Positions 1 to 64,000 of a DNA stretch of 64,000 bases are shown piece after piece. How positions within the stretch are numbered: position 1 is the stretch's first letter; each line of letters opens with the position of its first letter. Both the position numbers and the translations under genes were made by a program. The DNA lies in assembly GCA_030535455.1 (NCBI GenBank), contig JAUNJY010000015.1:1-64000 (forward strand), in the 5' to 3' direction. A model generated the notes under the pieces. The model saw only the letters and a list, made by a program, of their open reading frames with translations. It was not told the origin of the DNA and made no database searches. The stretch comes from a bacterium (GTDB lineage: Bacteria; Bacillota; Clostridia; Lachnospirales; Lachnospiraceae).

Positions 1-1
1 T

Positions 2-55
2 TGCATGGTTCACGGACTTGATGTAAACGCATTATTAGCTGAATTAAATAAATAA
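2..55 (+). CDS. C-terminal end of an unidentified protein (partial)
   Basis: An open frame enters from the left edge and ends at TAA 53-55, giving about 17 C-terminal residues (CMVHGLDVNALLAELNK). It is followed 28 bases later by a clear intrinsic terminator, which supports it as a real gene end. Too little is present to name the product. Confidence 0.5.
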   Translation, partial: CMVHGLDVNALLAELNK

Positions 56-82
56 AATAGAGTGCAATATCTTATATGATAG

Positions 83-136
83 AAAGCCTCCTAGATAGGA
101 TAAGTAAAATAAACTCCTATTTAGGAGGCTTTTATT
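83..136 (+). terminator. Intrinsic terminator after the partial left-edge gene
   Basis: The stem AAGCCTCCTAgATAGGA (84-100) pairs with TCCTATtTAGGAGGCTT (114-132), closing a short A-rich loop and followed by a T-rich run. It separates the left-edge gene from the gene at 253. Confidence 0.85.
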
Positions 137-252
137 TTGCATTAGGAATTTCTGCTTCTTGATAGTATGCAAATGCATAAATATCGTATATAATCACATA
201 AATAGTTAAAGTTTTATAATTGACGTATAAATAAGGAGAGACAGTAAAGAGT

Positions 253-885
253 ATGAATAGTACAGATGACAAAGTAATTTCATTTGTTCCTGCTTCTAGC
301 AAGGGAAAACAAATTAAGGTATTTACAACAAGTGAACAGGTAAAAGAGCGTTTACAAGGACTTCGTACCAATCAGGAAATCTTATATGTGAAGAAACGTG
401 AGAACAGCGATCTAGTTATCTATGAGGATAGAAAAGCATCGAAGCGAAGTGATGGACAAGCAGATCTGTTAGGTGTGTTATTTCAGACAAAAGGAAGAAA
501 CAGTGCCCAAGTTTCTTTCTTAAGCGAGGAACATATTGCGGCATATATTCATATGGTTTGGAACCTGCTTTGCAATCCTGAGAAGAATTTAATTGGAGGA
601 AAGGAAGAAATCATGACTGCTACTGAGGGCACTATGTTTGAATACATAAGACAAGATGTTGCAAAGACGGCAGAGGAAAATGAGCTTTCAATCTTCACAG
701 AAAAGCTAATGGGTGCAGAGTGTAAGGGAAGAGGCTTGATCTTTGGACATATGGCTAGCCTGCTTAGACTTAATAGTTTCGCTATGGAAATAGAAGCAAA
801 ATATCCTAATATGTTATTTTTCCTTTGTGCCTGCATGCCAGGGAAAGAAGAGGATGAATATATGGAAGCCTTATTATTTAATTAA
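253..885 (+). CDS. Conserved-looking hypothetical protein, 210 aa
   Basis: I do not recognise this protein. It is soluble-looking, with no signal peptide or membrane segment. The N-terminal ~75 residues are charged and include Lys/Arg-rich stretches; a more hydrophobic C-terminal half ends in a Cys-containing segment (FFLCACMPGKEED). An AAGGAGA ribosome site lies at about 232-238, a slightly long 14 bases from ATG 253. It stands alone between two terminators, so it is probably monocistronic. Function unknown. Confidence 0.6.
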   Translation: MNSTDDKVISFVPASSKGKQIKVFTTSEQVKERLQGLRTNQEILYVKKRENSDLVIYEDRKASKRSDGQADLLGVLFQTKGRNSAQVSFLSEEHIAAYIHMVWNLLCNPEKNLIGGKEEIMTATEGTMFEYIRQDVAKTAEENELSIFTEKLMGAECKGRGLIFGHMASLLRLNSFAMEIEAKYPNMLFFLCACMPGKEEDEYMEALLFN

Positions 886-907
886 ATAATATCTATATAA
901 TGATAGG

Positions 908-955
908 GAGCAGAGTTTCATAGATGGAATATGGCTATGAAACTCTGCTCTTTTT
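908..955 (+). terminator. Intrinsic terminator
   Basis: A perfect 15-bp stem, GAGCAGAGTTTCATA (908-922) with its complement at 936-950, is followed by TTTTT. It ends transcription of the gene at 253. Confidence 0.9.
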
Positions 956-1037
956 AATGTAAAGGCAAGAAATTATTTACAAAAAGGTATATAATAAATA
1001 AAATTAAGAGAAAGACTAGAAAGAAGGAAGAATTAGG

Positions 1038-1406
1038 ATGATGACACGAGAAGAAGCAATTGTATACTGCCTGACATTTAAGGAGGTAAGGGAGGACTAT
1101 CCATTTAAGGATACTAACTGGACCTTGATGAGACATAAGGAGAATAAAAAGGCATTTGCCTGTATCTATATGAGAGAAGGACATATCTGGATTAATGTAA
1201 AATGTGATCCTGAGTGGAGGGATTTTTGGCGTGGAGCCTATGCCTCTGTTGTTCCAGCTTATCATATGAATAAAGAACACTGGAATTCTATCATCTTAGA
1301 TGGCAGTATAAAAGAAGAGGATATCAAGCGTATGATAGAGGAGAGTTATGCTCTGACTCAGCCAAAGAAAAAGAAAATCAGGGGAAATATTGCCATTGAC
1401 GAATAA
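1038..1406 (+). CDS. MmcQ/YjbR family protein
   Basis: A 122-residue protein matching the small MmcQ/YjbR (CyaY-like fold) family by its N-terminal Glu-rich helix, the WTLMRHKENKKAFACIY strand pair, the WINVKCDPEW segment and the HWNSIILDG...EDIKRMIEESY ending. Family members are often called DNA-binding, but a biochemical role is not settled. An AAGGAAG ribosome site precedes ATG 1038 (a second ATG follows at 1041). The last residues are Lys-rich. It lies upstream of, but is not clearly co-transcribed with, the iron-box operon at 1463. Confidence 0.85.
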   Translation: MMTREEAIVYCLTFKEVREDYPFKDTNWTLMRHKENKKAFACIYMREGHIWINVKCDPEWRDFWRGAYASVVPAYHMNKEHWNSIILDGSIKEEDIKRMIEESYALTQPKKKKIRGNIAIDE

Positions 1407-1414
1407 TGTAAAAA

Positions 1415-1445
1415 TACTTACAATTGTAAGTAATAATCATTATCA
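1415..1445 (+). promoter_or_regulatory. Fur-type box overlapping a perfect 18-bp palindrome
   Basis: Bases 1431-1445 read TAATAATCATTATCA, 14 of 15 matches to the 7-1-7 Fur box TGATAATNATTATCA. Overlapping it on the left is the perfect palindrome TACTTACAATTGTAAGTA (1415-1432), whose core TACA-N2-TGTA also fits the CopY/BlaI-type half-site pattern. Both lie just upstream of ATG 1463. The Fur match is seen in sequence; iron control of the operon is inferred. Confidence 0.65.
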
Positions 1446-1462
1446 ATTGGAGAAGAGATAGT

Positions 1463-2092
1463 ATGGGAAAATATTTATGGATAAATCCAGTAGCGGCAAA
1501 AATGTATGGGGAACATTTGCCCAAAGTGGAAGAACAGTTACAAAATTTAGGTTACATACTTGTTGACTGCGAACCACAGTTGGATTATGTAAGAGATCAA
1601 TATGCGGCCTATGTAAATAAATCGGAGCGCACTGTGTTAGACTGCAGATGTCCGGAAAGCATTACTTTATTAGAGCAACATGATTTGACAAAACACTTTG
1701 ATGTACCAGATATTGAACCAATCTTGGTTCGTACTTCAAGAGTCTTACATGACCGATATGTAAAGGATGAAGAGGATGAATTAATCATCACTTGTCCATG
1801 CACGCAGTTACGTGACTTTACAGCAGAAAGACTTGCAGATAAGAAAAATGTAACTTGCTATTCCTGGAAAGAATTCGTGGAATCAGAAGGCATGAAATCA
1901 CTAGGAGCAATTGAAAGTTCTCCAATCCCATTAGGATTTTTTGATTCTACATTTGAACAAGTCTTACGTTTATCTTCAGAAGAGGAAATCGTAAGGGAAA
2001 TAAAAAGAGTAAGTGAAGCAGGCGAAAAGCAATATGATATTGTGGAAATGTTATATTGCAAAGATGGCTGCAACAATGGAAATGGAATTTAA
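1463..2092 (+). CDS. Cysteine-rich [Fe]-hydrogenase-C-terminus-like protein, 209 aa
   Basis: A soluble protein with eight cysteines: C36, a CRC pair (61/63), a CPC pair (111/113), C132 and a C-terminal YCKDGCNNGNG motif (C199, C203). The last motif resembles the Cys/Gly-rich end (ACPGGC-NGGG) of iron-only hydrogenase large subunits, and CP motifs suggest metal or Fe-S binding. It is far shorter than a hydrogenase and lacks ferredoxin domains, so hydrogenase activity is unlikely. It is the first gene of an operon with an SsuABC-like importer, overlapping the permease gene. A role in sensing, carrying or assembling an imported iron-related ligand is inference. Confidence 0.55.
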   Translation: MGKYLWINPVAAKMYGEHLPKVEEQLQNLGYILVDCEPQLDYVRDQYAAYVNKSERTVLDCRCPESITLLEQHDLTKHFDVPDIEPILVRTSRVLHDRYVKDEEDELIITCPCTQLRDFTAERLADKKNVTCYSWKEFVESEGMKSLGAIESSPIPLGFFDSTFEQVLRLSSEEEIVREIKRVSEAGEKQYDIVEMLYCKDGCNNGNGI

Positions 2093-2858
2093 GAGAAGTA
2101 AATTAGCTCCACTCAAAGGCTATTTAATCTTTCTCGTGTTATTGGGAGCATGGAAGATTGCCTGCAATATGGGGATTTGGAGTAGTTATCTGTTACCGCC
2201 ACCGGAAAAGGTATTTGCAACCTTTATAAAGATGGTAGAAAACGGGACCTTGTTTGTACATGTGTATGCGTCTATGCACCGTGTAGTCATAGGATTTACA
2301 ATCAGCGCTGCAATTGGCATTCCATTGGGGATTATCTTTGGGATGCATCCACGTGTCTATGACTACTGGAAAGTGCTATTTAACGTAATTCGAAACGTAC
2401 CACCACTAGCCATGGTGCCAATGTTGATTTTATGGTTTGGTATTGGGGAGAAGTCTAAAATCATCATTATTGTTTTAGCGTCCTTTTTTCCAATCTTCAC
2501 AAGCACATTAAAGGGCATTAAGAGCTGTGATCCAAAACTTATTGAAGTCGGAAAGGCGTTTGAGTTAAGCAGGATGCAGATCATCGGTAAAATCATCATT
2601 CCAAATGCAGTGGCAGATATTGCAGTTGGATTAAAGCTTGCCTTAGGCTATAGTTTTCGAGCAATTATTGGTGCAGAACTGGTAGCGGCATCTGCCGGTC
2701 TTGGCTATATGATTTCAGATGGAAAAGAGATGTCAAGAAGTGATGTCGTAATTGTAGGTATTCTTGTAATCGGCTTATTAGGCGTATTATGTGACTGGCT
2801 GTTTTCAATCCTTGTAAGAAAAGTAAGCAAAGGAAAGGCGGTGGAAGCCTATGAATAA
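2076..2858 (+). CDS. ABC transporter permease, SsuC/TauC-like (NMT1-type importer)
   Basis: Inner-membrane permease of the sulfonate/nitrate/taurine/pyrimidine-precursor importer class, with about six membrane segments and the ATPase-coupling EAA-type loop (EVGKAFELSRMQIIGKIIIPNA) followed by the typical SFRAIIGAELVAASAGLGYMI stretch. The open frame extends upstream to GTG 2013, but that would overlap the previous gene by 80 bases; ATG 2064, 2076 or 2082 are more plausible and imply translational coupling. The exact start is uncertain. It pairs with the ATPase at 2851 and binding protein at 3574. Confidence 0.85.
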   Translation: MEMEFKRSKLAPLKGYLIFLVLLGAWKIACNMGIWSSYLLPPPEKVFATFIKMVENGTLFVHVYASMHRVVIGFTISAAIGIPLGIIFGMHPRVYDYWKVLFNVIRNVPPLAMVPMLILWFGIGEKSKIIIIVLASFFPIFTSTLKGIKSCDPKLIEVGKAFELSRMQIIGKIIIPNAVADIAVGLKLALGYSFRAIIGAELVAASAGLGYMISDGKEMSRSDVVIVGILVIGLLGVLCDWLFSILVRKVSKGKAVEAYE

Positions 2859-3549
2859 ATCCGTATATGAGTTACAGAATGTGACAAAGAAGTTTTCTGT
2901 AAACGGAGAGGATCATGTGGTAATTAAGGATATCAATCTTACGATTTCCTCCGAAGACATTACCGTAATCCTTGGTGCAAGTGGTTGTGGAAAGACGACG
3001 CTGCTTCGTATCATTGCCAATCTGGAAACTGCAACAAGCGGCCAGATTACCTTTAAAAAAGATCAGAAAGAGGAAACTCCTACTGTTGGACTAGTCTTTC
3101 AGGAAAGCAGATTGATGCCTTGGCTAACAGTAGCTGCTAATATTGGATTTCATCAGAAGGCAACCAAGGAAGAGATTACTCATTATTTAAAAGTAATGAA
3201 ATTAGAGAAATTCCACAAATCCTATCCAAGTGAGTTATCAGGAGGAATGGCCCAGAGAGTAAGTATTGCCAGGGCATTGTCCTTCCATCCGGATTTCTTG
3301 TTAATGGATGAACCGTTTTCCGCATTGGATTACTTTACAAGAATGGAAATGCAAAACGAGGTCGTAAGGATTCATAAGGAGACCAATAAGGGTGTCCTGT
3401 TCGTTACCCATGACCTGGATGAGGCATTGACCATTGGGACAAGAATTATCGTATTTACAAAAGAACACAAGTTAAAAGAGTTTAACCTTATAAATGGGGA
3501 TGCTGACAGCGCTGCAATAAAGCAGGAGATTTTAAATACGCTGAGATAA
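2851..3549 (+). CDS. ABC transporter ATP-binding protein, SsuB/TauB-like
   Basis: A 232-residue importer ATPase with Walker A (GASGCGKTT), Q-loop (VFQESRLMPW), signature LSGGMAQR, Walker B LLMDEPFSALD and the switch His (FVTHDLDEA). The Q-loop and LMPW pattern are typical of SsuB/TauB/ThiZ proteins. The gene overlaps the permease gene by 8 bases, and a GGCGGTGG ribosome site lies inside the permease end. It energises import of an unidentified small ligand. Confidence 0.92.
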   Translation: MNKSVYELQNVTKKFSVNGEDHVVIKDINLTISSEDITVILGASGCGKTTLLRIIANLETATSGQITFKKDQKEETPTVGLVFQESRLMPWLTVAANIGFHQKATKEEITHYLKVMKLEKFHKSYPSELSGGMAQRVSIARALSFHPDFLLMDEPFSALDYFTRMEMQNEVVRIHKETNKGVLFVTHDLDEALTIGTRIIVFTKEHKLKEFNLINGDADSAAIKQEILNTLR

Positions 3550-3573
3550 AAGCAATAAAGAGGAGAGTATACA

Positions 3574-4530
3574 ATGAGATTAAAAAAATTATTAGCAACT
3601 GCATTAGTTGGAACTATGGTAATCACAAGCCTTGTAGGCTGTGGCAATAAAGCAGAGGAAAAAAGTTTATCCGCAATTAACTTAACTTACGTAAAAGCAC
3701 CATTAAACGTACCATCAATCTTACAAAAGAACGATGAGTTATTTGCAAATGAATTTAAAGAAGATGGTATTACTGTAAACTGGCATGAAATCACTTCCGG
3801 ACCAGACCAGACAGCAGCATTAGCAGCAGGGGAATTAGATTTCTTACATGCACTTGGCGGAACTAGCGCATTAATCGCAGCTTCAAACGGTGTAGAACTT
3901 GAAATCCTAAACACGTACTCAAGATCTCCAAAAGGCTTTATGATCGTTGCAAACAATGAAGCAATCACATCTGCAAAAGACTTAGTTGGTAAAAAGGTTG
4001 CAGGACCAAAAGGGACTATTTTACACCAAGTATTAATCGCGGCACTTCAAGCAGAAGGTTACTCCATTGATGATGTTGAATTCATCCAAATGACAATTCC
4101 AGATGCGGCTGCAGCTTTAGCAGACGGAAGCGTTGATGCAGCACTTACAGCTGGTCCAAATGCTTTAACAGCAATCAACTCTGGTTCTCATGTAGTAGCA
4201 ACAGGCGAAGGCTTAGTTGACGGTATCATCGTAACTGCAGTAAGCAAGAAATTTGCTGATGAAAATCCAGAAATCGTAGAACGTTTTATGAAAGTTGAAG
4301 AAGAAACATTAGCTTACGTAAAAGATAACTATGAAGAAGCAATGGAAAAAGTTTCTGCCGAAGTTGGCTTAACAGTTGACCAAGTAAAAGAAATGTACGA
4401 CTGGTATGATTTCAGCCTTGATATTACAGATGCAGACATCAAAGCATTAGAAGAAACTCAAGATTTCTTAATCGAAAATGAACTTCAAGAAACAAAAGTA
4501 GATATCAACTCTTTAATCTACAAAAAATAA
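3574..4530 (+). CDS. ABC transporter substrate-binding lipoprotein, NMT1/SsuA-like
   Basis: A 318-residue secreted lipoprotein with a lipobox (ITSLVGCGN) after a basic/hydrophobic signal. The body has periplasmic-binding-protein features of the NMT1/THI5/SsuA group: AAGELDFLHALGGTSALIAASNG, DLVGKKVAGPKGTILHQVL and DGSVDAALTAGPNAL. These proteins bind small organic anions or pyrimidine precursors. The ligand cannot be read from sequence, but the upstream Fur box hints at an iron-related substrate. A terminator follows immediately, so it is the last gene of the operon. Confidence 0.9.
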   Translation: MRLKKLLATALVGTMVITSLVGCGNKAEEKSLSAINLTYVKAPLNVPSILQKNDELFANEFKEDGITVNWHEITSGPDQTAALAAGELDFLHALGGTSALIAASNGVELEILNTYSRSPKGFMIVANNEAITSAKDLVGKKVAGPKGTILHQVLIAALQAEGYSIDDVEFIQMTIPDAAAALADGSVDAALTAGPNALTAINSGSHVVATGEGLVDGIIVTAVSKKFADENPEIVERFMKVEEETLAYVKDNYEEAMEKVSAEVGLTVDQVKEMYDWYDFSLDITDADIKALEETQDFLIENELQETKVDINSLIYKK

Positions 4531-4544
4531 TACTATAAAATATA

Positions 4545-4593
4545 GCCTGATCAGGATAGCAGCCAGAAGCGGTAGTCCTGTTCAGGCCTTTTT
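4545..4593 (+). terminator. Intrinsic terminator of the importer operon
   Basis: GCCTGATCAGGA (4545-4556) pairs with TCCTGTTCAGGC (4576-4587), followed by a T run. A dispersed repeat element starts directly downstream. Confidence 0.85.
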
Positions 4594-4599
4594 AAAAAC

Positions 4600-4682
4600 C
4601 AGAAAGCCAAGATGCGCACTTACGCGGAAGGAGTTTATCACTTCGTGATCGCGTTCGGCGCGGGCAAAGTGTGTGTTTCTTA
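4600..4682. repeat. Dispersed post-terminator repeat, family B copy 1
   Basis: Starts 7 bases after the operon terminator. Bases 4605-4626 are identical over 22 bases to 10198-10219, and the GCGTTCGGCGCGGGCAAAGT portion resembles 50473-50495. It contains the small hairpin ATCACTTCGTGAT (4638-4650) and is GC-richer than its surroundings. It has no coding potential. Confidence 0.6.
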
Positions 4683-4757
4683 AAAAAACAATGGTTTCAC
4701 TGAAACAAGTATTTATGCATATGATAGCAAGAAAGCAGCATATAAGGTGGAAAGTCT

Positions 4758-5663
4758 ATGAATGACTATGTTGTATCGTCCTTAGAACTTCATTTATTTT
4801 TCTGCAGGATTATGAAGGAACATGCCTTTTTCTTGGAAATCGGATTTACCAAAGCAGCGCCGAAGTACATAGTAGAAGCCAATCGATTTAAGAATGCATT
4901 TGAAGACTTATTATGCCGGGTTGTAGAATGCAGCAAGGGCATTGTTGGGACGGATATTTTACAGTCACAGGAAATTATTACAAAGCATACCTGTGCTTCT
5001 GAAGCAAAGACTGCCAAGTTAACGGGGGCTGCCATTGACCAGAAAATTACAAGGCTGGAAGAAGAATTAGTAAACAACTGCAGACAAGGAAATCAAGCCA
5101 TTGATGAAAGCATGATAGATACAGTGAAAGAAATCAATCAATGGGCATTAGAATTATTAGAGCGATTTATAGCATTTAAGAAATGGGTCTTAGAGCAGGT
5201 ATTAAGTTGCAATCTTTATACCATAAACTATCCTTTATTACTGGAACATATTATAAGGGAAGCCCAGCTATATGAGCAGTATGTGAAAGACTTAGAGTGC
5301 GAGTGCAAAAAGAAGCGGGAAAGCATACAAAAAGTGGAACTGTTCTGGGATCAGATCATGATGGAACATGCATTGTTTATACGTGGGTTATTAGATCCGA
5401 CAGAAGGCGAGTTAGTCAATGCCGCAGATGACTTTGCAGCAGATTATAAAAAACTAATTTATCAAGCACGTAATATGACTCAGAGAACGATGGATTCAAT
5501 TACAAAACAGACCATAAGACAGACTATAAAATATCGTGATTTTAAAGAAGCCGGTACAAAGGGAATTAACGATTGTGCAATCCGTTCCTTGATTGTTCCA
5601 TTGCTTGCAGACCATGTCCTTCGAGAAGCCAACCATTACCTAAGGCTCCTGACGAAAGGCTAG
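4758..5663 (+). CDS. DUF2935 family protein (ferritin-like helical, two repeats)
   Basis: A 301-residue helical protein that fits DUF2935. Two related halves each begin with a helix of the form ELxLFxxxIMxEHAxFxxGLxxP (about residues 9-30 and 195-220), with conserved Glu-His pairs suited to metal binding. DUF2935 proteins are common in spore-forming clostridia and Bacilli; their biochemical role is unknown. The gene is flanked by a repeat element upstream and its own terminator downstream, so it is monocistronic. ATG 4758 has an AAGGTGG ribosome site. Confidence 0.82.
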   Translation: MNDYVVSSLELHLFFCRIMKEHAFFLEIGFTKAAPKYIVEANRFKNAFEDLLCRVVECSKGIVGTDILQSQEIITKHTCASEAKTAKLTGAAIDQKITRLEEELVNNCRQGNQAIDESMIDTVKEINQWALELLERFIAFKKWVLEQVLSCNLYTINYPLLLEHIIREAQLYEQYVKDLECECKKKRESIQKVELFWDQIMMEHALFIRGLLDPTEGELVNAADDFAADYKKLIYQARNMTQRTMDSITKQTIRQTIKYRDFKEAGTKGINDCAIRSLIVPLLADHVLREANHYLRLLTKG

Positions 5664-5696
5664 TAACAGAATATATTGTAATAGTAGAAATAAGGG

Positions 5697-5745
5697 AGTG
5701 GAGCACCTGTGACAATGAAGTATTGTTAGGTGCTCCACTTTTTGT
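5697..5745 (+). terminator. Intrinsic terminator after the DUF2935 gene
   Basis: AGTGGAGCACCT (5697-5708) pairs with AGGTGCTCCACT (5728-5739), followed by TTTTTG. Confidence 0.88.
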
Positions 5746-5781
5746 TTAGAAATTTGTAAGAATATATTATGCTTTCTTTCC

Positions 5782-5810
5782 TTGAACAAGTCCGGGTTAT
5801 CCGTTATAGT
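5782..5810 (+). promoter_or_regulatory. Sigma-A-type promoter of the fused ABC exporter
   Basis: TTGAAC (5782-5787), a 17-base spacer and TATAGT (5805-5810). Transcription would begin near 5817, so the possible upstream start at 5769 cannot be used and the gene must begin at ATG 5856. Confidence 0.65.
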
Positions 5811-5855
5811 AGTAAAAGTATTGAAATTGTCGAAATAACGAAGGGAAATAGATAT

Positions 5856-8660
5856 ATGATAGAAGTTAAAGGCTTAACCAAGTCCTATCGACCAAAAAAG
5901 GGCGAACCGGTACAAGCACTAAAAGGGATCAACTTACAGTTTGAAGAAAAGGGATTAGTATTTATCCTTGGTAAATCAGGCAGTGGTAAATCTACATTAT
6001 TAAACATGCTTGGTGGATTAGATCAGTTTGATCAAGGAGAAATTATTGTAAAAGGCAAGTCTTCCAAAGAATTTGCACAGTCTGATTTTGACTCTTACCG
6101 TAATACCTTTATTGGTTTTATTTTTCAGGAATATAATATCTTAAATGATTTCACAGTTGGTGCAAATATTGCCCTTGCCATGGAGTTACAAGGCAAGAAG
6201 CCAACCAAAGAGACTTTAAATAACATTTTAAGACAAGTGGATTTAGAAGGCTTTGCAGACCGTAAGCCAAATGAATTATCAGGTGGTCAGAAACAACGTG
6301 TTGCAATCGCCAGAGCATTAATTAAAAATCCAGAGATCATCATGGCTGATGAGCCAACAGGTGCCCTTGATTCTAACACAGGAAAACAGGTATTTGATAC
6401 ATTAAAGAAACTAGCGGAAGACAAGCTTGTAATCGTCGTATCCCATGACCGTGAATTTGCAGAACAATATGGTGACCGTGTTATCGAAATGAAAGATGGT
6501 AACGTAATTAGCGACATTAAGAAATATACTGCGGTATCTGCAAACATAAATGAAGGAATTCAAATCATCGATGATAAGATCATACATATCAAGTCTGGAT
6601 ATGAGCTTACCGCAGAAGATATGAATATGATCAATGAGTATTTAAAGAAGAATACGCAAAATGACTCCTTTATTTCTTTGGATGTAAGAACCAACGATAA
6701 GATCAAACAGGCAGCTCAGATTGATGATCAAGGAAACCAGCAGGCGTTTAAAGACACAAAGACAGAAGAGCTGGAACTCGCACAGTATGATGGTTCCAAA
6801 TTAAACCTGATCAAATCGAAACTTCCATTTAAGAGTTCTTTAAAAATGGCAGCAGGAAGCTTAAAGAAAAAACCGATCCGATTGGCAATGACAGTATTGT
6901 TATCAACAGTGTCCTTCTCCTTATTTGGACTTGCCAATACCATGTCATCCTATGACAAGATTAAATCGGGTACGGACTCTATTATAGATTCTAATGTAAA
7001 CTATACTGCATTTACCAAAGAGAAAGAAGTAAACTATGGTGATGACTGGAGCTACTATACAAGTGACAGGCTTATGGACCAGGATGTGGAAACAATCAAA
7101 AAGAAGTTTCCAGAGAATTTCTTTGCTACTGTAGCAGACGATAATTCTAGTTATATTGATTTTGGAAGCAGTATTTCTGATCTGTCCAAGTTAAATCCAT
7201 TTGGGGAATATCAGTATTATCCATCGTTAGCACCAGGTGTTACTGTGCTTACAGAGGAACTTGTTAATAAAATGGACTATACGCTTTCAGGAAATCTTCC
7301 TAAAAATGATACGGAAATCGTAATGACCAAGTTTACAGCAGAATCCTTTGTTGTTGGTGGCTACCTTGATCCAGAAACAGAGAAAAAAGGTGGAAAAATC
7401 AATTCCGCAGAAGATATGATTGGCAAAAAAGTTCGTCTTTCCATCAATTCGGATAAGCTATATACGATTACAGGTATCCTTGATACCAAGTTTGATGGTT
7501 CCCGCTATGAGGTATTTACACAAGAGGAAGATCCAACTGCAAACAGTATGAGTATGTATATGTTACAAAGCGAGTTAATAACAGTTATGACAAAAAGTTT
7601 TCATAACCTGATTTATACAAATGATGTGCTTTACAAACAAGTGCTTGATAACAATATGGGAGTTACACCATTTGGTTCCACATATGATATCCTATTATAT
7701 GGAGGAGAAAACGAGTATTCCTTATCTACTGTTGCAGAGTTTTCTGAACTAAATGATACAGCAAAAGACAATGTCGTATTCTTTGATAAAAATAAGACAT
7801 CCCTAAAAGAGGGAGAAATCATCCTTTCAAGTAGTGTAGTAGAACAAAACTCGAAATTATATCATTTAATTTCCCAAGCGAAGAATGAAGAAGAGCTTAA
7901 GGCAGCAATCGTAGCAAATAAAGATGCATTTACAGCAGTATCGTTTGATTTAAATACAACAGATGTCCTAAACGACTGGAAAGCAACAAGCCATCCTGTG
8001 AAGGTTGTGGGAGTCTATGTAAAGACCAACGACGAAAGTCAAGGAATGGTTGTTGTAAACGATGGTTTCTTTAAAGCAAATAACATTAGTGAAAAAGGGA
8101 AATATCCATTTATCGTTGGTAATATGCCAGAAAACAGAGCAGAAATCCAAAGCATCGTGGAATATTCCTTTGACAATGGCATAGATGGTGTAAAGTATAC
8201 GTTAAATAACTGTACAAGCAGCCTGATCGGCAATGTAAACGACCTTGTTGAGACAGCGAGAGGTGCTTTAGTGGTAGTCGGTGCTGGTTTTGCAATATTT
8301 GCAGGCCTTATGTTAATGAACTTTATTACAACAAGTATTGCATACCGTAAGCGTGAAATTGGTATCTTACGTGCTGTAGGTGCTAGAGGAGGCGATGTAT
8401 TCGCGATCTTCTTTAAGGAAAGCGCAATCATTGCCTTAATCAACTGGGTATTTGCGTTATTTGCAACAGGCGTCGTAGTAACACTTCTTAACAATATGTT
8501 CCGTAATGACTATAACTTTGCAGTCACAGTATTTCACTTTGGAGCATTACAAGTAGGATTAATGCTTATTCTAAGCTTAACAGTGGCATTTGTAGCAAGT
8601 TTCTTCCCTGTATACAATGTATCTAAGAAGAAGCCAATCGAAGTAATCCGCAAAAACTAA
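5856..8660 (+). CDS. ABC transporter, fused ATP-binding and FtsX-like permease (MacB/BceAB type)
   Basis: About 934 residues. The N-terminal ATPase (1-230) has Walker A GKSGSGKST (39-47), signature LSGGQKQR and Walker B IIMADEPTGALDS. A first membrane segment near residue 345 is followed by a large extracellular region and three C-terminal FtsX-type membrane segments ending in FFPVYNVSKKKPIEVIRK. This is the type VII (mechanotransmission) ABC design used for antimicrobial-peptide resistance, lipoprotein or toxin handling; the substrate is unknown. ATG 5856 is preceded by AAGGGA. It stands alone, without a two-component system beside it. A paralogue of the same layout lies at 45052. Confidence 0.9.
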   Translation: MIEVKGLTKSYRPKKGEPVQALKGINLQFEEKGLVFILGKSGSGKSTLLNMLGGLDQFDQGEIIVKGKSSKEFAQSDFDSYRNTFIGFIFQEYNILNDFTVGANIALAMELQGKKPTKETLNNILRQVDLEGFADRKPNELSGGQKQRVAIARALIKNPEIIMADEPTGALDSNTGKQVFDTLKKLAEDKLVIVVSHDREFAEQYGDRVIEMKDGNVISDIKKYTAVSANINEGIQIIDDKIIHIKSGYELTAEDMNMINEYLKKNTQNDSFISLDVRTNDKIKQAAQIDDQGNQQAFKDTKTEELELAQYDGSKLNLIKSKLPFKSSLKMAAGSLKKKPIRLAMTVLLSTVSFSLFGLANTMSSYDKIKSGTDSIIDSNVNYTAFTKEKEVNYGDDWSYYTSDRLMDQDVETIKKKFPENFFATVADDNSSYIDFGSSISDLSKLNPFGEYQYYPSLAPGVTVLTEELVNKMDYTLSGNLPKNDTEIVMTKFTAESFVVGGYLDPETEKKGGKINSAEDMIGKKVRLSINSDKLYTITGILDTKFDGSRYEVFTQEEDPTANSMSMYMLQSELITVMTKSFHNLIYTNDVLYKQVLDNNMGVTPFGSTYDILLYGGENEYSLSTVAEFSELNDTAKDNVVFFDKNKTSLKEGEIILSSSVVEQNSKLYHLISQAKNEEELKAAIVANKDAFTAVSFDLNTTDVLNDWKATSHPVKVVGVYVKTNDESQGMVVVNDGFFKANNISEKGKYPFIVGNMPENRAEIQSIVEYSFDNGIDGVKYTLNNCTSSLIGNVNDLVETARGALVVVGAGFAIFAGLMLMNFITTSIAYRKREIGILRAVGARGGDVFAIFFKESAIIALINWVFALFATGVVVTLLNNMFRNDYNFAVTVFHFGALQVGLMLILSLTVAFVASFFPVYNVSKKKPIEVIRKN

Positions 8661-8693
8661 TTTCATTAATTTCATAAAAATCATAATAAAAAA

Positions 8694-8732
8694 AATCTTT
8701 CTTAGTAACACTTCTAAGGAAGGTTTTTTTTT
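8694..8732 (+). terminator. Intrinsic terminator after the fused ABC gene
   Basis: AATCTTTCTTAG (8694-8705) pairs imperfectly with CTAAGGAAGGTT (8713-8724), followed by eight Ts. Confidence 0.8.
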
Positions 8733-8809
8733 CGTATTAGGAGCTTTTAACAATATTGGCGCATAACGGGATTGAACGAAATAAAGTACAATAAAAATCA
8801 AAAAATCTA

Positions 8810-8868
8810 TTGTTAATATATTATCACAGAGTTATACTGTATTCAGTAATCATAACTATTATTGTTAT
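8810..8868 (+). promoter_or_regulatory. Promoter of the flavodiiron gene with a Fur/PerR-type dyad downstream
   Basis: TTGTTA (8810-8815), 17-base spacer, TATACT (8833-8838). About 15 bases past the expected transcription start is TAACTAT-T-ATTGTTA (8853-8867), a 7-1-7 dyad with six of seven complementary arm bases, the spacing used by Fur/PerR proteins. From memory, PerR controls flavodiiron proteins in Clostridium acetobutylicum; its role here is inferred. Confidence 0.5.
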
Positions 8869-8956
8869 GCAAAGAAAGATAAAGTGTATAGGACCCGTTG
8901 GACAATAAAATAGGGTTATAATTATAGAATATAGAATAGGAAAGGAAGTAGTAAAA

Positions 8957-10126
8957 ATGAGAATTTCAGATAGTGTGTTATATGTTGGGGTAAATGACAA
9001 GGATATTGATTTATTTGAAGGACAATACGTAGTACCAAATGGGGTATCTTACAATTCCTATATCATCATGGACGAAAAGATTGCAATTATGGATACGGTA
9101 GATAAAAGAAAGACTGATGAATGGATTGCCAATGTGGAGAGAACATTACAAGGGAAGACACCGGATTATCTGGTAATCTCTCATATGGAACCAGATCATG
9201 CTGCATCTATTCAGGTGTTAGCAGAAAAATATCCGGATATGTTATTAGTGGGAAATGCTAAGACATTTGGAATGGTTGCCTGCTTCTTTGATTTTGAATT
9301 TGAAAACCGTAAGGTGGTAGTTGCAGAGGGCGATGAACTTTCTTTAGGACAACATACCCTGGTATTCGTTATGGCACCAATGGTTCACTGGCCAGAAGTA
9401 ATGGTAACTTATGAAAAGACAGAAAAGATATTATTCTCTGCAGATGGATTTGGAACATTTGGAGCATTAGACGTAGAACAGCCTTGGGATGATGAAGCAC
9501 GCCGTTACTTTATTAATATTGTTGGAAAATATGGTGCGCCCGTTCAGGCATTACTTGGCAAGGCTGCAACGCTTGATATCGCAAAGATCTGTCCATTACA
9601 CGGTCCGGTTATAGATGAGAATTTGGGACATTACATTGGAAAGTATGACACATGGAGCAGCTACCGACCAGAAAACCGTGGTGTAGTCATTGCTTATGCA
9701 TCGGTATATGGTAATACGGAAAAAGCAGCGTTATCATTAAAAGATAAATTAATTGCAGCAGGAGAAGAAAATGTAGTAGTAGCGGATCTTGCAAGAAGCG
9801 ATATGTCAGAAGTGATTTCAAGAGCATTCCAATACGACAGAATGATCGTTGCTGCACCAACATATGATGGCGGAATCTATCCAATTATGGAAGATTTCTT
9901 AAGACATTTAAAAGCAAAAGCATATCAGAAGCGTAAAGTAGGTATCATTGAAAATGGTTCCTGGGCAATTGCAGTTGGTAAGCTTATGCAAGAAATTTTA
10001 GGCGAAATGAAAGATATCGAAATTCTTGAGCCAGTGGTAACAATTAAATCAAGCGTAAAGGCAGATACAGAAGCTAAGATTGATGAACTAGTACAAGCTT
10101 GTGTAGCAGCTGCAATTACTGAATAA
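8957..10126 (+). CDS. fprA: FprA-family A-type flavodiiron protein
   Basis: A 389-residue cytosolic flavodiiron protein that reduces O2 (and/or NO) to protect anaerobes. The beta-lactamase-like domain (about 1-240) carries the diiron ligands H76-x-E78-x-D80-H81, H144 (in MVHWPE), D163 (in SADGFG) and H215 (in CPLHGP). The flavodoxin domain begins near residue 248 with the FMN phosphate loop ASVYGNTEKA. No extra rubredoxin or flavin reductase domain is present, as in class A. It is monocistronic between its own promoter and a terminator. The upstream Fur-family-like dyad suggests peroxide or iron control. Confidence 0.95.
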   Translation: MRISDSVLYVGVNDKDIDLFEGQYVVPNGVSYNSYIIMDEKIAIMDTVDKRKTDEWIANVERTLQGKTPDYLVISHMEPDHAASIQVLAEKYPDMLLVGNAKTFGMVACFFDFEFENRKVVVAEGDELSLGQHTLVFVMAPMVHWPEVMVTYEKTEKILFSADGFGTFGALDVEQPWDDEARRYFINIVGKYGAPVQALLGKAATLDIAKICPLHGPVIDENLGHYIGKYDTWSSYRPENRGVVIAYASVYGNTEKAALSLKDKLIAAGEENVVVADLARSDMSEVISRAFQYDRMIVAAPTYDGGIYPIMEDFLRHLKAKAYQKRKVGIIENGSWAIAVGKLMQEILGEMKDIEILEPVVTIKSSVKADTEAKIDELVQACVAAAITE

Positions 10127-10141
10127 TAAAATTGATGAAAG

Positions 10142-10186
10142 AAGAGCTTTCGTAACAAGAGGGATTGTTGCGGAGGCTCTTTTTTC
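10142..10186 (+). terminator. Intrinsic terminator after fprA
   Basis: AGAGC...TAACAA (10143-10158) pairs, with some G-U positions, with TTGTTGCGGAGGCTCT (10165-10180), followed by TTTTT. Confidence 0.75.
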
Positions 10187-10195
10187 ATACATAGG

Positions 10196-10222
10196 AGAGC
10201 CAAGATGCGCACTTACGCGATC
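10196..10222. repeat. Dispersed post-terminator repeat, family B copy 2 (short)
   Basis: Bases 10198-10219 are identical to 4605-4626. It lies 12 bases after the fprA terminator, the same relative place as copy 1, and appears truncated after the shared block. Confidence 0.6.
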
Positions 10223-10281
10223 AGATTCGCCACCACAAAATGTTCGATTCCACACCCGAATTCCTACAGATAAAAATATAT

Positions 10282-10392
10282 CGAACAATATCTTCCGTAA
10301 TGTTGACTATCGAACATAATTATCTATAATAAAGACTATAACGAACAAAAAAACAACAAAACAAACAATAAACGAACAATGATATAGAACAA
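10282..10392 (+). promoter_or_regulatory. Promoter and phased CGAACA operator array of the sugar-acid operon
   Basis: A promoter TTGACT (10303-10308), 16-base spacer, TATAAT (10325-10330) lies 110 bases upstream of the DeoR gene. CGAACA occurs in direct orientation at 10282, 10311, 10342 and 10373 (spacing 29, 31, 31), with a degenerate GAACAA at 10387 and one inverted copy TGTTCG at 10241. One copy sits in the promoter spacer. Direct-repeat operators are usual for DeoR-family repressors, so autoregulation by the adjacent gene is inferred. Confidence 0.65.
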
Positions 10393-10448
10393 ACAAGAAT
10401 ATATCTCAGTCAAAGAAACAGATTGCGCAGTCTGGATAGGAGAATTAT

Positions 10449-11195
10449 ATGCTAGCGAGAGAACGTCAACAAATAATCTTACAAATGATAATGGAAAGTG
10501 GAAGCGTACAGTGTGAAGTGCTTGCCAAAGAGCTGGATGTCAGCCTAATGACAATTCGAAGAGATTTGGAGAAGCTAAAGCAAGAAGGATGTATTGAACG
10601 CTTTCATGGAGGAGCTGTCTTAAAGAAAGAGACTCCTTATATGGATAAACAAGTAATCAATTTATCAGATAAAGAGCTGATTGCAAAACAAGCAGTGCAG
10701 TATATTGAAACAGGCGATACCGTATTTCTTGATGCAGGTACCACTACGTATAACATTGCAAAACTTTTGATGGAACGAAAAGATCTGACGATCATTACCA
10801 ACGATATTGAGATTGCTCATTTATTGAAAGAAAGCCCAATGGAAGTGATTGTATGTGGTGGAGTCATCCAATCCACTACAGGAAGTATGTTAGGGATGTT
10901 TGCAAATGAAGTAATTCGTCATATTAACATTGATATATCATTTCTTGGTGCGGCATCCATCGATAATAAGTTTTTCGTCCTAACACCAACCATGCAAAAA
11001 TCAGAATTTAAGTCATTGGTGGTGCGAAATAGTCAGCTTTCCTATCTGGTAGTAGATGAAAGCAAATTCAATAAGCGCGCCATGCTGAAAATCAATCATT
11101 TAAAAGATTATACTGGCGTTATCACAAATAAGGAATTCGATGAAAAGGAACAGGCAGCAATTCAGAGAATGAATATTAATATAATACCAGTCTAG
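10449..11195 (+). CDS. DeoR-family transcriptional regulator of the sugar-acid operon
   Basis: A 248-residue DeoR-type repressor. The N-terminal winged helix-turn-helix (residues 6-55: RQQIILQMIMESGSVQCEVL, then VSLMTIRRDLEKLKQEG and RFHGGAV) is classic. The C-terminal sugar-phosphate sensor domain has FLDAGTTTYNIAKLL, TNDIEIAHLL and GGVIQSTTGSMLG, the phosphosugar-isomerase-like fold. It is the first gene of an operon with a four-carbon acid kinase, PdxA2-like dehydrogenase and GntP permease, and presumably senses a phosphorylated intermediate. A TAGGAG site precedes ATG 10449. Confidence 0.93.
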   Translation: MLARERQQIILQMIMESGSVQCEVLAKELDVSLMTIRRDLEKLKQEGCIERFHGGAVLKKETPYMDKQVINLSDKELIAKQAVQYIETGDTVFLDAGTTTYNIAKLLMERKDLTIITNDIEIAHLLKESPMEVIVCGGVIQSTTGSMLGMFANEVIRHINIDISFLGAASIDNKFFVLTPTMQKSEFKSLVVRNSQLSYLVVDESKFNKRAMLKINHLKDYTGVITNKEFDEKEQAAIQRMNINIIPV

Positions 11196-11206
11196 GAGGT
11201 AGCTTG

Positions 11207-12499
11207 ATGGCTAGATGCGTAATTATTGCAGATGATCTGACAGGAGCCAACGCAACCGGCGCAATGCTTCAGAAAATAAATTATTCTGCTTATACAGTTA
11301 TGAATGCGGAGCGTTTGAACTTAAGTAACTTAGAGTCTTGCGATTGTGTCGTGTATCCCACAGATAGCAGGGCGAGTGAAGATAAGGTTGCTTACAACCG
11401 GGTATATAATGTGACAAAGCTTCTACAAAGCGAGGAAGTCGTATTGTATTCCAAACGAATTGACTCTACCCTTCGTGGAAATATCGGAGTAGAAACAGAT
11501 GCCATGCTAGATTGCCTTAATAAGGATGCAATTGCCATGGTGGTGCCATGTTTTCCGGAGTCAGGCAGAATTGTATGCGGTGGTTACATGCTTGTAAATA
11601 ATGTGCCATTGCATAAGACGGAAGCAGCAATTGATCCGATCACACCGGTTCATACTTCCAAATTAGAAAAGATTTATAGTAGTCAGTCTAAGTACAAGAC
11701 AGCCTCCATCTATATTGAAGATCTGATGAAGGGAAAAGAACATATTATAGAGCTGCTAAATAGCTTTGCCAATAGTGGAGTGCGTGCAGTCTTATTTGAT
11801 GCCGTATCCCATGAGGATATTGATTTAATTGCAGATGCAGTGCTCGAAAGTGGTATTTCCTTTATTACAGTAGATCCAGGGCCATTTACAGCAACAGTGG
11901 CAAGAAAGTGCATTACACCCAATGTGAAAAAAGAAGAGTCAAAGATTTTAGCAGTAGTCGGAAGTGTAAATGCAGTGGCAAGACAGCAGATGGAAGAGTT
12001 CTTTCTTTCCCAGGAACCATTTCATGTGTTTGCAAAGACAGCAGAGTTCGTGAAAAATGAACAGGCAAGAGAGCAAGAGATTGCTCGTATTGTAAATGAA
12101 GTATTAGAAAACTCGAAGGATTATACTGTTTGTTGTGTCATCGGAGATGGCATTTATTTAGAAAATAGAATTGATTTATCCGTGATGGAAACAGGAGAAG
12201 AGGATATTAGCAGTATCATCAATCAATCCTTTGCAAAAATCACAAAGAGGATTGTAGACAGTGAGCCAAAGTTTAGCGGAATTTATTCCTGTGGCGGAGA
12301 CATCACAGTGGCAATCAGCAAAGAATTTGATGCATCAGGGATCAAGCTTTTAGGGGAGGTCTTACCACTTGCAGCATATGGCGAGATCTTAGAAGGATCC
12401 TATGATGGCATGAAAATCATTACAAAAGGCGGAATGGCAGGCGGAAAGACTGCAATGCGAGATTGTATACAATATTTAAAAGAAAAATTATTAATTTAA
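11207..12499 (+). CDS. Four-carbon acid sugar kinase family protein (DtnK/OtnK, DUF1537)
   Basis: About 430 residues. The N-terminal ADDLTGANATGAM, DSTLRGNIGVE and VVPCFPESGRIVCGG motifs and the C-terminal GGDITVAISKE and KGGMAGG motifs define the DUF1537 four-carbon acid sugar kinases, which phosphorylate threonate or erythronate (DtnK/OtnK/DenK). Next to a PdxA-like dehydrogenase, D-threonate kinase is the best guess; D-erythronate is an alternative. A GGAGGT site at 11195-11200 places the start at ATG 11207 rather than TTG 11204. It begins 11 bases after the regulator stop. Confidence 0.88.
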   Translation: MARCVIIADDLTGANATGAMLQKINYSAYTVMNAERLNLSNLESCDCVVYPTDSRASEDKVAYNRVYNVTKLLQSEEVVLYSKRIDSTLRGNIGVETDAMLDCLNKDAIAMVVPCFPESGRIVCGGYMLVNNVPLHKTEAAIDPITPVHTSKLEKIYSSQSKYKTASIYIEDLMKGKEHIIELLNSFANSGVRAVLFDAVSHEDIDLIADAVLESGISFITVDPGPFTATVARKCITPNVKKEESKILAVVGSVNAVARQQMEEFFLSQEPFHVFAKTAEFVKNEQAREQEIARIVNEVLENSKDYTVCCVIGDGIYLENRIDLSVMETGEEDISSIINQSFAKITKRIVDSEPKFSGIYSCGGDITVAISKEFDASGIKLLGEVLPLAAYGEILEGSYDGMKIITKGGMAGGKTAMRDCIQYLKEKLLI

Positions 12500-12534
12500 T
12501 CATTTATAAAAGAAATATATTGGAGGAATAAGAG

Positions 12535-13533
12535 ATGAACAGACCATTAATCGCAGTACCAATCGGGGACCCAGCAGGAATTGGCCCAGAAATCGTAGCA
12601 AAGGCAGTAGCAGATCAGGTTGTTAGAACAGATGCAAGATGTGTCATTATTGGTGACAAAAAGATTATGGAGAATGCTATTGCAATTACAAAGACAGACT
12701 TAACAGTCAATGTAATCAGCCATCCTAGTGAAGGAAACTATAAAGATGGAATCTTAAACTTAATCGATCTTGATAATGTCAACATGGATGAATTCAAAAT
12801 GGGCGAAGTAAGCGGAATGTGTGGAAAAGCTGCATTTGAATATATCGAAAAGAGCATTGAGCTTGCCAATGCAGGTGAAGTTGCAGCAGTTGCAACGACT
12901 CCAATCAACAAAGAAGCATTAAAAGCCGGCAACATTAACTTTATTGGACATACAGAAATCTTTGGTGAACTTACCAATACCGCAGACCCACTTACAATGT
13001 TTGAAGTACGTGGCATGCGTGTGTTCTTCTTAAGCCGTCACGTATCCTTAAGACAAGCTTGTGACATGGTGAAAAAAGACCGAATCAAAGACTATGTAGT
13101 TCGCTGTATGGAAGCACTGAAAAAACTTGGTGTGGAAGATGGGACAATGGCAATCGCCGGACTTAACCCTCATAGTGGGGAACATGGACTTTTTGGGGAT
13201 GAAGAAGTAAATGAAGTAATGCCTGCAGTAGAGGAACTTCAAGCAGAAGGTTACAACGTTGTAGGACCAATTGGAGCAGATTCCGTATTCCATATGGCAC
13301 TTCAAGGCAGATTTAACAGCGTGCTTTCCTTATATCATGATCAAGGGCATATCGCAACAAAAACACTTGATTTCGAAAGAACAATCGCGATCACAGGGGG
13401 AATGCCAATCCTTCGTACTTCCGTAGACCACGGGACGGCAATGGATATTGCAGGAACTGGCATCGCAAGTGCAGTAAGCATGATTGAAGCAATTCGTTTG
13501 GCTGTAAAATATGCACCGAACTTTATAAAATAG
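12535..13533 (+). CDS. pdxA2: PdxA-like 4-phospho-D-threonate/erythronate dehydrogenase (PdxA2)
   Basis: A 332-residue NAD-dependent oxidative decarboxylase of the PdxA family. Seen motifs are [15 protein letters not shown], the GHTEIF substrate loop, [40 protein letters not shown] (metal His) and [14 protein letters not shown]. True PdxA makes vitamin B6, but location between a DUF1537 kinase and a GntP permease matches PdxA2, which converts 4-phosphothreonate to dihydroxyacetone phosphate and CO2. A GGAGGAATAAGAG ribosome site precedes ATG 12535. Confidence 0.9.
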
Positions 13534-13593
13534 GAAACATTGTAGACTAGAGTATAGACTAATTAAACGGACAAGGTAGAGGTATTAAGTATT

Positions 13594-14964
13594 ATGGATG
13601 GTGTTAATGGATCACAAATGCTTATAGGTCTAGGTATTGGACTTATCATTTTAATTTTACTAATCTTAAAGACGAAAATTCACGTATTTTTATCATTAAT
13701 AATTGCGTCCTGCATCATTGGACTTATTGGGGGAATGAATCCAGACGATGTTGTTACAGCAATTACAAATGGATTTGGTGGAACACTTGGAAATATCGGT
13801 ATCATCATAGGTATGGGCGTTATGATGGGAAAAGTATTTGAACTTTCAGGTGCTGCAAACCGTATGGCAAAGACATTTTTAAAAATGTTTGGGAAGGGTA
13901 ATGAGGAACTTGCATTATCATTAACAGGATTTTTAGTATCCATTCCAATCTTTTGTGACTCAGGATTTGTAATCCTTTCACCACTTGCAAAAGCAATTTC
14001 AAAACGTACGAAAAAGTCAATTGTAAGTCTTTCCATAGCACTTGCATCAGGCTTAGTAATTACACACACATTAATACCGCCAACTCCGGGTCCACTTGGA
14101 GTTGCGGGAACATTTGGCATCGATATCGGTCATTTCCTGCTATTGGGGATTATCGTTGCGCTTCCTATGGCGGCGGCAGCTATGATTTATGGAAAATGGC
14201 TAGGTACAAAGATTTATCAGCTCCCAGCCGAAGAGGGAGAAGGATTTATCCGTCCAGAAAATCAAGGGACAATGAATATGTTGTTTGATTTAGAGGATGA
14301 AGGAAAGATGCCATCAGCATTGGAAGCATTCTTGCCACTTATTGCTCCAATCCTATTAATTTTATTTAACACAGTATTATCCGCATTGGGAATGACAGAA
14401 GGTGCATTTGCCATTTTAATCTTCCTTGGAAAACCAATTATAGCAGTTGCAATCGGCTTAATTCTGGCAATTTATATTCAGACTCGTGGAACATCAAGGG
14501 TGGATGTTATTGCAAGTCTGGAAGAAAGTATCCAGTCAGCCGGAATTATTATATTAGTAACTGGTGGTGGCGGTGCTTTAGGTCAGGTAATTAAGACAGC
14601 CGGAGTTGGTGACTATATTGCAACAGGCATTGCATCCACATCCATACCGGTCATATTATTGCCATTTATCATTGCCACATTAGTTCGATTTGTACAAGGT
14701 TCTGGAACCGTTGCAATGGTTACAGCAGCAGGCATTACGGCTCCAATCGTAGCTGCAGCTGGCGGAAATATGGTATTAGGCGCTCTTGCAGCATGTATCG
14801 GTTCCTTGTTCTTCTCTTATTTCAATGACAGTTTTTATTGGGTAGTAAACCGTCTTAGTGGAATTACAGAGACAAAAGAACAAGTACGTGTATGGTCGAT
14901 TACAACAACGATCGCATGGGCAACAGGCTTAGTCGAACTATTAATATTAAATATGTTTATGTAA
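13594..14964 (+). CDS. GntP-family sugar-acid:H+ symporter
   Basis: A 456-residue membrane protein with about 12-14 hydrophobic segments. GntP-family marks include VSIPIFCDSGFVILSPLAKA, ITHTLIPPTPGPLGVAG and the C-terminal FVQGSGTVAMVTAAGI / FSYFNDSFYWVV motifs. The family imports gluconate and related aldonates; here threonate or erythronate is inferred from the neighbouring kinase and dehydrogenase. It is the last gene of the operon, ending just before a terminator that occurs twice. Its N-terminus lacks a signal peptide. Confidence 0.92.
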   Translation: MDGVNGSQMLIGLGIGLIILILLILKTKIHVFLSLIIASCIIGLIGGMNPDDVVTAITNGFGGTLGNIGIIIGMGVMMGKVFELSGAANRMAKTFLKMFGKGNEELALSLTGFLVSIPIFCDSGFVILSPLAKAISKRTKKSIVSLSIALASGLVITHTLIPPTPGPLGVAGTFGIDIGHFLLLGIIVALPMAAAAMIYGKWLGTKIYQLPAEEGEGFIRPENQGTMNMLFDLEDEGKMPSALEAFLPLIAPILLILFNTVLSALGMTEGAFAILIFLGKPIIAVAIGLILAIYIQTRGTSRVDVIASLEESIQSAGIIILVTGGGGALGQVIKTAGVGDYIATGIASTSIPVILLPFIIATLVRFVQGSGTVAMVTAAGITAPIVAAAGGNMVLGALAACIGSLFFSYFNDSFYWVVNRLSGITETKEQVRVWSITTTIAWATGLVELLILNMFM

Positions 14965-14968
14965 ATAA

Positions 14969-15000
14969 GAAGCAGCTACTTGCATGGCAGGTAGCTGCTT
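14969..15000 (+). terminator. Terminator hairpin, copy 1 of a 32-bp direct repeat
   Basis: AAGCAGCTACcTGCcATGCA-type hairpin: AAGCAGCTACTTGC folds onto GGCAGGTAGCTGCTT. This copy has only CTTC after the stem, with no long T run. The identical 32 bases recur at 15235-15266 with a T run, so this copy may be a poor terminator. Confidence 0.75.
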
Positions 15001-15234
15001 CAGCTTGTCGACAAAGTCGACAAGCTTTGGATGAAATCAGGATTTCATCCAGAACCGAGGGAAATGATTAGTGCTCACTCGTGCAAGTCCTTCTAAAACA
15101 GGACCTATTCGCACTAATCCGATATCCGAAAAGCGCGGTTTCCGGATATCGATTCCAATGAAAACCTACGGTTTTCAAACTTTCCTCTAAGCAGTGCGTT
15201 GGAGTGGATGCAAGATTTCATTTGTCTACAGTCT
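15001..15234. mobile_element. 234-bp multi-hairpin intergenic element between duplicated terminators (family A copy 1)
   Basis: The element lies exactly between two identical 32-bp terminator copies. It folds as a chain of hairpins: AGCTTGTCGAC arms (15002-15012/15016-15026), GGATGAAAT arms (15029-15037/15042-15050), ATTAGTGC arms (15067-15074/15111-15118), CGATATCCG arms (15120-15128/15143-15151) and AAAACC-tac-GGTTTT. Bases 15116-15194 match 33274-33352 at 76 of 79 positions. There is no open frame. Mobility is inferred from the flanking duplication and the second copy, not from any transposase. Confidence 0.6.
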
Positions 15235-15270
15235 GAAGCAGCTACTTGCATGGCAGGTAGCTGCTTTTAT
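15235..15270 (+). terminator. Terminator of the sugar-acid operon, copy 2 of the 32-bp direct repeat
   Basis: Bases 15235-15266 repeat 14969-15000 exactly and are followed by TTTTAT, the expected end of an intrinsic terminator. This is probably the original operon terminator. Confidence 0.8.
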
Positions 15271-15391
15271 TTGTAGTGGGGAGAGATAGTGTTGATACTT
15301 ATTTGTTAAGCATCAAGGCAGTTAGTGATAATAAATTTATATTCTGTTTAATATATTTAAAAAAATAGGTTTTTAATGAGTAGGTGCATGT
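15271..15391. other. AT-rich upstream region of the surface-protein cluster
   Basis: About 120 bases of AT-rich DNA with no recognisable promoter that I would defend. The ribosome site before ATG 15392 is weak (GTAGGTG). Confidence 0.3.
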
Positions 15392-16375
15392 ATGCCAAAT
15401 GTCTCCTTTCTTCCAACTGAATTTACTTATATTGCAAGCAATGCTGTAAATAGCAACTTTAGTTCCTATTCATCACTTCGAATTGGGAGAACTTTTGGTG
15501 CAAATACGTGTATTCAATATAATAGTCTGCTACGCTTTGATTTGAATTTTCAGAAATGCAATTCAGAGATGGTAGAACAGGCATTTTTGTATATACCTCT
15601 TTCTAGAATAAGGGCGAATACATTTCTACGAGAGCGTCTTCTGACGGTTTCCACATTTGATAGCGGTGTACCATTTAGTGCTCTGACTTGGAATACCATG
15701 CCCCCTTGCAATGAATTACTGACTCATAGAATTACTAATTCTGAGATAAGGGAACATTGGATCGTTATTAATATTACAAATCAGGTGATACGATGGCTAT
15801 GCAATTATGACTGTAGTGCAAATATTATGATATCTACACTTACATCAGGATTATCCGCTATAATTCCAAGGCCATATTATGGATGTTCACCGTATATTGA
15901 AATCACATATTTTAATGACTTAAGCAGTCAGAATGAGAATAATCAGTTAAATCCAGCTCTTAAATCCTCTGATTTTCTATATTTAGAAGCAATCAACCAT
16001 AAATTAGAGATCATTGAGCAAAAACAAAAGTTTCCTTTTGATGTAGCGATCCCCACAACAGGAAGGAATATTACATTTAACAGGCAGGAAAATGCAATCA
16101 TAATAAGGAAAAAAGGATTTTATCATTGCTCTTGGATTTTTAATATTCAGGGAACAGGAGATCTGAATTTTATCGAAGTAGGATTTATTCAAAATGGAAA
16201 AGAGAATGTACATAGTGGTACGGTGTTTATACAGACCCCAGGACAGATTACCCATCAATTTGTATTATTAGTGGATACGGTCCCTGCAAAGTTTACAGTA
16301 TGCAATGCTTCCGTTGCGTTGCTCCAACTAGGCAATAGGGAAGAACAGGGCTCCCTTATTATACAGAAACTATAA
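15392..16375 (+). CDS. DNRLRE-domain protein with a C-terminal C1q/BclA-like beta domain
   Basis: A 327-residue protein. Residues about 8-180 resemble a DNRLRE domain (a beta-sandwich seen in surface or spore proteins): NSNFSSYSSLRIGR, YNSLLRFDL, ALTWNTMPP, WIVINITNQVIRWL and PYIEITYF. Residues about 215-325 form a second beta-rich domain (FDVAIPTTGRNITFNRQENA, GFYHCSWIFNIQG) like the trimeric TNF/C1q/BclA C-terminal fold. No signal peptide is evident, a trait shared with exosporium and spore-coat proteins. It heads a three-gene paralogue cluster; spore or cell surface is inference. Confidence 0.6.
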   Translation: MPNVSFLPTEFTYIASNAVNSNFSSYSSLRIGRTFGANTCIQYNSLLRFDLNFQKCNSEMVEQAFLYIPLSRIRANTFLRERLLTVSTFDSGVPFSALTWNTMPPCNELLTHRITNSEIREHWIVINITNQVIRWLCNYDCSANIMISTLTSGLSAIIPRPYYGCSPYIEITYFNDLSSQNENNQLNPALKSSDFLYLEAINHKLEIIEQKQKFPFDVAIPTTGRNITFNRQENAIIIRKKGFYHCSWIFNIQGTGDLNFIEVGFIQNGKENVHSGTVFIQTPGQITHQFVLLVDTVPAKFTVCNASVALLQLGNREEQGSLIIQKL

Positions 16376-16450
16376 AAATAGAAATTGGGTAATGAACCAA
16401 TTTGTACCTAAAGAATACAATGAAGTAAAAACAAATATAGGAAGAAAGAT

Positions 16451-17371
16451 ATGGCAGTTTTTGGTATTCAATATATAAGACAGGGGGCTGCAGTTACTAC
16501 AGCAGGTGCTCATGATGTGGCAGCCAATGCAGTAGTGGAATTTGATACCCCACGAAGAGAAGAAACAGGTATGGCAACATACACTGATGGTGTCTTCACG
16601 TTTGTAACCGCTGGTGATTATTATATAGCATGGCAGGTTGCTGTAAAGACAGCAGTAGGGCTAGAAGGCCAGCAATTTGATTTAGAGTTTTCTGATGGAG
16701 AAACGACACCTACTGTAGTGAAATATCCATCCAGCAGTGGACTAAAGAATGGTCAATTATCAGGCACAGCATTAATCAGGATACCTAGTATAGGTGGTAC
16801 AGAAACATGGACCATAAAGCTAGTGAACTCAGGTGCAAACAGTACACTAAATGATACTGTTGAGTATAATGCAAGCATAAGTATTCTAAAGGCAGTACAA
16901 TCCTTACAGGGAGTAGTATTCCAATGTCTACAGACAGCAGAAACAGATGATGTGACAGTAGCTTCTGATGCAGCAGTTCTGTTTGATACTACAGCAACTT
17001 ACGCAGGTACAAATACAAATATCACATTAACCGCAGCTACTGGAACAATTACGGTTGCACAACCAGGAAGATATTTATTTGACTGGGCAGTAAATGTTGT
17101 CGGTTCAACTGGAACAAATGCTGTTAAATTTAAATTAGAGAAGTCAGAGCCAGGCGAACCAGCTACAGTTACTGAGGTTGGACTGAGCGAGTCACCTGTA
17201 AATCAGCCTTATACGGTTTATGGAAGTACAGTTGTTGATGTAGGCGTTGCAAATACTACATTTACTTTGAAAAATGCAAATATAGCAGGCGTGACGCATA
17301 CATTATCAGGCGTAAGCGAGGCAGGCGCTGATCCATTAAGAGCCTGGATCCGTGTTGTTGAGGTAGCATAA
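16451..17371 (+). CDS. Tandem C1q/BclA-C-terminal-like beta-domain protein (paralogue 1)
   Basis: A 306-residue acidic protein of two homologous beta domains, about 1-150 and 152-306. Each contains an FDT strand, a pattern of G(R/D)YxxxW(A/Q)V(A/N)V and a LSGTALIRI or STVVDVG strand. The layout resembles trimerising C1q/TNF-like domains of BclA-type glycoproteins, but no collagen-like GXX repeat is present. It has no signal peptide or anchor. It is closely related to the next gene: 46 of the last 60 residues are identical. Function is unknown; a surface fibre or coat role is inference. Confidence 0.6.
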   Translation: MAVFGIQYIRQGAAVTTAGAHDVAANAVVEFDTPRREETGMATYTDGVFTFVTAGDYYIAWQVAVKTAVGLEGQQFDLEFSDGETTPTVVKYPSSSGLKNGQLSGTALIRIPSIGGTETWTIKLVNSGANSTLNDTVEYNASISILKAVQSLQGVVFQCLQTAETDDVTVASDAAVLFDTTATYAGTNTNITLTAATGTITVAQPGRYLFDWAVNVVGSTGTNAVKFKLEKSEPGEPATVTEVGLSESPVNQPYTVYGSTVVDVGVANTTFTLKNANIAGVTHTLSGVSEAGADPLRAWIRVVEVA

Positions 17372-17482
17372 CTAGAAATCTTGGTGATGGTATGGTGATT
17401 AGTAAGGTAGTAGTCAGCATACCATCATTAATAGTTTAATAATGAAATGAAACAGAATAACAAGATCGGGAGGCGAAGTCGC

Positions 17483-18415
17483 ATGGCAGTTTTTGGAGTG
17501 CAGTATACAAGGAAAGGCTCAGCAGCTGGAGCTGGAATTTCGCACGATATAGCTAAGGGAGAGACAATTAAGTTTGATACTGGTCTGGTTATGGAGGACA
17601 GCAGCATTACTTATGCTCTTCCGCCTGAAACGAATACAGGAATATTTAACATGGGTAGCGCGGGTTACTATTTTGTGGCATGGCAGATTGTTGCAAAAAC
17701 AGGGATCGGACTGGCAGGACAACGTTTTGATCTAATTCTGTCGAATGGTACTACCTCAGAAGATCGCGGGTATCCATCTGCAAGTGGTGTAAAGAACGCC
17801 CACTTTTCAGGCACTGCATTAGTACATATTCCGGCTATACTGACAGGACAGACTTGGACATTAAAGATTGTAAATATAGGTGATAACTGTACACTAAGTG
17901 ACCAGGTAGAGTGTAATGCCAATATCAGTATTCTTAGGGCAGTACAGTCGTCAGTAGAGGGCGCTGTTTTTCAATGTATAAAATCAGGGGTTACAGATCC
18001 CATTACAGTAGCTTCTGGTGCAGCAGTGCCATTTGATACGACTCCATCCTATATGTCATCAAATCCTAATATCCGGCTGACAGCAGCTACAGGGGAAATC
18101 ATAACGGAAACACCGGGAAGATATCTCTTTGATTGGGGCGTAAATGTAGCAGGTTCTACAGCTACTAATGGTATTGCATTTGAGTTGGAGAAGACAGAAG
18201 ACGGGGCAGCAAGCGTAGCAGCAGGGCTTAGTGAGTCACCTGTAAACCAGCCATGTACAATTTATGGAAGCACCATGGTTGACGTAGGGGTAGCGCCATC
18301 TACCTTTATACTAAAAAATGCAAATACAGGCGCAGTAACACACACATTAGGTGGGTATTTAGAAGCAGGAAGAGAACCACTTAGGGCATGGATCCGTGTT
18401 GTAGAGGTAGCGTAA
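17483..18415 (+). CDS. Tandem C1q/BclA-C-terminal-like beta-domain protein (paralogue 2)
   Basis: A 310-residue paralogue of the preceding protein with the same two-domain layout and matching ends (MAVFG(I/V)QY at the start, PLRAWIRVVEVA at the end). The frame is open from 17447, but a GGGAGG site at 17468-17473 and homology to the paralogue place the start at ATG 17483. The pair probably arose by gene duplication of an already duplicated domain. There is no signal peptide, membrane segment or collagen-like repeat, and no assigned function. Confidence 0.6.
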   Translation: MAVFGVQYTRKGSAAGAGISHDIAKGETIKFDTGLVMEDSSITYALPPETNTGIFNMGSAGYYFVAWQIVAKTGIGLAGQRFDLILSNGTTSEDRGYPSASGVKNAHFSGTALVHIPAILTGQTWTLKIVNIGDNCTLSDQVECNANISILRAVQSSVEGAVFQCIKSGVTDPITVASGAAVPFDTTPSYMSSNPNIRLTAATGEIITETPGRYLFDWGVNVAGSTATNGIAFELEKTEDGAASVAAGLSESPVNQPCTIYGSTMVDVGVAPSTFILKNANTGAVTHTLGGYLEAGREPLRAWIRVVEVA

Positions 18416-18526
18416 GTGATAAGGAAAAAGTTCAGGGACATTCCCAGGTTAATTCACTACCGCTTACCAAGCAGTTCGTAGTATAATGGTGTTAAATTTA
18501 GGTGGTTTTAAGAGGGGAGTAATTAA

Positions 18527-18886
18527 ATGGGTTGTCTCGGTAATTTGCTTTGGTTTATTTTTGGAGGCTTTTGGCTTGGAATAAGCTGGCTCTTAGCTGG
18601 CATACTTTGGTGTATCACGATTATTGGCATTCCAATCGGCATGCAGTGTTTTAAGTTTGCAAGCCTGGCATTCTTTCCTTTTGGAAAGGAAGTTGAATAT
18701 GGAGGCGGAGTAGGTTCATTCTTACTTAATATAGTGTGGATACTTATTTCCGGTCTTCCGTTAGCCATAGAGGCGGCTACCCTTGGCTGTGTGCTATGCA
18801 TTACTATTATTGGAATACCATTTGGCCTGCAGTGCTTTAAGATTGCAAAACTAGCCTTAATGCCTTTTGGCAGCTCGGTTGAATAG
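18527..18886 (+). CDS. YccF family membrane protein
   Basis: A 119-residue inner-membrane protein with two YccF-type repeats. Each repeat carries a hydrophobic segment followed by CITIIGIP(I/F)G(M/L)QCFK(F/I)A, at about residues 28-45 and 87-104, and a PFG motif (about 50 and 113). YccF proteins have no established function. It follows the surface-protein cluster by 110 bases with a GGGGAG ribosome site, and is followed by a terminator. Confidence 0.9.
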   Translation: MGCLGNLLWFIFGGFWLGISWLLAGILWCITIIGIPIGMQCFKFASLAFFPFGKEVEYGGGVGSFLLNIVWILISGLPLAIEAATLGCVLCITIIGIPFGLQCFKIAKLALMPFGSSVE

Positions 18887-18943
18887 AGCAGGACATATGT
18901 CTTTGTGACAGAATAGTTTTTCATAAAAAAGATAGAAAGATAA

Positions 18944-18988
18944 GATGGGAGTTTTGACGATTATACGTCAGGACTTCCATTTTCTTTT
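18944..18988 (+). terminator. Intrinsic terminator after yccF
   Basis: ATGGGAGTTTTGACG (18945-18959) pairs with TACGTCAGGACTTCCAT (18964-18980), with small mismatches, followed by TTTTCTTTT. Confidence 0.7.
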
Positions 18989-19106
18989 AATAAGTAGAAA
19001 ACTTCTATTCGAGCAGGCACTTTCTCTGTACACATTTTATAAATTGTTGGATTTGCGGGAATAGTAGGAGAGATGGGAGTTTTTTATATAATTTTGTTTT
19101 GTAAAA

Positions 19107-19149
19107 CGTAACATTTGTTACGGAAATAACACAAGGTATACGGTATGAT
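19107..19149 (+). promoter_or_regulatory. HcpR-like dyad at -41.5 of a hemerythrin operon promoter
   Basis: The dyad CGTAACA-TT-TGTTACG (19107-19122) contains GTAAC-N4-GTTAC, the pattern I recall for clostridial HcpR (Crp/Fnr family, nitrosative stress). A TATGAT -10 lies at 19144-19149 with no good -35. Its expected start near 19156 puts the dyad centre (19114.5) at -41.5, the class II activator position. Regulator identity is inferred. Confidence 0.55.
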
Positions 19150-19189
19150 AAAGATACAAACAACGTAGACGACAACAAGGAGGCAATAT

Positions 19190-19813
19190 ATGAGCGCATT
19201 TTTAGGGCCAATTCATTATTGGTTATACAATAAAATTATAATTCAAGAAAATTTAGTAGAGATGATCTTGAAATTAAATGAGATAGAAGGTTATGTACCG
19301 GAGCTTCAAAAAGAGGTAGACCGTGAGTGTGGAACCATTGAAACAAAGCCACTAGAAGAAATGATTGACACAGGAAACATCCATGGATGGTTACAGGAAC
19401 GCATTATCATAGTGGAAAAACGCTTAAGTTTTGTGGTAACAGCAATCGTAAAAGACGATGCAAAAAGAATGGAAGAGATTTTAGATGTGGCATATCAAAT
19501 GGGAGAAGAAACTTATGCACAGGTTACAGAAACGGAAACGTTAGACACTGCGGAAAAGGTATATAAGGCAATTAATGATATGTTGCTTGATGGCATGCCA
19601 TGTGACCGTATAAATGAGCTGTTAGAGACATCTGAGGACCAGGTAGTTTACCGTCAGTCAAGATGTATCCATGAAGCTTACTGGGTAGAATTTGGCGGTC
19701 TGATAATGAATTACTATGATATCCGACGTAAGTTCTTACAAGGATTTTTAGTGAAATCAGGATTTGAATTTGTAGTAGATGAACAAGACAACTTTAGAAT
19801 AAGGAGAAAATAG
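19190..19813 (+). CDS. Unknown helical protein linked to hemerythrin, 207 aa
   Basis: I do not recognise a named domain. The protein appears all-helical and acidic. It starts with FLGPIHYWLYNKIIIQENLVEMIL and carries a second conserved-looking HGWLQERIIIVEKRL segment, plus YRQSRCIHEAYWVEFGG and LVKSGFEFVVDEQDNFRIRRK near the end. Histidines H9 and H64 could bind metal. The stop is 2 bases before the hemerythrin start, so the two are co-translated. A GGAGG site precedes ATG 19190. A role in oxygen or nitric-oxide response is inferred from the partner and the upstream dyad. Confidence 0.65.
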   Translation: MSAFLGPIHYWLYNKIIIQENLVEMILKLNEIEGYVPELQKEVDRECGTIETKPLEEMIDTGNIHGWLQERIIIVEKRLSFVVTAIVKDDAKRMEEILDVAYQMGEETYAQVTETETLDTAEKVYKAINDMLLDGMPCDRINELLETSEDQVVYRQSRCIHEAYWVEFGGLIMNYYDIRRKFLQGFLVKSGFEFVVDEQDNFRIRRK

Positions 19814-19815
19814 GT

Positions 19816-20373
19816 ATGTACGGAATTGAAGTATTAGTAAATGAACATGAGAATATCAAAAGAATGGCAGAGGTAATGAGAGCTGCCAGCCTAAAGGTTA
19901 TGAACGGAGCTGAGCTTGTAGTTGCTGACTTCGATGCAATGGTGGATTTTGTTCGTACTTATGCAGACAACCATCATCATAAAAAAGAAGAAGATGTTTT
20001 ATTTATCTATATGAAAGAAGAGCTTGGAAAGGTTGCCAACACATTAATTACAAACGGCATGTTAGTAGAACATGACCTTGGAAGACTTCATATGAAAGAG
20101 CTTGATGAAGCATTAAGATCTTATGAAAAAGATAAAAATGACCAGGCAAAGCTTGATATCATTGTAAATACAACAGCTTATACGTATTTAATCAAACGTC
20201 ATATTGACAAGGAAAATGCGGTAGTGTTTACATTTGGTGAAAAGAATTTAGCAGAGGGAAGCCGCAATGAAGTAGATCAAAAGACAAAAGAGTTAGAAGA
20301 AGCTGCACAAAAAGACGGCCTTCAAGACAAGTATTTAAACCTGCTTGCAACATTAGAAAAAAAATATTTATAA
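19816..20373 (+). CDS. Hemerythrin-domain protein
   Basis: A 185-residue helical protein of the hemerythrin HHE superfamily. Likely diiron ligands include H15 (NEHENIK), the HHHKKEEDVLF helix, VEHDLGRLH and IKRHIDKENAVVF. Such proteins bind O2 or NO, or act in iron handling. The C-terminal 35 residues form an extra charged helix. It is the second gene of a two-gene operon and is followed by a terminator. Upstream control by an HcpR-type activator is suggested by the dyad at 19107. Confidence 0.88.
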   Translation: MYGIEVLVNEHENIKRMAEVMRAASLKVMNGAELVVADFDAMVDFVRTYADNHHHKKEEDVLFIYMKEELGKVANTLITNGMLVEHDLGRLHMKELDEALRSYEKDKNDQAKLDIIVNTTAYTYLIKRHIDKENAVVFTFGEKNLAEGSRNEVDQKTKELEEAAQKDGLQDKYLNLLATLEKKYL

Positions 20374-20422
20374 TCGTCAATTCATGGGTGAAATAATCCC
20401 CAATCTAATATCTAAAAATCTG

Positions 20423-20465
20423 AAGCGATGTCTTTCTAAATAATATGAAAGGTATCGCTTTTTTC
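20423..20465 (+). terminator. Intrinsic terminator of the hemerythrin operon
   Basis: AAGCGATGTCTTT (20423-20435) pairs with AAAGGTATCGCTT (20448-20460), followed by a T run. A degenerate repeat copy starts at the T run. Confidence 0.85.
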
Positions 20466-20513
20466 AATGAAATCCTATAGTTTTCAAACTTTCCCCTAAG
20501 CACTGCGCAGTCT
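20464..20513. repeat. Dispersed post-terminator repeat, family A copy 3 (degenerate 3' part)
   Basis: About 50 bases resemble 15153-15202: CAATGAAA-(A/T)CCTA-GTTTTCAAACTTTCC followed by CTAAGCA(C/G)TGCG. Only the 3' half of the element is present, again directly after a terminator. Confidence 0.55.
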
Positions 20514-20631
20514 GAGCATTCACCTGAAATACATATAATGTAAAAATAAACAAGGTTTTAACTAATGAAAACGACAAAATTCGACGATATATGATAATGG
20601 GATAAAAACAAAAGAGAAAGGAAATAAGCGT

Positions 20632-21213
20632 ATGTATGAAAAAAGTAAATGTATAATGATGCTTACAATGTTGTTAAGTGTAACAACTATGACGGCTTGC
20701 AGTTCGGACAATAAACAGACATCTGCCAATGATGCTTTTGCCTATACAGTTTCTATCGATGGGGAACAGATAGAAGTTGCAGAAGATGATGCCAATGTTG
20801 ATGCGTTAAAGACAACTGCAGATAAATTCCTGACAGCAATGCTGACTAAGAATTATAAATCACCGGATCTTACAACAGAGTATGAGCTTTATACCAAAGA
20901 GAAGAGAGAAGAAAATGAAGCATCTGGTGCTATAGATGCGGCACTTGCAGCAATGCAGACATATGAGCTGATGCAGGAAGTAAATGAAATTGATATAAAT
21001 AATATAGAATTTTTTAATCTTTATGGAGAGAAAGCTGCCAAGGTAGTGACAACTGTGTATGCAACCATTACAGATGCTACTGAGGCATATTATTCAGCCA
21101 TTGGGATTGGTCAAAATGTAAAATATAAGAGAAATGTAGAGATTACGTATATTCTGGAAGACGGAACATGGAGAGTCTCTGCGTATACAGCCACAGCAAG
21201 GGAAGTCGCATAG
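20632..21213 (+). CDS. Putative lipoprotein of unknown function, 193 aa
   Basis: The N-terminal signal ends in a lipobox (TTMTACSS), so the protein should be lipid-anchored outside the membrane. The mature part is acidic, with an alpha helix rich in Ala/Glu and a beta-rich ending (KRNVEITYILEDGTWRV), the pattern of NTF2-like or DUF5105-type domains. It is 26 bases upstream of a chemoreceptor gene and probably co-transcribed. It might be an accessory ligand-binding protein, but this is a guess from position only. Confidence 0.6.
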   Translation: MYEKSKCIMMLTMLLSVTTMTACSSDNKQTSANDAFAYTVSIDGEQIEVAEDDANVDALKTTADKFLTAMLTKNYKSPDLTTEYELYTKEKREENEASGAIDAALAAMQTYELMQEVNEIDINNIEFFNLYGEKAAKVVTTVYATITDATEAYYSAIGIGQNVKYKRNVEITYILEDGTWRVSAYTATAREVA

Positions 21214-21239
21214 GCTTAAATTAAATAGGAGGAAGAAAT

Positions 21240-23258
21240 ATGTCAGAAGCCAATAATGAACAAGTAGCAGATAAAAAGCGAATTGTTTCTTTGAAATATC
21301 GCTTTATAGCATTAGTGTTAGTTACTGTAGTGTTTATTTCAAGTTCAATCAGCTTTATGGTCTATAAAAAGAGTAGTACGTTGATACATAAATCTTATGA
21401 AGATAAAATCAACGGTAAGATAGATGTATTAGATGAGCAGTTAGATGCCATTATTAAGCAGACAGAGCGTTTAGCAGATACTCTTATTAACAATGGAGCT
21501 TTAACTAATGAAACCAGCGAAAAGCAGGAAAAGCTGATTTATAAATTATTACAGACCCAGCAAGAAATTTATCCAGAAGTAATTAACCTTATTTTTAGCC
21601 GATATGATAAAGTATTTCTTTATCCAAGAAGTGAAGCGGTAGAAAATCAGGTGCCAGGACAAGCATCCTGGTTTTTAGAACGTATTAATGAGAATACGGA
21701 AGCAAACTGGAAACAGCCATATATTGATGGTGCCACTGGAAAATGGATTATGACATACTATAAAAGAGTCTACCAGCAAAACGAAGTAATTGGTTTTGTT
21801 GAGATTGATATCTCTTTAGAGCATATCATTAATCTGGTGGAGACAATCGACATTGGAGAAGGCGGCAAGCTTTATATTACCGATGAACGTGGAAATATCA
21901 TGATCAGCTCCTTTAATAATCTGACAGGCAAGGATATTCCTGATGAAGAATTATGGAAAGCAGTGTCTGAAACAGAAGGTGGAAGCCTTAAATATAATTC
22001 TACGAGAGAAACTAAGTTCGCTGCATTCAAGCAGATTAATAGTGAACTGAATTGGAAGATTGTCGGAATCGTGCCAAACGCCTTAATTACAGATGAAATC
22101 AGGGGCCTACTTAGCACAATTTCTTTATATGCTGTAATATTGGCAGCAATCAGTATTGCAATTTCAATTATTGTAACCCAAAAGATGCTTTCTAATATTG
22201 ATAAATTCAATCAAGAGTTAAGCTATATTGGAGAAGGGGATCTTACAAGAAACTTTGAGCTAGCTTCAAGAGACGAAATTTCGCAGATGGGACGCACCTT
22301 TAATAGTACCATTGAAAAGATTCGTAAGTTAATCCTTACAAATCAGCAGATTACGGAAACATTGCTTGGAGAGTCTAACCAAATCGATACCATTGTAAAA
22401 GAGACAACAGAGACAACAAATCAGATTGCATCAGAAATTGAAGAGATTGCAGCAAGTTCTGTGGCACAGTCAGAGGAGACAAACAAGATTGTCACTCATT
22501 TTGAAGAGCTATCACAGGCGATGCATTCAATTACAGATTCTATCCGTGGTGCTAATGATATGGTAAATCAGACACAGTCTGTAAATCAGCGTGGTGTTGA
22601 AGCGGTAACAAACTTATTAGAAGTAACCAAGCTTACAAATCAGTCTACAACTTCCGTGAAAGCGACAATTGACCAGATTAATCATACATCCAATGAAATC
22701 GATACAATTGTTGAAACAATCAATGAAATTTCTTCACAGACTAATTTATTGGCGTTAAATGCAAGTATTGAAGCGGCAAGAGCTGGAGAAAGTGGAAAAG
22801 GCTTTGCCGTTGTTGCAGAAGAAGTACGTAAGTTAGCCGAAAATTCAGCTGAATCAGCAGGAAATATCAAGCATTTAATTGATCGAGTAAAGGAACAGAC
22901 TAAGAATGCAGTAGAAGAAATTCAGATTGTTACAAAGAATTCAGAAATGCAGACAAAAGCGGTTGATAATACAAAAGAAGCGTTCCGCTCAATCAGTACG
23001 TCTGTTACGGCACTTGGTACCGATGTGAACAGCATTGATACGTTAAATAAATCCATGATTGATGTGAAAGAGAACATGGAAAAGATTATTGAAAGTTTTG
23101 CAGGTAAGATACAAGAAAATTCGGATGCTACGCTTACCATTTCAGCTATGACAGAAGAGCAGTTAGCAACTATGATAAATTTAGATGAAAGTTTAACTAG
23201 CCTTACTTCTTGTGCAAAACAATTGGAAATAGAGATTTCCAAATTTAAAACAGAATAA
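21240..23258 (+). CDS. Methyl-accepting chemotaxis protein with Cache-type sensor
   Basis: A 672-residue transmembrane chemoreceptor. One membrane segment at about 24-46, an extracellular Cache-like sensor (about 50-275, including [19 protein letters not shown] and [16 protein letters not shown]), a second membrane segment about 283-310, a HAMP domain to about 365, and the signalling hairpin tip [22 protein letters not shown]. It relays an unknown small-molecule signal to CheA/CheW. An AGGAGG site precedes ATG 21240. It is followed by a terminator. Confidence 0.96.
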
Positions 23259-23308
23259 AAATAGAAGAGTTAATCATTTTTTGGTCACGCATAAAGGAAT
23301 TAATTCTA

Positions 23309-23346
23309 AAAAGGGGTCTACTATTTTGTTAGATCCCTTTTTTTAA
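23309..23346 (+). terminator. Intrinsic terminator after the chemoreceptor gene
   Basis: AAGGGGTCTA (23311-23320) pairs with TTAGATCCCTT (23329-23339), followed by a T run. Confidence 0.85.
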
Positions 23347-23395
23347 AACGATAACGGAAATTTATGTAAAATATATGGAATAGTTATAAATACGA

Positions 23396-23424
23396 TTTAC
23401 TTAATTTCCAAAAAATGCTATAAT
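23396..23424 (+). promoter_or_regulatory. Promoter of the hydrolase-fold gene
   Basis: TTTACT (23396-23401), 17-base spacer, TATAAT (23419-23424) with an extended TGC before the -10. Transcription should start about 50 bases before the gene. Confidence 0.65.
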
Positions 23425-23480
23425 TAAAGATATATATTGTTTAAAGGCATATATTTGACAAAAACATAGATGGAGGGGGT

Positions 23481-24617
23481 ATGACTATGCAATGGTCCAT
23501 TCGAACATTATTAAATCCTGTAATCGTCAGGAGCCTTATTTACGGAGTTAATCCCATTGACATGAAGTACATTTTACAGAAAGTTGAGAAGCAGCCTCTC
23601 GTCAATTCTAGTGCGATAGAGACGACTTGGAGAGAAGAGTGGGGGAGAAAGGCACGTAGGTATAGTGCTTATGGTAAGGAAGCCAAAGAAAAAGGAAATT
23701 ACATATCTGCAAAAGAATATTATTCATTGGCAGCAAAGTGTTACTATGCATGCTACACAGTAAAGCTTGACCAGATTGCAGGAAAACGAGAACTATATAA
23801 GAAGCTAGAGGGGTACTACTTACAATCATTGCAATGTTCTAATCGTAGATTTGAGCAAGTCGTGGTGAAGTTAGAAGATAAAAAGGGCATGCCAGGTTAT
23901 CTGCATTTGCCAGATTCAAAGAAATATGAAGCACCTTATGCCTGCGTTACCATGTTTGCAGGAATGGGAAGCTCAAAGGAAGAATTTGAAACGATGGCTG
24001 GTCCTTTAGTGGAGCGTGGAGTAGCAGTACTTTGTTTAGATCAGCCAGGTTCGGGCGCCGCTTTATTTGATTATGACTTAAAGCTTAGCGGTGGAAATTT
24101 AGAGCGTGGATTTGAAAAGACCATGGAATTCTTGAAAAATCATCCATTAATTGAAGAACAACGAATTGCAACCTATGGAGCGGGCATGGGTGGCGAATAT
24201 GCGTACCATTTTGCTGCAAAGTATCCTTCAATTCGATGTGTAGCAAATATGTTCCCTATGTTTATCACCATGCTTGAGGAAGAGGCAGTTCCACAATGGA
24301 TGAAAGAAGGGACTTGGGCAAGGTACCAAGTGGGAACTGAGTTGGATAGCAAGTTCTTAGAAGGAATGAAATTCCTTACAGAGGGTGTAATAAAAAGTGA
24401 CTACCTTATGGTGTATAGCAGCGTGGAGAGCTTGATGCCATTAGATAAGATAAAGGAAGTCTTAACTAAAGCAAAGGGAAGAAAAGAGACGTTTTTGGTG
24501 GACGAGGAGTCTGTATTCACAATGCCAGTGGAAGAGCAGATGCATTGGCTTAAATTTAAAGTTGCAGACTGGTTTGTAACGCATTTAGAAGAACTTCCGA
24601 AAGAGCAAAGAAGATAG
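23481..24617 (+). CDS. Alpha/beta-hydrolase-fold protein (FrsA/DUF1100-like) lacking the nucleophile serine
   Basis: A 378-residue protein: an N-terminal helical cap (about 1-130) followed by an alpha/beta-hydrolase core with VTMFAGMGSSKEEFE (oxyanion region) and RGVAVLCLDQPGSGAAL. At the nucleophile elbow the usual G-x-S-x-G-G reads YGAGMGGEYA, with Gly235 where Ser is expected (codon GGC 24183-24185). The rest of the family layout is intact, so it may be a pseudoenzyme or use other chemistry. A GGAGGGGG site lies close before ATG 23481; ATG 23487 has better spacing. Confidence 0.75.
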   Translation: MTMQWSIRTLLNPVIVRSLIYGVNPIDMKYILQKVEKQPLVNSSAIETTWREEWGRKARRYSAYGKEAKEKGNYISAKEYYSLAAKCYYACYTVKLDQIAGKRELYKKLEGYYLQSLQCSNRRFEQVVVKLEDKKGMPGYLHLPDSKKYEAPYACVTMFAGMGSSKEEFETMAGPLVERGVAVLCLDQPGSGAALFDYDLKLSGGNLERGFEKTMEFLKNHPLIEEQRIATYGAGMGGEYAYHFAAKYPSIRCVANMFPMFITMLEEEAVPQWMKEGTWARYQVGTELDSKFLEGMKFLTEGVIKSDYLMVYSSVESLMPLDKIKEVLTKAKGRKETFLVDEESVFTMPVEEQMHWLKFKVADWFVTHLEELPKEQRR

Positions 24618-24894
24618 GTTAGACAAGAAATTAACAAAGTGTCATAAAATAGACACAAAACGGAAAAAAATGTAAGAAACCTGCGTGATACACACAGTTG
24701 GTAATATAAGGAATAAGAGAGATTAAATTCCATATAAAGATAGCGTAAATGCGTAAAAATTAGGGGAAATAGCAATTTGATATTGTACGCTCCTATATCA
24801 GAGAAAGATTTCCGTATTTTACCTGTATATTTTTTAACACAGCAATGATATTATCTTCTCATTAACACAGTTAATAAGGTGAGGAGAAAATTAC
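24618..24894. other. Upstream region of the flavoprotein reductase gene
   Basis: About 277 AT-rich bases with no coding frame, no clear terminator for the preceding gene and no promoter I would defend. A good AGGTGAGGAG ribosome site lies at its right end. Confidence 0.35.
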
Positions 24895-26694
24895 ATGAGA
24901 AAGAAAATAGCAATGTTATTAGTTGGTTTAATGACATTAACATCTGTAACTGCATGTTCTACAAAACAGGACGCTCCTGCAGATACTAAAGAACAAACAA
25001 CAGAAAACAACAAACAAGCAGACATCGTTATTATCGGTGCTGGTGGTGCTGGTATGTCAGCTGCAATCCAAGCAAGACAAAATGGTGCTACAAATGTAGT
25101 TGTTGTAGAAAAAATGGCTCAAACTGGTGGTAACACAGTTCGTGCTACAGGCGGTCTTAACGCTTCTGAAACTAAATTCCAAGCAGAAAAAGGAATTGAA
25201 GATTCTAACGAACTTTTCATTGAAGATACAATGAAGGGTGGAAAGAACTTAAACGATAAAGAATTAGTAACAACTTTAGTTGAAAACTCAAACGCAGCAG
25301 TAGAATGGGTTAACGAAATCGGTGGAGATTTAGGCGTAGTAGCTATGTTCGGTGGAGCAAGCGTTGAACGTATCCACAGACCTTCTGATACAAGCGCAGT
25401 AGGTCCTATGCTTGTTAAAACATTTAACAAACAAATCGAAACTTTAGAAATCCCTGTATTATTAGAAACAACTGCAAAACAAATCGTAGTTGATGAAGCT
25501 GGTAAAATTACTGGCGTTAAAATCTCTAATGCAGAAGGCGAAAGCACAATCGACTGTACAGCAGTAATCATTGCTACTGGTGGTTTCGGTGCTAACCTTG
25601 ATATGGTAGTTGAATACGATCCAAGCCTTAAAGGTTTCGTAGGAACAAACCATGCAGGTGCAACAGGTGACGGTATTGCTTTAGGTACTGAAATCGGTGC
25701 AGCTACTGTAGATTTAGATCAAATCCAAATCCATCCAACAGTAGATCCTGAAACACAAACACTTTACACTGAAGGTGTACGTGGTAACGGTGCAATCTTA
25801 GTTAACCTTGAAGGTAAACGTTTTGTAAATGAGTTATTAACTCGTGACGTTGTAAGTGCTGCAATCTTAGAACAAAAAGATGAAACTTCTTACTTAGTAT
25901 TCGATCAAGCAGTTCGCGAAAGTCTTTCTGCAATCGAAAAATATGTAAGTGCTGGTCTTACAGTAGAAGCTGATACAATCGAAGAATTAGCTGAAAAAAT
26001 CAATGTAGATGCTGCTACATTAAAAGAAACTATGACAAACTATGCTTCTTATCAAGCAGCTGGTGAAGATAAAGAATTCGGTCGTGAAGACATGGCAGCT
26101 TCTTTAACTACTCCTAAATACTATGCAGCAAAATGTGCTCCTGGTATTCACCATACAATGGGTGGTTTGAAAATCAACACTAATGCTGAAGTAGTAAACA
26201 CAGATGGTAACGTAATCTCTGGTTTATTTGCAGCTGGTGAAGTAACTGGTGGTGTTCACGGTGCTAACCGTCTTGGTGGTAACGCTGTAGCTGATATCGT
26301 AGTATTCGGTCGTATCGCTGGTACTAACGCAGCTAAATTCGTAGTTGACAATGGTGGAAACACTACTCCTACAATCGTTGTAGAAAAAACTGAAGAAGTT
26401 GAAGTAACACCAGAAGTTCAAGGTAACTTCGTAGATGGAACTTACAAAGGTACTTCTAAAGGTAACAACGGAGATATCAACGTTGAAGTAACTGTTGAAG
26501 GTGGAAACCTTGTGAAAGTTGATGTTTTAGAACAACACGAAACTGAAGGTCTTTATGACAGTGCTTTAGCAAAAGTTGTTCCAGCAATGATCCAAAAACA
26601 AACAACAGAAGTTGATGCTGTAACAGGTGCTACTAACTCTTCCAACGGTCTTATGGGAGCAGTTGCAGACGCACTTAAAGATGCAACTAAATAA
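24895..26694 (+). CDS. Extracellular flavinylated fumarate/urocanate-type reductase (lipoprotein, FAD + FMN_bind)
   Basis: A 599-residue exported reductase. Lipobox TSVTACSTK, then a FAD domain with the dinucleotide motif VIIGAGGAGMSAAIQA, TGGNTVRATGGLNA, and the flavocytochrome c/urocanate reductase end HHTMGGLKIN...GLFAAGEVTGGVHGANRLGG. The C-terminal domain (about 510-599) is FMN_bind, with VDAVTGATNSSNG; family knowledge says FMN is attached to the last Thr/Ser by ApbE. Substrate cannot be set from sequence: fumarate, urocanate or another enoate acceptor. Codon choice is strongly biased, suggesting high expression. No ApbE gene is in the window. Confidence 0.9.
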   Translation: MRKKIAMLLVGLMTLTSVTACSTKQDAPADTKEQTTENNKQADIVIIGAGGAGMSAAIQARQNGATNVVVVEKMAQTGGNTVRATGGLNASETKFQAEKGIEDSNELFIEDTMKGGKNLNDKELVTTLVENSNAAVEWVNEIGGDLGVVAMFGGASVERIHRPSDTSAVGPMLVKTFNKQIETLEIPVLLETTAKQIVVDEAGKITGVKISNAEGESTIDCTAVIIATGGFGANLDMVVEYDPSLKGFVGTNHAGATGDGIALGTEIGAATVDLDQIQIHPTVDPETQTLYTEGVRGNGAILVNLEGKRFVNELLTRDVVSAAILEQKDETSYLVFDQAVRESLSAIEKYVSAGLTVEADTIEELAEKINVDAATLKETMTNYASYQAAGEDKEFGREDMAASLTTPKYYAAKCAPGIHHTMGGLKINTNAEVVNTDGNVISGLFAAGEVTGGVHGANRLGGNAVADIVVFGRIAGTNAAKFVVDNGGNTTPTIVVEKTEEVEVTPEVQGNFVDGTYKGTSKGNNGDINVEVTVEGGNLVKVDVLEQHETEGLYDSALAKVVPAMIQKQTTEVDAVTGATNSSNGLMGAVADALKDATK

Positions 26695-26713
26695 TAAACT
26701 GATGTTATAAATA

Positions 26714-26749
26714 TAAGCAGTCATGTGAATAAACATGGCTGCTTTTTTT
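26714..26749 (+). terminator. Intrinsic terminator after the reductase gene
   Basis: AAGCAGTCATGT (26716-26727) pairs with ACATGGCTGCTT (26734-26745) ahead of a T run. Confidence 0.88.
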
Positions 26750-26897
26750 GTATCCATCCATACAAGATAATCACAAGTGAGTAAATTGCTATTAAAATCA
26801 ACAAAAAATAGATGCAGAGATTTTAATAGTGAAAATATGTGAATGTATAAAATTTGTATAAATATACTAGAAAATAATGGTAGTTTGTGTAAAAGTG

Positions 26898-26934
26898 TTG
26901 AAAAATGTCGAAATATGTAATATACTATATTACA
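26898..26934 (+). promoter_or_regulatory. Promoter with a 9-1-9 palindrome over the -10 (DUF969 operon)
   Basis: TTGAAA (26898-26903), 17-base spacer, TATACT (26921-26926). The -10 lies inside the palindrome TGTAATATACTATATTACA (26916-26934), perfect apart from its single central base. A repressor bound here would block polymerase. No regulator gene is adjacent. Confidence 0.7.
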
Positions 26935-26967
26935 CTAAAGTGAAAAAGTATAAGGGAGGAAATAAGA

Positions 26968-27648
26968 ATGATTAAATTATTAGGTATCTTAATTATTATT
27001 TTAGGATTTTCATTAAAATTAGATTCAATCTTAATCATCATGCTTTCTGCAATCGTGACTGCAGTAGCAGGTGGACTTACGCCAGTAGAACTTCTTACTA
27101 CACTCGGTGAAACGTTTGTAAACAACAGAAGTATGGCAATCTTTATTTTAATTATGTTTGTAACAGGGACATTAGAACGTAACGGATTAAAAGAGGCGGC
27201 AGCTAAATTAATCGGTAAGATCAAAAACCCATCTTCAGGTAAAGTTATTGCAGCATACGGCGTAATGCGTGGTATATTTGGTGCATTCAATGTAAGTTTC
27301 GGTGGTGTAGCTGGTTTCGTTCAGCCAATCATCATGCCAATGGCAACTGGTGCAGTTGAAGCAACAGGAAATAAAATTAACGAAGAACATGAAGAAGAAA
27401 TCAAAGGTATGGCTTCCGCAATGGAAAACATCGCATGGTTCTTCTGCCAAGTATTATTCGTTGGTGGTTCAGGTGGATTATTAATCCAAGGTACATTAGC
27501 TGAATTAGGTTATGAAGTAAATCTTGCATCATTAGCAAAAGTTGCAATCGTACCGGCAGTCGTAGCAATCGCAGCAAGTATGGTTTATTTCATTATCAAA
27601 GATAAAATGTTAGTGAAAAAATATTACAATAAAAATAATAATAAATAA
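26968..27648 (+). CDS. DUF969 family membrane protein
   Basis: A 226-residue membrane protein with about five to six hydrophobic segments, matching DUF969 by its partner gene DUF979 and by GVMRGIFGAFNVSFGGVAGFVQPIIMPM and the internal ENIAWFFCQVLFVGGSGGLLIQGT segments. DUF969 and DUF979 proteins occur as adjacent pairs beside pyrrolidone-carboxylate peptidase and are thought to form a two-subunit transporter. The substrate is unproven; a pyroglutamyl or other peptide product is inferred from context. First gene of a four-gene operon behind a palindromic operator. Confidence 0.85.
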   Translation: MIKLLGILIIILGFSLKLDSILIIMLSAIVTAVAGGLTPVELLTTLGETFVNNRSMAIFILIMFVTGTLERNGLKEAAAKLIGKIKNPSSGKVIAAYGVMRGIFGAFNVSFGGVAGFVQPIIMPMATGAVEATGNKINEEHEEEIKGMASAMENIAWFFCQVLFVGGSGGLLIQGTLAELGYEVNLASLAKVAIVPAVVAIAASMVYFIIKDKMLVKKYYNKNNNK

Positions 27649-27665
27649 AAGGGGAGGAATATAGT

Positions 27666-28634
27666 ATGTCATTTGTTACATTTTTTACAGATCCAGAGAT
27701 CTTATTAGGAACAAAATTATTAGAAGTTGTGTACATGGTTATGGGGCTTCTTGCAATCTATACAGGTGTAAAAAATGCTTGTGATAAAGAGAATTCCTCT
27801 CGAATTCCAACAAGTATTTTCTGGGTAGTGTTAGGTATCATCATTGGTTTTGGTAGATTTATCAACGGTATGGAAAATGGTCCTGTGATCACAGGGGTAT
27901 TAATCTTTATCATGGCAATTCCAGCAGTCTTACAAAAGGTTAAACCAGGTAAGCTTGACAGACCAACAGCAGAACAAAGTGAACGTTTATTAGCAAAGAA
28001 CGGTATGAAAGTATTCATCCCAGCTCTTTCTATCGGTATCTCTGCAATCGTATTTGCAACATGTACTGAATTAGGCGCAATCGTTGGTGTAGCAGTTGGT
28101 GTTCTTATCGGTGTTGTATTCTTAATGATTATGTCTAAAGAAAACACTCCAGTGGTATTCTTAAAAGATACAGAACGTTTATTATCAACAGTAGGACCAT
28201 TATGTATCCTCCCAATGTTACTTGCAGCATTAGGTGCAGTATTTACAAAAGCAGGTGTTGGTGAAGTAATCGCTTCTTATGTTGAAAAAGTTATCCCATC
28301 CGGAAACTTAACAGTAGGTATTATCGTATATGCATTAGGTATGGTATTCTTCACAATGATCATGGGTAATGCATATGCAGCAATCACTGTAATGACAGTT
28401 GGTATCGGTGCACCATTCGTATTAGCATTAGGTGCTGATCCAACAGTAATTGGTATGCTTGCATTAACAACAGGTTTCTGTGGAACATTATTAACGCCAA
28501 TGGCAGCAAACTTCAATATCGTACCAGTTGCGATGTTAGATATGAAAAATCGATTTGGCGTAATCAAAAATCAGGTAGTAATCTCTGTATTTATGATTAT
28601 CTTCCAAATCGCATACATGCTTCTTTTTAGTTAA
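27666..28634 (+). CDS. DUF979 family membrane protein
   Basis: A 322-residue membrane protein with about nine to ten hydrophobic segments, including KNGMKVFIPALSIGISAIVFATCTELGAIVG and the C-terminal GNAYAAITVMTVGIGAPF and TGFCGTLLTPMAANFNIVPVA motifs. The last motif resembles ion-transporter re-entrant loops. It is separated from DUF969 by 17 bases with its own GGGGAGG site, and probably forms the second half of the same transport system. It is followed closely by an aminopeptidase and Pcp, fitting peptide salvage. Confidence 0.85.
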   Translation: MSFVTFFTDPEILLGTKLLEVVYMVMGLLAIYTGVKNACDKENSSRIPTSIFWVVLGIIIGFGRFINGMENGPVITGVLIFIMAIPAVLQKVKPGKLDRPTAEQSERLLAKNGMKVFIPALSIGISAIVFATCTELGAIVGVAVGVLIGVVFLMIMSKENTPVVFLKDTERLLSTVGPLCILPMLLAALGAVFTKAGVGEVIASYVEKVIPSGNLTVGIIVYALGMVFFTMIMGNAYAAITVMTVGIGAPFVLALGADPTVIGMLALTTGFCGTLLTPMAANFNIVPVAMLDMKNRFGVIKNQVVISVFMIIFQIAYMLLFS

Positions 28635-28657
28635 TAGCTTTAAGTGAGGAAATGATT

Positions 28658-29653
28658 ATGAATAGTAAGTTACAACGAGGAGCACGAATCGTTGCCGAAA
28701 AGTGGCTAGAAGTAGCCGATGGTGAGCGAGTGTTTATTGTTACAAGTGAGGAACATGTAAATGAGGTGGCTCTCATCGAACAGTATGTCAAAGAGGCAGG
28801 CGCGTTCGTTGAGGTTATGACATTCGAGAAACATAAAGGACAGGTTGGTCATTATTTTGATGAACATGAGACTGCCTTTGACTCTTATAATGTTATTCTT
28901 GGTGCAACGACGCATTCATTAGTCACAACCAAAGCAGTAAAAAGAGCAATTGAAAGGGGAAGTCGGTTTTTATCGCTTCCTCTTTCTACAAATGATGACA
29001 GTTCTTTATTGGAATATGATTTTCTGCTAATGGACCCTATAGAAAGCAAAAAAATGGCAGACCAGCTGTTTCTTCGCTTACAGGGTGGAAAAGAGATCTT
29101 GGTAACGACTGCGGCAGGAACGCGCCTTACATTTTCTATGGAGGGAAGAGAGGCACAGTTATTTACCGGAGCAACAAGACAGGGAAATGGCTATTCATCT
29201 TCCAGTTTTGAGATTTTTATTCCAGTAGTAGAGAATAAGACATATGGAACAGGCATTGTGGATGGGTCTCTTGGCTATATCGGTGTACCAAAAGAACCTG
29301 TTCGAATTGATTTAAAAGACGGCAGAGTCTGTGAAATCGAACAAAATGAGGCTGGACAGAAGCTTAGCGAATATATGGCTGCATTTGAGGATGAAGGCAT
29401 ATATGTGGCAGGTGAATTCGGCATCGGCTTAAATACATTTTCTAGATGTTCGGGAAATAGCTATATTGAAGATGAGTCCACATATGGAACGTTCCATATT
29501 GGATTTGGACGAAATATTGCATTTGGCGGACAGCAGGAAGCAAAAGGACATTTTGACCTGGTATTTAATAAACCAGATATTTATATTGATGGAATATTGA
29601 TTATGAGCGAAGGAGAAATCCTTTGGGAAGATCAGTTTAAAAAAGTGATTTAG
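28658..29653 (+). CDS. M29-like aminopeptidase family protein
   Basis: About 331 residues, resembling the leucyl-aminopeptidase/M29-related group: an N-terminal alpha/beta domain ([39 protein letters not shown]) and a C-terminal metal domain with [24 protein letters not shown] and [16 protein letters not shown]. The Glu/His residues in these blocks are the likely metal ligands. GAGGA at 28646-28650 makes ATG 28658 the start rather than ATG 28652. Between DUF979 and Pcp, it probably trims peptides after pyroglutamate removal or import. Confidence 0.75.
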
Positions 29654-29670
29654 TAAAGGTGGTAAATAAT

Positions 29671-30315
29671 ATGAAAGTACTTATTACAGGATTTGATCCA
29701 TTTGGTGGAGAAAAAGTTAACCCAGCATACGAAGCTGTGAAAATGCTTCCAAGCGAAATCGCAGGAGCAGAAGTAATCACATTAGAAATTCCTACTGTAT
29801 ACTCTAAGAGTGGAGAAGCAGTGGAAAAAGCGATGGAAGAACATAACCCAGACGTAGTAATCTGTGTTGGACAAGCTGGTGGAAGAAGTTCTATTACAAT
29901 CGAAAAGGTTGCAATTAACCTTGCAGAAGCTAGAATTCAAGATAATGCGGGAAACCAACCTTCTGACGTAGCATTACATGAAGATGGTGAAACTGCTTAC
30001 TTCACAAACCTTCCTTGTAAGGCTGTTGTGAAAGAGTTACGTGATAACAACATTCCAGCACATATTTCTTATACTGCAGGAACATTTGTATGTAACGACG
30101 TTATGTACCACGTGCTTTACCTAATCAATAAGAAGTTTGGCAACGTTCGTGGTGGTTTCATCCACGTTCCTTATGCGTTAGAACAAGTAATTGATAAGCC
30201 TCAAGGTACATGTGCAATGTCTCTTGAAACAATTTCTAAGGGTCTTGAATTAGCAATTAAGGCAATCGTTGAAAATGAACAAGATATTGCTCTTCAAGTT
30301 GGCACTATCATGTAG
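29671..30315 (+). CDS. pcp: Pyroglutamyl-peptidase I
   Basis: About 214 residues of the C15 cysteine peptidase family, which removes N-terminal pyroglutamate from peptides in the cytosol. The start [20 protein letters not shown] is diagnostic, and the catalytic Glu ([15 protein letters not shown]), Cys ([11 protein letters not shown]) and His (GFIHVPYA) blocks are all present. A frame is open from 29659, but the AAAGGTGG site and family alignment put the start at ATG 29671. Last gene of the DUF969-DUF979-aminopeptidase-pcp operon. Confidence 0.97.
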
Positions 30316-30461
30316 TTGTGCGGCCTGTTCTATCCTTCTAAAAATCCCGCTTTCTATAATCCTTGCATTGACAGTAATATATAAGCATTTGTAGAATAAA
30401 AGTTAGCGAAATAGTGGGAAAGAACAGAGTTTAAAACAGTTTATTGAGCTACTAACATAAT

Positions 30462-30514
30462 AAAAGAAAGGTCCAGGCATCTTAAAAGAGAATGTCTGGA
30501 CCTTTCGGTTTTTT
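30462..30514. terminator. Bidirectional terminator between pcp and the MATE gene
   Basis: AAAGGTCCAGGCAT (30467-30480) pairs with ATGTCTGGACCTTT (30492-30505). A T run follows on the plus strand, and an A-rich stretch before the stem supplies a T run for the minus strand. Confidence 0.8.
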
Positions 30515-30521
30515 AATAAGC

Positions 30522-31838
30522 TTAGAATGTAATACTAGAATTTTTCTTTACATAGTAGAAACTGAGTACAAATACTACAAGTTCTGTAATTGGCATACAG
30601 AGCCAGATTACGTTGCTGCTAAATATAAGCGGAAGGGTAAGGATTAAGATGGAACTTAAGATTACAGTTCGCATGGTTGAAACTATTAAGGACTCTTTCG
30701 TCTTTAACACGCTTTGCAAGTAATAGGAGGATAATAGGCTGTATCCTGCTGGTAAGAAAGCGATAAAGTATAGACGGATAGCAATGTTTGAAATTTCCTT
30801 GATCTCTGATGTAAGGCTTAGGAATACACTGGATACGGCATAAGGGAATAAAAGGCCGACACCGCTAAATAGAATTCCCATAGCAATAATCGTAATATAT
30901 CCTAATCGTTTTGTCTCAGCAATACGTTTGCTTTGTGCAGCACCATAATTATACGAGATAATTGGCTGTATTGCCTGTCCTACTCCTGTAAATAAGGAAT
31001 TGAACAGGATTACGCAGTTGGAGATTACGCCGTAAACCGCTAATGCAGTCTGTCCGCAGTAACGTAATACCTGAATGTTAAACAGGCATACGATCAGCCC
31101 GTTGGAAAACTCATTTAAGAAGCTGGAGATACCGCTTCCTGTAATGGTTGCAAGATGGGACATGATCCTTGTTGGTTTTACAAAACGTAAGTTATTCTTT
31201 TTGCTAAAGAAATGACTGCCCATGATAAGGCCGGATAAAATCATACCGCTGATGGAAGCAATGGCTGCTCCCTGAATACCAACATCCATGTTCATGACTA
31301 AGATAATATCCAGAATGATATTTAAGCATCCGCCGCCAATAACACCGGCAAGTGCCAGATTAGGATTTCCATCGTTACGGATCCAGATGGCTAAGAAATT
31401 GGATAACACCACAATTGGAAGAAAGGCTGTAATCCATTTCATATATGAATGGGCATATGGATATAATGTATCATTTGCACCCATTAATCTTAAAATAGGT
31501 GGCAGGTTTGTGCTATATAGCAGCCATAGCAGTAAAATTACGGCCCCGATACCAAGGGTAGAAATCGTAAAGAAATTTCGTCCCTCTCTCATATCGTCCA
31601 TCCCCTTGTGGACATTCATATGGATCGAACCTCCGACCCCAAATAAAATTCCGGTGGACATTAAGAGTGCAATCGGCGGAGTGGCAAGGCTTAAGGCTGC
31701 TAATGCATCTGCACCTACGCCCTTTCCGATAACGATTGCATCCGCCATGGTATAGATGGACATGACCATGGCACTGCCCAGAGAAGGAATTAGGTATTTT
31801 CGATAAATACTTTTAATATTTTGATTTAATAAATCCAT
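30522..31838 (-). CDS. MATE family efflux transporter
   Basis: A 438-residue, 12-segment membrane protein of the MATE multidrug/Na+(H+) antiporter family. Seen features are the N-terminal SIYRKYLIPSLGSAMVMSIYTMADAIVIGKGVGADALAALSLA block and the second-half GQAIQPIISYNYGA motif, a MATE hallmark. It is transcribed away from a MerR-type regulator, from a promoter with the elongated spacer typical of MerR control, suggesting inducible drug export. Confidence 0.95.
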   Translation of the reverse strand: MDLLNQNIKSIYRKYLIPSLGSAMVMSIYTMADAIVIGKGVGADALAALSLATPPIALLMSTGILFGVGGSIHMNVHKGMDDMREGRNFFTISTLGIGAVILLLWLLYSTNLPPILRLMGANDTLYPYAHSYMKWITAFLPIVVLSNFLAIWIRNDGNPNLALAGVIGGGCLNIILDIILVMNMDVGIQGAAIASISGMILSGLIMGSHFFSKKNNLRFVKPTRIMSHLATITGSGISSFLNEFSNGLIVCLFNIQVLRYCGQTALAVYGVISNCVILFNSLFTGVGQAIQPIISYNYGAAQSKRIAETKRLGYITIIAMGILFSGVGLLFPYAVSSVFLSLTSEIKEISNIAIRLYFIAFLPAGYSLLSSYYLQSVLKTKESLIVSTMRTVILSSILILTLPLIFSSNVIWLCMPITELVVFVLSFYYVKKNSSITF

Positions 31839-31890
31839 TTTAAACTCCTCTAATTATACATATAAATTGTTCTTTCGACACATATTTGCT

Positions 31891-31921
31891 ATTATAAACT
31901 ATAAACCTACTTTAGAGTCAA
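31891..31921 (-). promoter_or_regulatory. MerR-type promoter of the MATE gene (19-base spacer)
   Basis: On the minus strand TTGACT (31916-31921) and TATAAT (31891-31896) are near-consensus but separated by 19 bases (31897-31915), the over-long spacing corrected by MerR-family activators. The spacer and flank contain an imperfect dyad, ACTCTAAAGT and AGGTTTATAGT. The divergent MerR gene starts 33 bases beyond. Confidence 0.72.
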
Positions 31922-31953
31922 ACAATTAAGAAAAGAAATGATAGGAGCTTAAA

Positions 31954-32697
31954 ATGGAGCAGTATTTAAAGATAAACGAGGTTTCCAAACTATTTGATAT
32001 TCCGGTTTCTACACTTCATTATTGGGAAAAGCATGGACTATTTCAAGTAAGACGGAATAAGGACAATAAATATCGGGAGTATTCCATGACAGATGTCTTA
32101 AATATATGGGAAATCATGCTGTATCGAGAGTTGAATATACCTATACAGGAGGCCAAGGAACTTCTTGATAAAAATGTAGATAATCTGGAACAGGTGTATT
32201 CGGCAAATGAGAAAAAGCTTGAGGAGCAAATTCGGAGTTTAAAGAAAAAGAGAGAAAAAATCAAAGAGCAGAAACGGCTGATTGGATTGTTAAAAGAGCT
32301 GGAGCAGGAGGAATTTAGAACTACAGAGCCTGATTTTTCAATATGCAAGGTAGATAAGGTTCAGATGGATAGTATAAAAGAGAGTTTAAAAAATCCCTAT
32401 AACTGCATTATGTTTATTTCTAAAGGAGAAGAGAAGGAGTATACCAGAGGGATAGCCCTTCCACCGGAGCAAGGTGAGGAGCTTCTTTGGGATAAGAAGC
32501 AGGAAGAAAAAAAATATGTAGAATTCTTATTGAAGATGAACGTGGAAGACAGCAGCGATAATAATTTGCAGGAAGTCATATCCAGACTAGAAGAGATGGG
32601 GCACAAGACAGGAGAAGTCATAGCAAGGTATTTACTTGTGGCAAATGAAGAGGGAAGACGTATGGAATACTACCGTGCATGGATTATTATTAAATAG
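31954..32697 (+). CDS. MerR-family transcriptional regulator
   Basis: A 247-residue regulator. The N-terminal winged helix (KINEVSKLFDIPVSTLHYWEKHGLFQVRRNKDNKYREY) is MerR-type, followed by a long dimerising coiled coil (about 75-110, rich in Lys/Glu) and a C-terminal ligand domain of about 130 residues. The C-terminus has no metal-binding cysteines, so it resembles multidrug-binding members (BmrR/BltR style), but it lacks an obvious GyrI match. Its divergent position and the 19-base promoter spacer next to it suggest it activates the MATE pump. Confidence 0.9.
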   Translation: MEQYLKINEVSKLFDIPVSTLHYWEKHGLFQVRRNKDNKYREYSMTDVLNIWEIMLYRELNIPIQEAKELLDKNVDNLEQVYSANEKKLEEQIRSLKKKREKIKEQKRLIGLLKELEQEEFRTTEPDFSICKVDKVQMDSIKESLKNPYNCIMFISKGEEKEYTRGIALPPEQGEELLWDKKQEEKKYVEFLLKMNVEDSSDNNLQEVISRLEEMGHKTGEVIARYLLVANEEGRRMEYYRAWIIIK

Positions 32698-32794
32698 GAT
32701 GTAGTTAATAAATAAATCCATTAAATACCAGTATAAATTTCCTTTATTTTATATTATCCTTTTAACATATATTTTTTTACAAGGAGATAATAAA

Positions 32795-33214
32795 ATGAAA
32801 AAAACACTTTCCGCATTATTATTAGGTACAATGCTTGTAACATCTCTTACAGCATGTGGAGAAAAAGCTGACGATACTGCAGCTGCAACAGCTACACCAG
32901 AAGCTACTGCTGAAGCTACAGCTACACCAGCTGCTTCTACAGAAAAAACTGAATTAACAGATGGTACTTTCGAAGGTACTGGTGCAGGTCTTCAAGGAGA
33001 TATCAAAGTTTCTGTAACTGTTAAAGATGGTAAAATCGATAAAATCGAAATCTTAGAACAAAAAGAAACTGAATCAATCTTTGCTACAGCTAAGGATGCT
33101 ATCCCAGCTGCAATCATTGAAGCACAATCTACAGACGTAGATGTTGTTGCTAACGCTACAATGTCTTCTAACGGAATTATCGAAGCTGTTAAAAACGCTT
33201 TAGCTTCTAAATAA
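32795..33214 (+). CDS. FMN_bind-domain lipoprotein
   Basis: A 139-residue lipoprotein: signal and lipobox TSLTACGE, an Ala/Thr/Pro-rich flexible linker (about 27-50), then one FMN_bind domain. The domain is clearly related to the C-terminus of the reductase at 24895 (shared DGT(F/Y)xGT, GDI(K/N)V, LEQ(K/H)ETE and SSNG blocks). The covalent flavin site, usually (S/T)GAT-x-x-(S/T), reads VANATMSS here, so the Gly is missing but acceptor residues remain. It is likely an extracellular electron carrier, if flavinylated. Confidence 0.85.
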   Translation: MKKTLSALLLGTMLVTSLTACGEKADDTAAATATPEATAEATATPAASTEKTELTDGTFEGTGAGLQGDIKVSVTVKDGKIDKIEILEQKETESIFATAKDAIPAAIIEAQSTDVDVVANATMSSNGIIEAVKNALASK

Positions 33215-33232
33215 TTTAATAGAATTAAGATA

Positions 33233-33262
33233 AGAAAGGCCGTAGACATCTACGGCCTTTTA
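33233..33262 (+). terminator. Intrinsic terminator after the FMN_bind lipoprotein gene
   Basis: AAAGGCCGTAGA pairs with TCTACGGCCTTTT across a very short loop. A family A repeat begins at the last T of the run. Confidence 0.85.
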
Positions 33263-33352
33263 GCTTGTCGACAAATCCGATATTCGAAAAGCGCGGTTTC
33301 CGGATATCGATTCCAATGAAAACCTACGGTTTTTAAACTTTCCTCCAAGCAG
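33262..33352. repeat. Dispersed post-terminator repeat, family A copy 2
   Basis: Begins with AGCTTGTCGACAAA like 15002-15015 and then jumps directly to a block (33274-33352) matching 15116-15194 at 76 of 79 bases. The internal 100 bases of copy 1 are absent. It lies immediately after a terminator. No coding frame. Confidence 0.75.
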
Positions 33353-33396
33353 CCCCCTAGTCATTACAAAAATGGTAAGGGATAAGTTGTGAACGA

Positions 33397-33640
33397 TTGG
33401 GCATATGTAAAAAAGAACTTTCAGAGTGCCCAAAGTATGACTTAGGATAATGGAAAAATAGGGTGTTTGGGCAGAGATGAAAAACAAATCATCAGTATGC
33501 CCGGGAAGCGACAACAACCTTCAGAAACCTAAGCAAGTTGGGCAAATCTTAACAAAGAATTTCTATATGCCAAAACAAGGGCCACTCTAAGTAGCCCCCC
33601 TCATGCTTGGCTTTCATAATTACAATTATGCCAACGGGAC
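33397..33640. repeat. Non-coding region with three hairpin units at about 70-base intervals
   Basis: TTGGGCA begins at 33397, 33467 and 33538 (spacing 70 and 71), and each is answered 30-odd bases later by TGCC(C) (33427, 33498, 33568), so each unit can fold into a GGGCA/TGCCC hairpin. A fourth, different hairpin, TTGGC...CATAATT/AATTATGCCAA, closes the region near 33612-33640. There is no open frame. It could be a structured RNA or decayed tandem repeat; no known riboswitch class was recognised. Confidence 0.4.
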
Positions 33641-33786
33641 GCGCATTACAAAGGACATTTGACGAGGACGGGAAAAGAAGAATATAGTACATAAAAGCTA
33701 GATAAGGAATAGTAATAGATTTTGCATGATTTGCATTTGATTATGAAATACTTACTTTATACAACTTATAGGAGGAGTGGCTAGAA

Positions 33787-35802
33787 ATGAAGAAGTATAA
33801 GGTAAGGCAAATCTATGCAGTACTGTGTATTGCACTGATGTGTCTGGGTAGTATGTCCGGTTGCGGTAAGGACGATAGCAAAGAGCCGGAACAGCAGCAG
33901 ACAGAGGCACCGAACGAGACAGGAGCAGCCGAAGGAAACATCAAGCTGACAATCATGGGAACCAGTGATGTGCATAATTATCTTATGAATTATGATTATT
34001 ACACGGTATCTGAAAGTGAAAAGAATGGACTTGTAAAAGTCAGTACATTGATCAAGCAGTATAAAGAAGACAATCCTAATGTGCTTGTATTTGATAATGG
34101 GGATTTGATCCAAGGAAATCCTTTGGGTGATTATTTTGCAAGGGTAAATCCGTTACAAGCAGGAACTGAGCATCCAGTCTATCAGGCATTAAGCCTTGCA
34201 GGATATGATGGTGCCACATTAGGAAACCATGAGTTTAACTATGGACTTGATTATCTAAAACAGATTATAAGTGACTCTAAAGTTCCTATTATAAATACCA
34301 ATATCTATAATGCACAGACCAAAGAACCAGAGTTTCAGCAATATGAGATTATTAATAAAAAGGTAGTCGATGAGAATGGAAATGAAACAGAGCTAAAGAT
34401 TGGTGTCTTAGGATTTGTTCCACCACAAATCTTGCAATGGGATAAAATCAATCTAGAGGATAAGATCGAAGTCAAGGATATTGTTGAGAGTGCGAAAGAA
34501 ATGGTGCCTAAGGTAAAGGCGGAAGGTGCAGATATCATTATCGCATTATCCCATAGCGGATATGGAGATGGTAGTTATAACACAGGAGATGAAAATGTAT
34601 CATATGAACTAACCAAGATAGAAGGTATAGATGCAGTCATTGCAGGACATTCTCATGATACATTCCCATCGGAGACATTTGCAGAGGATAACAAAAATCT
34701 TGCCAATGTAGATATAGTCAAGGGAACAATGAATGGGGTTCCTACTGTGCAGCCTGCCAAATATGCAGAAGGCGTTGGTGTCATCAATCTGACTATAACT
34801 TCTCAGGATGGAAAGTATACAGTTTCTGATGGAAGCTCACAATTTTTAAGTGCTGAAAATGTGGAAAATGATGCAGATCTTGTAGCAGCATTACAAGAAG
34901 CACATGATCAAGTCGTAGCATATGTAAATTCACCGGTTGGAAAGACAAAGAGGGATATCAACACGTATTTCGCCCTAGTCAGTGATAATGATGCTGTCCA
35001 GTTGGTTTCTGATGCGCAGATGGAATATGCAAAGGATAAAGTGAAGGAAGAAGATGCCCTAAAGGAGTATAAAGAGCTTCCTATCTTATCAGCGGCCGCT
35101 CCATTTAAAGCAGGACTTTCAAAAGATGGAACCAAGGCAGATGACTATGTGGAAGTAAAGAAAGGCGACCTTTCCATTAAGGATATCGCAAACATTTATA
35201 AATATCCAAATACCGCAGTCATTATGAAGGTGAATGGAAAAGGACTAAGAAACTGGCTTGAAATGAGTGCTGGATTATTTAATATTATGGACACTGCATC
35301 TACAGAAAATCAAGAACTGTTAAATAATAATTATGCAGCCTATAATTTTGATACCATTGATGGGGTGACGTACCAGATCGATGTAACAAAACAACCAAAA
35401 TATGATCACGATGGAAAGTTAATCAACGAAGATTCTAGCAGAATTGTTGATTTGAAATACAATGGAAAAGAGATCAAGGATGATGACGAATTTTTAGTAA
35501 TCACTAATAATTATAGAGCAAGCGGAGGCGGTAACTTCCCAATCTTTGGGGACGGCAATGAAGTGCTTTATATCTCAAGTGATGAAACAAGACAAATCGT
35601 TACTGACTTTGTAAAAGCACAAGGTACGATCAATATTTCTGCAGATAATAATTGGAAGCTAAACAATGCAAAGATAAAAGGCAAGGCAACTTTCTTATCC
35701 AGTACCAATGCAGAAGAGCTAGCAAAATCATATCAAAACATTGTGGTTGATGAAGCAACAGATAGTGGAGTAACACAATATAGTTATAAATTTACAAAAT
35801 AA
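33787..35802 (+). CDS. Cell-surface 5'-nucleotidase/2',3'-cyclic-nucleotide phosphodiesterase lipoprotein
   Basis: A 671-residue exported enzyme. Lipobox GSMSGCGKD. The N-terminal metallophosphoesterase domain shows GTSDVHNYL, FDNGDLIQGNPLGDYF, ATLGNHEFNYGLDYL, IIALSHSG and VIAGHSHDTF, with the two-metal ligands Asp, His, Asn and His all visible. The C-terminal 5_nucleotid_C domain (about 380-620) includes NTAVIMKVNGKGLRNWLEMSA and the base-stacking YNFDTIDG loop. The layout is CpdB/YfkN-like. It releases nucleosides and phosphate from external nucleotides. Own terminator; no partner gene. Confidence 0.92.
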   Translation: MKKYKVRQIYAVLCIALMCLGSMSGCGKDDSKEPEQQQTEAPNETGAAEGNIKLTIMGTSDVHNYLMNYDYYTVSESEKNGLVKVSTLIKQYKEDNPNVLVFDNGDLIQGNPLGDYFARVNPLQAGTEHPVYQALSLAGYDGATLGNHEFNYGLDYLKQIISDSKVPIINTNIYNAQTKEPEFQQYEIINKKVVDENGNETELKIGVLGFVPPQILQWDKINLEDKIEVKDIVESAKEMVPKVKAEGADIIIALSHSGYGDGSYNTGDENVSYELTKIEGIDAVIAGHSHDTFPSETFAEDNKNLANVDIVKGTMNGVPTVQPAKYAEGVGVINLTITSQDGKYTVSDGSSQFLSAENVENDADLVAALQEAHDQVVAYVNSPVGKTKRDINTYFALVSDNDAVQLVSDAQMEYAKDKVKEEDALKEYKELPILSAAAPFKAGLSKDGTKADDYVEVKKGDLSIKDIANIYKYPNTAVIMKVNGKGLRNWLEMSAGLFNIMDTASTENQELLNNNYAAYNFDTIDGVTYQIDVTKQPKYDHDGKLINEDSSRIVDLKYNGKEIKDDDEFLVITNNYRASGGGNFPIFGDGNEVLYISSDETRQIVTDFVKAQGTINISADNNWKLNNAKIKGKATFLSSTNAEELAKSYQNIVVDEATDSGVTQYSYKFTK

Positions 35803-35818
35803 ACCACGCTTCATTATA

Positions 35819-35857
35819 AGAATAACCTCTGCTAGAAAGAAAGCAGAGGTTATTTCT
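35819..35857. terminator. Terminator after the nucleotidase gene, possibly bidirectional
   Basis: AATAACCTCTGC (35821-35832) and its complement GCAGAGGTTATT (35842-35853) form a perfect 12-bp stem followed by TTCTT. The convergent TetR gene ends at 35875. Confidence 0.75.
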
Positions 35858-35874
35858 TCTGGTTTGCTCTGGAA

Positions 35875-36447
35875 TTAGATATTTCTTATTCCGGTATTGA
35901 TTAACGATAAAAGCATGCAGTTTAATTTTTCTTCAGAAATGGTCTGATTATTTTTTTGACAGTTGCGCATTACCTGAAAGTAACCAGTTACAATAAAATT
36001 GGTCACAATAATGGCTTCCTCATTAGAGATGTCTAAGTTCTGTTTTATATGTGGTGTCATCAGAGCAACAATTCTATGATAGACATGAGCACATATGATT
36101 TGATAGCTGTCATTGAAAAACAGCCGTTTATAGAGTAAGCGATCTGTTTCGAATAATGTGATTAGATAATATTTGGCAGTTTCAATGGTTATAGTATGAA
36201 ACTCTTCCATTCCCTTTAAAATAATATCATTTGCCTGTGCGATAATGGTATCCTCTAGTTCTGTAAATAGAGAGTCAATACATTCATAATGAAGGTAAAA
36301 GGTCTTTCTATGGATACCGACCCGAGAGGCAAGCTCTGTAATGGTAATCGCATTGTAATCCATTTCAAGAATCATCTCTCGAAAAGTCTCCCTAATTCGT
36401 TCTTTCGTCGAGGCTGGCCTGATGCTTGTTCGAGTTCTTGGTGTCAT
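35875..36447 (-). CDS. TetR/AcrR-family regulator
   Basis: About 190 residues. The N-terminal helix-turn-helix is TetR-type: KERIRETFREMILEMDYNAITITELASRVGIHRKTFYLHY. The C-terminal domain resembles the TetR_C_33/TetR_C_7-like group of small Firmicute regulators (LFETDRLLYKRLFFND). A GGGGG site supports ATG 36447 over the upstream in-frame start at 36474. The likely target is its own promoter or the divergent YtxH gene, because a long inverted repeat lies between them. Confidence 0.88.
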   Translation of the reverse strand: MTPRTRTSIRPASTKERIRETFREMILEMDYNAITITELASRVGIHRKTFYLHYECIDSLFTELEDTIIAQANDIILKGMEEFHTITIETAKYYLITLFETDRLLYKRLFFNDSYQIICAHVYHRIVALMTPHIKQNLDISNEEAIIVTNFIVTGYFQVMRNCQKNNQTISEEKLNCMLLSLINTGIRNI

Positions 36448-36491
36448 TGCATGCGCCCCCTTAAAACGCCACAATTTTACAAAAGTGGTAA

Positions 36492-36550
36492 TTGATTTAT
36501 CGATTCTATTGATTATAATTTAGATAAATCCATAAATCAACATATCGTTA
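36492..36550 (+). promoter_or_regulatory. Promoter of the YtxH gene with inverted repeats (candidate TetR site)
   Basis: TTGATT (36492-36497), 16-base spacer, TATAAT (36514-36519). TTGATTTAT (36492-36500) and ATAAATCAA (36542-36550) are perfect inverted 9-base arms, and GATTTATC (36494) with GATAAATC (36533) form another pair. They bracket the promoter, so a bound TetR-type repressor could silence it. Confidence 0.5.
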
Positions 36551-36627
36551 TAAAGTTACTTGTAGGGAAATATAGGGAAAACGGTATGAAGAGATAAATA
36601 ACATATAGACAGCATGAGGGACAAGAG

Positions 36628-36984
36628 ATGAACTTATTACAAAAAATCGAAGCAAAGAAAAATCAAAAAGCGAAACAAGAAAGAAATAAGAAGATTGCAA
36701 TCGCAACTTCCGGCGTTGCATTAGGAACTGTTGTGGGAGCAGTTGCAGGTGTGCTTGCTGCACCTAAATCAGGAAAAGAAACAATTGCAGATGCAAAAGA
36801 AAACATTGCAGAAGCAAAAGAAAAATTAAGCGAAAACATCAAAAATACAAAGACTAAAGTAACAGAATCTCAAGCAAAGATCAAAGAATACTTAAACAGC
36901 AGAAAATCAGAAGAAGCAGAAGAAGTGGAAGTAGAAATATTTGCATTAGAAGAACAAGCAGAAGCTGAAGATGTAGAGGCGTAA
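36628..36984 (+). CDS. YtxH-domain protein (gas-vesicle/stress-type)
   Basis: A 118-residue protein with one membrane segment near residues 26-48 (IAIATSGVALGTVVGAVAGVLAAP) followed by the YtxH mark PKSGKET and a charged, Lys/Glu-rich amphipathic helix. The end is very acidic. YtxH proteins are general-stress proteins of unclear action. The next gene begins one base after this stop, so the two form a pair. Confidence 0.85.
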   Translation: MNLLQKIEAKKNQKAKQERNKKIAIATSGVALGTVVGAVAGVLAAPKSGKETIADAKENIAEAKEKLSENIKNTKTKVTESQAKIKEYLNSRKSEEAEEVEVEIFALEEQAEAEDVEA

Positions 36985-36985
36985 G

Positions 36986-37318
36986 GTGTATATAGATTTA
37001 AAGATTATTTATGTCATAGCAGCAGTTTTAGCCTGCGTTGCATTGGGATACCTGATTGCAGCATTAAGAAATCTGAATAAGTTTTTAAAGAATGCAAATG
37101 AGTTAGTAGAAGAGAATAAGAAGTCTCTAAATGACTCCATAAAACGAATGCCAAAGGTAGTCGAAAACTGTAACCACATCAGCGAGAATATGAAAGATGT
37201 ATCAGAAGTGGTGACCGATGTTACAGCAGAATTAATTGTGACGAAAGAGAACATGAAATCAAATGTTCAAGTTGTTACTGATCTTTTTGCAATTGTAAAA
37301 AGCGTTCTTGGTAAATAA
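36986..37318 (+). CDS. DUF948-like membrane-anchored coiled-coil protein
   Basis: A 110-residue protein with an N-terminal membrane segment (IIYVIAAVLACVALGYLIAAL) and a long heptad-rich helix with Asn/Glu/Lys (EENKKSLNDSIKRMPKVVENCNHISENMKDVSEVV). This is the layout of DUF948 stress proteins that commonly accompany YtxH proteins. It starts with GTG at 36986, supported by a GAGG site in the end of the previous gene. Confidence 0.72.
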   Translation: MYIDLKIIYVIAAVLACVALGYLIAALRNLNKFLKNANELVEENKKSLNDSIKRMPKVVENCNHISENMKDVSEVVTDVTAELIVTKENMKSNVQVVTDLFAIVKSVLGK

Positions 37319-37330
37319 GAATAAATATAG

Positions 37331-37363
37331 AAAAGGTAGAGATCAAAAAGGTCTCTACCTTTT
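37331..37363 (+). terminator. Intrinsic terminator after the YtxH pair
   Basis: AAAAGGTAGAGA and TCTCTACCTTTT form a near-perfect stem with a short loop. Confidence 0.82.
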
Positions 37364-37421
37364 GTCTGTTTTAGGGTATAATAAGGATCGGAGTACAAAA
37401 CAGAAGTGAGGACAGTTAAGA

Positions 37422-37994
37422 ATGACAGAAAAAGAAAAAATGCTAAATGGACAGCTTTACAGCACGATGGATCAGGAAATCAGAGATTTGCAGCAAAAGG
37501 CTAAGGCATTAACATATGAATACAATATGACAAGACCGGACGAAGGGGAAAAACGTCATAGCATTCTACAAGAGCTATTTGGGGAATGCAGCCCGCTTAC
37601 CTTTATTGAGCCAAGTTTCCGTTGTGATTTTGGATTTAATATTTATACGGAAGGTCTGACAGTGGTGAATTACAACTGCGTCATGTTAGATACCTCTGAA
37701 ATCCGCATTGGTGCCAATGCATTTATCGGACCGGGAACATGCCTTGCTTGTGCAGGACATCCGTTAATTCCGGAAGAAAGAAACCAAGGCTTTGTTGTAT
37801 CTAAGCCAATCACATTAGAAAAAGATGTCTGGATTGGAGCCAACTGCACAGTAGTTGGTGGTGTTACGATTGGAGAAGGCAGCATGATTGGTGCAGGTTC
37901 CGTAGTAACTAGGGATATCCCGGCAGGCGTCGTGGCAGCAGGAAATCCTTGCAGAGTAATACGAAAAGTAACTGAGGCGGACAAAGTCTTATAA
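37422..37994 (+). CDS. maa: Maltose/galactoside O-acetyltransferase family protein
   Basis: A 190-residue left-handed beta-helix acetyltransferase of the Maa/LacA group. The N-terminal Mac domain is MTEKEKMLNGQLYSTMDQEI..., and the hexapeptide repeats end in IGAGSVVTRDIPAGVVAAGNPCRVIRKV. The catalytic His lies in CAGHPL. It transfers acetyl from acetyl-CoA to a sugar hydroxyl, possibly for detoxification. Monocistronic, with terminators on both sides. Confidence 0.95.
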   Translation: MTEKEKMLNGQLYSTMDQEIRDLQQKAKALTYEYNMTRPDEGEKRHSILQELFGECSPLTFIEPSFRCDFGFNIYTEGLTVVNYNCVMLDTSEIRIGANAFIGPGTCLACAGHPLIPEERNQGFVVSKPITLEKDVWIGANCTVVGGVTIGEGSMIGAGSVVTRDIPAGVVAAGNPCRVIRKVTEADKVL

Positions 37995-38014
37995 CCATAT
38001 AGTATTCAATAAAA

Positions 38015-38056
38015 ATAGGCCAAGTACCTAGATCGTTAAGGTACTTGGCCTATTTT
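38015..38056. terminator. Bidirectional terminator between maa and the FliK-like gene
   Basis: TAGGCCAAGTACCT (38017-38030) and AGGTACTTGGCCTA (38039-38052) form a long stem flanked by A-rich and T-rich sides, suiting both convergent genes. Confidence 0.82.
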
Positions 38057-38077
38057 GGTGTAATAGGAAAGTTTTCT

Positions 38078-39961
38078 TTATGCCCTGATATCAAAAGAGT
38101 AGCGCTTGATTGGAGCGCTTGCTGCCTCTTGATCCACAATATCTTTTATGATATTAACTTCTTTTTGCTGTTCATAGAACTCGGTACTGATGGTAAAGCC
38201 TTTTTCTGCTAGTGATTTACGAAGGCCATCGCTGTTTCTTTGAAGAAGGGCGCGGGTCTCTTTGTCTTGTACATAAAACTTGGTGTGTACATTTTGAGCC
38301 GTAAGAGAAAGATGAATGTCTAACGGTCCCAAATGATCCATATCAAGGTGCAGCAGCACTGAAATATCTTTGGTACCGCTTGCTAGCTTTTTCTTATTGG
38401 TATATACATAAAGGTCCCCATGGGTTACTTGTTCTTTTAACTTTATAGGTAACTGTATATACGTAAATAGTTTATTGAAGTCCTGCATAAAGTCCAGATT
38501 TTGCTTTAAGCCATTCATCTTTTCACTTAAATGAGGATTATTTAATTCATTGGCTGTAGCGGAAGTAATCTTTGCTAAGTCCTCCATCTTATCCGACAGG
38601 GAGTTATAGAGCTTTGTAATGCTGTCTGGGTCTTCTAAAATCTGTTCAGGCGTAATGGTAAATACTTTCTCCATGGCCTTACTCATAAGCTTGGTAAAAC
38701 TATGCTTTCCAAATAAGGAGCGTAGGCTCTGTTCGTGTTCCGGCTGTGTATAGGCAGCAAGTAAGGAGCAGAGATCCCCCTGTGTCATCTCACCGTTACT
38801 GATCCTTGCAGCATCCTTGATACTTAAAGGAAGGTCCGACATGGTATCTAACAGCTCTTTTCGTTCTACGGTATTCAGCAAACTTGAAAGCTCTTCATTT
38901 TCCAGCTGCAACTGGTTAAGCTGGTCAAATAAGTCAAAGACTAACGGGGTTCGAAACTGTGCCAGGTTTTCGGGAGCAGTGGTGCTTGCCAAAGTAATGG
39001 CCTCAGATAAATGCTGTACGGTCTCTCGAAGGGAAGCCGTACCATCTTGAAGAGCGGTGACATAGTCTTCACTAAGCTCTAAGGAAGAAAATAACTTCAT
39101 AAGCTGTTTTAGTTCTCTTCCGGATAAGGAAACGGGAAGGTCATTGCCGTTCCTTTCGTTAATTGTAGTGAACGTAGCTTCATTTTCTGCAAGTTCTTCT
39201 GAAAGTGTATCCACATAGTCTTCTGCAGGTTCCGTGATTTCTGGAACAATCTCCTCAATGGTCAGATCTGCCGGTGCAATATCTAAAAAGTCAAACACTG
39301 CATTTGCCAGGTTTAAGAAACTGGAAGAGTTTTCTCTGATAGCAGCACTTTTGATCAGAATATCCAGTTCTGTTCCAATCTGATCGATATGTTCCATCAG
39401 ACGGTGGTCAAATTGCTTATATTGATCGAACTTGGTAAGATATCCTTCCTCTAACTCCACCCCATTTTTTATCAGGTAGACAATGGTATCAATATCAGCA
39501 TTGGGATACTGCTCCGCTTTCACTAGAATTTGATTGATCATCTCTTTGTTAATAGGAAGCTTGTGATAAAGAAGTTCCTTTACAACCTGGTGATTGACTT
39601 CATTGATTGGAAGCTCGGCCTCTTCTAACGCCTTTGCAATTGTCTGATCCTTTGCGGATATATTGGTATTTAATTTCTTAAGGATCATCTTCGATCCAGT
39701 ATTTTCGGTTATTTTAAATGCGGCAACGTCGCCAATGGAAACTTCGTTGGTTCCTTCTAGCTCTGCAACTACCGTTTGACGGTTGGCAAGCTTTAGTTTG
39801 ATGAAACCAGGACGTAAGTCGGTCACAAGCCCACGAATAATTTCATTTTTGGCAAGTGAGATTGGCTGGTTGCTCGTATTGGCTTTCTTAATTAATGCTC
39901 TTGCAGCCTGCATATTGGTGTTGGACTGCATGCGTGATTGTGGTTTTTGAATGGTATCCAT
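38078..39961 (-). CDS. Flagellar hook-length control (FliK)-like protein, orphan
   Basis: About 627 residues, starting MDTIQKPQSRMQSNTNMQAA with an AAGGAG site; the frame is open further upstream to 40096 but without support. The long helical, acidic middle is typical of FliK rulers, and the C-terminal ~110 residues (FTYIQLPIKLKEQVTHGDLYV... DMDHLGPLDIHLSLTAQNV) resemble the Flg_hook/FliK C-terminal domain. No other flagellar gene is in the window. It may be a secreted-substrate-switch relative, or a protein of the same fold with another role. Confidence 0.65.
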   Translation of the reverse strand: MDTIQKPQSRMQSNTNMQAARALIKKANTSNQPISLAKNEIIRGLVTDLRPGFIKLKLANRQTVVAELEGTNEVSIGDVAAFKITENTGSKMILKKLNTNISAKDQTIAKALEEAELPINEVNHQVVKELLYHKLPINKEMINQILVKAEQYPNADIDTIVYLIKNGVELEEGYLTKFDQYKQFDHRLMEHIDQIGTELDILIKSAAIRENSSSFLNLANAVFDFLDIAPADLTIEEIVPEITEPAEDYVDTLSEELAENEATFTTINERNGNDLPVSLSGRELKQLMKLFSSLELSEDYVTALQDGTASLRETVQHLSEAITLASTTAPENLAQFRTPLVFDLFDQLNQLQLENEELSSLLNTVERKELLDTMSDLPLSIKDAARISNGEMTQGDLCSLLAAYTQPEHEQSLRSLFGKHSFTKLMSKAMEKVFTITPEQILEDPDSITKLYNSLSDKMEDLAKITSATANELNNPHLSEKMNGLKQNLDFMQDFNKLFTYIQLPIKLKEQVTHGDLYVYTNKKKLASGTKDISVLLHLDMDHLGPLDIHLSLTAQNVHTKFYVQDKETRALLQRNSDGLRKSLAEKGFTISTEFYEQQKEVNIIKDIVDQEAASAPIKRYSFDIRA

Positions 39962-40003
39962 GTTGTGTGTTCTCCTTTTGGTTGTATGTAACCATCTAGT
40001 CTT

Positions 40004-40032
40004 ATTATCGACAAAAAATACTATTTTGACAA
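40004..40032 (-). promoter_or_regulatory. Promoter of the FliK-like gene
   Basis: On the minus strand TTGTCA (40027-40032), 17-base spacer and GATAAT (40004-40009). It lies about 45 bases upstream of the start at 39961, fitting the shorter gene start. Confidence 0.6.
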
Positions 40033-40062
40033 GATGAAAGATTGGAAGAAGAGAGAAGTAAG

Positions 40063-40122
40063 TTGCTAAAGATGAAAAAGTACTATATAATACCAAAAGT
40101 ACGTGCTGTATTATCAGTACTT
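40063..40122 (+). promoter_or_regulatory. Promoter and inverted repeat of the LolD/MacB-like operon
   Basis: TTGCTA (40063-40068), 17-base spacer, TATAAT (40086-40091). Just downstream AAGTAC (40097-40102) and GTACTT (40117-40122) are inverted arms separated by 14 bases, a candidate operator in the leader. Confidence 0.6.
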
Positions 40123-40148
40123 ACGACTTAATTGAAAGGAAACAAACG

Positions 40149-40817
40149 ATGGGCATTATACATATGGAAGATATTTACAAAGAGTACCGAAGTGGTGATG
40201 GACTTGTAAATGCATTAAATGGCGTCTCTTTAGACATTAATAAGGGGGAGTTTGTAGCCATTACAGGAACATCCGGAAGTGGAAAATCCACCTTACTAAA
40301 TATTTTAGGAGGATTAGAAAGAGAAACAAGAGGAGAAGTTTATTACAATAAGCAAAGTGTTGCAAAGTATTCAAAACTATCAGAGTATAGGAGGGAAAAC
40401 ATCGGTTTTGTATTTCAGTCATTTAATCTGCTTCCAATCCTCACGGTAGAAGAAAATATTTGTCTGCCACTGCTAATAAGAGGAGAAGAAATCTCCCAAA
40501 CAAGAGTAGATGAAGTAATTAAGCGACTGAATTTAGATAATAAGAGAAAGACGTTATCAAAACAGCTTTCTGGAGGAGAACAGCAGCGTACAGCCATTGG
40601 AAGAGCAATTATATCAAAACCGCAAATCTTACTGGCAGATGAGCCAACCGGTAATTTGGATAGTGTAAATACAAAACGCATTATGGAATTGTTAAGAGAA
40701 ATGAATGAAGAAGGACAAACAATCGTAATGGTCACCCATGATACTTCCATTGCTGCTAGCTGTAGTAGAAACATAGTCCTGGAAGACGGAAAAATCATAG
40801 AAGATATATATAGATAA
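40149..40817 (+). CDS. ABC transporter ATP-binding protein, LolD/MacB type
   Basis: A 222-residue ATPase of the type VII ABC group. Walker A GTSGSGKST, Q-loop VFQSFNLLP, signature LSGGEQQR, Walker B ILLADEPTGNLDS and switch His VTHD are present. It is 28 bases upstream of a large FtsX-type permease and is its energy partner. Confidence 0.95.
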   Translation: MGIIHMEDIYKEYRSGDGLVNALNGVSLDINKGEFVAITGTSGSGKSTLLNILGGLERETRGEVYYNKQSVAKYSKLSEYRRENIGFVFQSFNLLPILTVEENICLPLLIRGEEISQTRVDEVIKRLNLDNKRKTLSKQLSGGEQQRTAIGRAIISKPQILLADEPTGNLDSVNTKRIMELLREMNEEGQTIVMVTHDTSIAASCSRNIVLEDGKIIEDIYR

Positions 40818-40845
40818 CCCATAAGGGTTGTACGGAGGATTTACA

Positions 40846-43425
40846 ATGAAGAGCAGGAAGTTAATATGGTTTATGGCGTTAAGAAACTGCTTTCGAGATA
40901 AGAAGAACTTTATGATACTAGTGCTTGGGATTTCCATCTCAATCGCAATTATTATCATGGGCTCTGCATCGAATAACCGATTGATGGATACGCAGCTGGA
41001 GACGACAAGACAAATCACTGGTGACTGGCATATGGCCTTTTTATATGAGGATGAAACTGCACTGGATAAGATCAGGGAACTTGATGGTGTAAAGCAAGTC
41101 TATTCCTGTTTTTACATACCGGATGTATATGATGAGACAGAGAACGATTGTTTTCAAATGCTTGCGATTGGAGACAACGAAATGGATCACTTTATTGAAA
41201 TCAGTCAGGGGAAATATCCTGTAAATCAATTAGAGATAGTATTGCCACAGTGGTATTTAGACAAGTATCAGATTTCAGAGTTACCATATGACATATGCTT
41301 ATTAGGAGAAAAGATGAGCATCGTTGGCTCTTTTCAATGTGATTATAAAAAAACAAGCAGTCAAATTCCTTTATACCTATCATATGAGGAAAATAAGGAA
41401 TTAAAACAGTACTCCAAACTGCAACTACCTTGGGGAAGCGTCTTTGCTTCAGAAGAAAAGAATTTGGAAGAAACAGAAACAATGATTACATTGGTCTCAT
41501 TAAAAGAGAAGACAGATGTAAGCAGAATAGAAAGTGAAATTGAAAAAATTCCTGGAGTAGGTCCATTTCCAGTAAAAGAGGCATATGGAATTACAGAATA
41601 TGAAAAGCAAAAAACGGCTTGGTTTAATGGAGAATTGATTTCTGTACAGAACTTAAAAAATGCAGGTGAATTAACAACACATGGTGTATATGGAGGACAA
41701 AAAAGAATTGCTAACATATATGAGCTGATTATAGTTGCTGTAACTGTGTTATTTCTGCTAACCCTTATAAATTTAAAGAAGAAAGAGCTCTTGTTTCAGT
41801 CAGGACTTCTAAAGGCAATGGGTATAAATTCATTAGAACTGATTGGTATAGGCCTTATCTATATGGGTTTGGTAATGGGGGCAGCAGCAGTAGGCGGAGT
41901 TCTGCTGGGATTTGGTATTTGCGCAATCTCCAAGTCATTTCAGTATATAAAGATAGGATCTGTAATAATTGATATCGGTATTGTAATCGTGAGTTCTATC
42001 CTATCAAGTATAATCCTTATGATCTATTCCCTTATCGTAACTCCGCTACAGTCAATACGCGAAGGCAGTTCAGATGTGGGCGCGCATACTAGCAGTGTCA
42101 GAGTGTCTGGACTAATCAATCATAGACGAGGGTTTAATGCACGATATTCTTTAAGAAATATGAGTCTTCACAAGGGAAGATATGTGGGACTTACCTTGGT
42201 GGTTGCATTACTGTTTACGTTATTTGTTACAAGTCTTACGATAGTGAGTTTAAATAAGATGACAGGGAATGGAAGAGAAAAGTATGAGTACGATATATTG
42301 ATCAAAAGAGACAATAGTGAAGATGCAGCAGAGGATCCCCTTCTTCTTACAAGTTTGAACCAGATAGAAGGCGTCGAAGAGATACTGGCACCGCTGTGTT
42401 ATAACCATAGCATTGAAGAAGAAGCATCTGAGCTTATTGTAAAAATACCGAGAGAAAAATTAGATTATGTATTAGAACAAAAGCTACTCTTGGCCAATTA
42501 TAATTCTTATGTCGAGAATGATTATCCCTATGTTATGAGTAACACAGGAGTTGTAGGATGCAGTGCTGAAGAGTTGGAGTATTTAAAACAATACATGGTC
42601 GAGGGCAATATCGAGGATATGTATGATGGCGATAAGGAATATGTCTTATTGCCAAAATATTTTGAGTCATATGAAAACAGTGCTATTTCCATGACAAAAT
42701 ACAACGTAGGGGATACCATTGAATTATGTCTTACAAAGGAAGGAACAAATCAGCTGGATCCAGAATTTTCAGTATCAAAGACCTTTACCATTGCTGGATT
42801 TGTTGATACCAATCCATTCTATATGAGCAATGGAGTCAGCAGTGAGTTTTCCGTTATACTTAATGCTGCCCAGCTTCAGAAAATGGTTCCTGGAAGTAGG
42901 GATTATATTTATATGAAGGTTAATGATGCCCAGTATAAAGGTGTAGAGGAACAATTAAACAAGCTTGCATTACAAAATAAGGGATATTCCATTAAGAATG
43001 CAAGGGAAGATCAATTTGATATTGATATAAATAAACAAGCAGAAAAAGCGCAACAAGAAGTAATGGCATTGATCGTGATTGGAACAAGCTTGATTATATT
43101 AATTGCCATTGCAAACCTTATTTTCGTCAAAAAGATGCTACGTAAAGATGAATTAAGGCTGCTAAGAATAGTAGGACTTCCTGCAAAAATGATTCGTAGA
43201 ATTGACGTGTATGAAACAATAGTCTGGAATGGAGCTGGGGTTTTACTTGGTATGTTGCTCTCTTTGCTTATTATGAAGCAACTTGAGCTGGATTTGCTAT
43301 ATACGAAACTAACAAATATTCCTTGGGCTATATGGGCAGGTGTTGCATTGTCCTTAGTAAGCATTAGTATTGCACTTTCAATGGCCACAAGTGTGTATTT
43401 AGAAAAACAACTGGATATAGAATAG
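40846..43425 (+). CDS. FtsX-family ABC transporter permease
   Basis: About 859 residues with an N-terminal membrane anchor, a large extracellular domain, and two FtsX membrane blocks, near 285-400 (IANIYELIIVAVTVLFLLTLINL) and 770-860 (VMALIVIGTSLIILIAIANLIFVKKMLRKDELRLLRIVG). The double FtsX layout is that of MacB/YknZ or BceB-like exporters. GGAGGA at 40834-40839 fixes ATG 40846. With the ATPase at 40149 and VanZ at 43460 it forms an operon, suggesting a cell-envelope or antibiotic defence function; substrate unknown. Confidence 0.92.
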   Translation: MKSRKLIWFMALRNCFRDKKNFMILVLGISISIAIIIMGSASNNRLMDTQLETTRQITGDWHMAFLYEDETALDKIRELDGVKQVYSCFYIPDVYDETENDCFQMLAIGDNEMDHFIEISQGKYPVNQLEIVLPQWYLDKYQISELPYDICLLGEKMSIVGSFQCDYKKTSSQIPLYLSYEENKELKQYSKLQLPWGSVFASEEKNLEETETMITLVSLKEKTDVSRIESEIEKIPGVGPFPVKEAYGITEYEKQKTAWFNGELISVQNLKNAGELTTHGVYGGQKRIANIYELIIVAVTVLFLLTLINLKKKELLFQSGLLKAMGINSLELIGIGLIYMGLVMGAAAVGGVLLGFGICAISKSFQYIKIGSVIIDIGIVIVSSILSSIILMIYSLIVTPLQSIREGSSDVGAHTSSVRVSGLINHRRGFNARYSLRNMSLHKGRYVGLTLVVALLFTLFVTSLTIVSLNKMTGNGREKYEYDILIKRDNSEDAAEDPLLLTSLNQIEGVEEILAPLCYNHSIEEEASELIVKIPREKLDYVLEQKLLLANYNSYVENDYPYVMSNTGVVGCSAEELEYLKQYMVEGNIEDMYDGDKEYVLLPKYFESYENSAISMTKYNVGDTIELCLTKEGTNQLDPEFSVSKTFTIAGFVDTNPFYMSNGVSSEFSVILNAAQLQKMVPGSRDYIYMKVNDAQYKGVEEQLNKLALQNKGYSIKNAREDQFDIDINKQAEKAQQEVMALIVIGTSLIILIAIANLIFVKKMLRKDELRLLRIVGLPAKMIRRIDVYETIVWNGAGVLLGMLLSLLIMKQLELDLLYTKLTNIPWAIWAGVALSLVSISIALSMATSVYLEKQLDIE

Positions 43426-43459
43426 GCTTGATTTATTGCAGTGATGAAAGAGGAGAATT

Positions 43460-44065
43460 ATGGTTTTAGATTTGAGTGGAAGAAGTTTTATATATGCCTA
43501 TTTAATAATCTTGCTATTTGCTTATGGCTGGTATAGCGTTCATAAGAATATAAAATATAGATATTGGCTTTTGGCCATTTTTATGTTTTATATTCTATAT
43601 GTGATCAAGCTGACCTTTCTTCCAATGTATATTAATCTGGATGGAACTTTCTCAGAGCTTGCTAGTCTGGGAAATGAAAATAATGTGTATTTGCAGTTAA
43701 TGCCTTTTAAAAGTATCCGCGGATTATGGAATGGGGCATATTGGTTTGTTCAGATTGCAGGAAATATAGTGCTGTTATTACCGTTTCCTATGTTTATTGA
43801 AGTATTTCATTATGATAAAAACATAAAGTGTAGAAAGTTAATCCTAATAGGTGTTTTTTCTAGTTTGATAATTGAGATAACGCAATTTATATTTAATAGT
43901 ATTGTAAAATACCCAAATAGAGTAACTGACATAGATGATCTGATATTAAATAGTATTGGAATTGTGATTGGAGCTTGTATTATAAAAAATCTAAAGAATA
44001 AGGAATGGTTTGATCGCATAGTCCGAATACTTATTTTGAAAGATAAAAAGAGTTTTATAAATTAG
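43460..44065 (+). CDS. VanZ-family membrane protein
   Basis: A 201-residue membrane protein with about five hydrophobic segments. The VanZ-type marks are FLPMYINLDG, the NVYLQLMPFKSIRG segment, the conserved GNIVLLLPFPMFIE and the end ELI(I)E(I)TQFIF...RVTDIDDLILNSIGIVIG. VanZ proteins give low-level teicoplanin or lipoglycopeptide resistance by an unclear mechanism. It sits 34 bases after the ABC permease gene and shares its terminator. Confidence 0.93.
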   Translation: MVLDLSGRSFIYAYLIILLFAYGWYSVHKNIKYRYWLLAIFMFYILYVIKLTFLPMYINLDGTFSELASLGNENNVYLQLMPFKSIRGLWNGAYWFVQIAGNIVLLLPFPMFIEVFHYDKNIKCRKLILIGVFSSLIIEITQFIFNSIVKYPNRVTDIDDLILNSIGIVIGACIIKNLKNKEWFDRIVRILILKDKKSFIN

Positions 44066-44077
44066 GCAGAGAAGAGG

Positions 44078-44126
44078 CCGAACTTTTATTTGTGATTACG
44101 ATTATGAATGAAAAGTTCGGTTTTTC
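44078..44126 (+). terminator. Intrinsic terminator after the VanZ gene
   Basis: CCGAACTTTTATT (44078-44090) pairs with AATGAAAAGTTCGG (44107-44120), followed by TTTTTC. Confidence 0.85.
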
Positions 44127-44276
44127 TAGTTTGGTAGGAATTATAAGAGCAACGAAAAAACTAATAATAATGTAACATTAAATTGAATTTTTACCATTAT
44201 CTTGATATTATGGAGATATTCATGGAATAAATCTATGCTAATGTCGGATATACATAAAGAAAAGGACGTATTACAT

Positions 44277-44888
44277 ATGAAAAAGAGAAAAATTAAAATA
44301 GCGATTATCAGTATAGTTAGTTTGTTAGGACTTGCAGGTATGTCTATACTTATAATGCATTATATACTTGGAATGGAGATTTGGCCATTTGAGAAAAAAT
44401 CGGATGCAAATGAAAAAGTTGAGATTATAACTGAGACATATCCTACGGAGATTATTATTTTAGGAAACAGTGTTGGAATTCCTGAGGAATATCATGCTCA
44501 CTATATTTCAGAAATATCAGAAGAAAATCTAACATCAAATGGGGGATACAAGTTTTCCATTTTGGTCATTAATGATTTAGATGGAACGATACAATTAAGC
44601 TCCAGTGATTGGGATATAATTGAAAAATTCGTAAGCGACAAAACTAATTTCTATTATTTAGGAAATCAATATTTTGATAAAATCAAAACATTAGGTTTTT
44701 ATACAGATGATTTACCGGATACGGACTTATCTATTGTTTATCTACATGAAAAGAAAGAGTCTTTTCCAATGTATGGTATGTGGACAAAAGAATCTAACCA
44801 GTTATATGAAGAGAAGAATTCAAAGTTATTGTCTGATGTATTGATACATTCATTTATAGCAGATGTAATCAAGCCTAATGTAAAATAA
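44277..44888 (+). CDS. Hypothetical membrane-anchored protein, 203 aa
   Basis: I do not recognise this protein. It has a Lys-rich N-terminus (MKKRKIKIAI), one membrane segment (about 8-30) and a soluble outside domain with KFSILVINDLDGTIQLSSSDWDIIEKFV and KTNFYYLGNQYFDKIK. AAAGGA before ATG 44277 supports this start; an earlier in-frame start at 44202 has no ribosome site. It lies between two terminators. Its AT-rich composition matches the ABC gene downstream. Function unknown. Confidence 0.6.
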   Translation: MKKRKIKIAIISIVSLLGLAGMSILIMHYILGMEIWPFEKKSDANEKVEIITETYPTEIIILGNSVGIPEEYHAHYISEISEENLTSNGGYKFSILVINDLDGTIQLSSSDWDIIEKFVSDKTNFYYLGNQYFDKIKTLGFYTDDLPDTDLSIVYLHEKKESFPMYGMWTKESNQLYEEKNSKLLSDVLIHSFIADVIKPNVK

Positions 44889-44900
44889 TTTTATTACTTT

Positions 44901-44936
44901 CTAGAGAACAACCAGTGTTGTTCTCTAGTTTTATTT
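44901..44936 (+). terminator. Intrinsic terminator
   Basis: CTAGAGAACAAC (44901-44912) and GTTGTTCTCTAG (44917-44928) form a perfect 12-bp stem with loop CAGT, followed by TTTTATTT. Confidence 0.9.
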
Positions 44937-44937
44937 A

Positions 44938-45036
44938 TGCGAACAACTGGCCAAAGTCATGTGAACATGACCTTGGTGAGTGTTGCGATAACCAGAGAAA
45001 CTGGCAAAGCGTTTTTCTTCTGGTTTATGCTAATGA
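44938..45036. repeat. Dispersed post-terminator repeat, family B copy 4
   Basis: Directly after a terminator. The block CAAAGTCATGTGAACATGACCTTG (44952-44975) matches 50491-50514 with few differences and is itself a hairpin; the next part contains a second hairpin between AACCAGA and TCTGGTT (about 44999-45027). It has no coding frame. Confidence 0.5.
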
Positions 45037-45051
45037 AGATGAGGTAAGCTT

Positions 45052-47613
45052 ATGATAAAAATTGAACATTTAACAAAAGTATACAGGGACGAAAATAAAA
45101 AAGTTATTGATGATATCTCGTTTGAGTTACCAGACAAAGGATTATTTTTTATACTTGGAAAAAGCGGATCAGGTAAAACTACATTACTTAATTTACTTGC
45201 TGGTATAGATCAACCCACAGAGGGGGTTATTAGATATGATGAAATGGAGATTGAGAACTTTACAGAAAAGGAGATTGATGAATTAAGAAATAAGAAGATG
45301 GGAATTATTTTTCAGGATTTTAATTTAATTTCTACCCTTACAGTATTTCAGAATGTTAAATTAGCACTTAGTATACAGAACTGGCAGGGAAAAAGTGAAG
45401 CAGACATTACGGAAAGAGTAATGAAAGCACTTCAGTATGTTGGAATGGAAGCGTTAGCAAATAGAAGAATACAACAGCTTAGTGGGGGAGAAATACAACG
45501 AGTTTCAATTGCACGTGTTTTAGTTAAAAATCCACAGTTCATTTTGGCAGATGAACCAACAGGAAATCTTGATAGTAAAAATAGTACGATTATTTTTGAG
45601 ATATTGAAGAAAATTTCTTCAAAATGTCTTGTTGTAGCAGTCACACATGATAGGGAATCAGCTATAAAGTACGGAGATGGATATTATGAAATAGTAGATG
45701 GGCATGTTGTTAAGACTGAAACGGCGGGTCATTCTACTATAATCAGCTCATTTGATATTGAAGTGAGGAATAAAGAAAATAGGATAGAAAGGTCTGTGGA
45801 ATTAACAAAGCAAAATGCATTATCAATGTTTGAACACTTATTAGGAAAAATTGATGAGTGGGAGAATAATCTTCATATAGATATCTCAAGAAAAGATACA
45901 ATGATAGCATCAAAAGACAAAAAAGAGGAAGAATTTGAAGATAGGAAAAATATAGAATGTACTCGCATGTCTAAATTAGATTTGATAAGTTATGCAGTTC
46001 AAAATATTAGTCGAAGAAAAGTTAAAATGATGATTACTATTGTTATGATGGTTTTAACATTTACACTACTACTATTAACTTCTTTTATGACAAGATATGA
46101 TAAGTATCAAGTACTTGAAAACTATTTTGAAGAATATCAACCAAACTACTTGTACCCAATGAAAGAGGTGACATATACCGATTCACTTAAGCAATTTCAA
46201 AGTAAAGAGCTAACATCAGGAAAAGAGATTTATCAAATACTTAGTACTAATATCGATAAAAATATGGGTGGATTAATGTCTGATATTTTAGTGAAGAGAG
46301 AGGCTGATGATTTATATTATCAAGAGAGTGGAATGTATGTATATGATGGAATGCTGGAGGGATATCGGTTAAACGGAAGTTTGCCAGTTTTATCAAATGA
46401 AGTTGTAATTACCGATTATTTGGCAAATATATTACAGCTATCTGGAGATGCCATTGGAACAAAGATTGAAGTGGATGGGATAGAAGCAACAATTACTGGA
46501 ATCCTATGTACTGATTATGTTGAGTATGGCATTGAAAGCAAGTTAAATCAAGGAACTATGGATAGTTATGCTCAGTATTTATATGAATATAGGTATAATA
46601 TAGTATTGGTAAATACGACCTTCTTTAAAAATATGGAAGAAAAGAGTAAATACATATATACTGCCTGTACAGACGTCTTGAATAGTGAGAAAGAAAATTA
46701 TTATACCAGCGAGATTACCATTGGTGATTTAGATTTAATAAAAAATGAAAGATTATTAGTTGGAAGGATGCCAGAAAAGGAAAATGAAATAATAATTTCT
46801 AAAAGTTATGCCAGTGAAAATGAATACCTGAATGAGGATGGGAGCATTGCCAAGGAGTTGCTAACCCAACGATTTAGCTTTAAAAATATACGGAGTGTTG
46901 AATTTGCTGAATACTATACAGATAGGATTAACCTCTATGAGTTCTTCACTGAAGGAGTAGAAGTCGTGGGAATTTATGAGGATGAAGGATATTCAGATGT
47001 TTCATCTCCTAAAATATATATTATGAGTCAAAGTTTTTCTGAGATTAAAGAAGAATACTATAATTATTATATCTATAATCAATATTTTATCAGTGGTAAT
47101 GCAAAAGAATACCATAAGATTATTAATTTGGCCAGAAGAAATGAATGGAGTTTTAAGGATTTAGTGGCTTATAAGATACAAGAATTTGACTCCATGGTAA
47201 GTTACTTTTCCAATGCTTTGAGTTGGATCTTAATTGTTTTAATTTGTATTGTTATTTTGATGATATATAGCAATGTATCAGGTAGTATTGATAATAATAA
47301 AAAGATGATAGGTATTCTTAGAACACTAGGAGTAAACAGAAAAGATACCGTTAATATTTTTGCAGTGGAAGCACTAATTATTTATCTGTGCTCTATCATA
47401 TTAAGTATAATTGGTTCTTTTTGTGTGATCCAGATAATTAACTATCTTTATCGAAAAGGAAGTGTCGAGTGTCCTTTTAATATATGCTATTACAATCCAT
47501 ATTTAACATTTGAAGTTTCTCTTTTTTGTTTCATTATGTTTTCACTATCAGCGCTTATTCCAATTAGAAGGTTCTCTAAACAACATCCTATGCAAGTTAT
47601 TCGTAGTGAGTAG
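45052..47613 (+). CDS. ABC transporter, fused ATP-binding and FtsX-like permease (second copy of this type)
   Basis: An 853-residue fusion. The ATPase (1-225) has Walker A GKSGSGKTT, Q-loop IIFQDFNLIS, signature LSGGEIQR and Walker B FILADEPTGNLDS. A Lys/Glu-rich linker (about 225-320) leads to the first membrane segment (MITIVMMVLTFTLLLLTSF), a large extracellular domain and three C-terminal FtsX segments ending in IPIRRFSKQHPMQVIRSE. It shares layout with the gene at 5856, is noticeably AT-richer, and has no adjacent regulator. It is likely an export or resistance pump. Confidence 0.9.
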   Translation: MIKIEHLTKVYRDENKKVIDDISFELPDKGLFFILGKSGSGKTTLLNLLAGIDQPTEGVIRYDEMEIENFTEKEIDELRNKKMGIIFQDFNLISTLTVFQNVKLALSIQNWQGKSEADITERVMKALQYVGMEALANRRIQQLSGGEIQRVSIARVLVKNPQFILADEPTGNLDSKNSTIIFEILKKISSKCLVVAVTHDRESAIKYGDGYYEIVDGHVVKTETAGHSTIISSFDIEVRNKENRIERSVELTKQNALSMFEHLLGKIDEWENNLHIDISRKDTMIASKDKKEEEFEDRKNIECTRMSKLDLISYAVQNISRRKVKMMITIVMMVLTFTLLLLTSFMTRYDKYQVLENYFEEYQPNYLYPMKEVTYTDSLKQFQSKELTSGKEIYQILSTNIDKNMGGLMSDILVKREADDLYYQESGMYVYDGMLEGYRLNGSLPVLSNEVVITDYLANILQLSGDAIGTKIEVDGIEATITGILCTDYVEYGIESKLNQGTMDSYAQYLYEYRYNIVLVNTTFFKNMEEKSKYIYTACTDVLNSEKENYYTSEITIGDLDLIKNERLLVGRMPEKENEIIISKSYASENEYLNEDGSIAKELLTQRFSFKNIRSVEFAEYYTDRINLYEFFTEGVEVVGIYEDEGYSDVSSPKIYIMSQSFSEIKEEYYNYYIYNQYFISGNAKEYHKIINLARRNEWSFKDLVAYKIQEFDSMVSYFSNALSWILIVLICIVILMIYSNVSGSIDNNKKMIGILRTLGVNRKDTVNIFAVEALIIYLCSIILSIIGSFCVIQIINYLYRKGSVECPFNICYYNPYLTFEVSLFCFIMFSLSALIPIRRFSKQHPMQVIRSE

Positions 47614-47719
47614 AGATAAGATAAATTACAAATAGATACTGAAATAAATATTAAAAAGCATTAATTAAACCTGTTTTTACTAAAAGATGAAAAAAATATT
47701 GAAAAATGTTATAAACGCG

Positions 47720-47748
47720 TTGAATTACTTGGTCTACTCTGATAGACT
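47720..47748 (+). promoter_or_regulatory. Promoter with BlaI-type dyad (lipoprotein-blaI-blaR1-like operon)
   Basis: TTGAAT (47720-47725), 17-base spacer, TAGACT (47743-47748). The dyad GTCTA-N6-TAGAC (47732-47747) covers the spacer end and -10. BlaI/MecI repressors bind dyads of this sort over promoters, and a BlaI gene is in the operon; control is inferred. Confidence 0.6.
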
Positions 47749-47787
47749 AAACACGTAAATTACAGATTTGAATTCAGGAGGAACAAA

Positions 47788-48405
47788 ATGAGAAAAGCAA
47801 TAGGCGCAATATTAATTGTAGGAGTTTTAGGAATGACAGGTTGTCAAAGCAATGTTTCAGATAGCAAGATAGTAGCCACAGCAACTACCAATAGTACAGA
47901 GCAACCAATACATACAGAAGCACCAAAGGAAACTCCAACTGCAGTACCGGAAGCAACAATAACACCGGAAGCAACAGCAAAAGCAACAAAAGCTCCAGAA
48001 GAGACAATAGCACCAAAAGAGACAAAGAAACCTGAAAAGGCAGAGAGCTCTTATCTTGGAAGCTATAAAATCACTACGTTTAAGATGGCAACAATCTCAG
48101 CTATGTCCAATGAAGAGGCTGAAAAAGCGGTAGGAAAGACAGTCGAATATGGAAATGAGACATTTAAAAGTATAAATGAAACAGTAAAAAATCCAAACTA
48201 TAAGGAAACTATAGAAACCAAAGAGACATTCGAAGCGGATATTCAAGGACTGATAACGTTTCAAGAGTTAGGCATTGAGGCTGACAACATTACAATGATT
48301 GAGGTTACTAATGGGGATGCTATTGGTCGTATCTTCTATGTAGTAAATAACGATAAGCTTCTAATTTGTCAAGACGGAGCATATTTTACTGCAGTTCGTA
48401 AGTAG
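47788..48405 (+). CDS. Putative lipoprotein of a BlaI/BlaR1-like operon
   Basis: A 205-residue lipoprotein: lipobox GMTGCQS, a Thr/Pro/Glu/Ala-rich linker (about 30-85, repeats of ATPEAT and APKET type) and a ~120-residue outside domain (YLGSYKITTFKMATISAMS ... DAIGRIFYVVNNDKLLI) that I do not recognise. It starts 40 bases after a BlaI-type operator and 22 bases before the blaI gene. It may be the target or the accessory sensor of this signalling system; that is inferred from position. Confidence 0.65.
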   Translation: MRKAIGAILIVGVLGMTGCQSNVSDSKIVATATTNSTEQPIHTEAPKETPTAVPEATITPEATAKATKAPEETIAPKETKKPEKAESSYLGSYKITTFKMATISAMSNEEAEKAVGKTVEYGNETFKSINETVKNPNYKETIETKETFEADIQGLITFQELGIEADNITMIEVTNGDAIGRIFYVVNNDKLLICQDGAYFTAVRK

Positions 48406-48427
48406 CCGTTAGGAAAGGAAAGTTAAA

Positions 48428-48784
48428 ATGGAAAAAGTATTTGAGAGTGAGTACCGTTTTTTATGCATCCTGTGGGAAGCACAGCCAGTCAAAAGTTCTG
48501 AGCTTGTTAAGCTTTGTAATGAAAAGCTGGGCTGGAAAAAATCCACGACCTATACGGTGATTAAGAAATTAATAGAGAAGGAAATCGTTGAAAATAAGGA
48601 TACCATTGTTAGGGCATTAGTGGAGAAAGAAGAAGTTGACCGAATGCAAAGTAACGAATTGTATGAGACAAGGTATAAAGGAAATATTCCTGCGTTCTTT
48701 GCTGCCTTTTTACAAGATAAAAAGCTGACCAAAAATGATGTGAAAAAGATACAGAAGATCATAGAAGAAAGTTATGAAGAGTAG
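48428..48784 (+). CDS. BlaI/MecI/CopY-family repressor
   Basis: A 118-residue winged-helix repressor: residues 3-70 give EYRFLCILWEAQPVKSSELV...KLGWKKSTTYTVIKKLIEKEIV, the BlaI signature region, and the C-terminal helices dimerise. BlaI proteins are cleaved in response to a membrane BlaR1 protease. The downstream M56 gene starts 3 bases after this stop, and a matching dyad is upstream of the operon. The ligand is unlikely to be a beta-lactam given the partner. Confidence 0.93.
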   Translation: MEKVFESEYRFLCILWEAQPVKSSELVKLCNEKLGWKKSTTYTVIKKLIEKEIVENKDTIVRALVEKEEVDRMQSNELYETRYKGNIPAFFAAFLQDKKLTKNDVKKIQKIIEESYEE

Positions 48785-48786
48785 GC

Positions 48787-50133
48787 ATGGGCATGGTAGA
48801 AAGAGTATGGTTAATGGGGGCATATGCAACGGTTCTAATTGTAATCGTACTGGGAATTAGATGCTTGTTAAAACAATATTCAAAAGTTTATTGCTATTTG
48901 CTATGGATCTTGGTTCTTATCCGGCTAGTATGCCCTGTGTTTGTCACTTATAATTTTAGCATTCCTAATGATAGAAAAGACACAGTAAGTGAAACCCATG
49001 TAAGAGAAGAGATAACGAAAGGGGATAGTACAGAGGTCGAAACTCAATATTCGTTACAGGATTCGTTTGAAGACAAGGTAAAGATAGTTGATTGGTCTAG
49101 GGTCATTAATGGGATGAAAGTAGTCTGGCTACTAGGGGTAACGTTAGCGGTAAGTATAGTTTCTCTTAAGTACTTAAATATAAAGAAAGAGTTACAGACA
49201 GCAATAAGAGAGGACGATGCTGTTTGGTTAAGCGATCAAATAGAGTCTCCCTTTGTATTTGGATTATGTCATCCTAAGATTTATTTACCGTTTGGAATAG
49301 AGGAGAAAGAACGGGACTATATTATAAAACATGAAACCACCCATATACGTCATAAGGATTCCTGGATTCGTGCAATGGGCACATTGGCGGTGTGCCTTCA
49401 TTGGTGGAATCCAATCGTTTGGTATGGAGTTAGTAAAATAAATCAGGATATGGAAATGTTCTGCGATGAGACGGTACTTAAGAATGCATCCAATGAGGAG
49501 CGAAAAGACTATGCTAGGATTTTATTACTGCATTCCATCAAGCACAGCAGGATACAGCTAGTAATGGCATTCGGAGAGTCCAATACGGAAAAACGGGTAA
49601 AGCATCTTAGTAAGAGGAAAAAGAGAGGAACTGGCATTACAGCTATGATTGTGACAAGTATGGTTGTAATGGCAGTATTCTTTGTGACATTGCCAAAACA
49701 AAGGGCGCAAGCAAGCAATCCTTCGGGGGACGATCTAGAGAAACAGATAAAGTTTTTCGGTGGCGACCAGAGATTTCAAACAATGCTAAATGATCCGGCG
49801 GACCAGGCAAGGACGTTTTTAAAGGAATTTTATGCAGCAGTCGTAAAGGATGAGAAAGAACAAGTGGCAAGCTTGATGCCATATCCACGTAAATTACATG
49901 CAGAAAATGAAATCATTGAGATTCAGAATGCAAATGATTTTGTGAAGCACTATGATTTGATCATTACCGATCAGTTCAAAGTTAAGTTAAAGGGATGGTT
50001 GGAAGAGGAAATAAACTATACATATCTAGGAATGTATCTCAATGACGGTGAGATATGGATTTTGTTAGGCGAGAATGGATGGTTTATCGCTTCCATCGAT
50101 AATGCAGAGGGTAAAACAATACGTTATGAATAA
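48787..50133 (+). CDS. M56 (BlaR1-like) membrane metallopeptidase without a penicillin-binding domain
   Basis: A 448-residue protein with N-terminal membrane segments, the zinc-protease motif HETTH (182-186) in IIKHETTHIRHKD, and a second conserved block DMEMFCDETVLKNAS. A later membrane segment (about 286-305) leads outside to a ~140-residue domain that lacks the SxxK/KTG motifs of BlaR1 sensors and looks NTF2-like (ARTFLKEFYAAVVKDEKEQV...). It should sense an unknown outside signal and cleave or release the BlaI neighbour. Confidence 0.88.
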   Translation: MGMVERVWLMGAYATVLIVIVLGIRCLLKQYSKVYCYLLWILVLIRLVCPVFVTYNFSIPNDRKDTVSETHVREEITKGDSTEVETQYSLQDSFEDKVKIVDWSRVINGMKVVWLLGVTLAVSIVSLKYLNIKKELQTAIREDDAVWLSDQIESPFVFGLCHPKIYLPFGIEEKERDYIIKHETTHIRHKDSWIRAMGTLAVCLHWWNPIVWYGVSKINQDMEMFCDETVLKNASNEERKDYARILLLHSIKHSRIQLVMAFGESNTEKRVKHLSKRKKRGTGITAMIVTSMVVMAVFFVTLPKQRAQASNPSGDDLEKQIKFFGGDQRFQTMLNDPADQARTFLKEFYAAVVKDEKEQVASLMPYPRKLHAENEIIEIQNANDFVKHYDLIITDQFKVKLKGWLEEEINYTYLGMYLNDGEIWILLGENGWFIASIDNAEGKTIRYE

Positions 50134-50282
50134 AAAGGATGTATTATAAACCTAATTCACATTACAAAATTAAGTTTGAGATATATGAAATTAATTTTAT
50201 TAAGTGTAGACAAGAGATGATTAATAAAACAAGAAATATATGGCAAATTAGTTTGCAAAATTAGCTTTTTAAATAAAAAAAC

Positions 50283-50311
50283 TTGCTATTATTAACCAAT
50301 CGTACTATAAT
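50283..50311 (+). promoter_or_regulatory. Strong promoter ahead of the gltB leader
   Basis: TTGCTA (50283-50288), 17-base spacer, TATAAT (50306-50311). The dyad CGTA-CTATAA-TACG surrounds the -10. Its transcript would meet the terminator at 50325 almost at once, and gltB lies 370 bases further on. Confidence 0.65.
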
Positions 50312-50324
50312 ACGTCTAAAGAAC

Positions 50325-50364
50325 AAAGGCGTTCTAGAGTGTAAGCTCTAGGGCGCCTTTTTTT
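50325..50364 (+). terminator. Intrinsic terminator just downstream of the promoter (leader or small RNA)
   Basis: AAAGGCG-tt-CTAGAGT (50325-50340) pairs with GCTCTAG-gg-CGCCTTT (50345-50360), followed by more Ts. It lies about 10 bases from the expected transcription start, so it could be an attenuator or end a tiny RNA, and also ends read-through from the M56 gene. Confidence 0.8.
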
Positions 50365-50530
50365 AGTACATAGGAAACTTCTCTTCGAGAATCCTCCTAT
50401 GTACTAAAAGAGGCTTTCGAAAAACAGAAAGCCAGATTGCACACTCACTCGATGGGAAGATATCGCTTACGCGACCGGGTTCGGCGCGGTCAAAGTCATG
50501 TGACCATGATCTTGACGTATGGCGTAGCCA
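50363..50530. repeat. Dispersed post-terminator repeat, family B copy 3, with extra hairpins
   Basis: Three hairpins in a row follow the terminator. The first has perfect 13-bp arms TTAGTACATAGGA (50363-50375) / 50395-50407 with an inner TTCTC-ttc-GAGAA stem. Next is GGCTTTC/GAAAGCC, then GTCAAAGTCATG (50489-50500) / CATGATCTTGAC (50505-50516). The CGCTTACGCG...TTCGGCGCGG stretch is shared with copies near 4.6 kb. No coding frame; it fills most of the gap before gltB. Confidence 0.6.
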
Positions 50531-50679
50531 AATGGAATTGGGTATAAAACGGAAGTTTAAACAGAAAATACCCAAAAGAGGCAAAAGTGCAAACCAACTA
50601 AGCAAACAAGCAAACGTAATAACCTCCATACGGCAAAACTAAGCCGGTGGGTTAAAATAGAGAGGAAAGAGGCGGTAAT

Positions 50680-53600
50680 ATGAAACGATATGCAGTAGAA
50701 GAAAAGGACCGTAAAAGTGTTGGATTGTATGATCCAAGTTTTGAACATGATAACTGTGGTATTGGAGCAGTAGTCAATATCAAAGGAATCAAGACTCATG
50801 AAACCGTTGTAGGAGCTCTAAAGATCGTAGAGAACTTAGAACATCGTGCAGGTAAAGATGCAGAAGGAAAGACCGGTGACGGTGTTGGTATCTTGCTCCA
50901 GATTTCCCACAAATTCTTTAAACAGGCGGTAAAGCCACTAGGTATCGAACTTGGCGGTGAACGTGAGTATGGAGTAGGTATGTTCTTCTTCCCTCAAGAA
51001 GAATTATGCCGTAATCAGGCAAAGAAGATGTTTGAAATCATCGTAGAAAAAGAAGGAATGGAAATCCTCGGCTGGAGAGAAGTTCCTACTTATCCAGAAA
51101 CATTAGGCCAAAAGGCATTAGAATGTATGCCATGTATCATGCAATGTTTCATTAAGAAACCCAAAGATGTGAAAAAAGGTTTAGATTTTGACCGTAAACT
51201 ATATATCGCAAGAAGAATTTTTGAACAATCCAATGATAATACTTACGTAGTCAGCTTATCCAGCCGAACTATCGTATATAAAGGAATGTTCTTAGTACAT
51301 CAGTTAAGATCCTTCTTCAGTGACTTACAAAATGAAGCGTATGAGTCAGCCATTGCAACGGTTCACTCCCGTTTCTCAACCAATACAAATCCAAGCTGGC
51401 AAAGAGCCCATCCAAATCGTTTTATTGTACATAATGGTGAAATTAATACCATCCGTGGTAATGCAGATAAAATGCTTGCCCGTGAAGAAACGATGGAATC
51501 CAAGTATTTAGAAGGAGAGCTTCATAAAGTACTTCCTGTAGTCAATACGGAAGGTTCTGACTCAGCTATGCTTGATAATACCTTAGAATTCTTAGTAATG
51601 AGTGGAATGCCACTTCCACTTGCAGTTATGATCACCATTCCAGAACCATGGGAAAATGATAAGAGCATCAGCAAATCCAAGAAAGACTTTTATCAATACT
51701 ATGCAACCATGATGGAACCTTGGGATGGTCCAGCATCAATCCTATTCAGTGATGGTGACATTATGGGTGCCGTACTTGACCGTAATGGCTTACGTCCATC
51801 CAGATACTATATTACGACAGATGACCAGTTAATACTTTCTTCTGAAGTGGGCGTACTTGATATTCCAGCAGATAAGATTGTAAAGAAAGACCGTTTAAGA
51901 CCAGGAAAGATGCTTTTAGTTGACACTGTAAAAGGCCAAGTGATTGATGATGAACAGTTAAAAGCAGAGTATGCAAGCAAACAGCCATATGGTGAATGGT
52001 TAGACTCTAATATAGTAGAATTAAAACAATTAAAGATTCCAAATAAAAAGATAGAGTCCTATACAAAAGAGGAAAGAGCAAGACTTCAAAAGGCATTTGG
52101 CTATAGCTATGAAGATGTAAAAACAAGCATCCTGCCTTATGCATTAAATGGTTCCGAGCCAATTGCAGCAATGGGAAATGATAGTCCAATTCCAGTACTA
52201 TCTGAAAAGGTTCATCCATTGTTTAACTACTTTAAACAGTTATTTGCCCAAGTAACCAATCCTCCAATTGATGCAATCCGTGAAAAGATCGTTACCTCCA
52301 CAAGTGTATACATTGGAGAAGACGGCAACGTCTTAGAAGAAAAAGCAGAAAACTGCCATGTATTGAAGATTAAAAATCCTATCCTTACAAATCTTGATAT
52401 GCTTAAGATCAAAAGTATGAATCAGGAAGGATTTAAGGTGGAAGTACTTCCTATTCTTTTCTATAAGAATACCTCCCTTGCAAAGGCAATTGACCGTTTA
52501 TGCTTAGAGGCAGACCGAGCATATAAGGAAGGTGCCAATATCTTAATCCTTTCCGACCGCGGAGTGGATGAAAACCATGTGGCAATCCCATCCCTTCTTG
52601 CAGTAAGTGCATTACAACAGCACTTAGTTCAGACAAAGAAGAGAACCAGCCTTGCAATGATCCTTGAAAGTGCAGAACCAAGAGAAGTACATCATTTTGC
52701 AACCTTATTAGGTTATGGTGCTTGTGCGGTAAACCCTTACCTTGTACAAGAGACCATCCAAGAGCTGATTGATGACAATATGCTAGATAAAGACTACTAT
52801 GCGGCAGTGGAAGATTACAACAAAGCAATCTTAAACGGTATCGTTAAGATCGCATCCAAAATGGGTATTTCCACAATCCAGTCTTACCAAGGTTCTAAGA
52901 TCTTTGAAGCAATCGGTATCAGCAGCAAAGTCATTGAAAAATATTTCACTGACACCGTAAGTAGAATTGGCGGAATTACGATTAAAGATATTGAGCGTCA
53001 GGTAGACAGCCTGCATACCAAGGCATTTGATCCATTAGGATTGGCTACAGACCTTACGTTAGACAGTGTAGGAAGCCACAAAGAAAGAAGCGGAAAAGAA
53101 GAACATCTCTACAATCCTGAGACCATCCATTTGTTACAAATGGCAACAAGAACAGGTTCTTATGAGAAGTTCAAAGAGTACTCTGCTTGCATCGATGCAG
53201 AAGAAAAACACGTAAACTTACGTGGATTATTAGATTTTAACTATCCTGAAACAGGAATTGATATAAAAGAAGTAGAAAGTGTGGACTCCATCGTAACCAG
53301 ATTTAAGACTGGTGCCATGAGTTACGGATCGATTTCCAAAGAAGCTCATGAATGTATGGCAATCGCAATGAACCATTTACATGGGAAATCCAACTCCGGT
53401 GAAGGCGGCGAGTCCTTAGATCGTTTAACCATCGGAAAAGATGGATTAGACCGTTGCTCTGCAATCAAACAGGTAGCTTCCGGACGTTTTGGTGTTACAA
53501 GCAGATACCTTGTAAGTGCAAAGGAAATCCAGATTAAGATGGCACAAGGAGCAAAACCAGGAGAAGGCGGACATCTTCCAGGCAAGAAAGTATATCCATG

Positions 53601-55245
53601 GATTGCTAAGACAAGATACTCTACTCCAGGCGTTAGCTTGATCTCTCCACCACCACACCATGATATTTATTCCATCGAAGATTTAGCACAGTTAATCTAC
53701 GATTTGAAAAATGCCAATACAAAGGCAGACATTACTGTAAAATTAGTTTCTGAAGCAGGCGTAGGTACAGTTGCGGCAGGTGTTGCCAAGGCAGGTGCAG
53801 GAACCATCCTGATTTCTGGTTATGATGGCGGTACCGGAGCGGCTCCAAGAAGTTCTATTTACAATGCAGGGCTTCCTTGGGAACTTGGTCTTGCAGAGAC
53901 TCACCAGACATTGATTATGAATGGGCTTAGAAGCAAGGTGAAAATTGAGACAGATGGTAAGCTGATGACTGGCCGTGATGTAGCAATTGCAGCATTACTT
54001 GGTGCAGAAGAATTCGGATTTGCGACAGCTCCACTTGTAACGATGGGCTGTGTCATGATGAGAGTATGTAACTTAGATACCTGTCCAGTAGGTGTAGCAA
54101 CCCAGAACCCAGAACTTCGTAAGAGATTTTCAGGAAAGCCTGAATACGTAGAAAACTTTATGAGATTTATTGCAGAAGAGTTAAGAGAATATATGGCTCG
54201 CCTTGGCGTTCGCAGTGTAAATGAATTAGTAGGACGCGGAGATTTATTAAAAGCCAAAAAGGTAACAGACGAAGCTGAAAAACGTGTAAGCAAAGTAGAT
54301 TTATCCAATATCTTAAACAATCCATTTGTAACAGAAGAAAAACAAAACCGTTTTGATCCTGCACAAATGTATGATTTTGAACTAGAAAAAACAATCGATG
54401 AGCAAGTATTCTTAAAGAAATTTAAGAGTGCCATGGCAACAGGAAGATCCCAGAAAATCGAAGTCAATGTAAAGAATACAGATCGTTCCTTAGGAACTAT
54501 CTTTGGATCTGAGCTTACTCGTAAGTTTGAGGAACGTTTGGAAGAGGATACGTACACAATCAAATGCAATGGATCTGGCGGACAAAGCTTTGGTGCATTT
54601 ATTCCAAAAGGCTTAACCTTAGAGTTATGCGGTGACTGTAACGATTACCTTGGAAAAGGCTTATCTGGCGGTAAGATTGCAGTATATCCACCAAAAAATG
54701 CAGCTTATAAGGCAGAAGACAATATCATCATTGGTAACGTAGCCCTTTATGGTGCAACCAGTGGTAAGGCATTTATCAACGGTATCGCTGGCGAACGTTT
54801 CTGTGTAAGAAACTCAGGCGCAAAAGCAGTTGTCGAAGGTGTTGGCGATCATGGATGTGAATATATGACAGGCGGTCGCGTAGTCGTACTTGGACGCACT
54901 GGTAAAAACTTTGCAGCAGGTATGAGTGGCGGTGTTGCTTATGTCCTTGATGAAGACAGCAACTTATATATGAAATTAAACAAAGAACTTGTTTCTGTGG
55001 AAACAGTTTCAGATAAATATGACGTAATGGAATTAAAGGATCTGATCGAGGAACACGTAAAGACTACAAATTCTGCAAAAGGTAAGTTGATTTTAGAACA
55101 GTTCAGTGACTACTTGCCAAAATTCAAGAAGATCATTCCAAATGATTATCGTCGCATGCTTCAGACCATCGTACAGATGGAAGAAAAGGGCTTAAGCTCT
55201 GCACAGGCACAAATCGAAGCATTTTATGCAATTACGAATCAATAG
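50680..55245 (+). CDS. gltB: Glutamate synthase, large subunit
   Basis: A 1521-residue enzyme that makes glutamate from glutamine and 2-oxoglutarate. The N-terminal glutaminase domain follows a 25-residue propeptide, with Cys26 (DNCGIG) as nucleophile after cleavage. Central and FMN-binding domains follow, with GAMSYGSISKEAH, NSGEGGE and SGYDGGTGAAPRSS. The [3Fe-4S] site is C1124, C1130 and C1135 (CVMMRVCNLDTCPVG). The C-terminal beta-helix domain is GSGGQSFGAFIPKGL... . A GAGAGGAAAGAGG region precedes ATG 50680. Operon with gltD 24 bases downstream. Confidence 0.97.
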   Translation: MKRYAVEEKDRKSVGLYDPSFEHDNCGIGAVVNIKGIKTHETVVGALKIVENLEHRAGKDAEGKTGDGVGILLQISHKFFKQAVKPLGIELGGEREYGVGMFFFPQEELCRNQAKKMFEIIVEKEGMEILGWREVPTYPETLGQKALECMPCIMQCFIKKPKDVKKGLDFDRKLYIARRIFEQSNDNTYVVSLSSRTIVYKGMFLVHQLRSFFSDLQNEAYESAIATVHSRFSTNTNPSWQRAHPNRFIVHNGEINTIRGNADKMLAREETMESKYLEGELHKVLPVVNTEGSDSAMLDNTLEFLVMSGMPLPLAVMITIPEPWENDKSISKSKKDFYQYYATMMEPWDGPASILFSDGDIMGAVLDRNGLRPSRYYITTDDQLILSSEVGVLDIPADKIVKKDRLRPGKMLLVDTVKGQVIDDEQLKAEYASKQPYGEWLDSNIVELKQLKIPNKKIESYTKEERARLQKAFGYSYEDVKTSILPYALNGSEPIAAMGNDSPIPVLSEKVHPLFNYFKQLFAQVTNPPIDAIREKIVTSTSVYIGEDGNVLEEKAENCHVLKIKNPILTNLDMLKIKSMNQEGFKVEVLPILFYKNTSLAKAIDRLCLEADRAYKEGANILILSDRGVDENHVAIPSLLAVSALQQHLVQTKKRTSLAMILESAEPREVHHFATLLGYGACAVNPYLVQETIQELIDDNMLDKDYYAAVEDYNKAILNGIVKIASKMGISTIQSYQGSKIFEAIGISSKVIEKYFTDTVSRIGGITIKDIERQVDSLHTKAFDPLGLATDLTLDSVGSHKERSGKEEHLYNPETIHLLQMATRTGSYEKFKEYSACIDAEEKHVNLRGLLDFNYPETGIDIKEVESVDSIVTRFKTGAMSYGSISKEAHECMAIAMNHLHGKSNSGEGGESLDRLTIGKDGLDRCSAIKQVASGRFGVTSRYLVSAKEIQIKMAQGAKPGEGGHLPGKKVYPWIAKTRYSTPGVSLISPPPHHDIYSIEDLAQLIYDLKNANTKADITVKLVSEAGVGTVAAGVAKAGAGTILISGYDGGTGAAPRSSIYNAGLPWELGLAETHQTLIMNGLRSKVKIETDGKLMTGRDVAIAALLGAEEFGFATAPLVTMGCVMMRVCNLDTCPVGVATQNPELRKRFSGKPEYVENFMRFIAEELREYMARLGVRSVNELVGRGDLLKAKKVTDEAEKRVSKVDLSNILNNPFVTEEKQNRFDPAQMYDFELEKTIDEQVFLKKFKSAMATGRSQKIEVNVKNTDRSLGTIFGSELTRKFEERLEEDTYTIKCNGSGGQSFGAFIPKGLTLELCGDCNDYLGKGLSGGKIAVYPPKNAAYKAEDNIIIGNVALYGATSGKAFINGIAGERFCVRNSGAKAVVEGVGDHGCEYMTGGRVVVLGRTGKNFAAGMSGGVAYVLDEDSNLYMKLNKELVSVETVSDKYDVMELKDLIEEHVKTTNSAKGKLILEQFSDYLPKFKKIIPNDYRRMLQTIVQMEEKGLSSAQAQIEAFYAITNQ

Positions 55246-55269
55246 GTTACCAGGAAGGACGTGTGAAAG

Positions 55270-56754
55270 ATGGGAAAACCAACAGGATTTATGGAGTTTG
55301 AGCGTAAGACCAATGAAGCAGTGGCTCCAGCAGAAAGAATAAAGAATTTTAACGAGTTTCATACACCACTTTCAAAGGAAGAAAGAACAAAGCAGGGAGC
55401 CAGATGTATGGAATGTGGCGTTCCATTTTGCCAATCAGGAATGATGATTGGCGGAATGGCATCCGGATGCCCATTAAATAACTTAATTCCTGAGTGGAAT
55501 GATTTATTATATACCGAAAACTTAGAGCAGGCATTTGCCAGATTAAAGAAGACGAATAATTTTCCTGAATTCACTTCCCGAGTATGTCCAGCCCCTTGTG
55601 AGGCTGCATGTACTTGCGGACTCAATGGAGATCCAATCAGCATTAAGGAAAATGAAAACTATATTATTGAGTATGGATATGAAAATGGCCTTGCAGCAGC
55701 AAAGCCACCAAAAGTAAGAACAGGAAAGAAAATTGCAGTAATTGGTTCCGGTCCATCCGGCCTTGCAGCAGCAGACCAGTTAAATAAACGTGGACACAGC
55801 GTAACCGTATTTGAGCGAAGTGACCGTATCGGCGGACTTTTAATGTATGGTATTCCAAATATGAAGCTTGAAAAACAGGTGATTGACCGTAAAGTGAAAG
55901 TAATGCAGGAAGAAGGCGTTACGTTTATCACAAATGCCAATGTAGGAAAGAACTATAAGGCAGATAAAATCATGAGCCAGTTTGACAGTGTAATCCTAGC
56001 ATGTGGTGCTTCCAATCCAAGAAATATTCAAGTACCGGGAAGAGATGCCCAAGGCATTTATTTTGCCGTAGATTATTTAAAATCAGTAACTAAGAGCCTT
56101 CTTGATTCTAACTTTACAGACAATCAGGCAATTTCTGCAAAGGATAAGAATGTCTTAGTCATTGGTGGCGGTGATACTGGAAATGACTGTGTTGGAACTT
56201 CCATAAGACAAGGAGCTAAATCTGTCATCCAGTTAGAAATGATGCCAAAGCTTCCTACAGGGCGTTTAGACAGCAATCCATGGCCAGAATGGCCAAAAGT
56301 CTTAAAGACAGATTATGGCCAAGAGGAAGCTATCGAAGTATTTGGTGAAGATCCAAGAGTGTACGAGACAACGGTAAAAGAGTTTGTCAAAGATGAAAAG
56401 GGCAATGTGATTAAAGCCATTACAGTAAAATTGTCACGTAAGTTTGATAAAGAAACGGGCCGAATGAAAATGGTTGAAGTCAAAGGAAGCGAGCAAGAGC
56501 TAGATGTTGATTTAGTCTTGATCGCAGCAGGCTTCTTAGGAACTGAGGGATATGTGGCAAAGGCATTTGGAGTGGAACTAAATCAAAGAACCAACGTTGC
56601 AACAGAGCCAGGAAAGTACATGACCAATGTGGAAAATGTATTTGTGGCAGGAGATATGCATCGTGGTCAGTCCTTAGTTGTATGGGCAATCCGAGAAGGC
56701 AGGGAAGTAGCCAAGGCAGTGGATGCAAAATTAATCGGATACAGTAACTTATAA
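55270..56754 (+). CDS. gltD: Glutamate synthase, small subunit
   Basis: A 494-residue NADPH-dependent flavoprotein that feeds electrons to GltB. The N-terminal Fe-S cysteines are in CMECGVPFCQSG and CPAPCEAACTCG; the FAD site is VIGSGPSGLAAADQL, the NADPH site VIGGGDTGNDCVGTS, and the end has VFVAGDMHRGQSLVVWAIREGREVA. The length is usual for GltD. It follows gltB by 24 bases. No clear terminator follows. Confidence 0.97.
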   Translation: MGKPTGFMEFERKTNEAVAPAERIKNFNEFHTPLSKEERTKQGARCMECGVPFCQSGMMIGGMASGCPLNNLIPEWNDLLYTENLEQAFARLKKTNNFPEFTSRVCPAPCEAACTCGLNGDPISIKENENYIIEYGYENGLAAAKPPKVRTGKKIAVIGSGPSGLAAADQLNKRGHSVTVFERSDRIGGLLMYGIPNMKLEKQVIDRKVKVMQEEGVTFITNANVGKNYKADKIMSQFDSVILACGASNPRNIQVPGRDAQGIYFAVDYLKSVTKSLLDSNFTDNQAISAKDKNVLVIGGGDTGNDCVGTSIRQGAKSVIQLEMMPKLPTGRLDSNPWPEWPKVLKTDYGQEEAIEVFGEDPRVYETTVKEFVKDEKGNVIKAITVKLSRKFDKETGRMKMVEVKGSEQELDVDLVLIAAGFLGTEGYVAKAFGVELNQRTNVATEPGKYMTNVENVFVAGDMHRGQSLVVWAIREGREVAKAVDAKLIGYSNL

Positions 56755-56793
56755 TATAAGTAAATAATAAAAAATACCATAAAAGGAAAATAA

Positions 56794-56839
56794 TTGTAAT
56801 AGTGTGCGCTTTTTGCTATACTTAGTTTAACTAAACTAG
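56794..56839 (+). promoter_or_regulatory. Promoter and palindromic operator of the paired small lipoproteins
   Basis: TTGTAA (56794-56799), 17-base spacer, TATACT (56817-56822). Immediately after it is TAGTTTA-AC-TAAACTA (56824-56839), a perfect 7-base-arm palindrome covering the expected start region. Confidence 0.65.
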
Positions 56840-56852
56840 TAAGGAGACTTTG

Positions 56853-57323
56853 ATGAAGAAAAAGAGTAGAATAATTGGAATTTCCATTGGCATATATGCA
56901 GCTATTTTGACAGGATGCAATGGAAAGACCGAGGAAGTAATAACCTCCATCGAGCCTGCAATTAGCGCAACGATGACGGCTGAGAAAACGACAGAGCACA
57001 AAAAGACGATTGCAGTTACAGCGACACCACAACCTACAGCAAAAGCAACGAACTATAGTAAGGCAATGTCTGCAGATGACTTAAACAAAGCAGAACAGCT
57101 TGCAAGAAACTATTATAAGGATCAAACATCCTTTCAACTGATTTCCATTCACGTGGCAGAAGATGATAGCGAGCTATATGAAGCAAACAGTGAGTATCAG
57201 CCGGGGAATATCATTATCTTTAAGACAGAGACTTCTCATGCAGGGGAAGGCGTCTATCGCTATATTACTTTTGCTAGAAAGAATCTTGAGGACGAATTCG
57301 AAATGCTTTCAGAAGGATACTAG
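56853..57323 (+). CDS. Small lipoprotein, paralogue of the next gene
   Basis: About 156 residues. Lipobox ILTGCNG, a Thr/Ala-rich linker with TATPQPTAKAT, and a C-terminal domain containing LARNYYKDQTSF, EYQPGNIIIFKTE and VYRYITFARKN. AAGGAG at 56841-56846 selects ATG 56853. The C-terminal domain clearly aligns with the following protein (PG(N/S)III(F/L)KT, VYRY(I/T)T). I do not recognise the family. It should be anchored outside the membrane. Confidence 0.65.
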   Translation: MKKKSRIIGISIGIYAAILTGCNGKTEEVITSIEPAISATMTAEKTTEHKKTIAVTATPQPTAKATNYSKAMSADDLNKAEQLARNYYKDQTSFQLISIHVAEDDSELYEANSEYQPGNIIIFKTETSHAGEGVYRYITFARKNLEDEFEMLSEGY

Positions 57324-57367
57324 GTCAATCGGTATCTCACCTCCAAGCAGAAAAAGGTGGCATTTGA

Positions 57368-57769
57368 ATGAGAAAAAAATTAGCAGTATGGGTAGCCTCA
57401 TTTGCTTTGATTTTTGGACTGTACCTCTATGCGAACCATGCAGAGGTACATAATGAGGCACAAGTAACTCCTTATGGCAGTTGCGTTACAAAGGATGAAC
57501 TTAGCGTATTGAAGAAACAGACAAAGGCTCTCTATGAAAAGGAGCTTTTCGTACCGGTAGAAGAACCGATGGTGGCAGCAGATACGGATCCGGGATATAG
57601 CGCTAATCGAAGCTATGGTCCTGGTTCAATTATAATTCTTAAGACGAAGATGCCTTACGAGGAAAAGCTAGTGTACCGTTATACTACATATGTAAGAGAG
57701 AATTCAAATGATAAATGGACCAGATTAAAAGAGTATCAGAATACAGATTGTAATAGTTATGATTGTTAA
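57368..57769 (+). CDS. Small exported protein, paralogue of the preceding lipoprotein
   Basis: A 133-residue protein with an N-terminal signal or anchor (KLAVWVASFALIFGLYLYAN) and no lipobox. Its domain matches the previous gene (SYGPGSIIILKTKMPYEEKLVYRYTTYVREN). Four Cys residues in or near the end (SCVTK early, NTDCNSYDC at the tail) could form disulfides. An AAAAAGGTGG site precedes ATG 57368. The 44-base gap and shared domain suggest a duplicated, co-transcribed pair. Confidence 0.62.
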   Translation: MRKKLAVWVASFALIFGLYLYANHAEVHNEAQVTPYGSCVTKDELSVLKKQTKALYEKELFVPVEEPMVAADTDPGYSANRSYGPGSIIILKTKMPYEEKLVYRYTTYVRENSNDKWTRLKEYQNTDCNSYDC

Positions 57770-57776
57770 ACTAAAG

Positions 57777-57805
57777 TTGCGCAGGAAAAGTGAAGATGCT
57801 ATAAT
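57777..57805 (+). promoter_or_regulatory. Promoter of the 37-residue membrane peptide gene
   Basis: TTGCGC (57777-57782), 17-base spacer, TATAAT (57800-57805), about 32 bases upstream of the small gene. Confidence 0.65.
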
Positions 57806-57836
57806 GTCCTCAGCATAGGAAATGAGGTCATAGGTT

Positions 57837-57950
57837 ATGAAGGATGAGGATTTCTTAAAGAGAAAAGAGATAGTCTGGTATAAGCGTATCGTAATTGGTG
57901 CTGTTGTATTTGCAATCGCAGCAGTGGTAGTATCAATCGCACTGTTATAA
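57837..57950 (+). CDS. Small single-pass membrane peptide, 37 aa
   Basis: ATG 57837 to TAA 57950 encodes a 37-residue peptide: a charged head (MKDEDFLKRKEIVWYKR) followed by one hydrophobic helix (IVIGAVVFAIAAVVVSIALL). It has its own near-consensus promoter (57777-57805), a GAGGT ribosome site 8 bases before ATG, and a strong terminator 20 bases after the stop. That combination supports a real gene despite its length. The charged head would lie in the cytosol. Function unknown. Confidence 0.62.
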   Translation: MKDEDFLKRKEIVWYKRIVIGAVVFAIAAVVVSIALL

Positions 57951-57968
57951 TAAATTATGTGTAACAAA

Positions 57969-58011
57969 AACAAGGCTCGGAAACGTAAATGTTTCCGAGC
58001 CTTGTTTTTTC
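57969..58011. terminator. Bidirectional terminator between the small peptide and the ECF lipoprotein gene
   Basis: CAAGGCTCGGAAAC (57971-57984) and GTTTCCGAGCCTTG (57991-58004) form a perfect 14-bp stem, with T run on the plus strand and A-rich DNA before the stem. Confidence 0.92.
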
Positions 58012-58028
58012 ATGACTAGTGCAGTCCC

Positions 58029-58427
58029 CTATTCATTTTTATTATCCAGTCGGTCACCTAAATAATAGATTTTATCTGCAGTGAGAGAGGCAGGATAGGT
58101 TTCTTTCACTTCTCCACTAAACTGTATGGAGATTATGTCATCAGGCTTTAAATCGTTTATAGAAATGTCAGTGCCCCTCCAGATGAACTTGGTCTGGTCA
58201 GTAGTCGAGATTGTGAATTTACCACGGTAATTGATATCATTAATATCAAGTCCACTCACCTGTAGCTGGCCAGAACTGCTGATTTCATGAATAGTGGCAT
58301 AAAAGGTGTAGGAATTCGCATTCACATTACCGGTATCCTTTTGAACAGTACCAGAAGCAGCGGTACCACATCCACTGAACATTATCACAAAGAGAAGAGA
58401 TAAACTTAAAATAATAACTTTTTTCAT
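58029..58427 (-). CDS. Putative lipoprotein of the ECF sigma operon, 132 aa
   Basis: Lipobox VIMFSGCGTA, then a ~105-residue outside domain with NANSYTFYATIHEISSSGQLQVSGLDINDINYRGKF and LKPDDIISIQFSGEVKETYPASL, a small beta-barrel (OB/S1-like or DUF3221-style) pattern. DUF3221-type lipoproteins have this layout, but I am not certain. It is the third gene downstream of an ECF sigma factor and may be a target or a stress-response partner. Confidence 0.65.
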   Translation of the reverse strand: MKKVIILSLSLLFVIMFSGCGTAASGTVQKDTGNVNANSYTFYATIHEISSSGQLQVSGLDINDINYRGKFTISTTDQTKFIWRGTDISINDLKPDDIISIQFSGEVKETYPASLTADKIYYLGDRLDNKNE

Positions 58428-58452
58428 AACATCCTCCTAATACAATACTATT

Positions 58453-59427
58453 TTATTTGGAACGATTACATAACAAGTTGAAAAACTGATCAAACGCCTC
58501 ACCAGAAACTGTTAGATATACAGGGTCAAAAAAGTCCATATATTTTACATAGCCATTTTCGTAGACAAGAAAATCAGCATTGGTTCCATCCTTAAGCTGA
58601 ACGGATACAAAAAACTGCTTTAAAGTCTTACTTTTATTATCTGAAAACTCCTGATCACGAAGAAAGGCGGCATCATTAAGGGCAGCGAAAAAGGAAGTTA
58701 TGGTCTCGTTCCGCATCTTAATGGTGGTAGTACTAGGCGTATCTTCTTCATAATCCAATTCTTCACTGTAAGTAGAAAAAGAAATGCCGGAGTAGTTCTC
58801 TAATAAGGACAAGCGAGTGGTAAGAAGGTCCTTGCCCGTTATCAGTGTTATTCCATCGATATAATCTAGTAGCTGAATGTAGAAAACATCTCCCTCGTTA
58901 TAAAAGGTACAAAGTCGAAAATCACTGCTATAGCCGGATACCGTATAGATATCGCCAGCAAAGGTAGAGGCAAAGTCTTTTTCATATTCGTCAGAATTGG
59001 AGTTTGAAGTCCACTCGTCAATGGAGCCGGTAGCAGTACCAACATAGGTTCCAACCAGCGCATCCTTTGTTTTTTGATTGACAGTAATCCGCCCGCTATC
59101 CTGATAAATATGCCCTTGATAAATAACGAGTCCAATCATATCAGATAGTTGTGAAGCAGAAGAGCTAGGTAGTTCCAAACTAGAAAGCGTAACTCCGGTT
59201 ATGTTGCTTTCAGAGACTGAGGAGTCTGTTTCAAGGATAGAGGTTTCTTCCTTTGAATCTGCGGACGGGTTCCCATTCCACAGGGCATGAAAGGCGCTCC
59301 ACGAGACGACACAGAGAGTAAGGCATAGACCAATGGAGAGTGCAGCTTTCTGTTTTCGCTTTTGTTTTATTTTATAGTTGTTTACACGATTTAGAATTTC
59401 TGAAGTTTGTTCCTTAGTAGTTCTCAT
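58453..59427 (-). CDS. Putative anti-sigma factor (single-pass membrane protein)
   Basis: A 324-residue protein with a short cytosolic N-terminus (about 1-27, MRTTKEQTSEILNRVNNYKIKQKRKQ), one membrane segment (28-50) and a ~270-residue extracellular domain, the topology of ECF anti-sigma factors. The cytosolic part is too short for a zinc anti-sigma domain and has no HxxxCxxC motif. The gene overlaps the sigma gene by 14 bases, which supports the assignment. The outside domain is unfamiliar and may sense the signal. Confidence 0.65.
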   Translation of the reverse strand: MRTTKEQTSEILNRVNNYKIKQKRKQKAALSIGLCLTLCVVSWSAFHALWNGNPSADSKEETSILETDSSVSESNITGVTLSSLELPSSSASQLSDMIGLVIYQGHIYQDSGRITVNQKTKDALVGTYVGTATGSIDEWTSNSNSDEYEKDFASTFAGDIYTVSGYSSDFRLCTFYNEGDVFYIQLLDYIDGITLITGKDLLTTRLSLLENYSGISFSTYSEELDYEEDTPSTTTIKMRNETITSFFAALNDAAFLRDQEFSDNKSKTLKQFFVSVQLKDGTNADFLVYENGYVKYMDFFDPVYLTVSGEAFDQFFNLLCNRSK

Positions 59428-59971
59428 AGCAAAATCCCTCCATTTCTAGTGCCTGTTTCAGTGCAAGTTTTGCGCGGTATACTAGATTTTTAATTTGCTT
59501 TTCACTCTTTTTCATTACAATTCCCGCATCCACGTAGGACATATCTTCAAAATAAATTAGATAGAGGATATCTCGATATTGTTCTGCAATATGGGACATT
59601 GCACATAGAAGCTGATTTTTCCTTTCGTCTTGAATGATGTGCTCGTCTAAGTTTTGCGTATGGTCTAAGGTCTCTTCGATTTCATGAAAGGCAACATGAT
59701 TTCTTCGTTTCTGTTTTCTTAAATAATCAATGGCATTATTTCTTCCAATGCGAAACAGCCAAGTCTTAAATGAGAAGTTAGGCTTAAAGCGGCTCTTTTT
59801 TACAACTAGTTCAAAAAAAGTTTCGGCAGCCAAGTCTTCTGCGACTGTCAGATCATGAACATATGTATTTAGAAAAAAGATAAGCGTTTTATTATACGTT
59901 TCAACAAGAGCCTCTAGACCTGCGGCATCTCCCTTTAAAAAACGAAGATAATTGCTGTAGTCTTGGTTCAT
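59414..59971 (-). CDS. RNA polymerase ECF-type sigma factor
   Basis: A 185-residue sigma-70 family protein with regions 2 and 4 only: YVHDLTVAEDLAAETFFELV and FKTWLFRIGRNNAIDYLRKQKR (region 2), then QYRDILYLIYFEDMSYVDAGIVMKKSEKQIKNLVYRAKLALKQAL (region 4 helix-turn-helix). It starts the operon with a membrane anti-sigma candidate and a lipoprotein. An AGGAG site precedes ATG 59971. The target promoter cannot be read with confidence. Confidence 0.93.
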   Translation of the reverse strand: MNQDYSNYLRFLKGDAAGLEALVETYNKTLIFFLNTYVHDLTVAEDLAAETFFELVVKKSRFKPNFSFKTWLFRIGRNNAIDYLRKQKRRNHVAFHEIEETLDHTQNLDEHIIQDERKNQLLCAMSHIAEQYRDILYLIYFEDMSYVDAGIVMKKSEKQIKNLVYRAKLALKQALEMEGFCYENY

Positions 59972-60029
59972 TTCGTACTCCTTTCGTACCTTCTATCCTA
60001 TAAGCGTTTGAGGGTCAAAAAAGTCTCAC

Positions 60030-60077
60030 TAAAAAAGTGCAGCTGCCACAGAAAAACTGATATGGTAACTACACTTT
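60030..60077 (-). terminator. Terminator of the glpA-like operon (minus strand)
   Basis: Read on the minus strand AAAGTG-t-AG (60077-60069) pairs with GCTGCACTTT-type complement (60044-60033), with G-U positions, and is followed by TTTT. It sits between the second glp-like gene and the sigma gene. Confidence 0.65.
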
Positions 60078-60113
60078 AAGATGGAAAATATATAATTACT
60101 AGGATAACATTTT

Positions 60114-61019
60114 TTAGAAAGAAGCTTTGATAGCAGCTGCAACCTTAACAGCTTCCTCTATAATATCCTCCATAGCTTCATGAATATAGATGCCATTACC
60201 GCTGGCAAAAATATCGGAACGGCTTGTTTGATAATTTTTATCGACCTTTGCACCGGTCGTTTCTGGATTAAGGACGATCCCGCTTCGCATTGGTACAATT
60301 CCATCAGAGAGCCAGCCGCTTGCAAATAACAACGTATCACATCGGACGTCAACGGTCTCGAAGTCCTTTTGCAAGACAAGACGTTCCAAACGGCCTTCAC
60401 CGCGAATTTCCTTAATATCATAGCCATTGTAGATCAAGGCATCACTGGCAGGGGTAAAGGAGAAGGCATTATTCTTTGGATTAATGATTACGCTTACCTT
60501 AATTCCTTTGCTTATAAATAGTGACTCAATGGTATCAAGATGTTCGGTACCATAGATGGCAATAGTTTTACCAAGGCATAAGTCTGGTTCAGAAACAATC
60601 ATCTTAGCAGTGGCAAGGGAATAGGTTCCGGAAACACGATCTCCCGCCATATTAAGGGGTGCACGTCCTTTTTCTTTTCCACCATTTGCAATCAGGATTT
60701 TTCTTGCCTGTAATGCTTGTACACCGTGCTCAGAATTTGTGCATATTACCTTTCCTTCAGGAGAAATATTTAGCACCATGGTATTCAATTTGGTCTCAAT
60801 GCCAGATGCTTCAAATTCTTTGATTAATTCCTTACTGTATTCTTTTCCTGTCTTGTCAGAGTTACGAAAAACTTTATAGTCCGCTGAATTAAGCATGCCT
60901 CCAATTACTACATTTTTTTCGATTACAAGGAGGTTTTTTAATCCTTGTTTCTTACACTCCATAGCTGCAAGCAGGCCGGCAGGACCGGCACCAATTATGA
61001 TTACTTCATAGTCCTTCAT
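60114..61019 (-). CDS. FAD-dependent pyridine nucleotide-disulfide-type oxidoreductase, glpA operon partner
   Basis: A 301-residue flavoprotein with the FAD motif EVIIIGAGPAGLLAAMECK, ANGGKEKGRAPLNMAGDRVSGTYSLA and the C-terminal DIFASGNGIYIHEAMEDIIEEAVKVAA. It looks like the thioredoxin-reductase-fold partner of clostridial GlpA-type enzymes. The CxxC redox pair of true thioredoxin reductases is absent. Its ATG directly follows the GlpA stop, with AAGGAGG inside the end of that gene. It probably moves electrons from the dehydrogenase to NAD or another acceptor. Confidence 0.85.
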   Translation of the reverse strand: MKDYEVIIIGAGPAGLLAAMECKKQGLKNLLVIEKNVVIGGMLNSADYKVFRNSDKTGKEYSKELIKEFEASGIETKLNTMVLNISPEGKVICTNSEHGVQALQARKILIANGGKEKGRAPLNMAGDRVSGTYSLATAKMIVSEPDLCLGKTIAIYGTEHLDTIESLFISKGIKVSVIINPKNNAFSFTPASDALIYNGYDIKEIRGEGRLERLVLQKDFETVDVRCDTLLFASGWLSDGIVPMRSGIVLNPETTGAKVDKNYQTSRSDIFASGNGIYIHEAMEDIIEEAVKVAAAIKASF

Positions 61020-62456
61020 CTATTTGTCCTCCTTAAATCCAATTGCATTTGAGCCAGGTTCGTTTTTCATAATCTGGTTCAGAGGGACATTTAATTCACG
61101 GCTGATAATCTTAGCAATCGGGAACAGGCAGCCAAGTCCCTGGCATCCGCCCAGAGTTGCGCGGGTTCTGCGTTTTATACCATCCACCGTGTGAGCACCA
61201 AGCGGGCGGTGAATGGCTTCTATAATTTCGCCCTCGGAAATAAGTTCACATTTACAAATGATTTTTCCGTAAGCTGGTTTTTCCTTGATTAAGGCATTCT
61301 TTTCTTCAACCGTCATTTTAGAGAACATAGGAATACGTTTTCTAAGTGGATTGAAATCTGCTCGTTCTTTAAGAGGAAGCACCTTGGCAACCATGTCTTT
61401 TACATATACGGCAATGGCAGGAGCCGCTGTAAGTCCAGGAGAGTCAATTCCAATCAGGTTAATCATGCCTTTATTGTTTTTATCTTCTTCTATAATGAAA
61501 TCTTCATTTGCTGTCTTTGGCCTAAGTCCAGAGAAGGTAGTAAGCATAGCACTTACCGGTGTTCCTGGGATACTAAGGTCTCCGATAGATAATAATTTTA
61601 CTAAGGCCCTTTTGGCAGTGGAAACATCTTCTTTATCAGAAACTAAAGTTGCATTTGGTCCAACCAGTAAATTGCCGTCACTCGTCGGAGTTACAAGAAT
61701 TCCTTTTGTTGTTTCAGTTGGGACCTGAAAGATGGTAGTAGTTACATTGCCACCCACAATTTTATTAAATAGACAGTATTCTCCTTTGACAGGAGTGATA
61801 TCAGGAACCTGTGCACCAAGCATTTTTGCAATTTCATCACTGTAAAGGCCGGCAGCATTGATTACTACCTTGGTATGAAGTTTTGTAACTTTATTTACAA
61901 ACACATGAAATGTTCCATCTTCTAATTTTTCAATTGAGGTCACCTTGGAGTTTCTTAAAAATTGCACTCCATTCATGGAAGCATTTTCACCAAGGGCAAT
62001 GGTAAGTTCATATGGATTTATAATTCCTGAAGTAGGAACCTTAAGAGCTGCAACAATCTGATCGGAAAGGGTTGGTTCAATCTTTCGAGCCTCTTCTTTT
62101 GTAAGGATGGATAGGCCTTGAACCCCCAATTGGGCTCCATTTTTATTTAATCGATGTAATGTTTCAACCTCGTCTTCGTTAAATGCTACGACTAATGCGC
62201 CATTACGTCTGAATGTGACATCAAGTTCTTTACTAAGTTCGTCAAACATTGCGTTGCCGCGTGTACAAAGATCTGCCTTTAGTGTGCCAGGCTTTTCATT
62301 ATAGCCTCCATGAACGATGCCGCTGTTTGCCTTTGAAACACCAATTGCCACATCTTCATTTTTTTCAACTACATTTATATTAAGCTTATATTTGGATAGT
62401 TCTCTTGCAATTGCACATCCAACTACTCCGCCACCAATAATTACGATATCTAGCAT
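61020..62456 (-). CDS. glpA: GlpA-like NAD(P)/FAD-dependent glycerol-3-phosphate dehydrogenase with BFD domain
   Basis: About 478 residues. The N-terminal DAO-type FAD domain has DIVIIGGGVVGCAIARELS, KANSGIVHGGYNEKPGTLKADLC and GIDSPGLTAAPAIA. The C-terminal BFD-like [2Fe-2S] domain has four Cys in KIICKCELISEGEIIEAI...TRATLGGCQGLGCLF. This combination marks anaerobic GlpA-type enzymes of Firmicutes, oxidising glycerol-3-phosphate. A GGAGG site supports ATG 62456, 24 bases inside the longer frame. First gene of the two-gene operon. Confidence 0.9.
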   Translation of the reverse strand: MLDIVIIGGGVVGCAIARELSKYKLNINVVEKNEDVAIGVSKANSGIVHGGYNEKPGTLKADLCTRGNAMFDELSKELDVTFRRNGALVVAFNEDEVETLHRLNKNGAQLGVQGLSILTKEEARKIEPTLSDQIVAALKVPTSGIINPYELTIALGENASMNGVQFLRNSKVTSIEKLEDGTFHVFVNKVTKLHTKVVINAAGLYSDEIAKMLGAQVPDITPVKGEYCLFNKIVGGNVTTTIFQVPTETTKGILVTPTSDGNLLVGPNATLVSDKEDVSTAKRALVKLLSIGDLSIPGTPVSAMLTTFSGLRPKTANEDFIIEEDKNNKGMINLIGIDSPGLTAAPAIAVYVKDMVAKVLPLKERADFNPLRKRIPMFSKMTVEEKNALIKEKPAYGKIICKCELISEGEIIEAIHRPLGAHTVDGIKRRTRATLGGCQGLGCLFPIAKIISRELNVPLNQIMKNEPGSNAIGFKEDK

Positions 62457-62497
62457 TTGTACTCCTCCATATCTTTTCATTCATTTGTCTGAATAGT

Positions 62498-62514
62498 TAT
62501 ACCACAATATACCA
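62498..62514 (-). promoter_or_regulatory. Tandem TATACCA repeat upstream of the glpA-like operon
   Basis: On the plus strand TATACCA occurs at 62498-62504 and 62508-62514, exactly 10 bases apart, so both lie on one face of the helix about 45-60 bases before the start. It may be a regulator site or overlap the promoter. Weak evidence on its own. Confidence 0.35.
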
Positions 62515-62728
62515 TAAAATAAAATTATTTTAGCTTATGTTCTCTATTTTATCCATATCGGAAGATATTACAGCTTATAATTTAACCAGTAGTTTCCAAA
62601 ATTGTTATAATTGTGTGTATATTTGGGTTGATTCGTTTACATGTAGAAAATAGCATGTTAGAATTGCAGTTACCATAAGGACGAAGGAGTCTAAAAAGGG
62701 AAAAGACAGGGACACATAGGAGGAAATA

Positions 62729-64000
62729 TGAAACGAGGGTTAGGAGTTAAAGTAGCAGCACTGCTTTCTGGTGCAGCGGTAGTATATCTTCTTAGCATGG
62801 CGCTTAATATGTATGCATCAGGCATCGTATCAGAGGCCAGTCGATTGGTAAGTGAGGATTATGTATCCTTACAAATGAAATATACAGAGATATCTGAACA
62901 AATTCAGTCGAGTACAAAAGAAGTATTTTTAATGCAGGGAAACAATAACAAGCCCGAACAAGGGCAGTCGGAAGAAGGAAAACCGGCAGATGCACAGTCA
63001 CAGGAAGGACAGCCTGTTTCTGAACAAGCAGATAACGTAACTAAGGAAGAAGATTTTTTAGAGCAGTCAGAAGACTATACATCCAAGCTGGCGGAGCTTG
63101 AGAGCTTGGTAAATGAAATAAATCGTACGGAAATAAATGCGGCATTTCAAACATATAAGCAAGCCATGACTGATATTATGGAAGTAGTTACAGAAAAACG
63201 TACTAACTTATCTGCAATGGACCATGTAACAATCGATGATACAAGCATGACGGAACTAAGGGAAGTTTCTTCTGCTTATGACGAAGCATCGGATAATTTC
63301 CAAGATCAATTAGAAGAGGGAATTAAAGAAGCCCAGACAAAAATTGAAAGGGCTACTAAGAATTCCAACCGTATCAGTTATGGTATGATGGTTGTATTTA
63401 TAAGTATTTTAATGGCAGCAGGAACAGCAATTCATATGCTGGTAATCAAGCCGATAAAAAGTACACAGAAACAATTATCAGAAATAATAGAAGAAATTGA
63501 ACAAAACAATGGTGATTTGACTAAGCGTATCGATGTAAATGTAACGGATGAAGTAGGCGAACTGATTGTTGGTGTAAATGGATTTATTGAGCAGCTTCAA
63601 TCTATTATGAAGACAATTAGCGTACAGTCCCATTCTATGAATAAATCAATTGAAATCATTACAAACAAGGTAAATGACTCCACTGATAATGCAAACAATG
63701 TAAGTTCTGTAATGGAAGAGCTTACTGCCAGCATGCAGGAAGTATCCGCAATGATGACCCAGATGGAACAGGGAGCAAATGATATCCTTTCTTCTGCCAA
63801 AGAGATGTCATTAAAGGCAAAAGCAGGAGAGACATTTATTGGTGAATTTAAAACGAAAGCAGTAAAGACTCATGCAGCAGTTAGTAAATCCCAAGAAAGT
63901 ACGGAACAAATAGTGGCATCCATTAATGGAAGACTTGGCGCCGCAATTAAGGAAAGCAAGAAGGTTGAAAAAATTAAGGAATTAACCAATGAAATTCTTA
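62729..64000 (+). CDS. Methyl-accepting chemotaxis protein, cut by the right edge
   Basis: The frame is open from ATG 62729 (AGGAGG site at 62719-62724) to the end of the window. A membrane segment at about 7-30, a helical (4HB-like) sensor region, a Gln/Glu/Pro-rich insert at about 72-105 (KPEQGQSEEGKPADAQSQEG), a second membrane segment near 220-238, HAMP, and the first methylation helix are visible. The signalling tip lies beyond 64000. A chemoreceptor is the clear call; the ligand is unknown. The Gln-rich loop is unusual. Confidence 0.93.

Follow-up and report, generated by a model that had tools for sequence, protein, structure and literature searches.

Why should the hairpin at the end of a bacterial gene be present twice, with further hairpins between the two copies? 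The question is raised by one site in the window, a stretch of 64,000 nucleotides from the genome of a member of the Lachnospiraceae. The 32-base sequence GAAGCAGCTACTTGCATGGCAGGTAGCTGCTT is found both at 14969-15000 and at 15235-15266; the two copies are 100% identical and their starts lie 266 bases apart. An earlier note on this DNA had recorded the repeat and the consecutive hairpins within it, and had suggested either that a small non-coding element had entered a terminator and duplicated this target, or that recombination had produced the arrangement. The first suggestion has held, with many copies at different terminators, and the second is not needed. There is little doubt that the element is a MITE with the whole hairpin as its target-site duplication, and the transposase that moves it is very likely of the IS1182 type.

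The doubled hairpin and its insert

The features of the site, and of a second copy of the element in the window, are as follows.

13594-14964, plus strand: GntP-family permease gene, directly before the left hairpin (PF02447, 403 bits)
14969-15000, no strand: left copy of the doubled terminator stem-loop (symmetric hairpin at 14970-15000); the T-stretch after this copy is now gone
15000-15236, plus strand: MITE, 237 bp, TCAGCTTGTCGACA...TGTCTACAGTCTGA
15000-15013, plus strand: left terminal inverted repeat, TCAGCTTGTCGACA
15002-15026, plus strand: hairpin H1, including part of the left terminal repeat (inverted repeat, fold, covariation)
15028-15051, plus strand: hairpin H2 (inverted repeat, fold, covariation)
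15066-15119, plus strand: hairpin H3, with internal loops (inverted repeat, fold, covariation)
15120-15151, plus strand: hairpin H4 (inverted repeat, fold, covariation)
15159-15177, plus strand: hairpin H5 (inverted repeat, fold, covariation)
15223-15236, minus strand: right terminal inverted repeat, TCAGACTGTAGACA on the minus strand, identical to an IS1182-family element end
15235-15266, no strand: right copy of the doubled terminator stem-loop, followed by a T-rich stretch
33236-33259, no strand: terminator hairpin beside the degenerate second copy
33260-33353 (right limit approximate), plus strand: degenerate second MITE copy, with the left end, H4 and H5 kept and the right end lost

The insert had been put at 234 bp (15001-15234). 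Its place stands, and its limits are now refined to a mobile unit of 237 bp at 15000-15236. This unit shares one base with the left 32-mer and two with the right one, because the element's terminal T and A are also ends of the doubled hairpin. Since the permease gene ends at 14964, the doubled hairpin is most simply the terminator of that gene. On the other side, the genes at 15392-17371 look like those of a CBM96-type protein and of a protein with weak BclA_C and C1q matches.

The 298-base stretch that includes both hairpins folds at -136.5 kcal/mol (z -11.8), and none of 200 shuffled versions is equally stable. Between the repeats, five inverted repeats follow one another at 15002-15177. Among open reading frames of at least 80 amino acids, the sizes covered by the listing, none overlaps 15000-15236; at 237 bp the insert is short and without a transposase gene, as a MITE is. 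Rfam gives no family at gathering score anywhere in the window, and no group II intron family either. A known RNA was also sought with relaxed Rfam limits in 14900-15350; the nine matches, mostly to microRNA families, plus rli62 and SurA, all lie far below gathering scores and were rejected.

Copies of the element and their fold

Searched with the 298-base stretch, the window's genome (G000) yields at least 40 scored places, the site itself included, at 83-100% identity over the matched part. Most of these matches span nearly the whole insert and some are partial. The number, which represents the many dispersed copies expected of a MITE, is a lower bound: 122 candidate places were found and 40 scored, and the window's own copy at 33 kb is outside the 40. 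The sequence TCAGNNTGTNGACA has 80 matches in this genome, compared with 3 for its reversed control.

Copies also occur in two of three congeners, so that both the genome itself and its relatives contain the insert that the earlier note had proposed to look for there. G002 has many copies, of which the near-full-length ones are 84-90% identical. G001, a single contig of 4.52 Mb, gives 36 matches, with identity near 70% in the longer of them. In G003, which is 76% complete, the congener search found no MITE copy. The near-identical copy that had been noted 18 kb away is such only in part: at about 33260-33353 the element is degenerate, with an internal deletion and without its right end or right hairpin.

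Several fragments and neighbours of the element can be described. At 20465-20515 in the window a remnant that retains a piece of H5 and the element's right end, with CAGTCTGA as its last bases, directly follows another terminator-like hairpin; 20381-20490 matched the fold model at 9.4 bits only. Elsewhere in G000 (L067-L101) truncated element ends adjoin hairpins, some of them right ends only and some left ends only, and at two of these loci (L084, L086) both ends are present in units of about 20-50 bp. At L009, L018 and L026 the end of another MITE-like unit lies immediately ahead of the left hairpin, a tandem arrangement such as would arise by entry into a hairpin doubled earlier. In the flanks of L013, L019, L030, L081 and L091, another dispersed palindromic repeat (about TAGGAAA..TTCGAGNAGCCTCC) adjoins the same hairpins.

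Full copies do lie beside other duplicated terminators. A doubled stem-loop, the target-site duplication of a MITE, brackets 60 of the 72 near-full-length copies: 29 of 33 in G000, 11 of 15 in G002 and 20 of 24 in G001, counted per genome, such that an orthologous insertion may be counted in two genomes. A duplication was called where a direct repeat of at least 15 bp and at least 80% identity, limits set by the author, abuts both ends. Its length in the MITE copies has a median of 28 bp and a range of 17-38 bp. When the left flank of one copy was compared with the right flank of another, a direct repeat appeared once in 3000 pairs (the first 3000 of 5112 ordered flank pairs). Of 75 cores, L239, L082 and one L018 start were set aside before the flank test as misaligned or as chance end pairs, which leaves the 72 copies.

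The duplicated sequences vary from copy to copy, and their common feature is the hairpin. TTTT stands within 10 bases after the right hairpin in 33 of the 60 cases, so not every target need be a terminator; AAAA precedes the left hairpin in 24 of the 60. Together with the IS1182 elements described below there are 59 exact duplications (31 MITE, 28 IS). In 51 of them the first base is A and the last is T; in 52, at least 6 bp counted inward from the outermost base are self-complementary. The element itself has T as its first base and A as its last, so the outermost pair may belong to either element or target. Among the 12 of 72 copies that failed the test, L002 and L037 resemble gapped or diverged duplications by eye; the other ten (L005, L034, L042, L052, L054, L065, L061, L105, L228, L232) show no such resemblance.

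Evidence for insertion can also be provided by a relative in which the site is empty. Two sites were checked, and one is clean. Where G000 has hairpin, MITE and hairpin (L008, on contig C3), G002 has the same flanks, one terminator and no MITE. At the other site (L006, on G000 contig C125) G002 has the flanks and no MITE, and the terminator region is not alignable. The earlier note had held that an insert present in all relatives, with no other copies anywhere, would point to an old structural RNA; copies are in fact numerous and one empty site exists, and yet the window's own site is occupied in G002. There, on contig C11, an orthologous permease gene (87%) is followed by a similar hairpin and the element's left end, after which the contig stops. 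With this nearest relative occupied here as well, either the insertion is older than the split or there were two insertions. Great age would make it surprising that in G000 one hairpin is identical to the other while the orthologous hairpin of G002 differs from both. Gene conversion between the copies would account for the identity, with a second insertion as the alternative.

The interior of the element has a fold that is kept across copies. In an alignment of 37 sequences (36 distinct) from three genomes, limited to the first 182 bases, 98.4% of 1835 cells hold standard pairs; sliding the partners lowers this to 29-45%. These sequences are a subset of 70 cores, five of the 75 having been left out of the alignment. 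Both sides have changed in 20 of the 51 pairs, a count of few events since many of the double changes divide G001 from the other two genomes. Four of five covariation measures exceed all of 500 shuffles; the count of further pair types is not exceptional, with 472 of 500 shuffles as high. In a strand comparison meant to tell RNA from DNA, there are within H1-H5, helix P left out, 203 G-T cells versus 40 A-C cells, 185 of the 203 coming from four column pairs. Helix P itself, which the predicted fold of the window copy places as a closing helix around H3-H5, was rejected as poorly kept (256 Watson-Crick of 490 cells across copies).

A single copy in another genus of the family (L282, 47.4 bits) keeps the five-hairpin plan with largely different stem letters, and is likewise bracketed by a duplicated hairpin. 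The fold search, which took one genome per genus, used stricter filters and scored 13 candidates per genome, such that weak copies may be missed, found the fold in 2 of 200 family genomes, the window's own included. Selection on folded RNA or on folded DNA would each produce such a pattern, as would hairpin-perfecting mutation (quasi-palindrome correction) that imitates covariation.

IS1182-family elements with matching ends

A MITE is expected to have terminal repeats related to those of an autonomous element, and here they are: the MITE carries TCAGnnTGTnGACA at both ends, TCAGACTGTAGACAAA being the end of IS1182 elements. At three positions the left end of the MITE departs from the IS end. 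The earlier note had seen no encoded transposase, which is explained by the element being non-autonomous; a matching IS1182-family transposase is complete in other Lachnospiraceae and present as a fragment in G003.

The window's genome assembly has no IS1182 transposase match. Among 120 Lachnospiraceae genomes, 42 have PF13751, the window's genome not being one of them. Of 30 PF13751 loci taken from that search, two, both from outside the window's genus, have the exact end motif. At L141 the transposase gene lies between matching ends with a 30-bp hairpin on both sides, while at L136 a 24-bp hairpin stands on both sides of a unit that is more complex and contains an additional hairpin block. 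NF033551 assigns both transposases to the IS1182 family (465.5 bits for L141 and 435.6 for L136, at a cut-off of 270), and the L141 transposase has the domains PF13751 and PF05598. An uncultured Lachnospiraceae bacterium (L148) has a protein 100% identical to that of L141, with the same flanking hairpin.

A scan of GTDB genomes for relatives kept the best 80 of 95 loci. Of these, 33 are without an end pair at 1.5-1.8 kb and three more without one flank, leaving 44 that can be tested. The same hairpin is on both sides in 32 of the 44, by the same limits of 15 bp and 80%, and in 28 exact cases the duplication is 20-35 bp long. ISfinder gives long direct repeats for the IS1182 family, which would fit duplication of a hairpin. 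On inspection of the folds, 11 of the 12 failing copies carry a hairpin at each side, two different ones, the product that would be expected of recombination between copies. In the IS copy L159 neither end has a hairpin, and the direct repeat, AGTTTACT, is 8 bp long. This looks like an ordinary insertion into an unstructured site; this transposase group can perhaps also insert in the ordinary way. With this exception the target is a hairpin (palindrome), as for some members of the IS1182 family; given L159 and the failing copies, the elements may strongly prefer hairpins without depending on them absolutely.

Closer to the window, the MITE-like terminal sequence is also found in another repeat, at places where contigs of G000 end. 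The duplicated hairpin of one such contig end, C110, leads to a second, C5, so that the pair carries both ends of another element with one and the same hairpin outside each; its interior is not found in the G000 assembly. In the congener G003 a transposase fragment is 61% identical to the L141 protein over residues 323-462, and the element end beside it matches the C5 stub at 50 of 55 positions, which ties an IS1182 element to the window's genus. The contig-end stubs suggest that such a partner may be present in the window's genome as well.

Proposed insertion at stem-loops, and its alternatives

A model for the insertion can be drawn from these elements. Judging from shared ends and shared behaviour, the MITE would be moved by an IS1182-type transposase. 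The enzyme would pick a stem-loop, often a rho-independent terminator, by shape rather than by sequence; we infer that what it recognises is a cruciform or hairpin, extruded at the time of insertion. DDE transposases join the 3' ends of the element to the target, and repair generates the duplication. In this case each of the two 3' ends would be joined to one 5' foot of the hairpin, the two feet lying on opposite strands, and repair would copy the entire stem-loop, making the target-site duplication the hairpin itself. In a cruciform the two 5' feet would be adjacent at the four-way junction for any length of arm, which would explain a duplication that varies from 17 to 38 bp. The 32-bp duplication in the window had been noted as long for a target site; it is long because it spans the whole stem-loop.

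The insertion would be nearly silent. Since the left copy has lost its T-stretch, the upstream gene would read through it and stop at the right copy, and the MITE would become part of that gene's 3' UTR. The gene ending would thus probably keep working after insertion.

Known systems provide parts of this picture. According to PMC5678879, Siguier et al. described an IS1182 family in which palindromic sequences are the target of some members. Its DDE transposases (NF033551, PF13751 plus PF05598) are those carried by the like-ended elements, which also sit at hairpins; the MITE differs in having no gene. For IS1272 and TnSha1, members of the family in staphylococci, two papers give stem-loop targets without a common sequence, some of them terminators, and report that the stem-loop is lost and the target not duplicated (PMC5678879, PMC4923244). 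The present MITE, in contrast, keeps the stem-loop and doubles it. One possible pathway drawn in PMC5678879 has joining at the 5' feet of the stem-loop, which would double the whole of it, and the proposal there for IS1272 has joining at the 3' feet, with the stem-loop lost. The present data fit the 5'-feet pathway.

Other bacterial MITEs, such as RUP, BOX, QMITE and Chunjie, are also short, gene-less, multicopy and structured; unlike the present one, none is described as doubling a terminator in the sections of PMC10969869 drawn on here. IS1182 has zero occurrences in the text of that review, the same sections of which place IS1111 in QMITE2. Among the matches listed in an open-access literature search, neither whole-terminator duplication by an IS1182-type element nor the present MITE was recognised. 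IS1111/IS110-type and REP-targeting elements also have palindromic targets, with another transposase class and a specific target repeat. We know of no case in which they duplicate a whole hairpin.

Could the locus have arisen without a DNA transposon? An old structural RNA gene family, duplicated along with its terminator, would have the kept interior fold (98.4% paired, slid controls 29-45%), and the insert would indeed be transcribed ahead of the right terminator. That different terminators are doubled at both sides of 60 of 72 copies, that the terminal repeats are common to the MITE and IS1182 elements, that one site is empty and that the window holds no Rfam family at gathering score all argue against such a family, which is very improbable. 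Retrotransposition of a transcript ending at the terminator, as by a group IIC intron or a SINE-like element, would explain the association with terminators and the numerous truncated copies. Against it, either end may be truncated, terminal inverted repeats with a direct repeat on both sides are features of DNA transposons, and no group II intron family is found in the window at Rfam gathering score; this origin is extremely unlikely.

Palindromes are recombinogenic, and replication slippage or recombination at palindromes could have doubled the terminators with the element as a passenger, a reading for which the copies with different hairpins on their two sides might speak. Slippage would neither place one constant-ended repeat inside many unrelated terminators nor make IS1182 elements act alike, and its probability is close to negligible. 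Insertion of a MITE by an IS1182-type transposase is the preferred explanation.

An element of this kind is known, and its variant features are that the hairpin is doubled and not lost, that the duplication varies in length and that the interior fold is kept. DDE transposases usually cut at a fixed stagger and so leave target duplications of a fixed short length. In the present elements the length varies with the hairpin that is entered, a sign that DNA structure guides the transposase; the 59 exact natural duplications are material for testing this. Within one family, hairpin doubling can thus be set against the hairpin removal of IS1272. By doubling the terminator that it enters, a parasite could stay at the ends of genes and do little harm.

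The interior has no gene and keeps its fold, which raises the testable question of what the fold is for. It is conceivable, on balance doubtful, that the five hairpins are a folded RNA or single-stranded DNA selected for its shape and spread by a shape-reading transposase, and are more than transposon debris. If so, the fold might serve transposition, or might, at many genes, keep the element from doing harm or turn it into a useful portable 3' UTR module.
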